A DNA stretch of 64,000 nucleotides from Thoreauomyces humboldtii (lineage: Eukaryota > Chytridiomycota > Chytridiomycetes > Spizellomycetales > Powellomycetaceae): the NCBI GenBank assembly GCA_027596035.1, contig JADGJA010000024.1, positions 1 through 64,000 of the forward strand, in the 5' to 3' direction. Numbering within the stretch: the first letter of the stretch is position 1; each line of letters opens with the position of its first letter. Position numbers and translations under genes: made by a program. Positions 1 through 64,000 of this stretch are shown in pieces. The notes beneath the pieces were generated by a model. That model searched no databases. It saw only the letters and a program-made list of their open reading frames with translations, and was not told where the DNA came from.

Positions 1-315
1 GCAACACACGGGCGACGACGAAAGAAAGCGGTCCCCTTCCCCCCTCAACAACCACCTCTGTGACGAAGTTTCAGGTTTTCGACCCAAAGGATTCGGAACT
101 GTCGATCGGAGCTGCGGAGGATCTTTTGGGCTTTTTGGTCGCCTTTCGCTCTGTACGACGTGATCCCGAACGCACGGTTCACTCTCCCCCGTTTTCCGTC
201 TCGTCTTTCATGTGTGTGGGAAAAAAAAGAAAAACAAAGTAGGGCACTTTGACCTCGCATTGGTCCCTCTGCAGCACTCTCACAGCAAACCTAACTCAGC
301 ACCAAGACACAAACC
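1..315. other. Intergenic flank at the window edge
   Basis: No convincing gene. Short open frames exist on both strands but show no recognisable protein. The segment probably holds the promoter and 5' leader of the NOP15-like gene that starts at 316. Confidence 0.5.
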
Positions 316-1214
316 ATGAGCTCCTCAGAGGAAGAACGACCAGTTGAGGATGGTGAGGATAAGGACGCCGAAAGAGCGCGACACTGTCCTGAGAACGCAA
401 GTCAACATATGCTAATGCATTCGTTTTACAGTCGCGGATAGCTCCGATGACGAAGCCGAGGTGGAAGCCGCAGTGGAAGCAGCCGCCTCCGACGAGTTTA
501 CCTCGAACGTTCCAACGGTTCTCCTCACGGCCGAGGACCGGGCGGCCGCCGCGGCACTGGCAGCAGCCGGAAAGAAGGGGAAGAAGAAGGGAAAGAAGGC
601 CGTCGCTTCTTCCACCAAACCCGGAACGATCTACCTCGGTCGCATTCCTCACGGATTCTACGAGAAGGAGATGCAGGCCTACTTTTCCCAGTTCGGGGAG
701 GTCACTCGGCTGCGACTTTCGAGGAACAGGAAGACGGGTGCTTCCAAGCATTACGCCTTCATCGAGTTCGCCGCGGAGGAGGCGGCAAAGATTGCAGCTG
801 AGACCATGGACAACTACCTGCTCTTTGCGCACATCCTGAAATGTACGGTGGTGGTTACCTGATCCCGATCCTATCGGTGCTCTGGCTAACCAGCTTGCAC
901 TTGTATAGGCAAGTTCATCGAGTCCGACCGAGTGCACGAAGACACATGGAAGGGTGCCAACAAGAAGTTCAAGATCATTCCACGAGCAAAGATCCAGCGT
1001 TTGGCCCACAACAAGGTAAACAATCCGACGCTGTTATGGTGAAGTGCCCAAACGGTTGCTGACTCGTCACCCATCTGCCCAGACAAAGACACCAGAAGGC
1101 CACCGAACACACGTCGCACGGATCCTGGCAGCCGAAAAGAAGAAGCGCGCCCAGTTGGAAAAGTGCGGCATGGACTACGACTTTCCTGGATTCGAGGCGC
1201 AGGTCGCAAAATGA
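316..1214 (+). CDS. NOP15: Nucleolar RRM protein, Nop15/NIFK family
   Basis: Four exons: 316..352, 432..842, 909..1015, 1083..1214; 228 residues. All introns are GT-AG and the phases agree. The N-terminus is acidic, then Ala/Lys-rich with a Gly-Lys run. One RRM spans about residues 77-155, beginning [12 protein letters not shown] (RNP2) and including the RNP1-like stretch HYAFIEFA. After the RRM comes a basic region with the family signature WKGANKKF, and the C-terminus carries DYDFPGF, which is typical of Nop15/NIFK. Family members bind pre-rRNA in the nucleolus and are needed for 60S subunit maturation; yeast Nop15 acts in ITS2 processing. The start gives a natural acidic leader and correct phase into exon 2. 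The call rests on the domain order and the C-terminal motif. Confidence 0.9.
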
Positions 1215-1623
1215 AGGGGACACCGTGCTCTCTTTCCATCCGTACCTCAGCCCCTCATTACGTGTGCGATTCACCAGCCGCATCAGCTAGCGCAGCGTCC
1301 GCTTTTGATCGTCATCTCCCCATCCACCAACGCTTACATAGAGTCAGTCGCGTCTTTTCGTCTTCGAGAGGCTCGGCATATCGTGTCATGCGCGTTGGCC
1401 TTGTCTTAACCCTACTCTTTTCTTTGTTAATTTTGATCATGTTTCCTCAGTCTTGATCTCCACGGTCCTAATGCTGCGTTTTGACATCAATCGCTTGGTT
1501 GAAGCAGGCATCTCAAAATGAAGATGAAAATCATCATCAGGAGAATGTTCAAGTCGTAAATACTCGTGTATTCCCAAAACGCTATATACAAAGTGATTCT
1601 ACAGAATGAAACAGTCTCTCTCC
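1215..1623. other. Convergent 3' intergenic region
   Basis: Lies between the stops of the NOP15-like gene (plus) and the first Sec9-like gene (minus). It is relatively T-rich and presumably holds both 3' untranslated regions. No further coding signal seen. Confidence 0.6.
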
Positions 1624-2563
1624 CTAGCGAATGTCGTTGACCTTCCGGGTGGTGTTACGCATGTACTCTGACGTCGTATCGGCACGACCCGAGATGGTCC
1701 TGATCTGAGCGTTGTGAGCGTCGAGACTGGCGTTCATGGCCGACGACATCATCTTCAACCTCGAAAGTCCGCTCGAGATCTGGTCGATGTTGCTGTCGAT
1801 CTCCTCCTCGGTCGCGTCGCGCTTGATGTTGGCGGGGGTGGAGTAGTGACCACCTGACTGACCGCGACCGTACTGGGAGTCGGCGTAGGCGGACCGGTAG
1901 GGAGCGGCCTCTGTCTCGGGTTCGGGCGGGGCTTGGTTCGTGGTTTCAGCTAGAACGCGGTCCTCGCGTCGTTTCGCTTTCTTGCCGCCGAAGGATGGGA
2001 GGAAGAAGTACTTGTTGAGCGACTTGAGGTGATCGGCTTTGGCGTCCGAGACTTTGGCGTGACTTTGAGCCGATTCCAGACGAGACGACACTTTGTTTAG
2101 TTGTTCTGGCAAAAGCGAAAACGAACCGAATCGGAAGTGTTCAGTGCATCTGAGAAAGTAACTGAAAACAGCGACTAGCAACAAACGACAGTCAAGACTC
2201 ACCGCCTTGCGAATGGAGTCGGTTAAGATTGTTCACAGCGACCGCATCAGCTTCGTGCATGCGTTGCAAAGCACGTCGGGACGACAGCAACGAGTCGTTC
2301 TGGACCTTGGTGGTCTTTCGGTCCAACCAGTCAGAGTCGTCGTACTTCTCGGGTTCCTCGTCCACCGTCTCCCACGATCGGTAGCTCGTTCCACCTCCTT
2401 CCTGTTCAGCTGCTTGAGCAGCGGCTGCCCATCGGTTGCCGGCAGGAGGCTGCTCGACGCCGTGGTGGTTGCCGTTGTAGGACCTTGGGGCGGGTTGGGG
2501 AACGCGATCCCCGTACCTGCCAGAGTTGCTGTAGCCGTCGTTTTGGTTGGAGTAGCGTGACAT
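1624..2563 (-). CDS. SEC9: Qbc-SNARE of the Sec9/SNAP-25 family, paralog A
   Basis: Two exons on the minus strand, 2563..2203 and 2105..1624; 280 residues. The unstructured N-terminus is rich in Asn, Gly and Gln. The first SNARE helix starts near WLDRKTTKVQNDSL and is split by the phase-1 intron just before EQLNKV. A linker with FLPSFGGKK follows. The second SNARE helix runs to the end (about residues 215-280, ending VNDIR), with a Gln at the expected zero-layer position of each helix. Sec9-type proteins supply two helices to the plasma-membrane exocytic SNARE bundle. There is no transmembrane segment, as usual for the family. The start was placed at MSRYSNQ because it aligns with paralog B; an in-frame upstream Met at 2632 is less likely. 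It stands head-to-head with paralog B at 2922. Confidence 0.88.
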
Positions 2564-2921
2564 GCTTTCGTTTCGTTTGTGGATTTCTGACCGTTTGTAG
2601 CGATGAACGTCTGAGGATCGGCGTGAGTCCACCTATACGGGGGCTTTTAAGCGAGAGACACGCCAGCCGCTGATTGTCTATTGGGAAGGCAAGGAGAAGT
2701 TGAAACGACGTTTAGCGGAGTTGAGAACAATGCGGGGTGGCCGTGCAGGTCAATTAGATCATGAGATGAGAGTGCCAGCCCCCCCGTGTCCAGCCTGTGT
2801 GACACGAGAAGTGCTCCATTCTGGCCGCTAACCTTTGGCCGTCTGAATTTCCTGACGCAACTTTCCGCGAACATTTTGGCGAACCGCCACATCGCAATAT
2901 CCCACCAGAGCAACAGTCGCA
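2564..2921. promoter_or_regulatory. Shared divergent promoter of the two Sec9 paralogs
   Basis: 358 bases between two head-to-head starts. It must carry both promoters. No clear TATA element was picked out; a TTTTAAG stretch sits near 2645. Confidence 0.45.
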
Positions 2922-4023
2922 ATGGCCTACTCACAACGCAACTCAGAACGGTTCCCAGAGTACAACCCGAACGCCGACCGGACCCGTCAGCCACAAGGGC
3001 AAGGTCAGAGCCGTTCCGCATACGGGGGAGGCAGCGCCAGCAACACCCACAGCAGCAGCGTTCGGCACGACTACCGAGAGGACGACCACGCCCGCAGCAT
3101 GGCACTTTCCGGTGGCGCGAACAAGTGGACGAACGCGGCGGCCGCAGCCGAGCAGAGCAGTCACGACAACGGCATGCCTGCGGTCCAGAGGTCTTGGGAG
3201 ACGGTGGACGAGGAGGAGGAGGACTACGAGAACGAGGGCTGGCTCGACAGGAAGACCAAGAAGGTCCAGAACGACTCTCTCATGAGCAGCAGACGGGCGG
3301 TGGAAAGGCTGCACGCTACCGACGCTGTGGCCACGGACAATATGGCGAAACTGAGCTATCAGTCCGGTGAGTTGCTTTCTTTCGCCCAACACTGCCAATC
3401 TTTCATAGGATGGTGCTGACACCCCAACGCTTGTCGTTCCTTAGAACAGCTTTACAAAGCCGAGGGACGTCTGGAAAGCGCACAGACCCACGTCAAAGTC
3501 TCTGACGCCAAAGCGGACCACCTGAAGTCCCTCAACCGCTTCTTCATGCTCCCGTCCTTTGGGTCGAAGAAGGCCAAGAAGCGAGAAGCCATCGCAAAGA
3601 AAGAGTCCGAGGAACGGGCCTTCCGCGAGGACGAACGCAAGCTCGGAGAGCACGATCGTGCCGTCCGTCTCGGTCGGATAGAGGACATTCAGACCCGCAA
3701 CTTTGCCCTTCAGCAGGGCACAACCTACAGCACCCCTCAGTTCATCGAACGAGACGACACGGAACGAGAGATTGACGACAATTTGGATCAGCTGTCGTCT
3801 GGACTCGCAAAGTTGAAGATGATGGGACAGGTGCGTTGTGCAACGACAAAGAGTGCCGTTTACCTATCGGATTTTCCTGACCCCTCGTTTTCCCAACGTC
3901 CAGGTCATGAACACGGAGCTGGATGCCCAGCGTGGACAGGTCAACCGTATAATGGATCGCTCGGACATCACGGCAGAGCGACTGAACGTCACGACCAACA
4001 AGGTCAACCGTATGCTGCGTTGA
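2922..4023 (+). CDS. SEC9: Qbc-SNARE of the Sec9/SNAP-25 family, paralog B
   Basis: Three exons: 2922..3366, 3445..3830, 3904..4023; 316 residues. It has the same plan as paralog A: a low-complexity N-terminus, SNARE helix 1 starting near WLDRKTKKVQNDSL, a linker with MLPSFGSKKAKKRE, and SNARE helix 2 ending in VNRMLR. The first intron sits at exactly the same codon and phase as in paralog A (before EQL). The second intron, between KMMGQ and VMNTEL, has no counterpart in A. The linker is longer and more charged than in A (KKESEERAFREDERK). The expected role is the t-SNARE light chain in exocytosis. Two diverged copies side by side suggest an inverted duplication followed by specialisation. 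Confidence 0.88.
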
Positions 4024-4344
4024 AGCCCTTCTCATACGTCCCTCGTTCCACTTGTATGTAGAAATTTCCTGCTTCATCTCGACTGTTCCACCCTAGAATC
4101 ATATCCCACCGTGTTTTTTGGTATCCTATGTATGAATTTTGGGCCCGCGGACAAAGAAGACGATATCCCAGAGACACGAGAACAAGGTGAGCAGAAATTT
4201 GAGGAAGACCCGAGGGGTTTGTCCACAGGAGGGTCTGTCGCTGGCGCCGAAAGATCGTCGTTTTGTTGCCCATCCCGATATGCCGGCTCCGAGTCTCGGG
4301 GGATTCTAGCCCGCAGGAGTCCGCATGTCTATCCAAATGCCCCT
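4024..4344. other. Convergent 3' intergenic region
   Basis: Between the stop of Sec9 paralog B and the stop of the acyl carrier protein gene. Nothing coding recognised. Confidence 0.55.
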
Positions 4345-5143
4345 TTACATGGAGTTCTTGTTGGCGTAGATCTGGGTAGAGAGAAGCGATCAGTGTCAGG
4401 GCAACGTGCCTGGGAATGCCCACCCGGGCCAAGCACCACGCACCTTGTCAGCTGCCTGGCGAGGAGTCATGATCTCTTCGGCATCGCGGTCGGGGATCTC
4501 GATGTTGAACTCATCCTCCAGCTGCACGGACGAAAAAGATCGAGGTGGATCAGATGTTTCGTACCTAGCCATGGATCCCCCCCCCCCCTTTCGTTCTGTC
4601 ATAGATTCAAGTGACCTCCCTCTCCGTACGTACCGCCATCGTGATCTCAACCTGGTCAAGGCTGTCCAAGCCAAGGTCGTTGATGAAGTGAGCGTCCAGG
4701 CTGAGCTGGATATATACGGAGCGCAAGACAAGGCCATGGATCAGCCTATGTTCTCCTTGGCACATGATCCACGAAAGCAGTGGCATCGTCATGCAGCTCC
4801 AAAAGGCAACGCATGATGTGCCCTCTCTGTTGTTACCTTGGAACCCTCGACCTTGTCAAAGTCACGGAGGAGCTGGAGAACACGGTCCTCGACTATATAA
4901 TAGTGCAAAAAGCATCAGGAACAGCGCAGCCCCCGAGATGAGACGGGAAAGGGCCATCCGCTAACCTTGTTGAGGGGTCAAAGGGGCCTTCTCAGCCGAG
5001 AAGAATCGGAGGGAGGTTGCCGAGGCGGCGGGGAAACGTGCGGCGGCAGCGGGGGCGACGGCGCTGAAGGTGGGACGTAACGATGCGACGGCTGGACGAC
5101 GGACGGCGGCAGCAGCTGCGAATCGGAAGAGGGAGGCAGACAT
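4345..5143 (-). CDS. ACP1: Mitochondrial acyl carrier protein (complex I subunit NDUFAB1 type)
   Basis: Five exons on the minus strand: 5143..4966, 4892..4837, 4705..4634, 4521..4444, 4371..4345; 136 residues. The first ~55 residues are rich in Ala, Arg and Ser and free of acidic residues, a clear mitochondrial presequence. The ACP core follows (DRVLQLLRDFDKV) with the phosphopantetheine site FINDLGLDSLD; the modified serine is about Ser93. Helix III is FNIEIPDRDAEEIM. The last exon is only nine codons (IYANKNSM and stop). The protein carries the growing chain in mitochondrial type II fatty-acid and lipoate synthesis, and in most eukaryotes it is also part of complex I and of LYR-protein assembly. 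Confidence 0.93.
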
Positions 5144-5500
5144 GTTGTGTGTGTGTGTCTGATCGGGAACTGGAAAGATTCGGTGCGTGGTGAGATGCCT
5201 AGGCGGAAGTGTACAGTATGTACATGTATGCGACTCTGCTTTTTTACACGGAAGAAATGCGCAACCGCCATTCAGGTTTTCAGCCCTAAAGCTGCTGCCC
5301 ACGCACACGCTTTCCAACCCTAACGACGGTGGTTCGAATCCGAAGGTTTCGGACAACACGGCAAACAGACAGGAGGCGCGCGTTGTGGGTTCTCTCATCC
5401 TTGCAAATCCTTCCCCCTTCCCTCCCCTCCTCGCCTATTCTCCCCCCTTGCAGAAGGGAGCCTGGCAAGGTTCACAACAAAAAGAAAAAACTCGAATGCC
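5144..5500. promoter_or_regulatory. Divergent promoter region (ACP1 / RPGRIP1L-like)
   Basis: 357 bases separate two divergent start codons. A short GT microsatellite lies right at the ACP start (about 5144-5158), and a CT-rich stretch lies at 5405-5450 upstream of the RPGRIP1L-like gene. No specific factor site could be named. Confidence 0.4.
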
Positions 5501-8500
5501 ATGTTTGGCAAGGCAGGCGGAATGGTATCCGCAAGAGGTGTGTACTGCATGTCGGGCTTCATCGCTCATTGTTCCCCCCTTTGGCGCAATCACTGACCTC
5601 CAGCCTTCCTCTGAGGAGTAGCTCGACCTCCACTTCCAGGAGCGGACGACATATACGCACTCAAGGACGAGAATCTGGTTCTCAAGAGGAAGATGAACGA
5701 CCAGGACGAGAAGAGCAAGAGGTAGCAACCACCCGGCAGTTCAGGAGAACCCCGCCCCCCGCACCTGTCTGAAATGGTCAACCTTTCCTCGAAGGCTCGT
5801 CACGAAGGTCCAGCGTCTGACGGAAGATCTGAAGAGAGCAAAAGTGCCAGTCAGCGAGGAGTCGGCGTTCACTCCAACACCCGGCCGGGGTGCGTTCTGC
5901 ACGTCATCACACCGTGCACTCCTTGACGACCACGTCCACCCTCTGACGCCGTTTTCTACAGCGGTCATCAGTCGACGTGAAGCTGCCGAGGTGGACGACA
6001 TGGTCGAAGACTTGAGAGGACAGCTCCGTATGCTCGCAAAAGACAATTCCCACCTGAAGAACAAGGTACGGCTGACGAATCTCAAAGGGCAGCTCCGGAA
6101 TTTGCTCGACATTGACTGCGATTCTTGACAGATGAACTTCTTCAAATCTCTGCACGAAGCGGAAACGCGAAAGGGAGCCCGCTACGACCACATCCCACCG
6201 CGAATCAATAGCGTGGGTCCCCCTACAACCTCGAGCTAAGAGAGCAGAATCATAACCTGTAAACTTGCGAATGTCAATTCAGGGTGTCAAAAAGCTGCAG
6301 CCTTCGCTAGTCATCCGACGGTGAGACTTGATGCCACTGTTGGACGAATCTCTTTTCGGTGACTGATGGCTTGTTGAGAACAGGCGTGCGGCCGCGCAGG
6401 CAGCTGATGACGGCAATACCGGGTAAGAACAGTCATACACGTCCCGTCGTTTTCCATGCATCTTAACGCTAACATTGTACTCGGACCAATCAGTAGAGCA
6501 AATGAGGAAAATCTTGCTACCAGCGAGGATGTGGCCAGACTGTATGTTTCAATCGATCATGTCAGCGGCAGCCATGTCTGACATCTAACGCTCTCGTTTC
6601 TCAGCGAGGAACTCGTTACCATGCTCCGAGGAAAGCTCGTCGACGCAGAGCGACAATCCGAGACAACGACAGCAGAGAATCAACGCTTGACAGAGCTCCT
6701 CGAAAGGTGCGTCGAGGGGACTCTGCATGCCCTAGTACAGACAGAGAAGTTAGCATTGCCATTGCTCATCTTGGCCTCAGTCGACAGCAGCAAAGCGACA
6801 TCGAGCGTCTGACCCACCAACGTGCCAACGCTGACCTGCAGAAGCGTTTGCAGGAAGCACTGGGAAAAGGCGCGGTGCTCGAGGAAACCCATCGGGCTCT
6901 CGGGGATGCTCATGCGGAGGCGTTGAAGGCGGTCGAGACTCTTACGGAAGAGCTCAAAGAGGAGCGAAGACGTCGCATCGAAGCCGAGGCAAGACTCGGC
7001 GCCGCTGGAGATACGACAAAGCGGATCGAGGAGGTAGCCCAACGAGAAAAGAGGATACGTGGCGATGTCACGGTCCTGACTGGTTTTTTATTTTTGGCCA
7101 GCTTGCAACCATCATCGCTGACTTGCGTGCCGAGAAGAAACTACTGGAAGACGAGCAGGCTCGTCTCTTGGCAGCGCAATTCGGGACCGGACGCGAGGAG
7201 GAATGGGAAAGGGAGCGGGCTTCCTTCCTTGCTCGGATAAAAGAGCTAGAAGGTCGAGCTGGTGATTCGTTAAAAGAGGCAACAGATCTGCACGCTACGA
7301 TCGCTGAACTTCGTGGTATGAAAGACCGGTTACACAGCACTGCTCAACAGCATATGCTGAACGCCTTCTAGGAAAACTTTCCGCGGCCCAGAAAGCAAAG
7401 CAAGAAGCGGAAGCCTCACTCTACAATGTCCAGCACATGCTCGACGAGCTGCAAAGCGCATGTGCGTTCCTGAACGATCCAGGACCGATCGACTGGGTCA
7501 TGGTACGAGATGCCGTCGCGCTTTGGAAGTCTCGCGGGGCCGACATGCCCAGTCGGGTACAGGATCTTGGCGAGGTAACTCTTCGATGTTGAAGATGTTC
7601 GCTATACGCGTTCCGATGCTCATCCTACACTCAGGAAAAACGCTTGCTGCAAGAGCTCTGGCTGCAGTACACTCGATGCATCGAGGATCTCGAGCGGACT
7701 CGTAAGCTGTTGGAACTCCAGGAACGAATCAATAAAGACTACAAACTGGAGCTTGCTCAGCTGAACGGTCGTTTGGAAAGCATCAAGAATGACTATGGTG
7801 ACTTCACAGAAAATGCGATGACTCGCTCCTTTTCGAGCTCTCACTGAGTGAGCTGCTTATAGAGATGCGGATAGAGGAGCATGCTCGTCTGCTAGATATT
7901 CGTGGGAATCGGATAGCGTTCTTAGAAGCACAGTTGAAGAGTCTCGCTTACGGTGTCGTCAAAGGTGGACATCACTGATCTCACTGTTCATGCGACACAG
8001 CTTGGACTAAAACTATCCATTTTCTTTCAGTACCCGAAGCAACAAAAGAATCGGACGATGATGTAGAGCTCGAAAAAGGTAGGCAGTCATCTCTCTTTTA
8101 AGTCTCTGGAAGCACTCTCGCTGACCCTCGTGTAGGGCAGAACCTCTTGACAATAGCCATGAACGGAGCCCTTATTACACCGGAAGGGAGCGAGCTGCTT
8201 GGTGGCTCGAAGCGCCTTCGAGAAGCGCTCGCCACCTTTGTGTACTTTGATTTCTTTGACTACGAGACCGCTGTTGGTCCAGTGGTTCCTGGGCTAGCCC
8301 CAAGATATGGATTCGCTGCAAAGTATGTTCACGATTTGCACTTTCACGCCTTCTTGTCCAGCTCTTCTCTTAACACGGGACCAAAAAAGGTATCGAGTCT
8401 TCATCGACGACTTTTGCCTTATGTACTTGCAGAGTCAACCGGTTATCGTGTATCTATGCACGGCGGACGGTTTGGACTTCACAGAGGTCGCCAAGTGGTA

Positions 8501-10113
8501 AATGCTGTTCAGAAGCCGTGCCGTAGATTTGACTGTAAAACTGACCCCATCCTTTCCTCAGCACTATCCGCTTCCGCAACCTCGTATCTGCAACACGAGC
8601 AGAAAGCACTCAATACTACGCAGACCTTGTCAGTATGCATGATCATGTGAGTCGCGCTTCGTCAAGTCATCCGAGGGCCAGCGAATCTGACCCTCAAGGT
8701 AGAAAACGGTCATTGGGAGGCTCGATTATACCATCGCCGTACGTCTTCCCATGTCACAAGCAGTGCGCGCCTTCAAGGAACGTACCGTAGCCCTCAATCT
8801 CCTCACTGTCGGCGAGGAGAGCGTGGATACTAGGTGAGTTGCTCGTACTTACACTTGACGCTCGCTCATAGCAAACTTACATTTGATTTTCTTCAAATCT
8901 TTTTGCACATCAAGCAATCGTTTTGGCACTCGAGGAGGCGTGAACGAGCTGGTCGTTGCTGTGCATCGATGTACGTCTTTGGACCTGACTGGCAGGGACC
9001 CCTCCCACGGAGTTCCGGCTGTTTACGTGGCGTTCCAACTACCGGGACACGATCATGCCGTCACTAGCACAGTACGAGGATCAACGGATCCTGAATTCTC
9101 CTACCTTCGGTCCTTCCGAGTCCACACTACTCCGGAGATAAAAAAGGCTTGGAGTTCAAAAACGGTAGCTTTGGCGTCTTCCCGCATTTCGATAGCTACT
9201 CCCGTTCGCTGAATTTCTGCTGCTTACTGCAGCTCATATTGCACGTTCTGGATGACACGGAATCCGATCATCAATACGGAACCGCGGAGATCCCACTAGC
9301 AGCGCTGGCCGCTGGAGAGGCGATCGAAGGCTCGTACGATATTCAGAACTCTGCTGGGACGGTCACCGGTTCCCTCCACTTGAGCTTGAGCTGGGAGCGA
9401 CCGCTATCGAAGGATGGCATATCGACGGTAAGACATTTGAGATTACCCAGCTTGGAACAGGGTGACCTTGCGACTTAACCCCTCGTTTCCCACTTCACCA
9501 GGTTATCCGCCGGGTCCACGGTTCCGCCAACGATATCGCATCCCGGCAACGACCTCCCGCTGCACCGTCCTCACGAAATCCCTCGCCACCCCCATCAGCA
9601 CCGGCCCCGACCTTACAACTCCACCCCACCCAGCCGTCAGCTTCCGGCACACGAAGTCCAGGTCAAACAACGCAACGAGCCGGTACCATCGTCGTTCCGA
9701 AACCGAAGCAACCCGAGATGCCAAGAGTCGCATCGGGGAGCGGGCCGTCTTCGGTCTGGACGGACGCGAGCGACAAGGCGTCCGAGACGGCCAACGACAC
9801 CATCGCGTCCGAGCTCAAGCAGGCGGGTCTTCGGGTTTCCCGATCGTTTCACGACTTTCTTTCGAAGACGGCGGAACAGGACGATCCGACGAGTAGGGGG
9901 ATCGGCGGATCTCGTCGTGATTCTTCTGCGTCGGCAGAAGCAGAGGATGAAGAGGAGGAGGGAGAGGAGGAGAAGGAGGGGACCTCTGAACCGGCTTCCG
10001 AGCCCTTGGACTTCGAGGAAGAGGAGAACTCTGAACATGCTGATCGGTTCCCGACCGAGTCGGAAAACAGCGCCGATCATGAAGGTTCAAGTGGACATGA
10101 ACGTCAACAGTAG
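5501..10113 (+). CDS. RPGRIP1L: RPGRIP1L-like ciliary transition-zone protein
   Basis: 22 exons, 1058 residues: 5501..5537, 5640..5721, 5795..5889, 5962..6065, 6132..6212, 6283..6320, 6384..6422, 6494..6541, 6605..6706, 6781..7033, 7102..7315, 7372..7574, 7635..7797, 7863..7964, 8031..8078, 8136..8322, 8390..8497, 8562..8646, 8703..8833, 8915..9164, 9233..9427, 9502..10113. An N-terminal motif (ENLVLKRKMNDQDEK, then KRLVTKVQRL) and long coiled coils run to about residue 530. Two C2 domains follow: the first contains FVYFDFFDYETAVGPVV and GLAPRYGF, the second spans about 707-855. This order matches RPGRIP1L, which scaffolds the transition zone at the base of cilia. The tail is Pro-rich, then strongly acidic. 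The third, C-terminal RPGR-interacting C2-like domain of animal proteins is not visible. Short introns and consistent phases support the model; the first two exons are the least certain. Confidence 0.88.
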
Positions 10114-10294
10114 CTATCGCGTTAGTGTTTGCAGAGTGGGGACCAAAAAGTTCGCACCCCTCTCAACCATAATCATTCAAGCTGTATCATCACACTGAAA
10201 AATGCGCGACGCTGAGACAGCTCATTGTAGGCTACGTGAGGGGCAGGGCATAGCTATAGCACCCGAAGGGTGATCGGAACGGGTCTGGCCCTAC

Positions 10295-13200
10295 TTAAGT
10301 CCCTACGAAGGTCACAACAATATTTGCTATCGTGACACCCACGGTGACCACCAGAAGGGCATACGCAACGAACCGCCCACGAACTGGGAACCACGTTGGG
10401 ATGCTTCGGAAGGTAGGAGAAATGTAGTCGGGATGTACAGGCAGAGTCTGCTTTCGCATCAGATCAGCTGGAAGCATGCGCCTAGGTGGTGTGGTGTCAA
10501 GGCGACGCGGTGGAGACGACGAGGATGCAGCCGAGGGTTTCCGGATCAATTCAGCTTGGTCGTCAATATCCGTCGCCATTGATCCGTCCGTGTCGCGACG
10601 ATGATTTCTCCCAGACGCGTCCTCTTTGAAAGGCGGTAGATGAGACTCCGAGTCGTCAAGGTCCTGCGAATCGTCAACGTTCATGGGTTCGAGACGCATG
10701 GGTCGTCCTCCATCAGACGAGTCCTTTTCCTCTGCGCTGTGCGCTCGTGGTGGCCACGTGTACATTGCACCGCCAGTAGGACTCAGAATGGACTGGCTTG
10801 TGCCTCGCCTACTCATGGTCATCATCGCTCGGCGTAGCGTGTCCTTTACCCCACCGCTGGATCCAGTCTCTGGATCCCAGTTTGCGGAGCGGGAATCCTT
10901 CTTCGCCATCTTGTGTTCCATGTCAGGATCCGGGACATCGTCCTTCAGGTATGCTTCTTCGTCCATTGAGCCGGTATTTGTAGTCACGATCGGAGATACC
11001 GAGATCGGTCCGATATTCGCGGACCGTCCCGACCTCCCCGATCGAATCGAGCTTCGTTCAGGAGTCCCTCGAGTGGAGTCCCCACTTGCGTGCTGAGGTG
11101 CAAGGCTGGAGCTCGAGCGTGAAGTTGTTTCCATGTCGGCCTCTGATCCGCCGAAACGAACGGTTGAAGGTTTCTTGAGTTTGAGCAAGCGTCCGCTAAG
11201 ATCCCCAGCTGGTACGTCCAACGGTGAAAGTTGGCCCTTCTGGTCCAGATCCAGCTGGCCATAAGGATTCTTTAAAATGGAGCCGTTTGGGGAAGGTAGC
11301 GGCATTATCGGAAAAGATTTCGTGGACACGCTTGGCGGTGTTGGCGGGAGAATAATCATCGGAGTTGAAAGGTCTTCTTGCTTTTCCGGGGTGCGAACTG
11401 CTTCAGTCTCGTCCTCCAGCGGTGGCACTGCCCCTCGCAAAGATAGATCTGACCGATCCCTAGGCAACTGGCCCGGATGCCTCTTCGCCCAAGCAGCCAG
11501 ATTCGTGTCTCGAGCAATAGCATCGTCAATAAATCGATGAATGGTTCGCGAAGACCAATGGATTTCCTTGAGCAAAAGCTTTTGCTTTTCGCTCAACGCT
11601 GAGAATCACAAAGATGAGGGCAAGTTAAAAAATATCAGATAACATTCGATTGCGTACCTCGGCTTTCGTTATACTCTCGGCGGAAACGCAAGCACTTGAT
11701 GTAAATGAGCAATGGGATGATGAAGTTGGCAGTAGACACAAAGAGGAGCGAAGTCCAGGAGATGAACGCCTGCATCGTTTGTCCTGTTTGCAACGGTATG
11801 CAGAAGAACCATGGAAGCACGTGCGCCAAAATGATGCCGACACCTGCATGAAAGTTTAAGAGTCTTGATAGCCTGTCGATGAAGAAGGGAACGTCCAGAC
11901 TTACGTTTTCCCGCTACTTTGTTTTGCACCAGATTGTTTTGTGCTACGATAAAATTGACTGGGATGGATGGCAAGAGCATGACGATCGAGAACATGTACG
12001 CGGTGGTTTTGTTGAGTTTTCCTGTCCGCATTAAAGCTGGAAGAATGCTTCCGGACGCATCCAAGGTAAATCCAAGTGCCGCTAAGAATATACGGGTCAG
12101 CTACTGCCGGATTTGTATGGCAATAAGGCTGTCAGTACTCACGAATGAGGCCGACAAGCATGTAGAACGTAACGGCGATAGCTACGGCCGACCAAACCAC
12201 GCCTTGGGTATTCACATCGCGTTTCTGGAATTACATAAATCGGTTAAATCGGCATAAGATGCTCAGATCAAGTAGTGGCAATACCTTTATGTTTATCCAC
12301 GACGGGACAACCGTCGTGAAGGCTAAATTGAGCATGATGGTTCCGACTACCGTAGAAAACTTCGTCCCAAGCGCGGGAACGCGAGCTGGCTCCAGTCCCA
12401 GATAGAATGAAGCACCGATCCACTCGATTCCGATGGCAACAGAAAGCCAGAACGCCACTGAAAGCCAAAACATTAGATCCACCTTTTTAAAACGTTGAAA
12501 AAGGGACATGGCAAGTGCTCACCAACTTGCGCGATGATATTGTCGTCGAGATTGACCATTCCTAATGGCACAGAAAGGATCACGACCAACTGTCATGCAG
12601 ATATTCGATGAGTCGGATCCGTGCAAGCAACCTTTCTACGATGGGCACCCACCAATATGCCACATGAAAACAGTATGAAGGTATCCTCAAATGGCGACGG
12701 GAAAGTGTCGGAAATCTTTGCTACGCAGTACCACCCAGCGTTCGGGCCATGCGGAACCAGCGCACAGGACTTTCCGAAGACATCAATAAGGATGTTGTCG
12801 AAGGTCTAGAAGAGAGGGTTTATCTACCGATTCTAGAGAATCAAAAATCCAGAGCTTATGTCCCATACCTGCGCCATCAACACTATGCATTGCATCGCAT
12901 TGGACTGCAGAGCTCCGTACAGTAGAAACTGACCCACATAATGAGCCATGTTCCCGAAATAAAAGTTGATGAGCGTGGCAAACTCAACCGTCCCCTACTT
13001 CCAGATATCAGTTACGGCTCTCCGCGCCAAACAGACCTGAGGTGTTCTGATCCTCACCTGGAAATGCTTATTTCCAGGAACGGCTTGCATTGCTTCGATG
13101 ATGAACAGGACGCTCAACGCAGACACCAGAGCGAAGGCCAGGAAAAGGATGGTGGGAAAGAACCACCCGGACTGTTGAAAGGTTGCCTGCGTAAAGCTGA

Positions 13201-13467
13201 AGGGTAGCGTCAAAGCACTTTCTGATTGTAGGCAAAGACCGTGGGTTGCCTTACGGAACACCGGGGCCCGTCATGCCGTTGATGAGAAGACATACTCCTC
13301 CAAAAAAGGATATTGTTTTTGCTTTTAAAAGCTAAGGCGAAACTCATCGATCAGTGCTAACGCAAAGCCTAGCTGTGTCGAAGGTATCGGACACCCACCT
13401 TCGAAATGGTGGTCCTACGCGGAAGCTCTCCTCGTAGCGATGCCACTGTTCTGGCGATGGTAGCCAT
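10295..13467 (-). CDS. AAAP-family amino-acid transporter with long cytosolic loop
   Basis: Eleven exons on the minus strand, 856 residues: 13467..13399, 13331..13262, 13221..13058, 12994..12869, 12805..12653, 12589..12523, 12457..12285, 12224..12143, 12081..11905, 11843..11658, 11598..10295. The first 420 residues hold about ten membrane helices. The first one carries GGVCLLINGMTGP, typical of the AAAP/AVT fold. Later conserved pieces are TLINFYFG and VPLGMVNLDDNI. A Ser/Pro/Arg-rich hydrophilic stretch of about 390 residues follows, then one last helix at the extreme C-terminus (FVAYALLVVTVGVTIANIVV). Substrate and membrane (plasma or vacuolar) cannot be told from sequence. The exon 2 donor (G|GTGTTC) is weak and the least certain junction. 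No symbol assigned because the AVT subclass is unclear. Confidence 0.82.
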
Positions 13468-13973
13468 GCCGCAGTCAGCCGTTCGAAAAGGAAAAAACCG
13501 ATATATAGGACGTCGCTAAGAGGTTAAGAGTCTCTGGGTAGGTGGTTCAAGGTGCAGGGGTTTCGATGGTTGAAGTGAGATGGACTCTGCAGCCTTTGGT
13601 TTAGCACGCCGGGTATAAACGTCAATGGCGGCTGTTTCCCTGCTGCAGACGAAGCACGCCAAGTTCCTATCGACCCCGTTATTCCAGTCAGTTTGTGATT
13701 GCAGGGGAATGCCGTTGCCGGGGACAGACCAGAGGGCCAGGCACACAGCCCTCGTCAGAACCCGCAGCCGGTGGCTTGCGGGCTTGCGGTGCCAACAACC
13801 CAAAAAACACTCTGTGCGTCCGAGGGCGTGAACCATGCTTCCGACCGTTCGGCAGCAGGAAACGGCTATCTTCTAACCAGTCGGCATATCAATCGAATTA
13901 TACGTTTTCTTCTCATCCGTCCACCATTTACAGAGTGAAAATGCGAAGGTGGTGAAAGCGTCTTGGGCGGATC
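13468..13973. other. Intergenic, upstream of the transporter and downstream of RPN1
   Basis: 506 bases. Both flanking genes are on the minus strand, so this holds the transporter promoter and the RPN1 3' end. Open frames on both strands here look like noise; no protein recognised. Confidence 0.5.
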
Positions 13974-16900
13974 CTACTTCCCTGCAGGTTCCACGTCGTC
14001 GTCCACGTACTACGAAGGAAGGGGATCAGAAATCGACGGAAGGGGAATGGTGCTGCGCAAGCAAGCGTCTCGTTACCTCTGGGTTCTTCTTGAGGATGAC
14101 AAAGCCCTCGAGGACGCTGGCGAGGGGTATCCATTCTTCGCTCCCGAGCTCAGCACGTTCCGTGTAGGCAAGGAGGACGGGCGTCGAGTGTGTCTGGAAT
14201 CCAGTGATGGTCTTTGGTCGACCTGCCTGGCCAACGACGTCCACGGCCTGTCCGACGCGGACCGTCACTGGGAAAGGCTTGAGGTTCTCGTCCAGCGTCA
14301 TGAGTAGGCGAGGGTACGCGGCGATGAGGAGGTGGTACAGGAGGTAGTGACCGCGGGCGAAAATCACTGGGTTGGGAGAAAATTAGCCCTTGCTCCAACA
14401 TGGAAATTTCTCAGCAAAAAGGGAGACGTACGGTTCTTGGTGTCCGTAAACGCTACAAGGTTGACGAGCAAACCAGCTACGGCCACAGGAGACAAAAGCG
14501 TCCGGTTGGAGTGGAAAGGATTGATCGTCAAAGTGCCTTTGCCCATATGTACGAGTCCCTGAATATGAATGATTGTTAGACCGTGTTAAGCGCATTAGGA
14601 CAGGGTACGTCAAGACATACCTGCGCGATGCGGACGATAAACAAGTGGTTTGGCTCCTTGTAATAGTATGCGGCGAGCTGCCTCAACATCTGAGCTAAAC
14701 GGGCGTTGTTTGTACCTGCGCCGACGAGGCCCATCGCGAAAATGGCATTCATTGATACGTCTTGGTCGTTGTCGTGAGAATATTTACTGAGGACGTCGAG
14801 AACATGCACAAGAGGATTGGACGCGCACAGCAGACCAAGGGCGAGCGGTACTGCGCGACGAATCACAGGCTCTCCGTAATGCATCTGGATGCGAAAAAGC
14901 ATTAGCGGTTTCTGGGCTGCCACTTTGTCGGTTTTCAATAACGATTGAAGAGACTAACCAGATGATTGAACGACCGCAGAGCCATCTCGGTGCCAATGTC
15001 CTCTCCCATCGCGATGAGCGCGATGCCGATAACGGCAAACGCCTGGAAGCGGTCGCTCTCCTTCTCCGAATCGATGTGATCGTTGCAGTGGTGCAACATG
15101 CGCTGAATACTAAGTACGTTACCCGTCCCTGAATTGAAAATGTCAAACATCGAACTTGAGGAAATGGACAGCCTGCGATCCGTAAAGTTACCGGCATATG
15201 CACAGGTATCCACCAGAACCATGATGGTCTTGGCCAGCGAGTTGTCCATGACTTCAAGGGCAGCCAGAGTTGCGTCGGCGCCAGATTGCTTGCCTGCAGC
15301 GTATGGGCATCAGTGGTCGTAGACAAAGAATTTGCCGGTCAATACCGCTTACCCATGTGAAGCAAGGCAATGCCAAGACCCATGAAAATGGCGTAAGGGT
15401 CCTTCAGATCAGCCTCTTCACGATCCGTCATAAGGGTGTGGATTGCAGCGCTGATGACGTCGCCGTTTTCTTGTCCCACAAAGATAAGACCGAGCGATAA
15501 ACAGGCAAGCGACGAGATCTCCATCGACAGCTTGTAGTCGCCAACGAGGGGCGTGAGCAGCTCGCCAACATCCTCGCGGCCTGATCCGGCGTAAGCGATG
15601 CCAAGTGCGACGATGGCAGCGATCCGCAGAGCCGAGTTAGTGCTTTCTATGTAATCGATGAGGAGAGCAAGGGCCGGGTCTGATTCGTTGCGGACGCCAG
15701 CGTTGACGAGTCCGATGGCCAAGATTGCTCCGGCTTTGATGTGGTCTTCCTGAGAATACAGATACTTGTCGATCTGAGTGAGACCGATCTCAGCGTCCCA
15801 GAGTAGAATGGCGCCGAGCGAGGCAGTTGCGCTCATCATGCCGTGCTCTTTGTTCTTGTAGATCCAGCTCCCGTCCTCGGTAGCGGTCATCAGTTTGTCA
15901 CTTCCGAAACCGGCGTTGACAAAGGCGTTTACAAAAGTAGACGCAAGGTTCTGCTTTGCAGAGTCTACATTTGTGCTAACGAGACCAGCACGGGTGCTCT
16001 CCAAGTGACTTTTGTAGATATCCTCCGGTGACTTGGGCTCCATGACATCAAGATCCCGTGCGAGGGCGAGGTAGTTTTCGGAGAGGCGCGAGTTGTTGAG
16101 GATCTCTTCAATTTCCTCATCCTCCGTTTGCACGCTCAACTGCTGCCGCGCGAGCAAGAAAGCGAGTTGCTTCTTCATCAGCCTAATCGCACGAGTAAAT
16201 TAGTGCGCTGCGAGTCCGGATCTATTGAAGCCACTCCTTACAGATCTGGGCAATCGTTGAAATCTTCTTGGATCATCTCCTGATTTTGCATGCGCATGGA
16301 CACTTGAAGTGCCTGTGTGTACTTCTCTTGCTGTCGGTAGATTTTGTGTGCGGTGGTCAAGCACGCAACATCGTCTGGGGGAGCCACAAACTGTACACAG
16401 CTGCAAGTGCATGTCAGCAAGCGAAGCAGGGTCGCCATGTCAAAAAAAACTTTGGTCCGCACCTCAGCAGGTATAGACACACTCGCGAATAAGTGTCTTT
16501 ATCAACAAACTGGGCCAGATGCTCAAGGCCCTCGATCTCCACCATCAAGTCAACCGCGTCAGCCTCCGCATTGTGCTTGAGCAGGAATGGAACAATCTCC
16601 AGCGCCTGCTTGAGGACATGGTCGGTGTCCTTTGTAACCTCCATAGCGCTCGCATCCTCGCCCTCTTCGCCCTCCGTCAAAGCAGAGTACTCGGCGATCA
16701 GTTCCAGCGCAAGATGTCTGTAACGATTGCGCACAATGAATAATGGTTTGATGGATATGATCTCAAGCTCACTTACCTAACGTATTCGTGGCCCCAAGAT
16801 CCGGCGGACTCAGAAGATCCCTTCAATCGGTATCGCAAGCTGTCACGCTTGCCTTCCTCTGCGTATGACATTGAGAGGACAGAGAGGATGTCGGCCAAAA

Positions 16901-17575
16901 ATCGCTGAAACCACAAAGCAGGCATAAGCATCAATTTGTTTCTGGTATTTAAATGGTATATCACCTTGTTATCGCCATCGTTCCACTTCTCGTAAACTTC
17001 AACGATAGTTTGGTAATGCGGTCGTAGGAATTTCAGAGGCTTAGGAACAGCAGTCATAGAAGATGTGGATGTGCGAATTAGTGTCCGGAGAGTCTCCAGC
17101 GCAGGCTTATGAAGATCGGTGTTTGATTCCTGTTCGCCCCGATAACCAGTATCAGAACCAGAATAACGATTGCTGAATGTTAGACGCGCCCCAAACACTT
17201 GCCTTCAATCGTTCAACGAGCATCTCGAGCTCCTCTTTCAGCTGCTTGTCTTCCTCGGACTATAATAGATGACGAGCGGTTAGAATAAAAACACAGTAAG
17301 ACACAGAGCCAGGTATCCTTCATTCGCAGGGATCTCTGCTTGTTCAAAGCGTCCCCACAACCCTCGCCTCCAGATTCAAGCGACATCACCCGCGCACAGA
17401 CTCCGCCAAGCCCGGCCCCCAGCACATTTGGCACCAGACGTACCAGCTCCTCTTCCTCCTCCTGCTTCTTCTTCTCCTCTTCGGTCAAGGGCTTGGCTTT
17501 TGCATCCTTCGCGTCCTTTGCATCCGCGGCGGGAGCGTCCGCGGTCTTTGCAGGTTTTGGCGTTTCGACGACCAT
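13974..17575 (-). CDS. RPN1: 26S proteasome regulatory subunit Rpn1 (PSMD2)
   Basis: Thirteen exons on the minus strand, 904 residues: 17575..17444, 17259..17203, 17129..16965, 16904..16777, 16717..16463, 16400..16242, 16182..15353, 15293..15192, 15128..14959, 14884..14621, 14558..14432, 14366..14077, 14009..13974. The charged N-terminus is followed by [11 protein letters not shown], then the toroid of PC repeats ([42 protein letters not shown]), and the C-terminal part with [12 protein letters not shown] and ITGFQTH. Rpn1 is the base subunit that docks ubiquitin-like shuttle factors and Ubp6. Length is close to the human protein. The second intron is GC-AG (AAG|GCAAGT at 17203/17202). The last exon, 12 codons, restores the usual acidic end after KKNPE; reading straight through would give a different tail. 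Confidence 0.96.
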
Positions 17576-17971
17576 TGGGATGACTGCGCGATGCAATGAG
17601 GGGATGCAGGTATTGATTTCGAGAAGCGATGGAGAAGAAAGACTTTCTTGTAACTATTGAGTGTTGTGCCGCAATTGGCTTTGCGATCGGCGATGGGAGG
17701 AAGGTTGCAGTAGACACGAGCGCGTCGATCTGTTCCTTGCGTCGCCCAGTGCGTCGCAGCAACTTCCACCACAGACTTCCACCACAGACTTCCGACAGCT
17801 GTCCTATCCCACCCTGATCCCACCCAAGACCCAAGACTTTATCATCGCCCTGCAGTTAACCAGCGAACAGGTAACTGTACATGCGGCTACAACTAAGGGT
17901 AAGGGTGCGAGGATCCCAATAACATTCGGACCGTTACGCTATGTATTCGCCGAGGGAAAGCTGTTCTGTGG
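17576..17971. other. Promoter region of RPN1
   Basis: 396 bases between the RPN1 start and the stop of the next gene on the same strand. A short tandem CTTCCACCACAGA repeat lies at about 17763-17790. No gene seen. Confidence 0.45.
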
Positions 17972-19507
17972 TCAATCAAACCAACTCATTGGATGGAAAG
18001 GTTCGGTGTGGCAATCACCAACATAGTCCTTCGGGATGATTTTGTCCACGTGCGCAAGGAACGCTTTCATTGTGCACATGGTCTCGTCTCCACCCCGATG
18101 AGCCCCGGCGAGTTTACAGGCCGGGATGGGTGTGGGTTTGCCATTGTAGAGCATTCGCACGTAATGCTCATCTTTCCCGGTCAACCGGGCCCAGAAAGAT
18201 GAAGGAGCTTTCTCTTGGAAGAGCTCAAAGTTTACTGCAAGAAGTAAGGTGACGGGAAATCAGAAGTGCGCTTTGCCATCATGTCACCCAAATATTACCT
18301 ATTGATGCGAAATCGGGATACTTTTTGTCCCAGGCCGAGAAGGCACATAGCAGAGGGCCAATGGTACTGGAGCATTGGATAAGTCTTTAGCATAAGCTAC
18401 CTATAGCGGTTCGAACCGATGAATATCATACGTGTCATGTGCCGAGAAGATAGCCAGCTTCTCTCCTCTATGGCCTGATTGCGCCTTTTCGAGCTTTCCT
18501 TTCAAATCTCCAAGAAACCTTCCCACTGCCAGACTGGCTGCTCCGTCTATCTCGTCATATGGACGGAAGCATCGTCTCGTTGTGATGTCTTCCAACTTCT
18601 CAAAATCAGCTTGCGTAACTCCTATCGGACGAGCGACACCGTGAGCGTCCATGCAGGTTATGGTATCGTACAGAGCAAAGAGCTGGATGAGATGAGGTCT
18701 GTCCAGGTCCGTCCCGAAATGCTTGAACCTCGTCAGCAGCTCCGTGGTGTCCGCGGACCGGTCGCGCGCCAAAGCTTTTCGGAAGTCGGAAGCAAGAAGG
18801 TTCAGTTTCGAGCAGTGTGGGTTCGGATACAAGTTTTCATTCTTTCCGGTCCTGACATGAATTGTCAAGTTGGCCCGGCCCTGGTGATCAGGATGGAGCC
18901 CGTGCAAAAGATGTTGTAGAGACTCCAGCGTGCGCGCGTAGTCGGTACTTCGCAAATAGACCTCCTTATGATAATCCCCATCCATCTTCTTGGTGATTAA
19001 TCCGAGTCGCTCGATATAGAGGGAGCGCAGATTCGCGCCCATCGTTTCCATGGTCTCTTTCCCAAGATCCGTCAGCTGCCCCTCAAAACATTCCCCTTTG
19101 CCCGTTGCGGCGGCTGATTTCAAGTGCTTCACTGCCGACATCTTCTCGACAACAGCGTGATTTGGCTCCAGTACTATAGTTTTAAAGTGCGGCGGGCGCT
19201 CTGGCGGAGGTCGACCGGGGCCGTTCGGTTTTCGAAGATCGCCGGCGATGGCGTGGAAGGCGTGCAAAAAGGGTGTCATATGACAGCGATTCCATGTCCC
19301 GGGCGGCTGAATATCTTTGAAGTATTTATGCGCAGGAGTTCTTTGACCTTTCCCTTGGGTTAGTAGTGCCGGTGCAAGCTAGAACCCTTCGAGTCACTCT
19401 AAACATGTCTTTGTACCATGTCTGTGAACAATGACGAGACTTTTGAGCTTCAGGTCGGAAGGGTAGAGCTTGGCGACTTGCGCATCGTCGAACTGAGGGA
19501 AGACCAT
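17972..19507 (-). CDS. Histidine acid phosphatase (branch 2 phosphoglycerate-mutase-like fold)
   Basis: Four exons on the minus strand: 19507..19417, 19347..18432, 18366..18299, 18234..17972; 445 residues. The catalytic RHGxRxP motif is RHGQRTP at residues 29-35 and is split by the first intron. The second signature HD is in SAHDTT near residue 334, also split by an intron. Between them are LRSTDYARTLESLQHLL and GQLTDLG, typical of the family. Members hydrolyse phosphomonoesters or inositol/sugar phosphates; the C-terminal half resembles the group that includes PXYLP1, but the substrate is not fixed by sequence. The start at 19507 gives no signal peptide. An upstream coding-like segment (19569-19865) might supply an extra N-terminal exon, so the true start is open. 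Confidence 0.85.
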
Positions 19508-19568
19508 GCTCTACGGTGGGTAGGAGTAGATCCGCTAGTTTATCTCAGACAGGATGACCCGTAGCGAT

Positions 19569-19865
19569 TTATGCCTTTGGTACCGGTATATCTGGCACGC
19601 GGCGAAGCGGGGTCCAGGACGTCCTGTCAAAATCAGCGCCCCACCTGTACCCCTGCCCTCCAGCCCAGGCTAGCTGCACCCAGTTGACCGAGGAAGGCTT
19701 CTTGCAGGTCCAGCACACGGACGGATTCACATGGTAACCGCAATATAGAACAAAGGATCCGTCAGGAGTCTCTGGTAGTGGTCATGTATTGCGAACTCTC
19801 AGCTTTATGTTGACGGTCACGCATGATCGATCTGGATCTGAACTTCGGTATATCTCCTTCATCAT
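19569..19865 (-). other. Coding-like segment with one in-frame TGA (possible upstream exon or tiny gene)
   Basis: On the minus strand a frame opens with two adjacent ATGs at 19865, runs 27 codons to a TGA (19782-19784), then continues open for 70 codons to a TAA (19569-19571). The second part looks protein-like, with a CWTCKKP pair of cysteines and many Trp and aromatic residues. A possible donor (CCG|GTACCA) near its end would join it in phase to the HAP gene through an acceptor at about 19511. It could be a 5' exon of the phosphatase, a separate small gene, or a relic. I do not recognise it. Confidence 0.35.
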
Positions 19866-19915
19866 TGAAAGAGGAGAGTGCGGGCTATGTGCCGTGCGAA
19901 AGACACTATAAAACT

Positions 19916-20322
19916 TCAACGACCACCGGCCTTCCTTCCGTCACGACGGCTGATGAGCTTTGCACTCTGTCGCTGGAGCTTCATCAGATCTTCCTGGCCG
20001 ACCTTGCCGGTGTGGTATCCTCGATCAGCCTTGACGGCAGCTTCCGAGTAGGAGGACGCCTCTTCGGCCCAGCCGCCAGGAGTCTTATTGAAGCTGTTGG
20101 CGACATTGGTGTTGCCATGGTTGGGAGTTGATGCTGACAAAGATAGATCGATGCGAGACTTGAGTACCGATCAAGCAAACAGATAAACAGGCCCGACAAG
20201 GAAAACAACTCACCGACGCCGGGGCGAGCCGTTGCCATCGTGCGCACACCCACGATCTGGACGACTGGACGAGTGGCTAGAGTCATGAAGGACGCCCGTG
20301 AGCCGATTCTGAAAATGTTCAT
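19916..20322 (-). CDS. Small mitochondrial-targeted protein of unknown function
   Basis: Two exons on the minus strand, 20322..20214 and 20133..19916; 108 residues. The first ~40 residues (MNIFRIGSRASFMTLATR and on) are hydrophobic and Arg-rich with no acidic residues, a typical matrix presequence. The mature part is short, hydrophilic and probably helical, with KTPGGWAEEASSYSEAA and GQEDLMKLQRQSAKL. I do not recognise the family. The splice donor (G|GTGAGT) and acceptor (TGTCAG) are strong and the frame is kept. It stands just upstream of the phosphatase gene on the same strand. Confidence 0.65.
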
Positions 20323-20868
20323 GTTATCCTAGAGTTTTGGGGATGTCAAGAGTTGAAAGCAAAGGACTTTGGCAATGCTCGAGGTTATGCTCTTGAAGCT
20401 ACAGAGAAACCGGGTGTGATGAATAGAGGAGGCAAGCATCTAGAGGGGTGGCGCGTGCCTCCCTCCGACCAGCTAATACATTTAGTCCCGTGCATAACCT
20501 AAAAGTGAGAGGCTACTATTCTTGGGGGCAAGGAACCAGGTAGCAGGGACTGGAGGCAGGAAGAAGGGGAGAAGGTCTGCCGTCGGGTCGAGCTGTCGGA
20601 CAAGATCTTGTGGGCTGAACAATCAGAAGAATCTCATCTTTTGCACTTCTTTTGCTGTTGATGACGGTGCCTGTCTGTCTGTGAAAGCTGGTTCATTCAC
20701 ATCCAACAAATCTTGCAGAAGTTACAAAGCTACTGACGTCCTTCCAAAGACTGATAAAACTGCATATCCATATCAAGCGCTCATTGCTCCCATACCGAAC
20801 GTCCCTTGGAACGCATCTGGGATATCATGCACAGCATTCCCTCCAGATCTTCAACAGTAGTGCTCAGC
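20323..20868. promoter_or_regulatory. Divergent promoter region (small mitochondrial protein / ILV6)
   Basis: 546 bases between divergent starts. It contains a 112-codon open frame on the plus strand (20522-20860) that resembles no known protein and is probably chance. Fungal ILV6 genes often respond to amino-acid starvation, but no clear Gcn4-like site was identified. Confidence 0.4.
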
Positions 20869-21908
20869 ATGTTCGCGCGCAGTTCCAACCTCTCCCTATC
20901 TCGATTCGTCCCCGTTGTACGTACAGTCCTTCGTTTGGCTAGCGACCCATCGTGACTAAGATTTAACCCTTCTTTTTCAGGTGATTCGCCGCTCCCCCGC
21001 CTCGGTTCGGTCGCAGGCTACACTTTCCACCTCCTCGGAGTTGACCAACTCCAGCGCCGGCATCCGTCGCAAACGCAAGAAGCCCGCGTTTCTCGATCCC
21101 ATCACCTTCCAGCCTTCGGCCGAAGAAGCCGTCAACAACATCCTTTACAACACTCCATCCACCACCGCTTCACCCGTCACCCGTCACGTCCTGAACTGCC
21201 TCGTGTCCGACGAACCCGGCGTCCTTTCCCACGTCTCGGGCACGCTCGCGGGAAGAGGTTTCAACATCGAGAGTCTGGTCGTGGCAAAGACGGAGGTCCC
21301 GGAGCTCAGTCGAATGACCATCGTCCTCAACGGGCGTAGGGACATCATCGATCAGGCAAAGAAGCAGCTCGAGTACATGGTCCCCGTATGGGCCGTCCTG
21401 GATTACACGCACGGAAGGATCGTGGAGAGGGAGATGCTGCTCGTCAAGGTGTCCACCGTGCCGCATGAGCACATGGGCGAGTTTTCCGAGCATCCTTTCG
21501 AGGGCACCGATGCGCCAGAGGTGAGCGATGCGGAAAACCTGTCGAAAACACAGACCGATCATGGCCTGCGAGATTGACTTTCGGATCATCCCGCAGCACC
21601 ATTCTGCAATGTCACCGCTCCTTGGTACCGCCATCCAGCGGCAAGCCGTCACGGAACTCGCACGTCTCTTTGGTGCCCGCGTGGTTGACGTCAGCATCGA
21701 CGGAGTGATCATTGAGCTGAGCGCAAAGCCGCAACGCATCGATGCGTTCCTGAAGCTCCTCAAGCCGTACGGGGTGGTGGAGGTTGCTCGTTCAGGGGCG
21801 ATGGCCATGCCTCGCAGTCCCATAGATGGTATCTTTGAGGAGGAAGACGGTCTCGAGATGGAAGAGGATGGCGGGAAGGTTGATGTAACCATGCTTCCAC
21901 CTGGATGA
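20869..21908 (+). CDS. ILV6: Acetolactate synthase small (regulatory) subunit, mitochondrial
   Basis: Three exons: 20869..20916, 20981..21520, 21597..21908; 299 residues. The Arg/Ser-rich leader MFARSSNLSLSRF is a mitochondrial presequence. An ACT domain begins at about residue 78 with RHVLNCLVSDEPGVLSHV and contains GRGFNIESLVV. The conserved C-terminal half follows (AVTELARLFGARVVDVS, then VVEVARSGAMAMPRSP). Ilv6 binds valine and confers feedback inhibition on the catalytic subunit Ilv2 in branched-chain amino-acid synthesis. Animals lack this enzyme, which supports a fungal source. The end is acidic (EEEDGLEMEEDG). Confidence 0.95.
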
Positions 21909-23929
21909 GAACCACACTCGCCTCTCAACTCGTATGGTTGCTTATGATCATATGATCCAGATTGAAGAATTAGCCAGCTTCCTCGCTATTTCTTGTGAAG
22001 TACATGCTATCCTGAAGTACATTTGATACAAATACCAAAGTAAGTGATGGGTGTAGCGCTACCCCGGAGGTATTCTGCCACTACCCCTTCCCCTGCCTCC
22101 CAGCATTTCTCGCTGGAGGTGCCGGGTGTCCCCTCCGGAACGCTTCCGGTCTTCCATTCCCCTGTAGATGGGACTGGACGATGGTTCTCGGGTCTCGGTT
22201 GAAGTAGCGGACTCGTCGGCCTTGCAGGAAGTCGCTGGGGCCGAAGGTTTGTTGTACAGATGTCAGGTGGTCGCACTCCAACAAACCGTGAACGCCATCC
22301 AACTGTCCTGCCCTCCATGGTCGTGGCCTGGGTCGCTTCGGGACAACTTTCTTTCTGACCTTGTGGTAGGCCATGACGTCTCCGACTTGCTCCCCGATGG
22401 GGCAGAATGGAGGATGTAAGGTACGCCAGGTATTAAGGGCACGCGCTATTAAGGGCATTACTGCCGTACCCGGCAACGGGTATTACTGGTACCACTGGTA
22501 TTACTGCCGCTTCGGTGCACACGAAAGCGCCTCGGATGCCTCGATCACCGTGTGCACCCGAAAGCGCTCGAGATTTGACTCTCCTCAGTCGTGGAAGGGG
22601 TGTCCTCAGATCGGGTGTCTTCATCTTCGCCTTTGTCGTCGTTGTCGTTGCTGGACGTATCGTCTGAGCTGGATTCCACGGCAAAAAGTACGGCGGCATC
22701 CTGGGCCAGCGAGCTTCCTGAATGAAGAACGGGGGGTCCCCAGCTGGATCATTGCGTTCAGTTGGACTTGCTGAGGGTCCGAGTCGTTCATCACGGATGT
22801 CGGCGGCGACCGCTGGAAGGATGGTTGGAGTCGGCGGAGGGTAGGAGACGGCGGGGAAAGGAGGAAGGCAGGGCGTGGCCGTATTGAGGCTAGATATACT
22901 CTACACCGGCAAGACAAATGACGTGAGAGTAGTGATGCAAAGCCTGCAGGTCACTTCACCAGCAAGCAGATGTCTCGAGCAGATGCAGTGGGAGGACTAG
23001 ATTGCCTTCACCACAAAGTGGGAATGTCCGGGGAATGGGGAAAGCAGGAGGAATGGGGAGAGGTGAAAAAGGAAGGATCCGGACGACCTAAAATTAACTT
23101 GCATCTGGCGGCCTTGGACCTGGTTGTGTAGCGATCACATAGGGGTTGCCATCGCTGGCGCGGGGCCCAGGCCGACCTCAAAAACCCCAACATTTAGCGA
23201 TGCAGCCCACCGGCATACAGTCGCTGGACGTCCCCTCACGTGCATTTTTTTTCAGCCTGTGTCCCAGTAAAAAAAGGGCTGTTGACGGACTTGATGGTTC
23301 AACGGATTGTACCAGCCTGATTGAACGTCCTTTTCGCAAGAGGCACGTTCTGCTCTAAACAAAGGCGAGATCGAACGACGGGGTCTGCACTTTGGAACTC
23401 CAGGGGAGTAGTCCGAAGCGAACAGATCAAGCGTTTGCTGCGTGCGTTCCGGCGTCGGCACCGCGGGTGAAAAAAGACGACCAGCATCCTCATTGTGTCT
23501 CGGGAAAGTGGTGTATCGTTTTTTCACCGGAGTTTGCGGCGGACTTTCAAGGATGTCTTGTTCACAGTTCCCGTTTTGCGAAGGCCGTGTAAAGTAAGCA
23601 TCGCTTGTCCGGGCAAAGTTGCGACCCGCGGCGACGGGAGTGCACGGCGGAGTCCAACAAGGTTCATCGCCGTCAATGTCCCTGTTCCCCCTTGTCGTCA
23701 GAAATCCATTGCGGGCTACCCCCGTTTCGCAAAGAAAACGGTAGACATGAGTCATTCTCGCTGCCGCTCGACAGGCCGGGACTTGATGGAGAGGTATGGT
23801 AAGAGGGCAAGGAACGAGGCTCCGTGGCAGCCTCATCAGATGTCTCCGGTGACGGAGAAACAGTTGCATGGACATTTTGGGCCTACGCGGAACTATTTCC
23901 TCGCAATTTTTAACTATAGAAATAAAGAA
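21909..23929. other. Gene-poor accessory stretch with degenerate open frames
   Basis: Two kilobases with no gene I can support. Open frames at 22081-22476 and 22433-22917 (minus) are Arg/Pro-rich, and 23252-23947 (minus) is 231 codons long, but none resembles a known protein and the minus-strand ones shift frame repeatedly. They may be remains of retroelement gag-like sequence. A short composite repeat at 22425-22520 is listed separately. Confidence 0.4.
22425..22520. repeat. Composite short repeat, left edge of accessory island
   Basis: Contains TATTAAGGGCACGCGCTATT followed by several GGTATTACTG-like units and ATTACTGCCGCTTCGGT. The same pieces recur near 27.30-27.40 kb in a rearranged order and orientation, and are not seen elsewhere in the window. 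Confidence 0.6.
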
Positions 23930-24260
23930 CCGGGTAAAGGTTAGCAAATGAGCGTGGTGGAACCTTTTTCCTGACCCTGCTACGAGGCGCGCTTTGTAGC
24001 GAACGACCTCCCGTTACGCATTCCGTTTGTGAGCAAAGACCCAGCGAGCGCTGACTGTGTGGGCTGTGGACGGTTGATCTGCGACGTGCCATGTACCGTT
24101 GATACGATGGGTTCCTTTTCCGCCGCAATGGCTGCAAGCCAGGATTCACGTTCGGGGTTCGTGAGTGCGGTCGCTTCTTCGTACGTTTGGGGTACCGGGT
24201 ACGTCAGCAACGTTCTCGACAGCCGCTAGGGCAGATTCGAGGTCGATTGGTGACATAAGC
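23930..24260 (-). pseudogene. Ty1/copia reverse transcriptase fragment (N-terminal part)
   Basis: On the minus strand the translation contains PQTYEEATALTNPERESW, the entry motif of the copia-type RVT_2 domain, followed by a diverged continuation and then stops. A preceding stretch (SPIDLESALAAVENVAD) is in a different frame. The catalytic YVDD region is absent, so this is a dead fragment of a few hundred bases. It lies back-to-back with the integrase fragment at 24360, in the opposite orientation to that expected in an intact pol gene. Confidence 0.6.
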
Positions 24261-24359
24261 TAAAACATATGCTATGGTGGTTGTAGCATTTCTAGGAATC
24301 AAAGCCATTTCTAAAAGATAATCTTTCGAATAAAACCCAGTTAAGAAAGGAAAAGCCGC

Positions 24360-24990
24360 TGGACCGAATGTTGCAGAGGGAGAAGTCGTCTTCGGCAAAC
24401 GTGACGTCGCGGCTATGCGCGAGCTTCACGAGTTTACAAGCGATGGCCCCCATTTTACCGATGCCACTATCCGCGATCGCCAGGTCGTTTGCTGCGGCTG
24501 CATGTTTGGCAAAACCCACGCAACGCCTTTCGGAAAGTCACAGCGAGTCCCGACTCGCATCTTTGAGTACGTATCGTCGGACATCGACGTTCTCCCGTCA
24601 AAATCCATCGAAGGTTACCGATATTTCGTTACGTTTGTCGATCACTTCAGCCGTTATGCCTATGTGCTCCCCCTTAAGAACAAGGATGGCCCTGCGGTCT
24701 TCGCTGCTTTTCAGAATTACCTCTCCAATGTCGTCCTCCGTCATCCCATCTGGAAACCCGCTCGGCACCTTTCGATCTGATCGTGGCGGAAAATACATCA
24801 ACAATAAGTATCGTGATCTTCTTCGCGATATGCTGGTTTGTCACGAGAAAATCATTCCCGACGCGTCAGCTCAAAACGGCATTGCAGAATCTTTCAATCG
24901 CAGCATCATGGACATTGTTCGATCCCTTCTCTACGGTACGGTCCAGCGGGATCCTCCGCTACTATCCCAAAGTCCCTCAATCTAATCACT
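24360..24990 (+). pseudogene. Ty1/copia integrase fragment, frameshifted
   Basis: The first frame (about 24360-24740) reads the end of a GAG-pre-integrase region and the start of the rve core, with SSDIDVLPSKSIEGYRYF and VTFVDHFSRYAYVLPLK. The second frame (about 24740-24985) continues with GTFRSDRGGKYINN and NGIAESFNRSIMDIVRSL. The three acidic catalytic positions can be pointed out: the Asp in SDIDV, the Asp in RSDRGG and the Glu in AESFN. The frame change between them and the loss of everything downstream show that the element is dead. It ends at the 3' end of the next gene on the other strand. Confidence 0.75.
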
Positions 24991-26143
24991 CGGGAAACAT
25001 CTTGTTCGCAGCCCAAGGCTCGTACGGCGGCGGCGAGGCAAGCGTGTCTTGACGTACCACCTCCGTAGCATGCGAAGGCTGCCCGTGCAGGTTCAACCCG
25101 GAGGATTCAGCAGCAGGTCCAGGGAACTTAAAAGGCGCAAGTTCCTGCATGGGGCGAAGCGCTTCCTCCATGTATGTGGGACTGCGGGCGACGGACGATA
25201 TGGCGCCTGGATGCTCAATGGGGACGTCCGGACGGGGATGGGGTTGGCGGGTGGGAACAGTGGATTGACATTTCTCTTTGTTGCGACGCATGAGAAACCA
25301 TATCGCTACAACGAGGATCACGAGCGATAAGACGGCTGCAATGATTCCGCCGATGATGGCGGGTTGGTTGGAGGATGAGGACGATTCTCTGGAGACGGCG
25401 TTGGATGACGGTGCCAGTGCGTGAGTCGGGAGAGGCCCCGAGACACTGGGCGGACCGATGCTCGTAAAAGTTGCGACGGGAGCCACCGGTACGGGCAGCT
25501 TCACGGTTGAGACCATCGGCATACCCAGAATATATGTCTGGTTCCGCGTCAATCGCGCGGTCCCCAGGACGCAAGACGACGCCGACCAGATGATGTACCA
25601 GCAGCTCGTGCTGGCGGTCGGCGCGGCGCTCGCTATCGATGCACACGCATCGTAACAGTCGTTGATGGAAGCGCTTGCTGAGAGTGGGGCCATGCTGGAG
25701 GCCGGGTACCCGGTTCCTGGTAACCCAGGAAGATGAGCGGCCTGATCGATGGTTTTGGAACTTAGGGTAAACACCGTCGTGTAACCGGTCGTGCTCTATT
25801 AATGAGGAAGGGCGCATGAGACGAGACACGAGAAGAAGGGAAACGCCGATGCTCAAGCCGACTCACAGGCGTCTGCACTGTGCTGAAAACTATACATGTA
25901 ACAGTGTCCCATGTCCATGAATAGCAGTTGCGGTCCCAGGCCTCGCAGGCTGCCGCGCTGAGATTGCAACAGTGAATAACTCCTGACCATTCCGGATCCA
26001 TGACATTGGACTCACCATTCGCAGGCTGACGACGCTTGCTGTTGCGTACTATTGCCATCCGTGAATCCGTAATCCATCCCCAGGTTCGGATACCATCCCT
26101 GGCCCCAAGGGGTCAGGCCTTGAGACAGAGTCGTGCAGGTCAT
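24986..26143 (-). CDS. Single-pass membrane protein with Cys/Trp-rich N-terminus, unknown function
   Basis: Three exons on the minus strand: 26143..26016, 25957..25867, 25795..24986; 342 residues. The N-terminal part is short and rich in Cys, Trp and Gly (MTCTTLSQGLTPWGQGWYP, later CYSWTWDTVTC). A Ser/Thr/Pro-rich stalk follows, then one membrane helix near residues 205-230 (IIGGIIAAVLSLVILVVAIW) and a basic stop-transfer MRRNKEK. The cytosolic tail is Pro-rich and ends PPPYEPWAANKMFPE. The layout resembles fungal wall-sensor or Mid2-like proteins, but no named domain was recognised. The model lacks a signal peptide, so an upstream first exon is likely missing. Its stop lies against a dead copia fragment. 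Confidence 0.6.
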
Positions 26144-26640
26144 CCTTCCTTGCTGCTTTGATAAACAGGAAGAGTGGCCAGCAAACTTCTGTACCCTCCT
26201 CTTACAGGAAGCTTGAAGAAACGAGGATTCTCGGGAGCCGACGGGAGGAGGGAGAGGACGGGACGCCCGAAATGAGGACCAGCCGTTGAAGTGCTGGTGG
26301 TCTCTCTCATTCCTTTTAGGAACGGTGGCTTGCCTGTACCGATCAACATCAAAAATCTGAAGGCTTGGTGTACCGGTAATACTCGAGCACGACGGGGTTG
26401 CCGCTGCGGCCCAGGCTGCGGCCGACGAGGTGCGAATTCAACAGACGCCTTGGTTCGGTCACTTCGGGGCTGTTCGGGACGAACGCATTTACCTGGGGGG
26501 TAAACACACACGTTAGGGTTGTCCAATACGTATGTATTCATTGTAGTTGCAGGAACGAGAGCGGACAAAAGCCTGTCAAAAGGAAGAGAAAAAGATCCAA
26601 CGTGCTAGTTAACCCTACTGGGCTTCCCTAACAGACTGGG
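26144..26640. other. Intergenic; may hide the signal-peptide exon of the membrane-protein gene
   Basis: A minus-strand frame of about 140 codons runs through 26140-26568 but has no hydrophobic leader and no recognised similarity. Nothing else supported. Confidence 0.4.
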
Positions 26641-27190
26641 GCATCCCCTCCGAGGCTACTTCACACCCGAGATGCGAGCTCCGTCGCGCGGCCATCTGAC
26701 CTTGCAATGGCATTCCTACAATGAGTGCGCCAGACTGTACGGACACCTACATAAATGGATGGGCTTCGTAGACGCCGACGAGTTCGTCGAGATGACGTCA
26801 GGAGAATCTCTCGAGGAGTTTCTTACCACGTTCGACGACGACGACACGATCGGTTGCCAATTGGGTGGTCCACAACTCGGCCGGTCTCGAAACGCGTCCG
26901 GAATCAGCTCGGAAGGCCTTCACCCAATGCGTAGCCCTGTGTGCAGTGCATGAGTCACCGAGCACGAGAGCGCGTTCTCGTTCATCCCCTCTCCGGCTCG
27001 CATCTATCCATAGCGACCGCCCTCCGGACCTTCCCATCCAAGCACCCCAACGTCCTCGTCCTGAAGCTCGAAGGCACGAGCTCGGGTCGACGCCCATCCG
27101 TCGCCTCTGCATTGCTTAGACCACATCGGGAGCGCAAGGATTTGGACTCAAGGAGGCTGCAGAAGAGCTCTGACTTGCTTGAAGAGGCTT
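26641..27190 (+). pseudogene. GT92-type glycosyltransferase fragment, broken
   Basis: The first frame contains LQWHSYNECARLYGHLHKW followed by MGFVDADEFVE. This pattern (a tyrosine/asparagine pair, a Trp, then a DxD-like DADEF) is typical of GT92 (former DUF23) enzymes. Near 26853 the frame must shift by one base to continue with NWVVHNSAGLETRPES, another family-like stretch. After about 27.0 kb the similarity fades and stops appear. The 5' and 3' ends are missing. The intact enzyme would transfer a sugar, often galactose, in the secretory pathway; this copy is almost surely inactive. Confidence 0.5.
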
Positions 27191-27289
27191 ATCGTTCTAC
27201 CACCGTCAATGACGTCGAGATTGCCGGTGATGTTCTCATCGATGGTCGGCCGATAGCTAGATCAGTATCAAGAGTCCGAGCCGCCGGGG

Positions 27290-27398
27290 TTTAGTACCGT
27301 ACCGGGTACGGTTCGGACTTGCGGCTTCGAAGCGGCAGTAATGCCGGTATGTACCAGCAATACCGAAGCGGCAGTACCAGCTATTAAGGGTACGCGCT
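27290..27398. repeat. Composite short repeat, right edge of accessory island
   Basis: Carries two copies of GAAGCGGCAGTA with intervening GGTA/TACC motifs, then GCTATTAAGGGTACGCGCTAT. The same modules occur at 22.43-22.52 kb, but there the GCCGCTTCGGT piece is on the opposite strand. It stops two bases before the TBC1D7-like stop codon. Confidence 0.6.
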
Positions 27399-27399
27399 A

Positions 27400-28683
27400 T
27401 CAAAAATTGTAGCCCAACGCTTTTCTCAGATCCTTGGACATTCCCATCAAAATCGGCTTTTCCCATAAGTCGATGGCGGTGTTCGCTACTGCGTCCATAT
27501 CCACTGACCGCTCGATCTGCACAGAAAGGGCCGGATGAGTAAGTCGGTAGGGCCACGGCCCACCTCGCTTACGCACCTGCTGGAACAACCTCGCCATGTC
27601 TGCCGCTGAACGAACCCCCAAAATCTTGCGCTTGCATGCGAGAACGAGACTGAGGCCCAGATACGGCATGATCGCAGGTGCGCCACCGATGAAGATGTCC
27701 CAGATTCTGCAGAAAAGAATCGTCAGATGATTCTTCCTTGGGATGGATCGCCGAACGGTCGCGTCTTACCCTTCCAGTGACTGTGGTGGCACAACATTGG
27801 AGAAATACGTCCGGAACCAGCTACCGCGAAGAAGACGTAAGGTTGGTCTCCAGCCTCGGTTCCAGAAACCCCTCTTCCGGGGACCTTACCCGTGACAGTA
27901 AACCTCCAACCCTTTCCCGAACGATCGTATGTGCTCCAGCAAGGGCCCGTTCTGCGCCTTCAACAGGTTCTCCAAAGCTCTGATCTCAGCCTTTATCCGT
28001 TCCTCCTCCTGCGGGTAACCGCCTCCCGGCAACGACACGTGATACCTCCTGACGAACGATTCGAAGAGCCAGTACGCGTCGGCCTCGCTCGTGTCGCACA
28101 CCTCCAGCATGGTGACTGCCAGAGCGCGCAGATGCACGAGGTCGGGAAGGGACGATCTCAAGTATGCCTGCGGAAGCGAGTGGGGAAGACGGGCATCCAT
28201 TTTGACGAGGAGCATGCTGACCATGCAGTCGGCGGTCAAGTCATCGTCTTCCCTACGGCGTCGATGGTTTAGAAAGCGGGCGAGAATTCAAAATGGGAGG
28301 TGTGGTTGGCCTCTCCCCCGCACCTGTATGGCCCCAGGAAGCTCACGCATCGCTTGAGGTCCGTGTACTGCTCTTCCCGCTGTTGGTCGACAAACGGCCA
28401 TACTTCCTTCGCCAGGGAGATGGTTCCGAGCAAGACCTTCCAAACTATCGGACGGTATGAATGAGGTATCCGCACCCACAAGCAGAGTTTGTTTAATCGT
28501 TCGACGTCTTGAACAATTGCACATATGAGAAGGGTCAGCGAGGCGGCTTCCTTATGAGGGGCAACGACGCTCTTTCTTCTCACCCAAGATGTCGCCTTGG
28601 AGGGCGGTTTCGAGGGATGGTTTGACTTCAACGACCTGGACTCCGAGTGAAGAGTAGTAGGCCTTTCGGAAGTTGTTTGCCAT
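27400..28683 (-). CDS. TBC1D7: TBC1D7-like protein (TBC domain, TSC-complex subunit type)
   Basis: Six exons on the minus strand: 28683..28584, 28507..28324, 28252..27890, 27820..27770, 27706..27577, 27516..27400; 314 residues. The N-terminus MANNFRKAYYSSLGVQVVE matches the start of TBC1D7. The core reads SYRPIVWKVLLGTISL, then REEQYTDLKRCV, DAYWLFESFVRRY, LLEHIRSFGKGLEVY, and ends with NTAIDLWEKP. The usual catalytic Arg and Gln fingers of TBC RabGAPs are not evident, as in TBC1D7. In animals TBC1D7 stabilises the TSC1-TSC2 complex that inhibits Rheb and TORC1. The length and full-length collinearity make orthology likely. The promoter is shared with the divergent BZZ1-like gene 200 bases away. 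Confidence 0.85.
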
Positions 28684-28883
28684 GTGTGGTCTGCGGACTG
28701 GAATGGTGCTTCGAGTCAAGGAAGACGCTGGACCAGCGATGATCCTCGACGATCCTTCAGCCAAAAGGGTTGGTTGATGACGGTGGCTCCGGTCAGATTG
28801 GCTCCGTCTTTTGGGTGGTGCCAGCCCGCGTTTCTGAGTGGCGTGGACTTTGTATGCCGCTTGGCTCATACTTTGCCCTCGAG

Positions 28884-31800
28884 ATGGCTTCAGACATTCG
28901 CAATACAATCAAACAGCTAAGGACACAGCAACATGCTCAACTAGGAAAGCTCAATGGCAAGAACGAGTCGGAGGTGGAGTTGCTGGAAGTCGTAAATGCC
29001 TACTTTAGGGTCAGTGAACGGGAGAGGGCACGAGAAGCAAGCTCCAGACACGTTCTCACCCTCTTTGATCAAAAGAAACGGGCAGAGATAGAAGCCCAGT
29101 ATGCCGGGGTAAAGAACATTTTTTCAAGTGGTGGAAGGCGGCGGAAGAGTCGATGTGTGCTGACCCTGCGGCGTCAGGCTTTAGAAAAGCTGAGCAAGCA
29201 CTACACAACCCGAAAGTTCAAAAAGATGCCTTCCTTCGGAAACAATCAGACTCCATTGGCTCCCGATGACAGCACTTCAGGGTATCTCGTGGGAGTAGCG
29301 CTTTTCTGAGACGTCTTGCCTTATGGCTGACAAGACACCTCGGCAGCGTGACCTATGCGGCTTTCTCCTCTGTCCTGGTGGAATCAGAAAAGCAAGCGCT
29401 GCAGAGAGGACTGGTCGGGCAGAAACTCGTGCAAGAGATCTCGGATGTGGTGAAAGATTACATCAAGACGCAGGGCTCTGGGGCAAAGAGGGTAGGAGTT
29501 GGGCGTCGCGTCTGTGACGATGATACCAGTGTTGGGACTAACGGAAGTGTTCCTTTTAGAACCTTGAATTTGGGGTAATGAGCTGCGAATGCGCATCGTA
29601 CTACTTAGGGGAACACCGTATCTGAAAAAGATCCAAAACAGACAAAATACCATCAGGAGCTATGGACCGCTTACGAAGATCTAGAGAAGGTGGATTTGTT
29701 GGTAGCTTCTGTTTTCTAGGGCGTAAGCTAGTGGCTGACCATGTTCGTCGCCGGCAGACGAAACAATCGTATGACAAAACAGCGAAAGAGGCCGAGATCG
29801 CTCATCGGAAGTATGAAGAGATTGCGCGGAAACCCGGGTCGGGTTTGCTCTCGATCAAGAACCTAGTGACCGGTACGGACACGGAGGAGCGTGTAGAGAA
29901 GGTAGCTTCTTTGGACCATTTGACTCGACATCCTCTACTCTTGCGGACACTTAGCAACCTCTTCTCATAGCACAGAAGTAAATGGAAGTCTCTCAGCCGA
30001 AAGCTCAACGACGCCCGAAACGAATATATCTTGGCGCTCGAAAACACAAATGTGATACAACAAGCATACTACAAGGAAGAGATCCCTCAACTGATGCTCG
30101 TACGTGATGCGCGTTGTTTACTTTCAATTTCCTGTATTCATAAACGGTTAACACTATTGTAGAATCTAGATGGCAACTTTTATACAACCTACCCGGCGCT
30201 TTTGGACAAATACACCGCATTAGAAAGCGATTACACAAGCTCGCTGCATGCCAGCGTTGAGGCAATACGAGTGTCTCTGAGGGGCGTTGATCGCGCCAAG
30301 GAGAACGAGGGGTTCCTGGGAGAGAACCGGGCAGTCTTCCAGGACCCCTTCGCATTCCAGTTCGAATCGAGTGCTGGAGACGATGTATGTATGGTTGGGA
30401 ATCCAGATTGCCTTGCGGTGACTGATGTGCCCTACAGGTCACTACTGTAACCGTTGACGACGTCACAAAGGTGGCACTAGGGCATCGCCTTGGCCGGCTG
30501 ATGAAACAGCAGGAGGACCTTGGCGGAAGCATTGCCCAGAGGGAACGTGAGCTCGCAGGTCTCACCCAGATGGCCGACGTCTACAGTCAGACACCGTCAT
30601 TCGGTAATGCTGCCACTCCATTAGAGGTTAGTCGACTCCACCCCCCTTTTTCCAGATTCTGCTCTTACTGACCATAACCCAAGCAACGACAAGACTTGGA
30701 GAGCTCCTTGCGACTGCTTCACGTCTTGAGTGCCAAAACCGCTGCTCAAGTTCAAACTCTGTCCGGGTTGGGAGGTACGCTCGCTTTTCCCACGCGGTAA
30801 ATAAGCCTTGTGCTTAAAAGTTTTTGAATCTGTAGTCCAGCCGATCATGCCAATCCACCCAGCACAGGCTGCCGTAGGCGCTAGTGCTGCTGGTCCCACC
30901 GCCAGTAAAGCAAACGCGGTTGCTGTGTATGACTATGACTCGAAGGGTGACGGCGAAATCTCCCTGCGTGATGGTGACGACCTCGTGATTCTTATACCAG
31001 AGACGGACGGTTGGATCAAGGTACCAGAAGATGCGAATATGATCCCCTGGATACACTATCTAACTTGCGCCCGGACAGGTTCGCAACCTCGTCAGTCAGG
31101 GGGCTGGCCTTGTACCAGCCAGCTACATCAAGGTTGTTGAAGAGAAGTCTTTACCCCCATCCGCATCCATGCTTAGCATGCCAGCTGGCGACAACCTTAA
31201 GCGCGGTTCCTCCATCTCGGTGGCACCCTCGTCCCGACAAGGCTCCGTCACAACTCTCCCTACGCGAAGCACGCCAACACCCGCGACCAGCGCTTCACGA
31301 CAGGTCAAAGCGATATACGACTTCAACGCCACGGACGAAGGAGAGCTAAACTTCAAGGCAGGCGACATGATTGACGTGTTGGACACTGGAGGGGACTTTA
31401 GCGACGAGGCATGGTGGGAAGGAAGGGTCGCCCGGACGGGGGAGAGCGGACAATTTCCCACGGTCTTCACGCAGGGTTGGCAAGCACTCCAACAACAGCA
31501 AAGTTCCGTTATGAACAGTCAGAACGCGTCAATGGCAAGTTTGGCGCGTGCTGCAACGTCTTCGCATCGCATGTCCATTATCGATACTGGGGCAGCGAGT
31601 AGACGAACTTCTGCAATACCTGCACGGCCGGTTTCTTCTGTGCCTGCACAACCACGAGGTGGGAACTTAATACGCAACACACTCCTGGCCGGCAAATGCT
31701 GATGGATGCTACGAAAATCTAGCGAGGGCGATGTATGTCTACGAAGCTACATGCGACGGTGAGCTTTCTATGGAAATCGGAGACATCGTCGTCATTACCA

Positions 31801-32412
31801 ACAAGAACACGGGGAGTGACGCGTGGTGGGAGGGAGAAGGACCGCAGGGAAAGGTAAGAACCGAAGCAGTTGTTACCATCGCCGCAAAACCCTGAATTTT
31901 TTCTCCACACTCAACCCTTCTGCGTCATCAGGGCCAGTTCCCGGTAAACTACGTGGAAGAGATCCATGATGCCGCTCCTTCGGCTCCACAACCCCCTGCT
32001 CCTTCAAAGCGCCTTTCCATCGTGCGCCCCGCCGCGGCCCATCCTCAAGGTAGGACTGGGCTCTTCGAGGGAAACACTAGCTTTCGTCGTTTCCTTAACC
32101 AGCTGTGCATTCACAGCGAAAGCGTTGTACGACTACATCGCAAGTGCGGACGACGAAATTGGTTTCAAGGCGGGCGACATCATTAGCCTTACCGATGCGA
32201 CGGTAAGCAGCGACCTGCTCGGGCACATAAGCATTTCCGGCCGAGATTTTTGACAATTATGTCAAATGCAGGATTCGGATTGGTATGTCGGAGAGCTTCA
32301 TGGCCAATCTGGCGCATTCCCAGGTGAGTGGACTTTAAGCCCCGAGTTGTCTTTCCTCAACGGGAATCTCATTTATTACCTCATCGCAGCGAATTACGTC
32401 CAAAAACTCTGA
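28884..32412 (+). CDS. BZZ1: F-BAR protein with four SH3 domains (Bzz1/Toca family)
   Basis: 17 or 18 exons, 812 residues: 28884..29009, 29076..29108, 29178..29281, 29347..29491, 29609..29689, 29758..29901, 29971..30099, 30163..30384, 30438..30626, 30684..30774, 30836..31020, 31079..31658, 31723..31853, 31932..32049, 32117..32202, 32272..32323, 32390..32412. The F-BAR domain covers about residues 1-300 (RAEIEAQYAG, LEKLSKHYTTRKF, NVIQQAYYKEEIPQLM), with an HR1-like coil near 400. Four SH3 domains follow at about 448-505, 559-617, 677-735 and 760-812; their ALYDY motifs are AVYDYDSKGDGE, AIYDFNATDEGE, AMYVYEATCDGE and ALYDYIASADDE. Yeast Bzz1, with two SH3 domains, activates WASP-Arp2/3 actin assembly at endocytic sites. 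All exon phases agree. An optional 15-base exon (29559..29573) also fits. Confidence 0.88.
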
Positions 32413-32547
32413 AGCTTGGATCGTTACACGTAAAGTATGTCTTCTTGTTTGTATGTGGACTACCACCTTGCGCATCCTTAGCGTTTCTGAAGTAGATTAT
32501 GCCCAACATATCGACGAAAATATATTGCGATATAGTCAGAAATCGTT

Positions 32548-33775
32548 CTATTCGAAACGTTGTGCGGACCGCGCGAACAGGCTTTCCTTTAATGCAAGAT
32601 CCTCCAAAAGCGGGTGTTGCGGTGCCAGTTCTCGTAGCATTCTAATCGGGAAACGTTTACATCAAGTAAGAGAAGGCGGTTGGGACAAACGATAAAAGCA
32701 TACCGCAGGTAGGACGCGGTTTCCTCCGCAGATTTTCCCAGCGCGTTGGAGCAAACGATCAAGTTGGCGACAAGGTCAGCATCCTTGGCGTACTGAAATC
32801 TCGAAATGTCAGCCGTGATGTTTCCCGAATCAGACCAGCGTGTGGCACGAGTACCCTATGCAATCCTTCCAAAAGCAACCTCTCCGCTTCTGGGAACTTG
32901 CCCGCCTGCATCTTGCAGATGGCAAGTCCAGCGACCAGTCTTCCAGTGCTGAGCTTGGAAGAAGCCAGCTCTTCGAAGATGTACTGCGAGTCCTGAACGT
33001 TCTGCTCTCCCCCCTGCCAAGATCGCCGTTAGATCACTTCCCCTAAGAACCCCACTTTGAATGCACGCAAGGTACCATCGCGCAGTTGACCCATGCCTCT
33101 GCGAGCTGCGCGAGCGTTGCATCGTCGGCCCAGGTTTTGAGCTTCTCGATCTCTCGTCGCGCGAGTTCGGGACGGTCGAGCTTTAAGTAGCACTGTATCG
33201 CGATGGCCACACTGACGAGGAGATCCCAAATCATATGAGGATAGGAATACCAAGGCTCTCGACGCAGCAGAAACCACAACCCCACCATTCGAGGTTCCTC
33301 GGACTCTGAAGGACGCTCCTAAGCGCGTCCGCATACTTCTCCTCAGCATACGAGATTGACCCCGCGATTGTCTGGACGGTGCTGCTCAGACCGTTCGTTC
33401 CCTCCCCGACCAGATCGTTGATGTTCTGAACAGCCTGTGCCTTCTCCCCCGTATTCCTGGCGGCAGCAGCGCGGGTGTAGATTGCGAACTGCTTCACGGC
33501 GCGTAGCTCGGGTGCGTCAGTCTCGCTAATCTCGGCGATCGCTCGATCCGCTGATCCCGATGCGATAAGGGCGCGGTAGTATAGAGCGGACCGTTCGATC
33601 TTTTGCTCTGTTCCTCTTGGCGCTTCGTCTATCACTTGTTGCCAGGAACCCAGGTAGAATGTGTTTCGCAAGAGATGCAGCTCGTCTGGTTGCGGTTTCC
33701 ACAGGTTAAGCGAAGGGTCGGAAGAACAGAGATCAAGGAGTGCGCCACATGCGAGTTACCAATAAAGTCTCCCAT
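32548..33775 (-). CDS. SEC28: Coatomer subunit epsilon
   Basis: Six exons on the minus strand: 33775..33760, 33685..33286, 33211..33076, 33013..32855, 32792..32704, 32641..32548; 297 residues. The first exon codes only MGDFI plus one base. The body is a TPR-like solenoid. Diagnostic pieces are ELHLLRNTFYLGSWQQVI, CYLKLDRPELARREIEKL, ADDATLAQLAEAWVN, GGEQNVQDSQYIFEEL, AGKFPEAERLLLEGL and DLVANLIVCSNALGK, all in the order seen in COPE/Sec28. The protein stabilises alpha-COP in the B-subcomplex of COPI, which coats Golgi-to-ER vesicles. The 3' end converges on the BZZ1-like gene with 135 bases between the stops. Confidence 0.93.
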
Positions 33776-34956
33776 GGTGGCCGCGTCGCTTGAAATACTG
33801 TGGTGGGTAGGCAATGTGATGGCTGTGATGGAGCAATCACGGACCACGGTGAACGGTGAACGGCTGGACTGGCAGCTGGAAGAATGGCGACCGCCTAGGC
33901 GACCGCCGACAGCAGACAGCAGGAAAGTGACGGCTACAGCAAATGCATCCCCTTCTCCAAACACTTTGCATTAACGTCTCCTTGGCGAACAATGGTTACA
34001 AGGATCCTCGCTTTCAAGGGACTTTCGGGTATGCTCATGCCCTTCCGTTCCAGTCAAGCAATGCTTTGAGCTGACTGGTTCTTTTACAATAGCTGTAAGG
34101 CTGACCCTCGCACCTACCGTGGCCCGTCAGACCCTCGAGAGTACGTCGTTTGTTGTTCATCGTGTCCATCTTGTTTTCTTGGTTGATGCTGACTATTTTC
34201 TCACATAAAAAGGGCTCGCAAGCGCCGCTCCTGCCTCCAGGTAGATTTCTGCCTCTCTGGCGCGCTGGCAGAAAGGTGGAAGACAGTCTATGATGATGGG
34301 TGCTGCGTGCTCGGCGCATACATGCGTCGCAGACAGCGGCTTGTTTATTTTCGGCTGATGCCTCAAAAGGTCGAAGACGGGAACCACCAACATCGAGGAT
34401 GGGTTCTTCCCAGCGATGCCGATCAAATGCATTGCATGAAGTTGCGTAAAGGAACGAAAACTGATCCTCCTGATTGGGACCGAGCCAGTACATTTAACGG
34501 TGGCATTCCTCCCCCTTCCCGCTACTTCTCTCCTTCCTCGTGACGGAAGGGAACTGTGCCGGTGAAGATAGCGCCGAGAACAACATAATATCTGCACACC
34601 ACTCCTTTCCATTCGCAGACAGGTTCGTCGAAACATTCCCGTCCGATACCACAAATGGATAATACGTATGAACAACTACACCCTATGCCGTGCTTTCCTG
34701 CAAGGCTTCCTTGAGTCGGTGTCAGTGTTCCCTACACAGATGTGACACGCTCAAAGCAGGGGTGTCCGACATGTCCGAGACCATTGGGTTTTCTTTCCAA
34801 CCTCCCTTCCGCCTTCCGCCCTCCGTCACCCGCGCAACCCATCGCTCGATTCAACGAAACTCTCCTTACGTCCCAAGGAAAGCAAGTCCAGTCCCCTCAC
34901 GACCTGAGCGCCCCCCACACCACTCGCCTCCCGCCTCCAGCGCATCCACCAGCGTC
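33776..34956. other. Intergenic, about 1.2 kb
   Basis: No gene supported. Several open frames of 60-160 codons occur on both strands, notably 34193-34675 on the minus strand, but they overlap each other and match nothing known. The right end must hold the promoter of the bL36m gene. Confidence 0.45.
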
Positions 34957-35202
34957 ATGTTCGCCACATTTCGTAACCTCCTCGTCGCACCAAAACGTAC
35001 AGCCTCCCTCCTCCTTGCTCCTGCCGCGTCATCTCAACCATCCCTCCTCTGCTGGTCGCACCTTCAGTCCACCTTCGTCCGCACATACCGAACCAGAACC
35101 GCCCTCAAGCTAAGATGTGAAAACTGCTTCTTTTGCCGGAGGCGAAACAAGCTCCGCGTCGAGTGCAAGGAGAACCCAAAGCACAAGCAAAAGCAGAAGT
35201 AG
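34957..35202 (+). CDS. RTC6: Mitochondrial large-subunit ribosomal protein bL36m
   Basis: Single exon, 81 residues. The N-terminal ~45 residues are hydrophobic and basic (MFATFRNLLVAPKR), a mitochondrial presequence. The C-terminal 36 residues are the whole bL36 fold, with RCENCFFCRRRNKLRVEC and the end NPKHKQKQK. The zinc ligands follow the bacterial C-x2-C-x12-C-x5-H spacing exactly. The frame stays open 89 codons upstream, but the presequence-like Met at 34957 is the natural start. Confidence 0.95.
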   Translation: MFATFRNLLVAPKRTASLLLAPAASSQPSLLCWSHLQSTFVRTYRTRTALKLRCENCFFCRRRNKLRVECKENPKHKQKQK

Positions 35203-35507
35203 AAGAACAAAAAACCCCCAGAGTCTCGGATTGAATTGAATATGAACGTGTGATTGGGGGCGGCCCGGATCCATTTCGTCCCCGAACAAAGAAGATCAAG
35301 AGCATGTAGAGGATGATATGTGCGTTTGTTGTTTTTTTTATTTACAAGCAAGACATGTGGGTGAAGAGGAAAGGAACAAAAGAGGTAGACCAGAGAGATG
35401 ATACAGCCTTCCGGAGCATTGGCCAGCCAACAACGGAAGGGATGGTTACGGCGCCGAGAGTACGCCGAGAGGAAAAATAAAACACGGAACAAGAAACGAA
35501 AGCCAGC
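35203..35507. other. Convergent 3' untranslated region
   Basis: 305 bases between the bL36m stop and the stop of the secreted repeat protein. It is A/T-rich with a TTTTTTTTATTT run near 35333. No gene. Confidence 0.6.
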
Positions 35508-37270
35508 CTACTGAACTGTGATACGGATGCAGTCGTCCTGGGCTCCCCTCTGGGCGACGGGCATGACCAGAGGCTGATGGGTGAAGGCTCCGCTCATGGT
35601 GCACAGACGGTAGACTCCCGCGCCCGAGGTCGTGAAGGACGCGGAGGGCACCTCGACGCTGAGGTCGCCGGAACCGTCGGCGACGTCGTTGAGTCCCTTG
35701 AAGAACTGGAAGATCTGTGGGTCGGGTGCGCTGGGGGTGGCCGAGGAGGAGGCGGCCACCCGTTGGACGGTCACGTGGGTGTGACCCTGGATGACGCCCG
35801 CCGCGTTGAGGGTTTGGGGCGAGGTGTAGTAGTTCGTGGCGGCGGCCGAGAAGTGGCCGGTCTCGAGGTTGGAGAGGGCGATGCGGACGGTGAAGTTCTG
35901 GGAGATGGGAAGCACCGCTCCGTCGGCGGGGAGGATGATCAGCGAGGAGGGCATCTGGGAGAAGGCTGGGATGGCGCCTTGGATGGTCTCGCCGCAGGAT
36001 CCGGTCTTGACCTGCAGCCCCGTGAGAGGCGCGAAGCCGGTCAGGCCGCAGAACGCATCGCCGCCGATGGCGATGGCGGACGCGTTGTTGACGTCGAGGG
36101 CCGCGTTTAGGCTGCCCGTGATGACGGTAGAGCCGGTGTTCGTGTTCGAGGCGGTCGTGGTGGCTTCTGCAGTGGCGGCAGAGGATGTCGTGGTGGCTAC
36201 GGACTCGATGGACACCACTGTGGAAGAGGTCGCGGCAGAAGACGTGGAGGAAGAGGAAGAGATCACGACGGAGGAGGTTGCCACAGACTCGACGCTCACG
36301 ACACTGGCGGTCGCGGTAGCGACAGCCGTGGTACCGGCGTTGTTCGATTGCTTCGTGTGGTATCCGGAAGCCTTGGTCTTGTAGTGCTTCTTCTTGGTCT
36401 GGGTCTCGGAGGCAACGACAGCGGTCGATGTTTCGACAGACTGAACACTCACGACAGCGGCGGCAAGGGTAGTGGTTTTGGTGTCAGCCATCATGGTGTG
36501 AGTTTCGCTCATCACGACGGCGGCAGGTGTCGTCTCGATCATCATCGAGTGGGATGCAACCGCAGCGGCCGGAGTGGTTTCGGCCATCATGGTGTGAGTT
36601 GCGCTCATCACTACGGCGGCAGGAGTGGTCTCGATCATCATGGTGTGGGATACCACAACCGCAGCAGCAGGAGTGGTCTCGGCCATCATCGTGTGGGTCT
36701 CCTTCATCACGACGGCAGCGGGTGTCGTCTCGGCCATCATGGTGTGCTTGGACTTGTAGTACTTTTTCTTGGTCTTGGCGGGTTCGGCCATCATTGTGTG
36801 GGTCTCCTTCATCACGACGGCAGCGGGTGTCGTTTCGGCCATCATTGTGTGGGTCTCCTTCATCACGACGGCGGCAGGGGTCGTTTCTGCCATCATGGTG
36901 TGGGTGGCAACGACGACGGCCGCGGGTTGCTGCTGCGTGTAGTGATATCCGCTGTCCGGTTTCTTCTTGTGGTAGGGCTCGTACGTGGGCGCTGCGTCAG
37001 GCGTGTATACGGCGGCAGGCGCGACCGCCGGCGTGTTGTACACTTTGACGGGAGCTGCGGTGGTGTAAGAGGTGTCATATGCTGGTTGCGTATACGCCGG
37101 TGCGACGTAAGCTGAAGCCTTCTTATGGCACTTTGCTGCAAACAAGTAAGCGACTGACGTGAGACCCCGATCCAATGTCAACCAGATGGACAGCCTTCTT
37201 CCATACCTGGACGAGCTGAGACGGCGCAGGATGCCGTGAGCGCGAGGGCGAGGATGTGAGTGAGATGCAT
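35508..37270 (-). CDS. Secreted repeat protein with conserved C-terminal fungal domain
   Basis: Two exons on the minus strand, 37270..37207 and 37135..35508; 563 residues. A clear signal peptide (MHLTHILALALTASCAVSA) is split by the intron. A Tyr/Pro/Ala-rich linker with YHKKKPDSGYHY follows. Residues ~99-245 hold nine copies of a 16-17 residue unit around THTMMAETTPAAVVM; one unit is interrupted by KTKKKYYKS. A Ser/Thr-rich spacer then leads to a C-terminal domain of about 190 residues that starts near GSLNAALDVNNASAIA, includes GDAFCGLTGFAPLTGLQV and IQGHTHVTVQRV, and ends DDCIRITVQ. This tail resembles a widespread uncharacterised fungal secreted domain. The protein is probably O-glycosylated and linked to the wall or extracellular matrix. 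Repeat number is likely variable. Confidence 0.82.
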
Positions 37271-38604
37271 GGTGTATCTGTCTAACTTTTTCTATGAGAA
37301 TCTATGGAGCCCGGATCGGCGACGAAAGGGTCGTGGACGGCGAGCGGGCGAGATCGAGCTTCTTGAAGATGAGGAGGTTTGACTGAATCAGGTTTCGTCT
37401 GAGAGAACTGGAGAGGAGAAGAGACGAGGGGGCCAGGCTGTGCTGTTCCGCCCCTCATCTTTAACTAATCTATCTGAACCACCCGAAATGACCTGGTAAA
37501 GTGCCCAGCGAAGGCGAAGCAAAGGACCCCATCGTCGGCTCGCTCTCCGAGGTTCGCTGGGAAATTACATGGACTGCAAATTTTGCGTTGCCGTTCATTA
37601 TCCCCGCAGTGGAAATGAAGGAGACGCCGCTCAACGGTTCATTTACCGCCATGTTGGAACGCATCCGCAACAGCCGAGCTGCAATGTGCCAGAAGTTCAC
37701 ATCTTGAAACGACCGACCGCTTTACGATCCCTCCCTCGGTGGCGTACTCTTCTTCTTGAAACGCCAGGCGCTGTCGAGCAAAGGAGAAAGCGGAATCTTC
37801 CCGTTTCAAAAGTCTTCCCAAGACGGGACTGGAGCTTCCCCATGCGCATGTTTCTGCTGCCGCCCGAGCAGCAACGGTTGACAACATGAAGTCCCATCCA
37901 CCTTGAAAATTCCGATTAGACAGCGCGGCAATCGGCTGACGACTGGCTGACGATCGCTCATCACGCCGGTCTGTTCGCATCCCACAACCACGTCAATCAA
38001 GGTACAGGATCAGGTCAGGTCAGGGCCATTGAAGCCGTCATGCGCCATTTCATCGGGAGACAGTTCAAAAAGCCCCAGGAGTGGGGTGCCGTTGGTAGAC
38101 CAGGCCTTGCTTTAGCGCCAAGGGAAACACCCAAACCGTCGTATTCAGTTCTTTGTCTGCATCGCCAATGCCCAAGGCTGTCCGCTGTGCCTGACGATAG
38201 AAGCGGAGAACGCAGGTTAACAGCCTCGATCCCGCCGAAGACCCCACAGGAGCTAGTGGGCACACGAGTGCGTTGAACGTGATTCAGTAGATGACATGAC
38301 GGTTCTCACGTGGGGTGTATAGCGTACCGATATAAGGAACGACCGAGGGAACCGGTCGAGGTGGGTAAAGTCCTCGATGGTTTGCTCTGGGGGGGAAAGC
38401 TAAGGGGATTGGGTGCCAGCCCTCCTCCCCCCTTTTTCTTTGCGCACTTCAGTCTGGTTCTTTTTTCTCCTTCCCCGGCAGTGGGCATACAGATCTACAC
38501 TGTCGCGGGCGCCACCCTCCCCATTCCCCGTCCAGGCTTTCACCAGCAAACCCTCAAGGCAACTCCTGCCAGCAACACTCGATACGAGCAGCAAGCAGTC
38601 CACC
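37271..38604. promoter_or_regulatory. Long divergent promoter region (secreted protein / CTP synthase)
   Basis: 1.3 kb between divergent starts. Many overlapping open frames under 115 codons look like noise. A strong CT-rich tract (about 38424-38480) lies about 150 bases before the CTP synthase ATG, as often seen upstream of highly expressed fungal genes. Confidence 0.45.
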
Positions 38605-40746
<2,142 letters not shown>

Positions 40747-41229
40747 AAGAGATCCTTTTTATTTGTTTTGCTCCTTTTGCTTTGCTGCGTTGCCCATCTC
40801 TCCGGTCGCTGGATGCGTGCCTGATCGTTTTTTCAAAGCCTTCCCACATATTTATTCATTTTCATGTCTTATCCTTCGTCTTCTTGTTTTTCCTGAGAAT
40901 TCGAGCTGAATTGTTTTTTCCCACGATGACATCCTCCTCTGCAACCAAGAGATGTTACAGGGTGTGTCACTGTGACTCACCCAGTTTGAGGAAAAAAGCG
41001 CGACGAGCGAACCGGTCTCGCGTTCTTTCTCGCAAAACACCCCCCTCTTCCCCCTCCTCATCGAATATCGATAACTCGTTGACTCAAAAATAAACGAGGA
41101 GAAGGCGGCAGGAACGGCTGTCCCAGTAAGCCCACAGCATTTTTACGCATTCTTTCATGTTCCCCTCTCATCTGCCCTGTTCCGTTTTGACCGGCCTCCT
41201 ATTTCGATAGTAGACCAGAGTAGAGAAGG
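40747..41229. promoter_or_regulatory. Intergenic: 3' end of CTP synthase gene and promoter of RalGAP alpha
   Basis: 483 bases, T-rich after the URA7 stop (3' untranslated). No further gene recognised. Confidence 0.5.
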
Positions 41230-44200
41230 ATGAGCGACGATAAAAGGCTGGAGAAGCTGTTGAAAAGGGCAAAGCCGTTCCTGGATGAAAAGCTCAAGGC
41301 GAAACAGAGGCTGAACTCGCTGTACAGCTTCATGGGTATGTCGGTGTGACTGGAGGAAGGATTCTAGGGTGACGCAAGTGCTCATGATTGCTTGCAGAAA
41401 ACTCGACTGAACAGGACCAGACAAAGTTCTACGAGGAGCATGACTACCAAATATACCAAGTCATGTTCGACTGCTTCACTCATCAGGTCGAGAAGATCAA
41501 ATGTGAGAAGGGAAGAGCGGCTCCTCTTGGGTGCAGGCTATGGCAGATTGCTGAAGCACCGACCGTCTGACAGCGCGGGAGAAGCCTGACAAGCCCCTCA
41601 CCGTCACCGGCAAGGAGGTCACGGACCTTTTCCGCATCCTTCATATCCTCAAGCGGATCGCGGTCCTGCTCCCGCTGAAGATCCGGTCCGGATGGCAAAG
41701 ACGAAGCATAGGTGTGCCCTTTCCAACTTTTTTTTTTTCCCGTTCAACCATTTTCGCTGACGAAAATCGATGAAAACGTTGTTAGTGGGGATCTTGCAAA
41801 CGATGCTGGCCTCCACAAACCATCCAAAACTGCGGATAGAAGGGTTTCGGATCCTGCTTCTCTATCTTACGCCGCAGACTACAGAGTCCCACGAAGTCAC
41901 GCCGATCTATGCCAATGCCATCCCTCTGTCTGTGTTTGACGTGGGCGTTTGCCCGGTCCCCATCGATACCGCTGCTCCTTATTGTGCGGATTCTGAAAGA
42001 AAAGATGCGGTGGATGCACAAGATGAAGGCACCTGGAAAGGGGAGGGCAAGGGCGCGCTGAGGCAGGAGGCTATCGAATGGGAGAGGAGGGTGACCACTT
42101 TGGTGGGCACCTCGGTCGGTGGGGTATCTGCCGGGAATAGCTGTAAGTAAATAGCTAAGCCGAATCTCGTACCCATCAACAGAAGATCTAACAACTGAAA
42201 TGCATGCAGGTATGGACAAGACGGCTCTTCTACCGAGTATGACCCCTTTCACATCGTACGACTCTGTCGACCTGTTTGAAGAAATCCTCCAACATCTCGT
42301 CCAGGTCGCATCTCTAGAACCAATCCCACCACCTCGGAAATCCTCTCGTCAAAATTCAGCCTCAGCTACCTGTCCGCTTCCATCGTCTGGCGATCCCACC
42401 GCCCTAAGCGAGTATGTCTTGGCACCCGAGCCTGACAGCATCATTTCGGGCGATGGCGTCAAGAACATGTCGTCTGAACATCAGTTCGAACTTGACGAAG
42501 AGGATGAAATGGGAATACGAGAGGAAATGGCGCCGACACCTGTTGTCACGTCCGTGATGTCTGAAGTGGAGGGAACGGAGAGGTCGGATAGGTCCGGGAT
42601 CGTTTCGGACCCTGTCGCAGCACCCACTGCCCTCGCGGTGATGTGGGGGTACTTCAAGAAGTACTATCTGAAGATTCTGTTTCCCCGAGTGTCGAAAAAG
42701 TGCGGGATGGAGGTCGTTGACGGAGAAGGTAAGTTGATCAAGCATCGCATGTTGCATTTGTCGCTTATCACTGAAAGCTTTGTCAGGCTTTGCAACCTGC
42801 CCTCCCCAGCTGCTCCACTGCCTCATCAACTTCCTCATCCGACAGTGCGTCGACACACCAGTTTCGCAAGCCTCTGTGGCTCTACGTACTCTTCTCCTGG
42901 GTTCTGATTACAGCAACTTGGAGATGGTGCACGAATGGCTTCGACAAGCTATGCTCCTACCGATTGCGTGGAGTGATGTACTGAGAGGTAGCATCGGTGT
43001 CGTGCGTGTCTGGTTGGGACAAGCTGTAAGTCCCATGATATCAGCTCGTCCGGAAGCTTTGGCTGAAAATGAATGATAGGAGGAGGAGCGGCCTCCTTTT
43101 CTACAGCAACGAGTGGGCGGAAGATCGCAGACCATCATTGACGCCCCTGATCTCGGCAATATCAATGCTTACGCCCGGAGGTATATTCGATACATGCGTT
43201 TGCTGTTTTCGAATAAGGTCGATGACGTAGAGCACATGGAAGCTCAGGTATCTCATTTAATTTTCAGTGGAGTTATTGTAACTCTCACTCATCATCTTCT
43301 TTGATCCGAGAAGCATTCGATCTTTCACGAAGCCCTTAGTCTGTACCGCACACTTACATCCGAGTCGCATTCATGGCTCTCAGCGCAGACTTGGCGAACG
43401 CTGACCAGCACCCTTCTCGATATCACATCACATGTCCTCGGTGACCATGCACATCCACCAGCCATCCTCAAAAGCGACGCCATTCTTGCATCGGGTCTTG
43501 CTGACTACATCTTCGAGACCGTTTTCACCACCTGGGTCAGGAGCGGAATCCAGGACGATGAGATGTGGAAGACTCTCCGCGATGTACTAGAGAGATGTCT
43601 GGGTTGGAAGGAATGCGTGGCTCAGTGGGAAGTCATCACACTAGAGCTCACCAGCATCATGGCGGAGAAGACGTACGGGAAGGAGCTCGACACCCGATTC
43701 GTCAGAAAACCGAGACCAATGTCTGCCTCATCTGGTTCTGGAGGAACCGGTAATGGGAATTCGGGGAACAGACGGGTACCAGCCCAACCCTTCCGCCCAC
43801 ACTCTTCGTCGCGGGCACCATCCTCCTCTTCCTCTAATACCGCTGCGACCCTAACTGTCACCTCATCAAAACGAGATCGATCAAACTCGATCTTAACAGC
43901 AGGAGCCGCACGCATGGATCCTCGACGACTGGTCCCGACCCCTGCTCCCAGCGTCGGGCTCAAAGGAGCCAAAAGCGAGACGGATATCAGTCAGCTACAA
44001 GGCGGATCAGCCACCACTACCAGCACGGCAACGGTCACGACCAGCAGCGTAGGCAAACATTCGCCTGTGACGAGTCAAGCCAGCGAAGGGCGACCATGGG
44101 GACTCGAGTTCTTCAAGCACAAGGAACCTTCGGACGTGAAAGCCGTACCATTAAACGAGGGGATAGATGATACGGAAGATGACCCTCTCGTGCTCACCAA

Positions 44201-47200
44201 GAAGGTTAGCGGTGTGGCTCTCGTAGGGCATGGCAAGTCATCCAGTCAGTCGTTGTTCTCGCTGTTGACCGATGCCCATGAGAGGTAAGTGGGCTGGAAT
44301 CTGCTCCGAGCTGATAAAAGGCCAGCGACGGTGCTGATTATTTTTGTTGCGTTTAGCCCAGCGCACATACCTACTTTAGCCCTTCGTCGAGCGGCAGGAT
44401 CGGCTGAATTCGGTGACATCCGGGTTCTCTCCGATTGGACTGCAGAGTCGGCGCTTTTCGCATGGGAGAACGTTCTATGCGTCCTCGGCGACCTCAACAA
44501 TATCACTGCTCCGCCGAACCACGCAGAGGCCATGCGATGTACGAAGAAAGTGTGGGATGCTCTCGAATATGTGAGTTATTATCAGTGCGCTCTCGCCGGT
44601 GCAACTGCTCATACTTGCTAATGCGGGTGGGGAAAATCAGATCCGATTGTCGCAACCTTACGAAAGCCAGGAAGATATGTGGATGCCTCCACTGTTCAAG
44701 TTTGCCAGCTGGTGGTTTAAAGCCGCAGATTTGGACAGGTACCGTTATTCATGCTGACTCCAGCGTGTTCGCAGTTTGTGAACTAACATCTTGGACTTCA
44801 TTCAGTAATCGAGCAGATGGAAGAGCGGTGGCGGTTGGATGCATGTGTCGGATGATGTGTCGCCGACATGACCAGCCGTTTCCGGAAACATACTACGCCC
44901 ATTTTTACCGACTGCTGGTCAAAGTATGCCTTACAAAGACATTCAGTGTTGTGCTTGCAAATTGACGATAGTAACACTGTTACAAACAGGGACTTGCAAG
45001 CGACGATATTCAAGTGATTACGGCTATCATGGGCAGCTGCAAAAAGTTATTTACGCACGGACTTTCTGGAAGCTACATCCTTATTGAACCGTTCTTAACG
45101 TGCATTCGAAAGCTGGTAAGTGCTCAGACTCCCTGAAAGTCTGCACCAGAAACTTATTCGAGCCAATTCTTGCAGTTTGCCAGCAATGGAAGTTTCACCA
45201 CTTTCGATCTACCAGAAGACGTGCGTCAGGATGCCATCACCATTCTATCCGCCCTGGTGTGCGTACCAAACCATTTTATCTCGACACACACAACTCCAGC
45301 ACCTCCACCGAGTATGCGTCCATCACGCGTATTGAGTACGGACGGCATGCACGTTGCTGGGGCCTTACGTGCCGCCACAGGTTCGAAACGCGATTCGAAC
45401 CGCCCTCACTCCATCAGCACGTCGTATCCTCCAGCGGTACCGACGCCATCTCCAGCGGCCCGAGCTGCTGCTGCCCGACGATCGTCCGAATTGCTCGCCA
45501 ATCTTCCCTTGTCGCCTGCGCGGCGGACCGCGTCTCCTCCAGCGTCGCCAGGAGGCTTGGTGCCAGCCATACGAATTGATGACAGTGCTACGAGGTCCGT
45601 ATCCTTGCCGCCAAGTCCGACCGTGTACCGTCAATCGGAACAATTAGGGGAAGAGCCGCCTACTCGCGTTGACCTGAAGGCGGCGATCAAAGAAACGTTC
45701 CTGGCGCTCCTGCAGGAAGAAAGGCAGCCTGCGCGCCAGGACTTGCATCCCGAGACCTTTGCCATGCTGCATTGGGGCCTCACTGTCATGGCCTTCGACG
45801 AGATGATGAACGCTCCACGACCAACAAATCATGTGGTGGACGACTGCATCAACTCGCTGCTCGATCATCTCACGGTCGACAGCGTTCAAGTAGTACATGC
45901 AGCCGCCGATGGACTGACGTTTCTAGCGCAGAACCACACATTGCTGCCTTATATCGACATGCAAGTTTTGCAGGGTATCGTTGAGAAAGTTGTTGGAGCA
46001 CTGAACGAGCAGTTGCTTTTACACCGCGGTTCATCCAATCCGCAGGTCTGCGCCTACATTATCAAGCGACTTCTATATTGCCTCCTCGACTGGACGATGA
46101 TTCTACCTCAGGAAGTGTGGGCTATTTCCAAAGTGTCGCAGATGGTTTTCGAGGTCATCGAAAATGCTATGAGCGTTCCCGCTGACGTCGAAACAGCAAT
46201 GTCCCCAAGTGCGGAACCGGAGAAGGGTAACACGCTATCGAGGAGGGCTAGAGCAAGCATCTACGAGTCTAGCGGACTGGCTCCCCCCGTGCTCTCACTT
46301 CCAACGAATGTAGGGACTAGAGACAGGAGGTCAACTTCGGAAAGTCGAAACTCAACTTCTGATCGCGCGGATTCTAACCTTCCGGCAACTGGAAGACCTG
46401 GGTCAGTGAACGCCAAGCTCTCCGGCGACGAAGACGGCGGGACGGGCAGCCAGCTCATCCGTGAGACAGCAGAGAACGTCCTCATGCATATCCTTCACCA
46501 CGTGAACAACTTTGCGCCTCCTCACGGCGCGTCCATGCTCAGCAGCCAGATCCTGGATCCGGCGCTACAAGACGAGCCAAAAGAGGGGGAGAAGTATCTG
46601 TATCTTGCTATCAACGGTACGACCATCATGACTATTGTGGACATGCCGGGTCGAACTCCTCTAGATTCCCGGGCTCGGTTGATTGTCAGGGACATGACGG
46701 GACGATATACGTGGGACTCTAGGCTTTTCTACGAGAGTCTGCTAAAGATGCAGAAACGGGCGGAAACTTTGGGAAATGGATCAAACGATAACCTGGACAG
46801 GTTTAGACATGATCCCTGTCAGTACCAGGGCATCGTCGCTGCCCTGGAAATCCCTGGAGACGTAACCGTGGAGGAGCAACCCCGGATCCTGAAGCCGGAT
46901 CCCGTGACCTATAGTCGCGCTCAGGGTGCCATGCCTACTTGGCAGTCTGGTATCGGCGCCGAGACGGCAGACATGCTTGACGAGCTTCTGCGGTACATCG
47001 GCACCGCACATCCAGACTGTCTCCTGAAAAAGGATGTCCCGCTGAACGTGTCATCCCCTGTGCATTCGAGCATGGTTCCTGCCGTTTTAGAAACACGCGA
47101 GGCCCTTCAACGGCAAATCAAAGCCGAGCAGCATTTCATCAACGCAGCTCCTTCCGAAGCGCCGGCGGCAAGTCGCAGAGGCAGCCATATGCACAATTCC

Positions 47201-48568
47201 ACCGATACTCTTGCGCAGAAAAACATCAGTCCTGGGGATAGCGATACGGAGACAACGGAAGAGGATGTCAATGGCGCATATCTACATCCATCTTCCACCC
47301 TACAGCCTATGAACACTGATGCTGCCGCCGCTGCTCTCAGACGCCGGGCGACGGTTCCGCACGTTCAAATGACTCTCCTTCCTTACGGAAGTCAAAGATT
47401 GCACAACGAAGGAGATCCGACGGAGGATCTGAAGCCCGTCAAAGGATATGCGCATGTGAAGCCCCTCTCGCATCCGCGCAAGGCTCCACCGTTCCAGAGA
47501 GCCAGACTCCTGCTGAGTCACAGCGGAAACATCGACTTCGACAGCCTCAAGGCCGGCCACGTCCATCTGCTCGCTGAGACGCCGGCGCTGTATCGAGACA
47601 TCAAGGTGCTGGATCGCAAGCACGGGCGGGAGACTGTGAAGTTGGCCGTCATGTACGTCGCTCCTGGCCAAGAAGATGAGCAAAGCATCTTTCGAAATAG
47701 TCGCGGCAGCCTGGAGTACCAGGAATTCGTTGCCAGCCTAGGCTGGGAGGTAACGGCATCGATTATTCTTATGCACGATCAACTCTTGTCACTAACGCAA
47801 AGAGGCGTCTTGTAGGTAGACCTGACCACTCATCCAGGGTTTCTGGGCGGGCTCGAGAAGAGTCTGGCAAACGGAAATTCTGCCACGTATTACTGCACAT
47901 CGACTTACGAGATGCTCTTCCATGATGTAACGAAGATGCCTGTAGACCCTGACGACGAGAAACAGCTCAAGAAGGTAAGATGGCGTTCTGGCCTTCCGCG
48001 ATGGGGCCTCATTAGCTGAACGATGCTCCAGAAACGACATATCGGAAACGATCACGTCCACATCATTTGGAACGAACATTACCGCGAGTACCGTCAGGGA
48101 ACCATCGGCGGCGATTTCGGAAATGCCCAGCTGATCGTGACGCCACGAACCGATGGTCTCTTCTCGGTGGACGTTATCCGAGACGACAAAGTACCTTCCT
48201 TCGGCCCTTTACACGGACATACCGTCGTGACTCGTCGCATCCTCGGACCTCTGGTTCGCCAAACCGCACTCAACGCCTACCGTGCAGCACTCGCGATCGG
48301 CGATCCGATGCAAATGAAGCATCACCATCCAACCAACCGTCACCATGTCCCGCAGACCCGCCACGCCTTCACGGCTAGGAGGGAGGACATCACCACCATA
48401 GCGGAGCGTCACAAAGTCGGAAAGTGGACATTTGAAAAGTTCCTCGACGCCGTCTTTCCTTCCGAAAACCCGTTCCCGGTTCCTCCAGTGCCGCCAATAA
48501 CAGTCTCGCAGCCTGGGAGTGTGGAACCTACTGGATTAGCGCGAGTCGCTTCCGGAATAGCATGTTGA
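41230..48568 (+). CDS. RALGAPA1: Ral GTPase-activating protein alpha subunit (RapGAP domain)
   Basis: Fifteen exons, 2143 residues: 41230..41335, 41398..41502, 41574..41711, 41786..42142, 42210..42728, 42787..43025, 43080..43247, 43311..44284, 44357..44570, 44641..44738, 44806..44923, 44990..45115, 45176..47749, 47816..47974, 48032..48568. The N-terminus EEHDYQIYQVMFDCF aligns with RalGAP alpha. Further collinear pieces are YFKKYYLKILFPRV, ENVLCVLGDLNNI and LIVRDMTGRYTWDS. The C-terminal RapGAP domain (about 1870-2110) contains YVAPGQEDEQSIF and the catalytic Asn thumb KRHIGNDHVHIIW. The alpha-beta RalGAP complex resembles TSC2-TSC1 and inactivates Ral-type GTPases in exocytosis and growth control. 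Exon 8 ends in long Ser/Thr-rich disorder (43.7-44.2 kb). All phases agree. The size is near that of the human protein (about 2040). Confidence 0.93.
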
Positions 48569-50035
48569 TGAATATCTTCATTTTTCATCTTCTTCTTCTT
48601 CCATCATCATTATAATCATCGTACTCCTCCGCATCCCATCTTTGTATCTTTCTCTTGCCGCTCACTGCCCGGCGGCCGTCGTGAGATTCGCGCGACCGAG
48701 GACGTCGCCTGGTGTTCTCAATCGACGTTTGTTGCAAGGCCGATATCGGCTAATCGCCGTCTTCGAATGTTGGCGGGTAAGTCCCACACTCGCCACCGGT
48801 TTGTGAATGTGGAGAGTCTCATCTCTTGAGTAAGCATGGCATACACGCGGCTATCATAAGACACGGCATACATGCGGCCAATGCATTGCGGCGCGGAACG
48901 GCCGCCTGCCCAGGATTCCGCGAAGTAGGCCCAGGCAAGGCACGAAAGAATCCAGCGTCTGCGGGGTGGAGCCATGAATCCTCAAGAAGAACAAAAACAG
49001 ATGTAAAAGAATCAAGAATGTGGGGCCCCATCGGAGCGCAATCATCTAATCCGCCAAAGCGTCGAGATTGCTTCCTAAAAGGGACCCAAAAGTCGTTTCA
49101 TCTCGGGTGCGAGGACCGCCAGACCGTGGTCCGGAAAGTCCCTGGCATTACCAAACTATCGACGCAATGTCAGGAGGGTACTGTGGCTGCACGCTATGCT
49201 TTTTGAAGAAAAAATGGGAGAGGGATGCGGGGGTGAACCCCGCTTTTATAGTCCGGGATCAGAGCGTGTGGCACAGCCATGGGAGACGCGGAAGAAAAAA
49301 AAAGTGGGAAATGACGGGTTCGGAGGGCTCGGAGGTTGGGGACTTCATTGCTCAGCTTCATTAGAAAAACGATCGCAGACGCAAAGACGTCGGAGACGCA
49401 ATGCTGATTTGATGCTCTAGGATGAGCCATGATGCGGCGGATGAGCCATGGCTGGTGAGCAGCTCGGAGTTCCTGAAAATCCCGATGAATGCGAAAGGAA
49501 TACTAGTTTTGCAGAAGCAGCCGCTGGTCACCCTGTCAGCTCAAGTCTATATATTATAGCTAGTTTCATACGCCATGATGCCCACAGAGTTTGCAAACGG
49601 ACTTTTTCGAAGCGTGGACCCAACGCAAGGTTCTCGCCTTGCCTTGCTCGGTACGGATGCCCTGAACCGTTTACTTAGTAGTGTGCAGGTCGTCGCGAGG
49701 CGGGTGGTTTGTCGAAATCGTCTCCGGGAATGTCAGATATCACATGGCCGAATATGCCGATGCAGGTGAAAGGAACTCCTTGCTCCAAATTGCCACGTGT
49801 CTCCTCTCTTCCTGGTATTGTACGAACTGCCAATATGGGTAACTCGTACGGGGTTGCCCAGACGCTCAGTCTAAGATCCGACGAGAAAACGACGCCGCTT
49901 CTCGTCGGTACTGCTGATCCTCGCTGCTGCGACAACCGAAATCCTCTTTCCAAATTTGAGTCGCCATACGCCATTGCCATGATCCGACTGCGTGCCGCCG
50001 CCACTCCTACGCTCTGGAATGCTGGCCGTGATGAC
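48569..50035. other. Gene-poor stretch
   Basis: About 1.5 kb. A TTC/CAT-rich simple-sequence run lies at 48575-48630. A short direct repeat (GGCATACACGCGGCTAT / GGCATACATGCGGCCAA) lies at 48838-48880. Open frames are short and unrelated to anything known. Confidence 0.45.
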
Positions 50036-51617
50036 CTACGGCCGACTCGCAAAGTCGGTCATGATATCCCGCCACCTCCTTGTCGCGGTCAGCTTCCGGT
50101 TCCATCTATAATTGTACTCGATGTCATCAGAGAGGAGCAGTTCGATGATGGCGGTGTTGGTACTTGCGGAGAAAGGTGTGCAATTATCCAACAAGATGCC
50201 TAAGACCACCTCGTTCCCCTGCCGAGCCGCCAGAGCCAGCCGGATTGGCTCCGGCGTCGAGGATCAACTTGAGGGTGCCGAGGCTGCCCGATGCGACGGC
50301 GGCGCAGAGGGCTTTGTGCAATCCTGGGATAGGACCATCCCATATTTGACCAGCGAGGAGGATTCGGACCATGTCTGTATCCCCATAACTGGCGGCTTCC
50401 CGAAGCGCTCGGCCGCATCTAACCGCGGGGTCGGCGCCCCGGTCAAGCAGTAGCGACAGAATGGAAGTGGCGTCGACGCCGTCCGATACGACGGCTTGGA
50501 CGAGAGCCTTGCCGTTTCCGGCCCGGGGATCACATCCTGCGTCCAGCAGAAACTTCAATGTCTTCAAGGAACCCGCTTCGGAAGCAACGGCTAGAGGTTT
50601 GCCGTCGCCGTGGAGAACGTCGGCGCCGCGGTTGATGAGCTCCACCACGAGGTCGGTGCGGTCCTCGCACCCGCATACGGCCAGCAAGCTTTATTGATAT
50701 CCAGATCCACCATCCGATCGAGTAGAAGCCGTGCGTTGTCAACATCGCCCACTTCGAAGGCCTGGGAGATGGCCTCCACGGTGGGTTTCAAGCCGTAATC
50801 CAGAAGTTTCTTTACGGAGAACTTTGGCTTGTTGAGAGCACGGAGCAGCAGGTCACTTCTGCCGTTCGGATCTGCGCCGTGCGCCAGGAGAAGATCAACG
50901 CAGGGGCTGGAACCTTTGATAACTGCCGCCGTCAAGGCGATCCCATGCTTGTAATTCGGGTCTAAACCAGCGGCCAGAGCGAGCTTCATCATCTGTTCAG
51001 AACCCTTTAGCCCTGCGGGATAAAGCACATGTGAAGCATCCGTGTTTGGCGAAGGGAAGCAGAAATTCCAGGTATTCGAGCTTTTGGTGTTCCGCGGCTA
51101 TGATGACGGCCCGAAGCAGATCTTCCGAGTCGGTGACGAGACCATTCTCCAGCAGGAACTTCATGATCGGGATGCCGACCTCAAAGTCATTGGTGAGAGT
51201 CGCACAGACTGGGAAGGTGTACATGTACATATGTGGGTACTGACAGTCTTCGAATTCTGACCCGAAATCGAAGTCGTTGACCAAAATCTTGATGGCGTCC
51301 AACCGACCCCTCCGCGCCGCGACCGTGACCGGTGACTCTTTGCTAAGAATTTCATGACCGGCGAAGGACACACCGTCAGTAAAGCTGTAGCCGCGAGGCA
51401 AACGATCTGTAGCCCGTTTGCACAGCAGGTGTTTGACTTGGGCGGTGCGGATCTGATGTTGCGAAAGGACATTCTTGACGTCGTGACAGAGCAGTATCAA
51501 GTTTTTCGCAGTTGGCCAGCCGACGTACTCGAATATGATAGGCCATAGGAACAGGGGAACAGCTGGTGCGTACTTAGGGAGAGCCTGGTAATGGCTGTTG
51601 CCGATAGTATCGTTCAT
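50036..51617 (-). pseudogene. Ankyrin-repeat protein gene with three frameshifts
   Basis: Minus strand. Frame 1 starts at 51617 (MNDTIGNSHYQALPK) with a helical, F-box-like leader (LFLWPIIFEYVGWPTAKNLI) and ankyrin units such as SPVTVAARRGRLDAIKIL. Near 51015 the frame must change to read GSEQMMKLALAAGLDPNYKH and CVDLLLAHGADPN. Near 50690 it changes again to DLVVELINRGADVLHGDG and TLKFLLDAGCDPRAGNG. Near 50235 a third change leads to RLALAARQGNEVVLGILL and a natural-looking end WRDIMTDFASRP, stop at 50036. Across the breaks the repeats stay collinear, so decay is recent or the breaks are assembly errors. No intron with usable sites explains the shifts. Intact relatives are adaptor proteins; function unknown. 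Confidence 0.65.
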
Positions 51618-52544
51618 GGTGTCCTAGCTAGCTGGTGTTGGGAACCGAGAAAGATCTCTCAGAAGATCCCTCCTAATTCCGAACGTCACGCAGATGCTGC
51701 GTACCGGTATGTGGCGGAACGAAAATTGGCTTGACTCACGCTCCGAAGAACGTACAGTATCTCCAAGCATGAGTTGTTCTGCAGCGTTGATAAATCTGCT
51801 GTGGCAACTTTCGAGAAGCAAGGCGGAACGACTCGTATGTATACCGTCGAACATCTCGAAAAGGAGACACCGAAGCACGCGCGGGCTCTAAAGCATCTAC
51901 AGACCACCAACATGTCAAGGCCGTAGAACAGAAGTAGCAGACGACAGGGAGAATCAATGTGGAGCTGGAGGTAAGGTACCGGGTGATTTCTCAGTTCCGC
52001 CCGTGGTGATTTAGCAGACAAGAACCGCGGAGCTGCTCACGAACGCACACGGGATTCAGTGCGAAAGGCAACAGCAGCGCTGAAAAGAAACCCCCTGCCC
52101 ATCCATATCAGTCGTCACGATTGGAGCCGCTAGTTGGGGATTTGATAGAGTAGGGGATGTCTGCAGGTTACCACATCCTACCATAACATTTATCGTGCAA
52201 GTCAATATGTTTCTCATCATCAGCCCCATGCCTTCCTTGTCGTGCGTGGCGTTATGCGAGAAGTCCATCTTCCTTTAACCATAGGAAAATCGATCAAGGG
52301 ATAAGCATGACTAGCTCGATGCATCTACGAGTATAGGACATCAATCTTTGTCGCATTTTATTCTGGACATCCAGAAAAAAAAGGGGCCAGGGTGCAAAAG
52401 CCATGAGAGGAAGGAAGAAGAAGCTGAGATGAGAGGCGCCCATGGAAAAGGGTGGCGCAATGAGCAGTTGTTGCGCTGAGGATCCACGCCCTGGGGCGGA
52501 CCGATACTGTCTAGGTTTCCCATGCTTGTACTACTTCCCACCAC
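51618..52544. other. Intergenic, no gene seen
   Basis: Just over 900 bases between the ankyrin pseudogene start and the stop of the next minus-strand gene. Only overlapping short frames. Confidence 0.45.
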
Positions 52545-54437
52545 TCAGCCATTGTCACCTCGACCCACGATGAAGCTGAGCCTTCGATCAAAGAGGCTGA
52601 ACTGGGGAGGACGGGGGACCTGGGGAGAAGTTCCCGGGGCAGCTGCAGGAGCTGCGGCGGTCGTGGTCATGGCCATCTGCTGACGATGGTGAGGTAGGAC
52701 AGAGTTGTGTCTGGCGCGGGCCAAGAGCCTCGGTTTGAGAGGAAGGGCGAGTCCCGGTGGTGCCGGAGGGGAGAGAAGGAGGAGGGGCTTGGGAAATGCG
52801 TCTGCTTGCTGCAGGAGAGTGGCAGATGGGTAATGGTGGGATTGATACAGCGAAACGTGGTCGTTTTGATGAGAGGCGGGAACATCGGGAGTGGGCTTGG
52901 CGATCTGTCGACGATGCGGTGGGAGCGGGGCACCATATGCACTTGTGTTCGGTACCGCGTTGATGTCAAAATCCAGGCCGGTGGAGAATGGACTGTACCA
53001 TTGCTGCGTGCGTGCGGGATCGGCGCGAATTGCGCCCGGGTTGCGGGCTTGAAGCTGGTGAGCAGGCTGATGGGACATCGTCGCAACACCGTGGGGAAGG
53101 TAATAATGCTGGAAGCGTCGCGACTCTTCTAGGACTTCCTGATAGCTGGGCGGTGGGGAGGGAGTAGGATCCTGGCGGGACGCTTGAATAGGAGCTACGA
53201 CAGGGAGAGGAGGGGTAGGCAAGATGAGGGGCTCTTTGTGATGCTGGCGGAGTTCCCGCCAATCGGGGGATTTGTGACCGAGTTGCGGTGATTTCGAGCG
53301 TTGCAAAGTGCTGTGACTGGAAGAGGTGAGACTGGGTTCAGACAAGGATATGTCTGTGGATCGTGTCCGCGAATGCGCTCGAGACATTCGCTGAGGCACG
53401 ATAGGCACGCTGCTGGTTGCTGCGTCAAGTAGTGGCGGACATGCAGCGTGTTTGGTTGGAATGGGCAGAGATGGGGGAATGGAGTTGGTGGTGACCTTGG
53501 CCGCTTCGAAAGGCAAACAAAGTTTCGGTTGCGCATTGCTCGCTTCAAGCACGCGTATTGCAGGAGCGAATGGGAGAGTCGATGCCGCAATGGAAGAGGT
53601 AAATGTTTTGCTGTGACGTTTGCCCACTGATGATTTGCCGTGCGTGACGGAAGAGGTAATTTCCGTAGCAGGTAAAGGTATGGGGGGCAAATCGACGACT
53701 GAAGGCGGTGCAGGAGAAGGGGGTGGCGAGGCATTTCCGACTGACGCGATCCTTCCATGGCGGTTCTTGCGTCGTGACGACGAAGGCGTGGGAGCGAGGA
53801 AAGGCGAGCTTCCGGAGTGCTTCTCGGCGGACTTTGCGGTATGGTTGCGACCGCCCTGAAGGACAGCGCTCGCGCCCTCTTCCTCCCTTTCCTGCTCGAG
53901 CATGCACGGCCCGTGCTCGTTCGTGCGACTTTTCCCTCTTCCTCCAAGAAGCGGGTCTCTGTCCCCTTCGTGCAAGTTGGGAATGTTGGCGTGCTCGGGT
54001 GGAGACGTACAGTTCCCATCCCAAGCGGTTCCTAGGAGCCCTCTTCGGGATCCGGGATGACGCAGAGTGCGCAAGAAATCGGATACGCTCTGGATCGACT
54101 TCAGAAGCTTGTCAGTGTCACAGTTGAATTGCGGGCAGACAAGAGAAAACGAAAGCACGCGGCGCAAGCTGTGACTCACGGGAAGGTATCTGCTGGTCAT
54201 GACCAGGACGCCGAAAGCAGCTACGAAGAGCAGGGCCGTGGCGCACCACACCCGCTCGAGCAGCAAAGCGTGCGGCCGCAGCTCATTGGCCTGATGGCCC
54301 GTTTGCCCTGGCATAGCAGGCATTGCAGCCAGGCTAGAGTCTACAGCGAGAGTCGAGTTGGCACAGCAGAACGCAACCACGAGGAACTGTGCAAGGAGCA
54401 CATGAAGCCCGGAGATGACGTTCGAAAAGGATGGCAT
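52545..54437 (-). CDS. Membrane-anchored low-complexity protein of unknown function
   Basis: One long open frame on the minus strand (630 codons). A strong donor GTGAGT at 54179 and a CTGAC...AAG acceptor at 54108 define a likely 72-base in-frame intron, so the protein is probably 606 residues. The N-terminus has a hydrophobic leader (VISGLHVLLAQFLVVAFCC) and a second hydrophobic segment around residues 65-82 (ATALLFVAAFGVLVM). The rest is hydrophilic and Ser/Pro-rich with a PPPSYQEVLEE motif, poly-Ala near the end, and no recognised domain. It may be a plasma-membrane or wall-associated protein with a cytosolic disordered tail. The long frame and codon regularity make it a probable gene. Confidence 0.6.
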   Translation of the reverse strand: MPSFSNVISGLHVLLAQFLVVAFCCANSTLAVDSSLAAMPAMPGQTGHQANELRPHALLLERVWCATALLFVAAFGVLVMTSRYLPVSHSLRRVLSFSLVCPQFNCDTDKLLKSIQSVSDFLRTLRHPGSRRGLLGTAWDGNCTSPPEHANIPNLHEGDRDPLLGGRGKSRTNEHGPCMLEQEREEEGASAVLQGGRNHTAKSAEKHSGSSPFLAPTPSSSRRKNRHGRIASVGNASPPPSPAPPSVVDLPPIPLPATEITSSVTHGKSSVGKRHSKTFTSSIAASTLPFAPAIRVLEASNAQPKLCLPFEAAKVTTNSIPPSLPIPTKHAACPPLLDAATSSVPIVPQRMSRAHSRTRSTDISLSEPSLTSSSHSTLQRSKSPQLGHKSPDWRELRQHHKEPLILPTPPLPVVAPIQASRQDPTPSPPPSYQEVLEESRRFQHYYLPHGVATMSHQPAHQLQARNPGAIRADPARTQQWYSPFSTGLDFDINAVPNTSAYGAPLPPHRRQIAKPTPDVPASHQNDHVSLYQSHHYPSATLLQQADAFPKPLLLLSPPAPPGLALPLKPRLLARARHNSVLPHHRQQMAMTTTAAAPAAAPGTSPQVPRPPQFSLFDRRLSFIVGRGDNG

Positions 54438-55189
54438 CGCCCTAGGTGACGGGTGGGTGGGTGGAGGTGGCTGGGATTGGGTTGTTGAGGTGGTGGCAAG
54501 AAGAGAAAGGGATGGGCTAATGGCGAAGCGTGGTTGGGACGGTGAATAAAGATTCTCCTTCTTCCTCTCTATGTGTATACGAAATAGGAGCCAGGAACAG
54601 TCAGAGAGAGCGAGGGTGGGGTGACCTTGCAGAGGAAGAGGAGGTGGACGAGGTCTCTAAGGCAATCCTCCACAACCCATTCCCCGGGGGACCCTCTTGA
54701 GTTGGGAGTGAGGGGAGATGTGAGATGCGATGGGAGCGTGGGAACGAACGTACCGGTATTAGAAAAGGGCACACAACCAACCACAAGGGGGATCTCCGAC
54801 TGACTGCACTTGTTCCGAAAGGACAAAGGCTGCTGCTGCCCCCGGATGGGACGCGCGCGTTGCAGTCAAAAGCTCCAAAGCTCAAAAAGGGTCTCCCCTC
54901 GGCGACTCTCTCGGTGCAATTCCCCATCGCCATGCTGTATTTCAAAGCAGGAAAAAGAGTCGGAACCCCGACGACGTGACCCCAGCCCCTTGTTTCCCCT
55001 CGTCTCCACGGCAGGCGAACGCGTCCCAAACGCTGCTGAGTACTATCGAGTTCATGCGTCATGCAATGTTCGGCGGACGCGAGGGAGCGCAGTCCGCAGT
55101 TTTTAGGCCCGCAGGGGCTTTCATCTGATGAAGCGCATCGGTCATTTACAAATTTATCATGATGGTCATAGGAAGGATCTGTCCTAACA
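54438..55189. other. Intergenic, upstream of the membrane-protein gene
   Basis: 752 bases with only short frames. Borders the tandem repeat array that starts near 55.2 kb. Confidence 0.4.
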
Positions 55190-57420
55190 TCTAGTGTCGT
55201 ACATTTTGCCCGCCCTTGTTCGGATCGTCACATCATTCTGGTTCCGCGATCCTAGGTTCCTTTCTAGAGCTGTAAAAATGACTTTGAGAACAGTCCCTGC
55301 CGTGCAAGTGTCCAGGACACGCCTCGTTCCTTTAGCTTGCGCTCTCCGATGCAAAATTCCGCACAGAGTCCGTTTCCGTTCTTGATCCGGCTCGAATGCA
55401 TTGGGTTACTCCTTCCCATCGCTCTAGATCCCGCTCCTGGCATCAAAGCTCGTGCAGATTCCGTTTCCGCTGGGAAGAGTACCCGCCGTCCGTCCACGTA
55501 TTCAGAAATACCTCGTTCCACCTTTCCGTTTCTGTTCTTGACCCGTTCGATGCGTAGCTTCCCTTCCCATGTGGTCCTAATCCGTTTCTGTTCCCGCGCG
55601 GTCCGAAAAGAAACGGACCGTGCCATTGGATACTTCTCAATACTTTAGATCCCTCACCTGGCATCAAGGTGTATGCAGATTTTGTTTCCAGTTCACGTTC
55701 CGCAGGCGCGTCGAGTTCCTTCCATGGAGCTGTATAAATGTCCATGAGAAGAGTCCCTGCCGTCCAGTCTTCGACAACATGCCTCATCCGTCTAGATCCC
55801 ACTCGTCGCATTGAAACCTTGTGCAAGGTCCTATTCCGTTCTACGTACCGCGCGTTCGGAAAAGCGAAAGATCCCTGTCGTCCAATCTGCCGGATCCCTG
55901 CCGTTATATCCCGCTACGCGCATTGAAGTTCGTGTAAAATCTGTTTTCGGCTAATTCCCTGTGGTGTGCTAGATTCCTCTTTTCCCGGCTGTTAAAGTGT
56001 CTTGGAGAAGAGTCCTTGCCGTACACTTCTTCAGAACATGCCTCAATCCTTGGTACTGGTCCGCGCGTCAAAGGTTCGCCCAGCAGTATTTTCCGTTGTG
56101 GTTTCCGTCCGAAGCGCAAGGTTCCCTTTCCACATGGGAGAGAAGAGGTACTTCCGTTCCGAGGTGTTTATAGCTGTTCTTGTACCATCGATCCCGGTAA
56201 TCTATCAAATGTTCCTGGGCGGAACATATCGGTTTCAAGTCACGCTCGGGTCCGCTAGCGTCTTCGTCCCATGGAGCGACGCGCCTTCGTTCCCCATGCA
56301 ATGAAGCCCTGTCATACAGTTTCTTAGAACTCCATTTGATCGATACCCCCCGACACTCACATTTCGTCAAATGATAATTCATTTCTTTCTCTTTGCGCCG
56401 ATCCGGTGTCCATCCTTTGGTTGGGCACGTTGATGGAGCACGTTCCGTTCCGAGGTGTTTCCCGATTCATCGATCCCGATACTCTTTTAAATGTTCATGG
56501 GCGGAACATATCTGTTTCAAGTTACGCTCCGTCCGCTAGCGTCTTCGTCCCATGCAGCGACGCGCCCTCATTCTCGATGCAAAAAAGCCCTTTCATAGAG
56601 GATCTCAGAACTCCGTGGAATCGAGAAACCCCAACACTCACATGTCGTCAAACTATAATTCATTTCTGTTTCTTCGCGCCGATCGGTGTCAGTCCCGTGA
56701 TTGTCCAGGTTGATGGAGCGCGCTCGTATTCCCATTTCCGGTTCTTTGTTTTCTTCGGGTGCACTGCATTTCCTTCGCACGTATCGTTGTACAGCTCGAA
56801 TGTTCTTTGAGAGGGGTCACCGCCGGTCTGGCTTTTAAAGTTCCCTATCCTTCTCTCGATCGGTTCGCTGGATTTCCTTCAACATGTAACGACATCTGTT
56901 TGTCTCCATGTGGGGGTTCCCTGTCATGTGGTTTTTCAACAATCAGTTCGTGCCCTCAAGTTCCCGCCAGACGCTCACATTTCCGACATCGTGCGCCATT
57001 CGGGCGCTCTGAATTGATGTGCAAACGAGGTATCCAGCTCGAGAAAGTCAGTTTGACCGGTTCTGTGGCTCCGCTCGAGTGCGCTGCATTCCCTTTCGCA
57101 TGCAGCGTGGTGCCATGAACTGTCCACCTCGATTTTGTATTCCACTTCCGCTTCCATGTTTCCACGCTGCATCTCCGCCGAAGCTGCGGATCCGTACAGC
57201 AGCAAATTCCCTGCGATCAAGGTGTCAGAAAACAACTCAACACTCTAATACTCGCATCGACGTTCGTGTGCGGAACGTGTGGACATCTCCGTTCCAGGTT
57301 CCGCTCGGTTCCATTCCGTCTTTTTCTCATGTAGCACCGTGGTGTCCATCTCCATGCAAAAAGTCCCTGTCATAGTAGTTATCAGATTTGTGACCAATCT
57401 TTAGATACTCGACACTTACA
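55190..57420 (-). repeat. Degenerate tandem array of ~160-340 bp modules carrying splice sites
   Basis: Nine related modules, recognised by a CCCTGTCAT/CCCTGCCGT core on the plus strand at about 55297, 55490, 55757, 56010, 56308, 56590, 56925, 57210 and 57368. The pair at 56.21-56.40 and 56.49-56.68 kb is the most alike, 281 bases apart. On the minus strand the five right-hand modules each hold a short intron: 57419..57367, 57255..57211, 56978..56921, 56641..56590, 56360..56309 (45-58 bases). Donors are GTGAGTGT, GTAAGTGT, GTGAGCGT or GCGAGTAT, and acceptors GACAG, CGCAG or GAAAG followed by GG. The first three of these introns belong to the predicted gene ending at 56845; the leftmost modules look decayed. 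Confidence 0.65.
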
Positions 57421-59021
57421 TTTCGTATGTCGTAACGCATTTCCAATATCTCGTCTCGCGGTCATTGATCTTCCGCAAACTGCGCTGTACGGTTGAGGTA
57501 TCCAATTTGATGTCAGTTCGTATCCATCTGTAACGCTCGGGTGCGCTGAACGCATAGCCGCGCCTAAGTTAATCTCATGCTGGCAGCGGTTGGAAGCACT
57601 ATCTGGAAAGTGTACCGACGACGAGGTGCAGGAGGTGAGGTCGAGAGGCTGCCAGAGAGAACGATGGTATTTCGTGTTAGTACGCCTGTGCTAAGCCGAT
57701 AACCCCTACCTGGATTTGCTCGCGGACGGAAGTTCGCTCGACGAGTGACCTGATTGTCCTAGAGGCGAACGTGCTCCTCGTCGTCGGTACTGGGTTTTCC
57801 AATATGCTCAAGAGAGGAGCTCACCTTAAGAAGCATCGACGTGGATCAGCGATCGATGGTCTGTTGAGACAGCATCCAATCAGACAGCTCACCTCGAGCT
57901 CATCGACAGGATGCGCTTTCGATGATCTGTCGAGGCAACGACGACAAGACAAGTTAGCACGGTGGCACTGGGTTTCGAGGATGCTGTGTGAGTCCCGAGG
58001 GAAGCTCACCTCGAGCTCGTCGACAAGCTACGATAGGGAAGCGCTTTCGATGATCTGTTGAGGCAGCGACGACGAGACAAGTCAGCACGATGGAACTGGA
58101 TCCCGAGGGAAGCTCACCTCAAGCTCGTCGACAAGCTACAACAGGGAAGCGCTTTCGATGATCTGTTGAGGCAGCGACGACAAGATAAGTCAGCACGGTG
58201 AAAACCGGATCTTGCGGATGCTGAGTGAGTTCCAAAGGAAGCTCACCTCAAGATTGTCGACAGGCTACGATAGGGAAGCGCTTTCGATGATTTGTTGAAG
58301 CAACGACGACGAGACAAGTCAGCACGATGGCACTGGATCTTGAGGATGCTGAGTGAGTCCCAAGGGAAGCTCAGCTCAAGGTTGTCGACAGGCTACGAAG
58401 GGAAGCACTTTCGATGATCTGCCGAGGCAACGACGACGGTACTCGTCAGCATGGGAGGGCAATCGGTCTTGTGGGTGCAGAGTGAGGGGAGCTTACCTGA
58501 AAGCGTCGACAACGAATGAAGCGTAGCACCGAGTGGAGATACTCTGTCGAGACAAAGGCGGCGAAATCCGTCCGCATTTGGGGTTATGAGGATGATGAGT
58601 GAGGGGGAGTTCACCTGGAACGCGCGTCGACAACGAACAAGCGAAGCACTGGGACAGACCTCGTCAGCATGGGATGGCGACGAGTCCTTGGATCAAGGAA
58701 CGATGACGAGGACTTGTTGACGACGACTTGTGCTGTATGGAAAGCCTTGAAGGTGGTTGAAGATGCGCACCGTTGGTGAAGGCTTGATGAAATCGAGGAC
58801 GATGACTGCGGGACAGAAACAGCGATGGTGAAGGCTCGATATCATTGAAACCGCAGTGAAGGAAATTCTTGGGATGAGGCACCGGTAGCGATGACTTGCT
58901 CGATATGATCGAAGACGATGAACGAAGGGCAGCAGAGGAAGTGGTTGATGAAACGGCGGTAGTGCAGGCTATCCGATCGAGAACGACGACCGAAAAAGCG
59001 GAAGCGGGGCCTGACCAAGGG
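56845..59021 (-). CDS. Predicted multi-exon gene built from tandemly duplicated mini-exons, unknown protein
   Basis: Minus-strand exons: 59021..58883, 58805..58771, 58648..58615, 58543..58497, 58392..58247, 58162..58118, 58054..58010, 57926..57825, 57758..57710, 57648..57420, 57366..57256, 57210..56979, 56920..56845 (TAG). Joined, they give 430 open codons with every intron phase agreeing. The 5' end is not resolved and the first two exons are tentative. Introns are 45-122 bases; intron 57709..57649 has a perfect TACTAAC branch site and intron 57255..57211 is GC-AG. Three units repeat a 15-residue block (SSKALPYRSLSTSLR and variants), two of them as exact 45-base exons. The protein is Arg/Ser-rich early and more mixed later (HEINLGAAMRSAHPSV, EAEVEYKIEVDSSW). 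No known family, signal peptide or membrane helix is recognised. It could also be a noncoding RNA, but the long spliced frame argues for protein. Confidence 0.45.
57820..58670 (-). repeat. Tandem array of ~128 bp exon-plus-intron units
   Basis: Seven to eight copies in a row. The motif GCGCTTTCGATGATCTG (plus strand) recurs at 57913, 58041, 58149, 58278 and 58405, spaced 128, 108, 129 and 127 bases; more diverged copies sit near 57830, 58521 and 58640. On the minus strand each unit reads branch-like CTGAC, a pyrimidine stretch, CAACAG, a 45-base block, then GTGAGC: a full exon with both splice sites. The 108-base unit lacks 21 bases of intron. Confidence 0.8.
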
Positions 59022-60589
59022 CTACGGCGATGGTTTGCAGTCGAAGGAGAAAGGTTTGGAAGGTATGCGAGGGCTCTGTGATCTTGAGGAAGGTAGTAGG
59101 TGGCCGTTGCCAGTGCGGCGGTGATGAGCACTGGAATGCAGGGAATGCGGTTGCCGTGAAGAGGAAACGGACGCAAGGTGCGTTGGGATGAGGAAAAACA
59201 AGCCCGGGGGGACCGGGAAGGGGCCCTGCTATTTATGGCGGAAGGGAGGTTGGCAGCAGCAGCGAAAGACGGGTGGGGAGGGCGAGCGACAGGGGTCCCC
59301 AGACCCTGTGAAAGGCAGTGATCCGCAGCAAGGGCGCTTGGTTGCGGGCTGAAGAAGGGAAGCGTCACGCGGTCGGCGTGCGTGTGGTGAATGGCATTCA
59401 TGAACGGAAGACACCCGAGAGAAGAGGAGGGAGGCTATCAAAAGGAACCTATAGAGAGAGAGAACTGCTGCGCGCGCGCCATCAAGCGTGTATGCCTGCA
59501 TATAGAGTTTTTGGGCGGCAAGACCCCTTTTCGCCAGGGTGCGTCTAGGGGTGCGTGCGACCCTTGCAGAGAGAGACGCGCGACACGCGTGAAGTAGTAC
59601 GCGTTCGAAAGCTGCTTTTTCCTTCCTTCGCTTCCGCAATCCATCGGATGAGCATCGGCGCGAACCAAGGTCTCCTTTCGACAGACCTCAGTTTCCCGAG
59701 TGCACCGTTCACAAGAAACACGAGTGGAGAGGGCAACGACCTTTTCTCTTTCTAATACTCACATCTTGTACGTCTTTCAAGAGGAGCGGTGACCATCCTG
59801 AGCAGAGCTGCCTACAAAAGCTCAAAAGAACAATCCTCTATCGTAGAAGGTAGTCCACACCATCCTGAACAGAGTTGTCAGCAACCTTGATACGATGGTT
59901 CCCTGTGCCGGACGTGAAAGGTCCCACGACGTTAGGGATTCTTTATACGAGGTATGTTAAGCGCTCGGGTGGGAAAAGTCAGGAGGCGCAAAGGCTGCAA
60001 GGCTATCCGTTGCTTGCAACATGACACTACATTGCCAGACGAGGTCGGGCTGGCAGCAGAAGGAAGTGAAACGGAGGGCGGTGCCGTGCTAGGTAGCCGG
60101 AAAGTGAGTTGGGTCGAATCGCCTGGCTTCTGTATTCTGTGAAAGCCCCGAGTGGAGACGACGGTTGGGCGAAGTGCGCAAAGTCTTTTTGCATCCATGC
60201 AATGCTGAGAACTCGGACAATACAAGCAAGCATCCGAGTGGTAATGACCATGGAAGAATGTAACTGTGAGGAGGTTGAAGCCAGACGATGGGGGGTTGCC
60301 ATGTTCGAGTCCGTCCGCCGGAGACCTTGCCGCTATAAACGAGGGACTCATCAGCGGACATGTGCGGCTCCGTGGCTGTGCAAGTTCATTGTTCCTTTCC
60401 AGCGCAAATGGCCGTCCGTTCGCGTGCATTCGCCATGACGGACAAGGAGGATTTCAGACAAGAGTAGCAGCACTTCCGAGGAGGCCCCAGACGCGGCATC
60501 AGGCAATCCGTGGTTACGTCCAGAAGGAGGCAGTATAGTGGTCCGTAGGAAGGAACTCGAAGCACCATTCCGGGGCGGTTCGGAAAGAA
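59022..60589. other. Intergenic between the mini-exon gene and COG2
   Basis: About 1.6 kb. A 245-codon minus-strand frame (59401-58664) enters from here but its lower part crosses predicted splice sites. Pro/Arg/Ser-rich frames near 59.93-60.43 kb match nothing known. The right end holds the COG2 promoter. Confidence 0.4.
59228..59237 (-). promoter_or_regulatory. TATA-like element upstream of the mini-exon gene
   Basis: The minus strand reads CATAAATAGC, a good TATA-box match, about 210 bases above the first tentative exon of the predicted gene. No ATG follows on the minus strand for several hundred bases, so the leader would be long or spliced. Confidence 0.3.
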
Positions 60590-63500
60590 ATGGCTAGCAG
60601 CGCGCTACAGCCCCTCAAGATCACTCCGAACAGCCAACCATCGTCCCAGGACCTCAACTCCCCTGCCCTTCGATCTGCTGGCTTTGCCAGCATCATACCC
60701 ATCTCGTTTGATCGAGCCTTGTTCTCCGGAGAATCCTTTTCCCCCCAGGAGTTCATCGCCGACCGTCGGCACATTGCGCTTGACCGGCTCAAGAGCGAAC
60801 TTCAGCAAGGGCTGCGCGACTTGAAGACGGAACTTGTAGAGCTCATTAACCTTGACTATGCCGACTTCATCAACCTCTCCACGCGGCTGGTGGGAGTCGA
60901 TCGGATGATCGGGGATCTTGCAAGACCTTTGGAGCAAATTCAGAATGTTGTCCAGGTGGGTTTCACGAACGTGCTCGGCAAGAGTTCAACGAGCGAGTCA
61001 ACAGAACCTTGGGGCTCGCAATGGCATGGATACTCTTTTTGAAAGGAGCACCCATCGCTCATCGCGGCTTTTGTGCTTCCTCCATCAGTCAGTTCGTGAT
61101 GCCTTGGCGGATGTAGTCACACAGCTTGAGGACGATCTTGAGAAGAGAGCAGTCATCCGAGAAAAGAAGGTCAGCGAGCGAACGACATCGCCAAACATTG
61201 CCAGGATTGGGATTGAAGCTTGTTGCACAGGTGTATATCCAGCTTTTCGTTAGCATCCACGATTCGATCGAGAAGCTGGACGCACTCCTTCATGAATCGA
61301 AAGCCGAGACGAAGTTCAACGAGCAAGGGGAAGAGTCGGTTCGGGGAGGAAAGCTGATAGAACGTGTAGCCAACGAGTACTCCCAACTACGGTATCTTAT
61401 CTCGCGTGCCAATGGTACGCCTTTCGTTAAGAAAATCGAAAAAGTATGTTGCGGATCCCTTCTACGCTGGTGCAATGACTCATGTCCTACAATTAGCGAA
61501 TCAACCGGATCAAAAGCACGCTTACGTCCAGTCTGTCAAGATCTTTGACTGCAGCCTATAAGGACGTTATGGCGGATAGCTCCAGCGCAGCCACCGACGC
61601 AGCGCTGTCTCAGATTCTGCGAACCTATGTCTCTGTAGATCGTGTGGATGACGCCGAGAAGATTTTCGAGCAATCGATAACTTCTCCCTTCCTAGAACAG
61701 GTGGTCACGCGGCAGAAAGTCGAGCCCCCGGGAAACTCTGCCGCACCGAGATCCGCGGAATCTCGAGCGCATAGTCCATTACAAAATATGTACGATGCAA
61801 TCGTTCGGTTCGTGCGAACAGATTGCGCAAAGGCCTTGGAGGTATCCGGCAAAGCGTTCCATGGCACCGAAGGAGACCTCCTAGTTCATGCCATCTGGGC
61901 ACCGGTTGCTGCCACCATCATCAAGGCGTGCCCGTTCATCTTCAATCCCGGGATACCTGAAGTTTTCCATGAGGTAAGAAGCGGTTAAGGGTTTCCCAGC
62001 TAGGACCCTCCTTACATTTGTTGCCTGTTCTACAGAATTACGCAATGACCATGGACTTCATGACAAAGCTTGAGACGCAATGCCGCTCAAAGGGCGGCTT
62101 AAACACCTTCCGATCACATTCAGCAACCGTAGACTTTCTCAAACGATGGCAGCTCCCGGTGTATTTTCAAATACGATTCCGCGAGATCGCGACCGATTTC
62201 GAAGAGACGGCAGTGTCAACTTACGATTACGAGAGGTCAATGACGACCAGCGAAGGTAGGCGTCAGCGCACGTCGCTCATCTATCTTCTTCACAACCTTG
62301 CTCATCTCGTATACGCAGGGCTCATTCTCCCACCCAGCAGTGCCCTGATCATCTGCATCAATCTTTGCTGGGACGATAGCGTCTACCTGCGTGGGCTAAC
62401 ACATCGATTCTGGAAGCTGACACTTCAACTGCTGGCGCGCTACATTGCTTGGGTGCGAGATGCCCTGCATCCGGATATCATTGTTGCTGGCGGCAATGCA
62501 CTTCCGGAACCAAGCCAGGTGCGTCGGGACTTTGTGCCGAGGTCCGAAGAAACTGAACCGCAAAAACTAACGGGCGCCATCGTGCGTTATCCTAGCCTGC
62601 TGCTGTTTCTTCGCAAAATGGCCCAAGCAGTCCCGAAAGACCTTTGCCTCCATTACCAGACACGGCTGGCGACGAGCGTGTCCTTCAAAAGTTCCTTTAC
62701 TTTCATCAGGACCTCACCAGTCTTGCAGATCAGGTTACTATCATCTTCAACGCAGAGATTCGGAGCAAACTACCTTCTGCCGTGCGGGACGCCTCCATAC
62801 TGCGAGGTAAGTCGTGTGCGCGTCACACATAAGAGCACTGTGATCACAGCGCTGATGCGGTCGTGGATCTCAGATTGCATACATGATGCTCTCAGCCCGC
62901 TCCAAACTTTCCTTCCTCCATTAGCAAATCGAGTGTGCAGCGTACTCGCCAAGCGCTGCGCAGATCGTCTCAAGAACGACGGCGTAAGCAGCATCCCTTC
63001 CCAATACCGCATGACCAACAAGGAGGTACGTAACGTTGCACCGCCCGTCGATTCCGCCACTTGCGCTAATAAAACCCTCGCAACCTCCCCACCCCAGCCA
63101 CCAACGAGACCTTCCTACTTTGTCCCTACCATCTTCGCCCCTCTCAGAGCCTTCCTGGAGGCGCACTCTCCGCCATCCAAGGACGCGCCGATGTCCAAGC
63201 TCCAACGCGAATGGACCGCGGTGGTTACGGGCGAGGTGGCTCAGACGTACGCGGTCGTGGCGACCGACGTCATGGCCGAAGTGAAGAGGTTCGAGGATTT
63301 CCGACTGAAGGCCAAGCAACGGAGGCCGGTGGGCGGTGCCAACGTGGGGACCGGGGGAGCTGGAGCGATGAGCGATCACGACAAGATACGTCTCCAGATG
63401 TTCCTGGACGTGAAACAGTTCGGGGAGGACGTCGAGGCGCTCGTCGGGCGGGACAGGGCGTCCTCGCTTTGCAAGGACGTGAGGGCGTTGGTCGAACCAT

Positions 63501-63606
63501 ATCGAGAGGTGAGCCAGCCTTATCTACAACCCTGCGAACGTGAACGGATCGGGACGCGGTTTCCTGATTGTTTTCTTTCCTCCCTCAGCTCGTTGGGCGA
63601 CCATGA
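60590..63606 (+). CDS. COG2: Conserved oligomeric Golgi complex subunit 2
   Basis: Nine exons: 60590..60955, 61089..61169, 61231..61443, 61497..61973, 62036..62518, 62596..62806, 62874..63025, 63098..63508, 63589..63606; 803 residues. N-terminal COG2 signature: LVELINLDYADFINLSTRLV, then a coiled region. Later conserved pieces are IHDSIEKLDALL, ILRTYVSVDRVDDAEKIF, LPVYFQIRFREIA, HRFWKLTLQLLARY, QYRMTNKE and DHDKIRLQMFLDVKQFGEDV, in the same order as in animal COG2 (about 740 residues). COG is the tether for retrograde vesicles at the Golgi; Cog2 belongs to lobe A. The 78-base intron after EPSQ carries an ACTAAC branch site, and the last exon is only six codons. All phases agree. Confidence 0.93.
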
Positions 63607-63802
63607 TTAGAGTCGGGGCCTTACGCTTGTCTGCATCTTCTTATTTTTTTTTCGTTTTGGTGGCTACAATGTATATGTACAAACTCCTTTCCTTCTTTCC
63701 TGTGTTCCCAAAGCTTACGACTGCCGGCCGCCCAGTCAAGTTTTATCTACCAAAAATTGGAAAGCGTGTAGGGAAAGTAAATAAAGGGACCTACGCATAA
63801 AA

Positions 63803-64000
63803 TCACCGAGTGACGTCCTCTAACGGATGCAACAGATGGGTTCCCGACGGTTCCCGAGCGACTCGGTCATCGCCAGCCTCGTCCAGATGTGCGGGATCCG
63901 CCATGGGCATCCCATCCCCGTCGTCCCCGGCCGCCGACTCCCGTGGAGGTTCCGGTTGGCTGTCCGCGGAGACCCTGTCCTTCGCCCGAGCCTTCTCGGC
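63803..64000 (-). CDS. 3' end of an unknown gene (partial, runs off the window)
   Basis: The minus strand is open from the window edge to a TGA at 63803-63805, 65 codons. The sequence is charged and looks disordered (ARAKDRVSADSQPEPPRES, then AGDDGDGMPMADPAHLDEAG), ending LLHPLEDVTR. It converges on COG2, 196 bases from that gene's stop. No family can be named from this tail. Confidence 0.5.
   Translation of the reverse strand, partial: AEKARAKDRVSADSQPEPPRESAAGDDGDGMPMADPAHLDEAGDDRVAREPSGTHLLHPLEDVTR

What the first reader, a model, noticed from the sequence alone, without database searches (positions are those of the whole stretch)
56845..59021. Undescribed gene made of tandemly duplicated mini-exons
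Seen: on the minus strand, thirteen predicted exons join into 430 open codons with every splice phase consistent, including two exact 45-base exons in a row and a third, related block. Exons of 34-49 bases alternate with introns of 45-122 bases, one with a perfect TACTAAC branch. Inference: a fast-evolving gene that grew by duplicating exon-intron units, so that repeat-number changes always keep the frame because each unit adds 15 codons. Product, role and 5' end are unknown.
Basis: partly seen in the sequence, partly recalled or inferred. Interest (0 to 1): 0.82.

Follow-up and report, generated by a model that had tools for sequence, protein, structure and literature searches.

The report
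Probably noncoding mini-exon array in chytrid
In a chytrid fungus, a stretch that looked like a fast-evolving protein gene built of tiny repeated exons is real as a series of repeated exon-plus-intron units, but its reading frame is no better than chance, so it is more likely a spliced RNA gene that does not code for protein.

Summary
The anatomy is real; the coding reading is not supported. The genome is very probably Thoreauomyces humboldtii, a chytrid. On the minus strand of 57.6-58.65 kb, exon-intron units (exons 34-49 nt, introns 61-84 nt) are tandemly duplicated. A second set of duplicated exon-intron units follows at 56.2-57.5 kb; a TATA-like box lies upstream at 59237. A paralog on contigs C517/C687 has the same layout. 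The '430 open codons' arise by chance: 172 of 200 random sequences reach 430 with the same freedom of splicing. The open frame has the worst codon score of three, 5 of 16 internal exons are multiples of three, copies differ by frame-breaking indels, the paralog's corresponding frame is stopped in four of four window units u3-u6, and no protein relative was found at E <= 1. Best reading: a spliced noncoding RNA gene that grew by duplicating exon-intron units; a decaying array is the main rival. The paralog also carries a ~80-nt stem-loop candidate shared with three further loci, without Rfam match in the two scanned; I did not find it in the window. No transcript data were available.

The parts
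59230..59237 (-). TATA-like box CATAAATA, probable core promoter
   Evidence: one of only two YATAAATA words on either strand of the 64 kb; paralog has TATAAATAG upstream of its array
58615..59205 (-). probable first exon, C- and T-rich leader with 2 ATGs in 59200-58601; contains weak tandem repeats; 5' end inferred from the TATA-like box; an intron ending at 58649 would leave a 34-nt exon 58615-58648
   Evidence: (D16)
58544..58614 (-). intron w0, 71 nt, no CTRAY
   Evidence: GTGAAC...CAG
58497..58543 (-). mini-exon u1, 47 nt
58419..58496 (-). intron w1, 78 nt, branch CTGAC
58375..58418 (-). mini-exon u2, 44 nt (1-nt indel against u3)
58292..58374 (-). former intron w2, 83 nt, both splice sites lost (CT...AA)
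   Evidence: alignment A1
58247..58291 (-). mini-exon u3, 45 nt
58163..58246 (-). intron w3, 84 nt
58118..58162 (-). mini-exon u4, 45 nt
58055..58117 (-). intron w4, 63 nt (about 20 nt missing against its neighbours)
58010..58054 (-). mini-exon u5, 45 nt
57927..58009 (-). intron w5, 83 nt, branch CTAAC
57893..57926 (-). mini-exon u6, 34 nt (11 nt missing against u3-u5)
57861..57892 (-). shrunken intron remnant, 32 nt, probably not spliced
57825..57860 (-). mini-exon u7, 36 nt
57759..57824 (-). intron w7, 66 nt, no CTRAY
57710..57758 (-). mini-exon u8, 49 nt
57649..57709 (-). intron w8, 61 nt, branch GTACTAAC
57367..57419 (-). second array, intron d1 (53 nt)
56921..56978 (-). second array, intron d2 (58 nt)
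56590..56641 (-). second array, intron d3 (52 nt, ends AAG, no CTRAY)
56309..56360 (-). second array, intron d4 (52 nt, no CTRAY)
56200..57520 (-). second set of tandem exon-intron units (donor spacing 441, 337, 281 nt), purine-rich, with no similarity to the mini-exon units in the self-comparison
   Evidence: (D4, D5, D12, D13), alignment A2
55267..56063 (-). third set of degenerate repeats at the 3' side of the locus
   Evidence: D6, D9, D14

Best explanation
A spliced, probably RNA-polymerase-II-transcribed noncoding RNA gene of about 4 kb (TATA-like box at 59237, 3' end near 55.2 kb, both inferred). Its body grew at least twice by tandem duplication of exon-plus-intron units: the 108-129-nt mini-exon units and the 281-441-nt units. 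What selection keeps is that the RNA is spliced, not what the exons spell: splice signals mostly persist while exon sequence, length and frame drift. Shown: the units, their duplication, the strand bias of intron signatures, absence of a frame-specific coding signal, a paralog with the same plan. Inferred: transcription, splicing, noncoding role. Most likely role (weak inference): a host or carrier transcript, by analogy with the paralogous locus, where a conserved stem-loop candidate lies downstream of such exons.
For: Intron signatures only on the minus strand (6 against 0.37 expected). In the second array the nine splice-site columns agree pairwise at 78-89%, intron interiors at 43-72%, exons at 45-83% (4 copies, 6 pairs). 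Coding tests negative for the window; no protein relative at E <= 1. Between window and C517, in the 8 pairs u2-u5 with c2 and c3, introns (76-83%) and exons (76-86%) differ alike. Paralog C517/C687 has the same plan. Exon-intron duplication with 34-nt exons in C498. The paralog, C498 (two copies) and C187 share a ~80-nt core.
Against: No transcript data at all. One intron has lost both splice sites and one is 32 nt, as decay would do; 4 of 12 introns lack CTRAY. The splice-site test rests on 9 columns and 4 copies. The six signatures come from two copied families. Folding is not unusual: 20 of 21 200-nt windows have z between -0.97 and +0.68, one -2.17. The core of the sister loci was not found in the window. 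After homology-defined splicing one window frame is open for 205 codons (p 0.115 over the whole transcript, 0.001 if only the part from 58395 is taken). The spliced C517 transcript has a frame open for all 319 codons (p 0.017) and only 5 stops in three frames against 14.2 expected (p 0.004), though its three frames score alike (0.074-0.084 per codon). Where exons c1 and c4 or u1 and u6 are involved, exons are mostly less alike than introns, which fast protein change could also give.
Confidence: 0.52

Rival explanations
1. A decaying, non-functional tandem array: a former gene (of either kind) whose exon-intron units were copied by unequal crossing-over and are now drifting; splice sites persist only because the copies are young.
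For: Exons and introns differ alike in the 8 best comparable pairs; one intron lost both splice sites, one is 32 nt; unit spacing and indels are arbitrary; no unusual folding.
Against: Splice signals are better kept than the rest in the more diverged second array; two loci keep a TATA-like box, leader and array; related loci keep a common core.
Confidence: 0.28
2. One reading: a fast-evolving protein gene whose 45-nt exons add 15 codons each.
For: The 205-codon frame of the window and the 319-codon frame of C517 after homology-defined splicing; three 45-nt exons in a row; the next gene's leader is C-rich like this one; in C517 some exons are less alike than their introns.
Against: Chance level of the window's open frame; worst codon score of the three frames; 5 of 16 exons are multiples of three and substitutions show no clear codon-position pattern; no relative at E <= 1 in a database that holds proteins of this species; the paralog's frame is stopped in u3-u6.
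Confidence: 0.12
3. A long spliced 5' leader of noncoding mini-exons belonging to a short downstream coding exon not recognised here.
For: C-rich first exon with few ATGs (over the whole spliced transcript ATGs are not significantly rare, p 0.16); in C498 short ATG-started frames follow the last intron (read by eye).
Against: Unspliced stop-to-stop frames on the minus strand are at most 132 codons between 55.92 and 58.5 kb, with one of 156 at 55443-55913; the next gene downstream has its own leader and frame. Neither of these two frames was searched for relatives.
Confidence: 0.06
4. Introner-like intron copies that spread by insertion.
For: Four C517 introns are 92-97% alike while only one pair of their exons (c2, c3) is.
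Against: The intron word, up to 3 mismatches, was found 7 times in the genome, all in these two loci; in the window exons u2-u5 are copied together with introns.
Confidence: 0.02

Closest known systems
Tandem noncoding exon-intron host arrays such as the SNORD115/SNORD116 host transcript (recalled; a Prader-Willi review, PMC7917289, seen in a search listing only)
   Same: Tandem exon-intron units, noncoding exons
   Different: Here the small introns (52-84 nt) carry no recognisable snoRNA: no Rfam match at gathering score, two sub-threshold hits, no C box RTGATGA in 12 of 12 introns scanned
Micro-exon genes (MEG) of Schistosoma (PMC10526429, start of abstract seen in a listing)
   Same: Chains of very short exons
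   Different: MEGs encode secreted proteins from exons of 3-81 bp between introns of up to 5 kbp; here introns are 52-84 nt and exon lengths do not keep the frame
Fungal lncRNAs (review PMC12566771, three passages seen)
   Same: Putative noncoding polymerase-II transcript
   Different: The passages describe lncRNAs mostly without introns (Neurospora) or with fewer introns than coding genes; the words chytrid, exon duplication and tandem repeat have 0 occurrences in its text
Structured RNA motifs of fungi (PMC5640933, 12 passages seen)
   Same: Structured RNA in introns or leaders, like the core in C687, C498, C187
   Different: The text has 0 occurrences of chytrid, Spizellomyces, Chytridiomycota; the core has no Rfam match in C687 and C187
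Introner elements (recalled)
   Same: Nearly identical introns in one gene
   Different: Found in two loci only, and in the window copied with exons

Membership tests
Protein gene grown by frame-keeping mini-exons (MEG-like) | Open frame beyond chance | tested here: not met
   172 of 200 random sequences reach 430 codons under GT...YAG splicing; with introns fixed by homology p 0.115 for the whole window transcript, but 0.001 for a part chosen afterwards and 0.017 for C517
Protein gene grown by frame-keeping mini-exons (MEG-like) | Exon lengths multiples of three | tested here: not met
   5 of 16 (lengths listed by hand; two of them, 387 and 278, were one short: 388 and 279; the count stays 5)
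Protein gene grown by frame-keeping mini-exons (MEG-like) | Codon usage of the species in the open frame | tested here: not met
   -0.155 bits/codon, lowest of three frames; nine training frames +0.06 to +0.36, scored on themselves
Protein gene grown by frame-keeping mini-exons (MEG-like) | Translation | not testable with these tools
   no peptide or ribosome data
Spliced long noncoding RNA | Spliced transcript | not testable with these tools
   no RNA reads; indirect support only
Spliced long noncoding RNA | No conserved coding frame | tested here: met
   window; for C517 alone the stop counts leave some doubt
snoRNA host gene | snoRNA in the introns | tested here: not met
   no Rfam match at gathering score in the window; at E <= 5 two hits far below cut-off; no C box in 12 of 12 introns; H/ACA motifs were not scanned
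Core-bearing loci (C687, C498 twice, C187) | the ~80-nt core | tested here: not met
   model R2 over the whole window, filters off: best E 0.88, and none of the 19 matches at E <= 10 lies in 54.5-59.4 kb; the four loci it was built from score 91.9-101.5 bits
Introner elements | same intron in many genes | tested here: not met
   7 places found, 2 loci (a word search with up to 3 mismatches)

The most novel reading that the evidence does not exclude
Thoreauomyces carries a small, lineage-specific family of spliced noncoding RNA genes that grow by copying exon-intron units, each locus on its own; some of them carry a new structured RNA (about 80 nt, nested helices around the loop ACTTTGAATGCAGCGGTTGG) and the window's locus is a member that has lost it or let it drift beyond recognition.
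Probability: 0.3. Interest if true: 0.65.

Novelty: new variant of a known kind. Interest (0 to 1): 0.42.

Why it matters
Open frames over mini-exons are easily mistaken for fast-evolving proteins; this case shows how a control weakens that reading. If the transcript is real, it is a small, clean example of an RNA gene growing by exon-intron duplication in a fungus, with a paralog to compare, and the sister loci point to a possible structured RNA that the two Rfam scans did not recognise.

Tried and rejected
Protein-coding reading: tested by splicing search against random sequence, codon score, frame of the paralog, exon length and codon position, protein searches: not supported, with the reservations for C517 named above. 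snoRNA host: Rfam and C-box scan: nothing above threshold. Core of the sister loci in the window: an ungapped scan gave 23 of 36 at 54883 on the minus strand, which I took for a lead in a note; the model did not confirm it, so I dropped it. Intron hairpins: GTGAG can pair with CTCAC in 8-9 of 10 rows, without any compensatory change; ten introns fold with z between -1.45 and +0.51: left open. Introners. 5.8S rRNA as a species marker: no match in the assembly. One distant DNA search of the plasmid collection with the array: no match. Papers: none of the listings of seven searches showed work on this locus; four papers name the species, once each (listing only).
Full report
What is there. The window is contig C157 (1-64000 of 72050) of a 20.7-Mb genome. 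A COQ7 exon from a second contig of the same genome (C517, 14936 bases) matches a Thoreauomyces humboldtii protein at 99% over 56% of the query, listed on a contig of exactly that length; the next hits are Powellomyces, Geranomyces and Spizellomyces. This is a chytrid (Spizellomycetales). The locus lies between a COG2 gene on the plus strand (62018-63607 matches PF12022; its first exon is probably the frame at 60590, an inference) and an unnamed 630-residue frame on the minus strand at 52545-54437.

Anatomy. Reading the minus strand, a TATA-like box stands at 59237 (one of two YATAAATA words in 64 kb on both strands), followed by a C- and T-rich leader and then by units of one mini-exon and one intron. 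Exons measure 47, 44, 45, 45, 45, 34, 36 and 49 nt (a further 34-nt exon at 58615-58648 is possible); the gaps between them, from 58614 on, are 71, 78, 83, 84, 63, 83, 32, 66 and 61 nt. The unit recurs at start-to-start distances of 108-129 nt. The intron at 58292-58374 has CT instead of GT and AA instead of AG, so it is probably no longer removed; the one at 57861-57892 is only 32 nt. Farther on, a different, purine-rich unit with its own intron (GTRAGYGT...ATGAMAG) occurs four times at spacings of 441, 337 and 281 nt, and a third set of weak repeats ends near 55.27 kb. A self-comparison lists no match between the first and the second set.

Is it spliced? The signature GTRAGY + CTRAY + YAG is found 6 times on the minus strand of 55150-59240 and 0 times on the plus strand; shuffles give 0.37 on average and at most 4 in 500. 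Copies inflate this number: the six belong to two families. In the second array, whose copies are more diverged, the nine splice-site columns agree pairwise at 78-89%, intron interiors at 43-72% and exons at 45-83%; counted as invariant columns, donor 4 of 6, acceptor 2 of 3, interior 12 of 43, exon 53 of 174. That is what selection for splicing would do, on a small sample.

Is it coding? With GTR donors it is 493 (62 of 200 at 430 or more, 25 of 200 at 493 or more); with GTRWG donors 188, matched or beaten by 56 of 200. An earlier run on a longer segment gave 711 codons with loose introns, where 28 of 30 random sequences reach 430, and 244 with strict ones. When I fixed the introns by homology instead, one frame of the window is open for 205 codons; over the whole 1282-nt transcript this has p 0.115, over the 616 nt from 58395 alone p 0.001, a choice made after seeing the data, and three of its exons are near-copies. 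That frame has the lowest codon score of the three, -0.155 per codon, while nine training frames score +0.06 to +0.36 (a small set scored on itself). The spliced C517 transcript behaves differently: one frame is open throughout its 319 codons (p 0.017) and all frames together hold 5 stops against 14.2 expected (p 0.004), but its three frames have nearly the same codon score (0.074-0.084), so the lack of stops is not tied to one frame. Of 16 internal exons of the window, C517 and the second array, 5 are multiples of three (two hand-typed lengths were one base short, 388 and 279 being right, which leaves the count at 5; exons across lost introns were counted as fused). Exon copies differ by gaps of 1, 3, 4, 5, 9 and 11 nt among others, and substitutions show no clear codon-position pattern. 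Two protein searches, one with the open frame (134 candidates) and one with the 245-codon frame at 58664-59401 (4412 candidates), found nothing at E <= 1.

The paralog. C517 carries, behind its own TATAAATAG and a long leader, five introns of the same kind and exons of 171, 50, 50, 37 and 35 nt. C687 overlaps the first 467 bases of C517 at 97% and continues beyond its end, but lacks the promoter and first exons and has a dispersed repeat upstream instead; whether the two contigs are one locus, two alleles or two copies I could not tell. Between the two contigs one exon differs by a single base. In the frame that matches the paralog's open frame, mini-exons u3, u4, u5 and u6 of the window each have a stop, and u2 shifts the frame. 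In the 8 comparisons of u2-u5 with c2 and c3, introns are 76-83% and exons 76-86% alike; with c1, c4, u1 and u6 the exons are mostly less alike than the introns, and within C517 four introns are 92-97% alike while only exons c2 and c3 match well. The unit model R1, run over the window and four held loci (C517 not included), finds the six window units it was built from and, in C687, matches at E 5e-8, 0.0025, 0.19 and 0.41; none at E <= 5 in C498 or C187.

A shared core in sister loci. On C687, about 230 nt after the last exon I placed (L020:2876), lies a stretch of about 80 nt that recurs on C498 (twice) and C187, four places in all. Outside it the two C498 copies are alike (86% over about 950 nt), C687 and C187 share a further 33-nt match and a longer 74% one, and little else aligns. 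It can fold into nested helices around a conserved loop. In pairing tests of 5' and 3' flanks each 5' flank pairs best, or equally well, with its own 3' flank (-24.9 against -19.9 and -19.9; -26.4 against -25.8 and -21.9; -19.0 against -19.0 and -11.3), but the 3' flank of C687 pairs slightly better with the 5' flank of C498. A consensus fold of a longer stretch has 30 pairs, 2 of them with changes on both sides, and the surrounding introns fold with z +0.92, -1.15, -2.37 and -0.05. With three independent loci the structure is therefore a candidate, not a result. It has no Rfam match in C687 or C187 (C498 was not scanned). C498 also shows its own exon-intron duplication: two 34-nt exons (30 of 34 alike) 165 nt apart with 93 of 100 intron bases alike, and in its other copy a repeated exon of 111 and 62 nt (boundaries chosen by eye). 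The window's locus does not hold the core by the model.

Interpretation. The most economical account is a spliced noncoding RNA gene which grows by copying exon-intron units, with a paralog that does the same. A decaying array is the strongest rival. The coding reading keeps a small probability because of the 205-codon frame here and the few stops of C517.

Noticed in passing
L020:3109-3191, L030:4377-4458, L031:5103-5184, L032:4644-4725: Shared ~80-nt stem-loop candidate at four loci of this genome, no Rfam match in the two scanned; probably in a long intron of multi-exon transcripts.
   Followed up: partly
window 22113-22315; L020:2300-2525: Dispersed repeat of about 225 nt; one search lists 21 other places, some partial, 77-92% alike.
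   Followed up: no
L004:1-467 and L020:2603-3070: Two contigs overlap at 97% but one lacks about 2 kb of promoter and first exons; alleles, copies or an assembly break.
   Followed up: partly
window 36479-36905: Tandem repeat of 51/99 nt inside long frames on both strands (35508-37181 minus, 36348-37115 plus).
   Followed up: no
introns of L004:410-1090 and window 57927-58374: The donor GTGAG faces a conserved CTCAC, and the branch site TGCTGA a TCAGCA, so both splice signals could be hidden in hairpins; not stronger than shuffles.
   Followed up: partly
L030:647-936 and 8195-8582: Further tandem and dispersed repeats around the C498 loci; whether they are coding was not tested.
   Followed up: no
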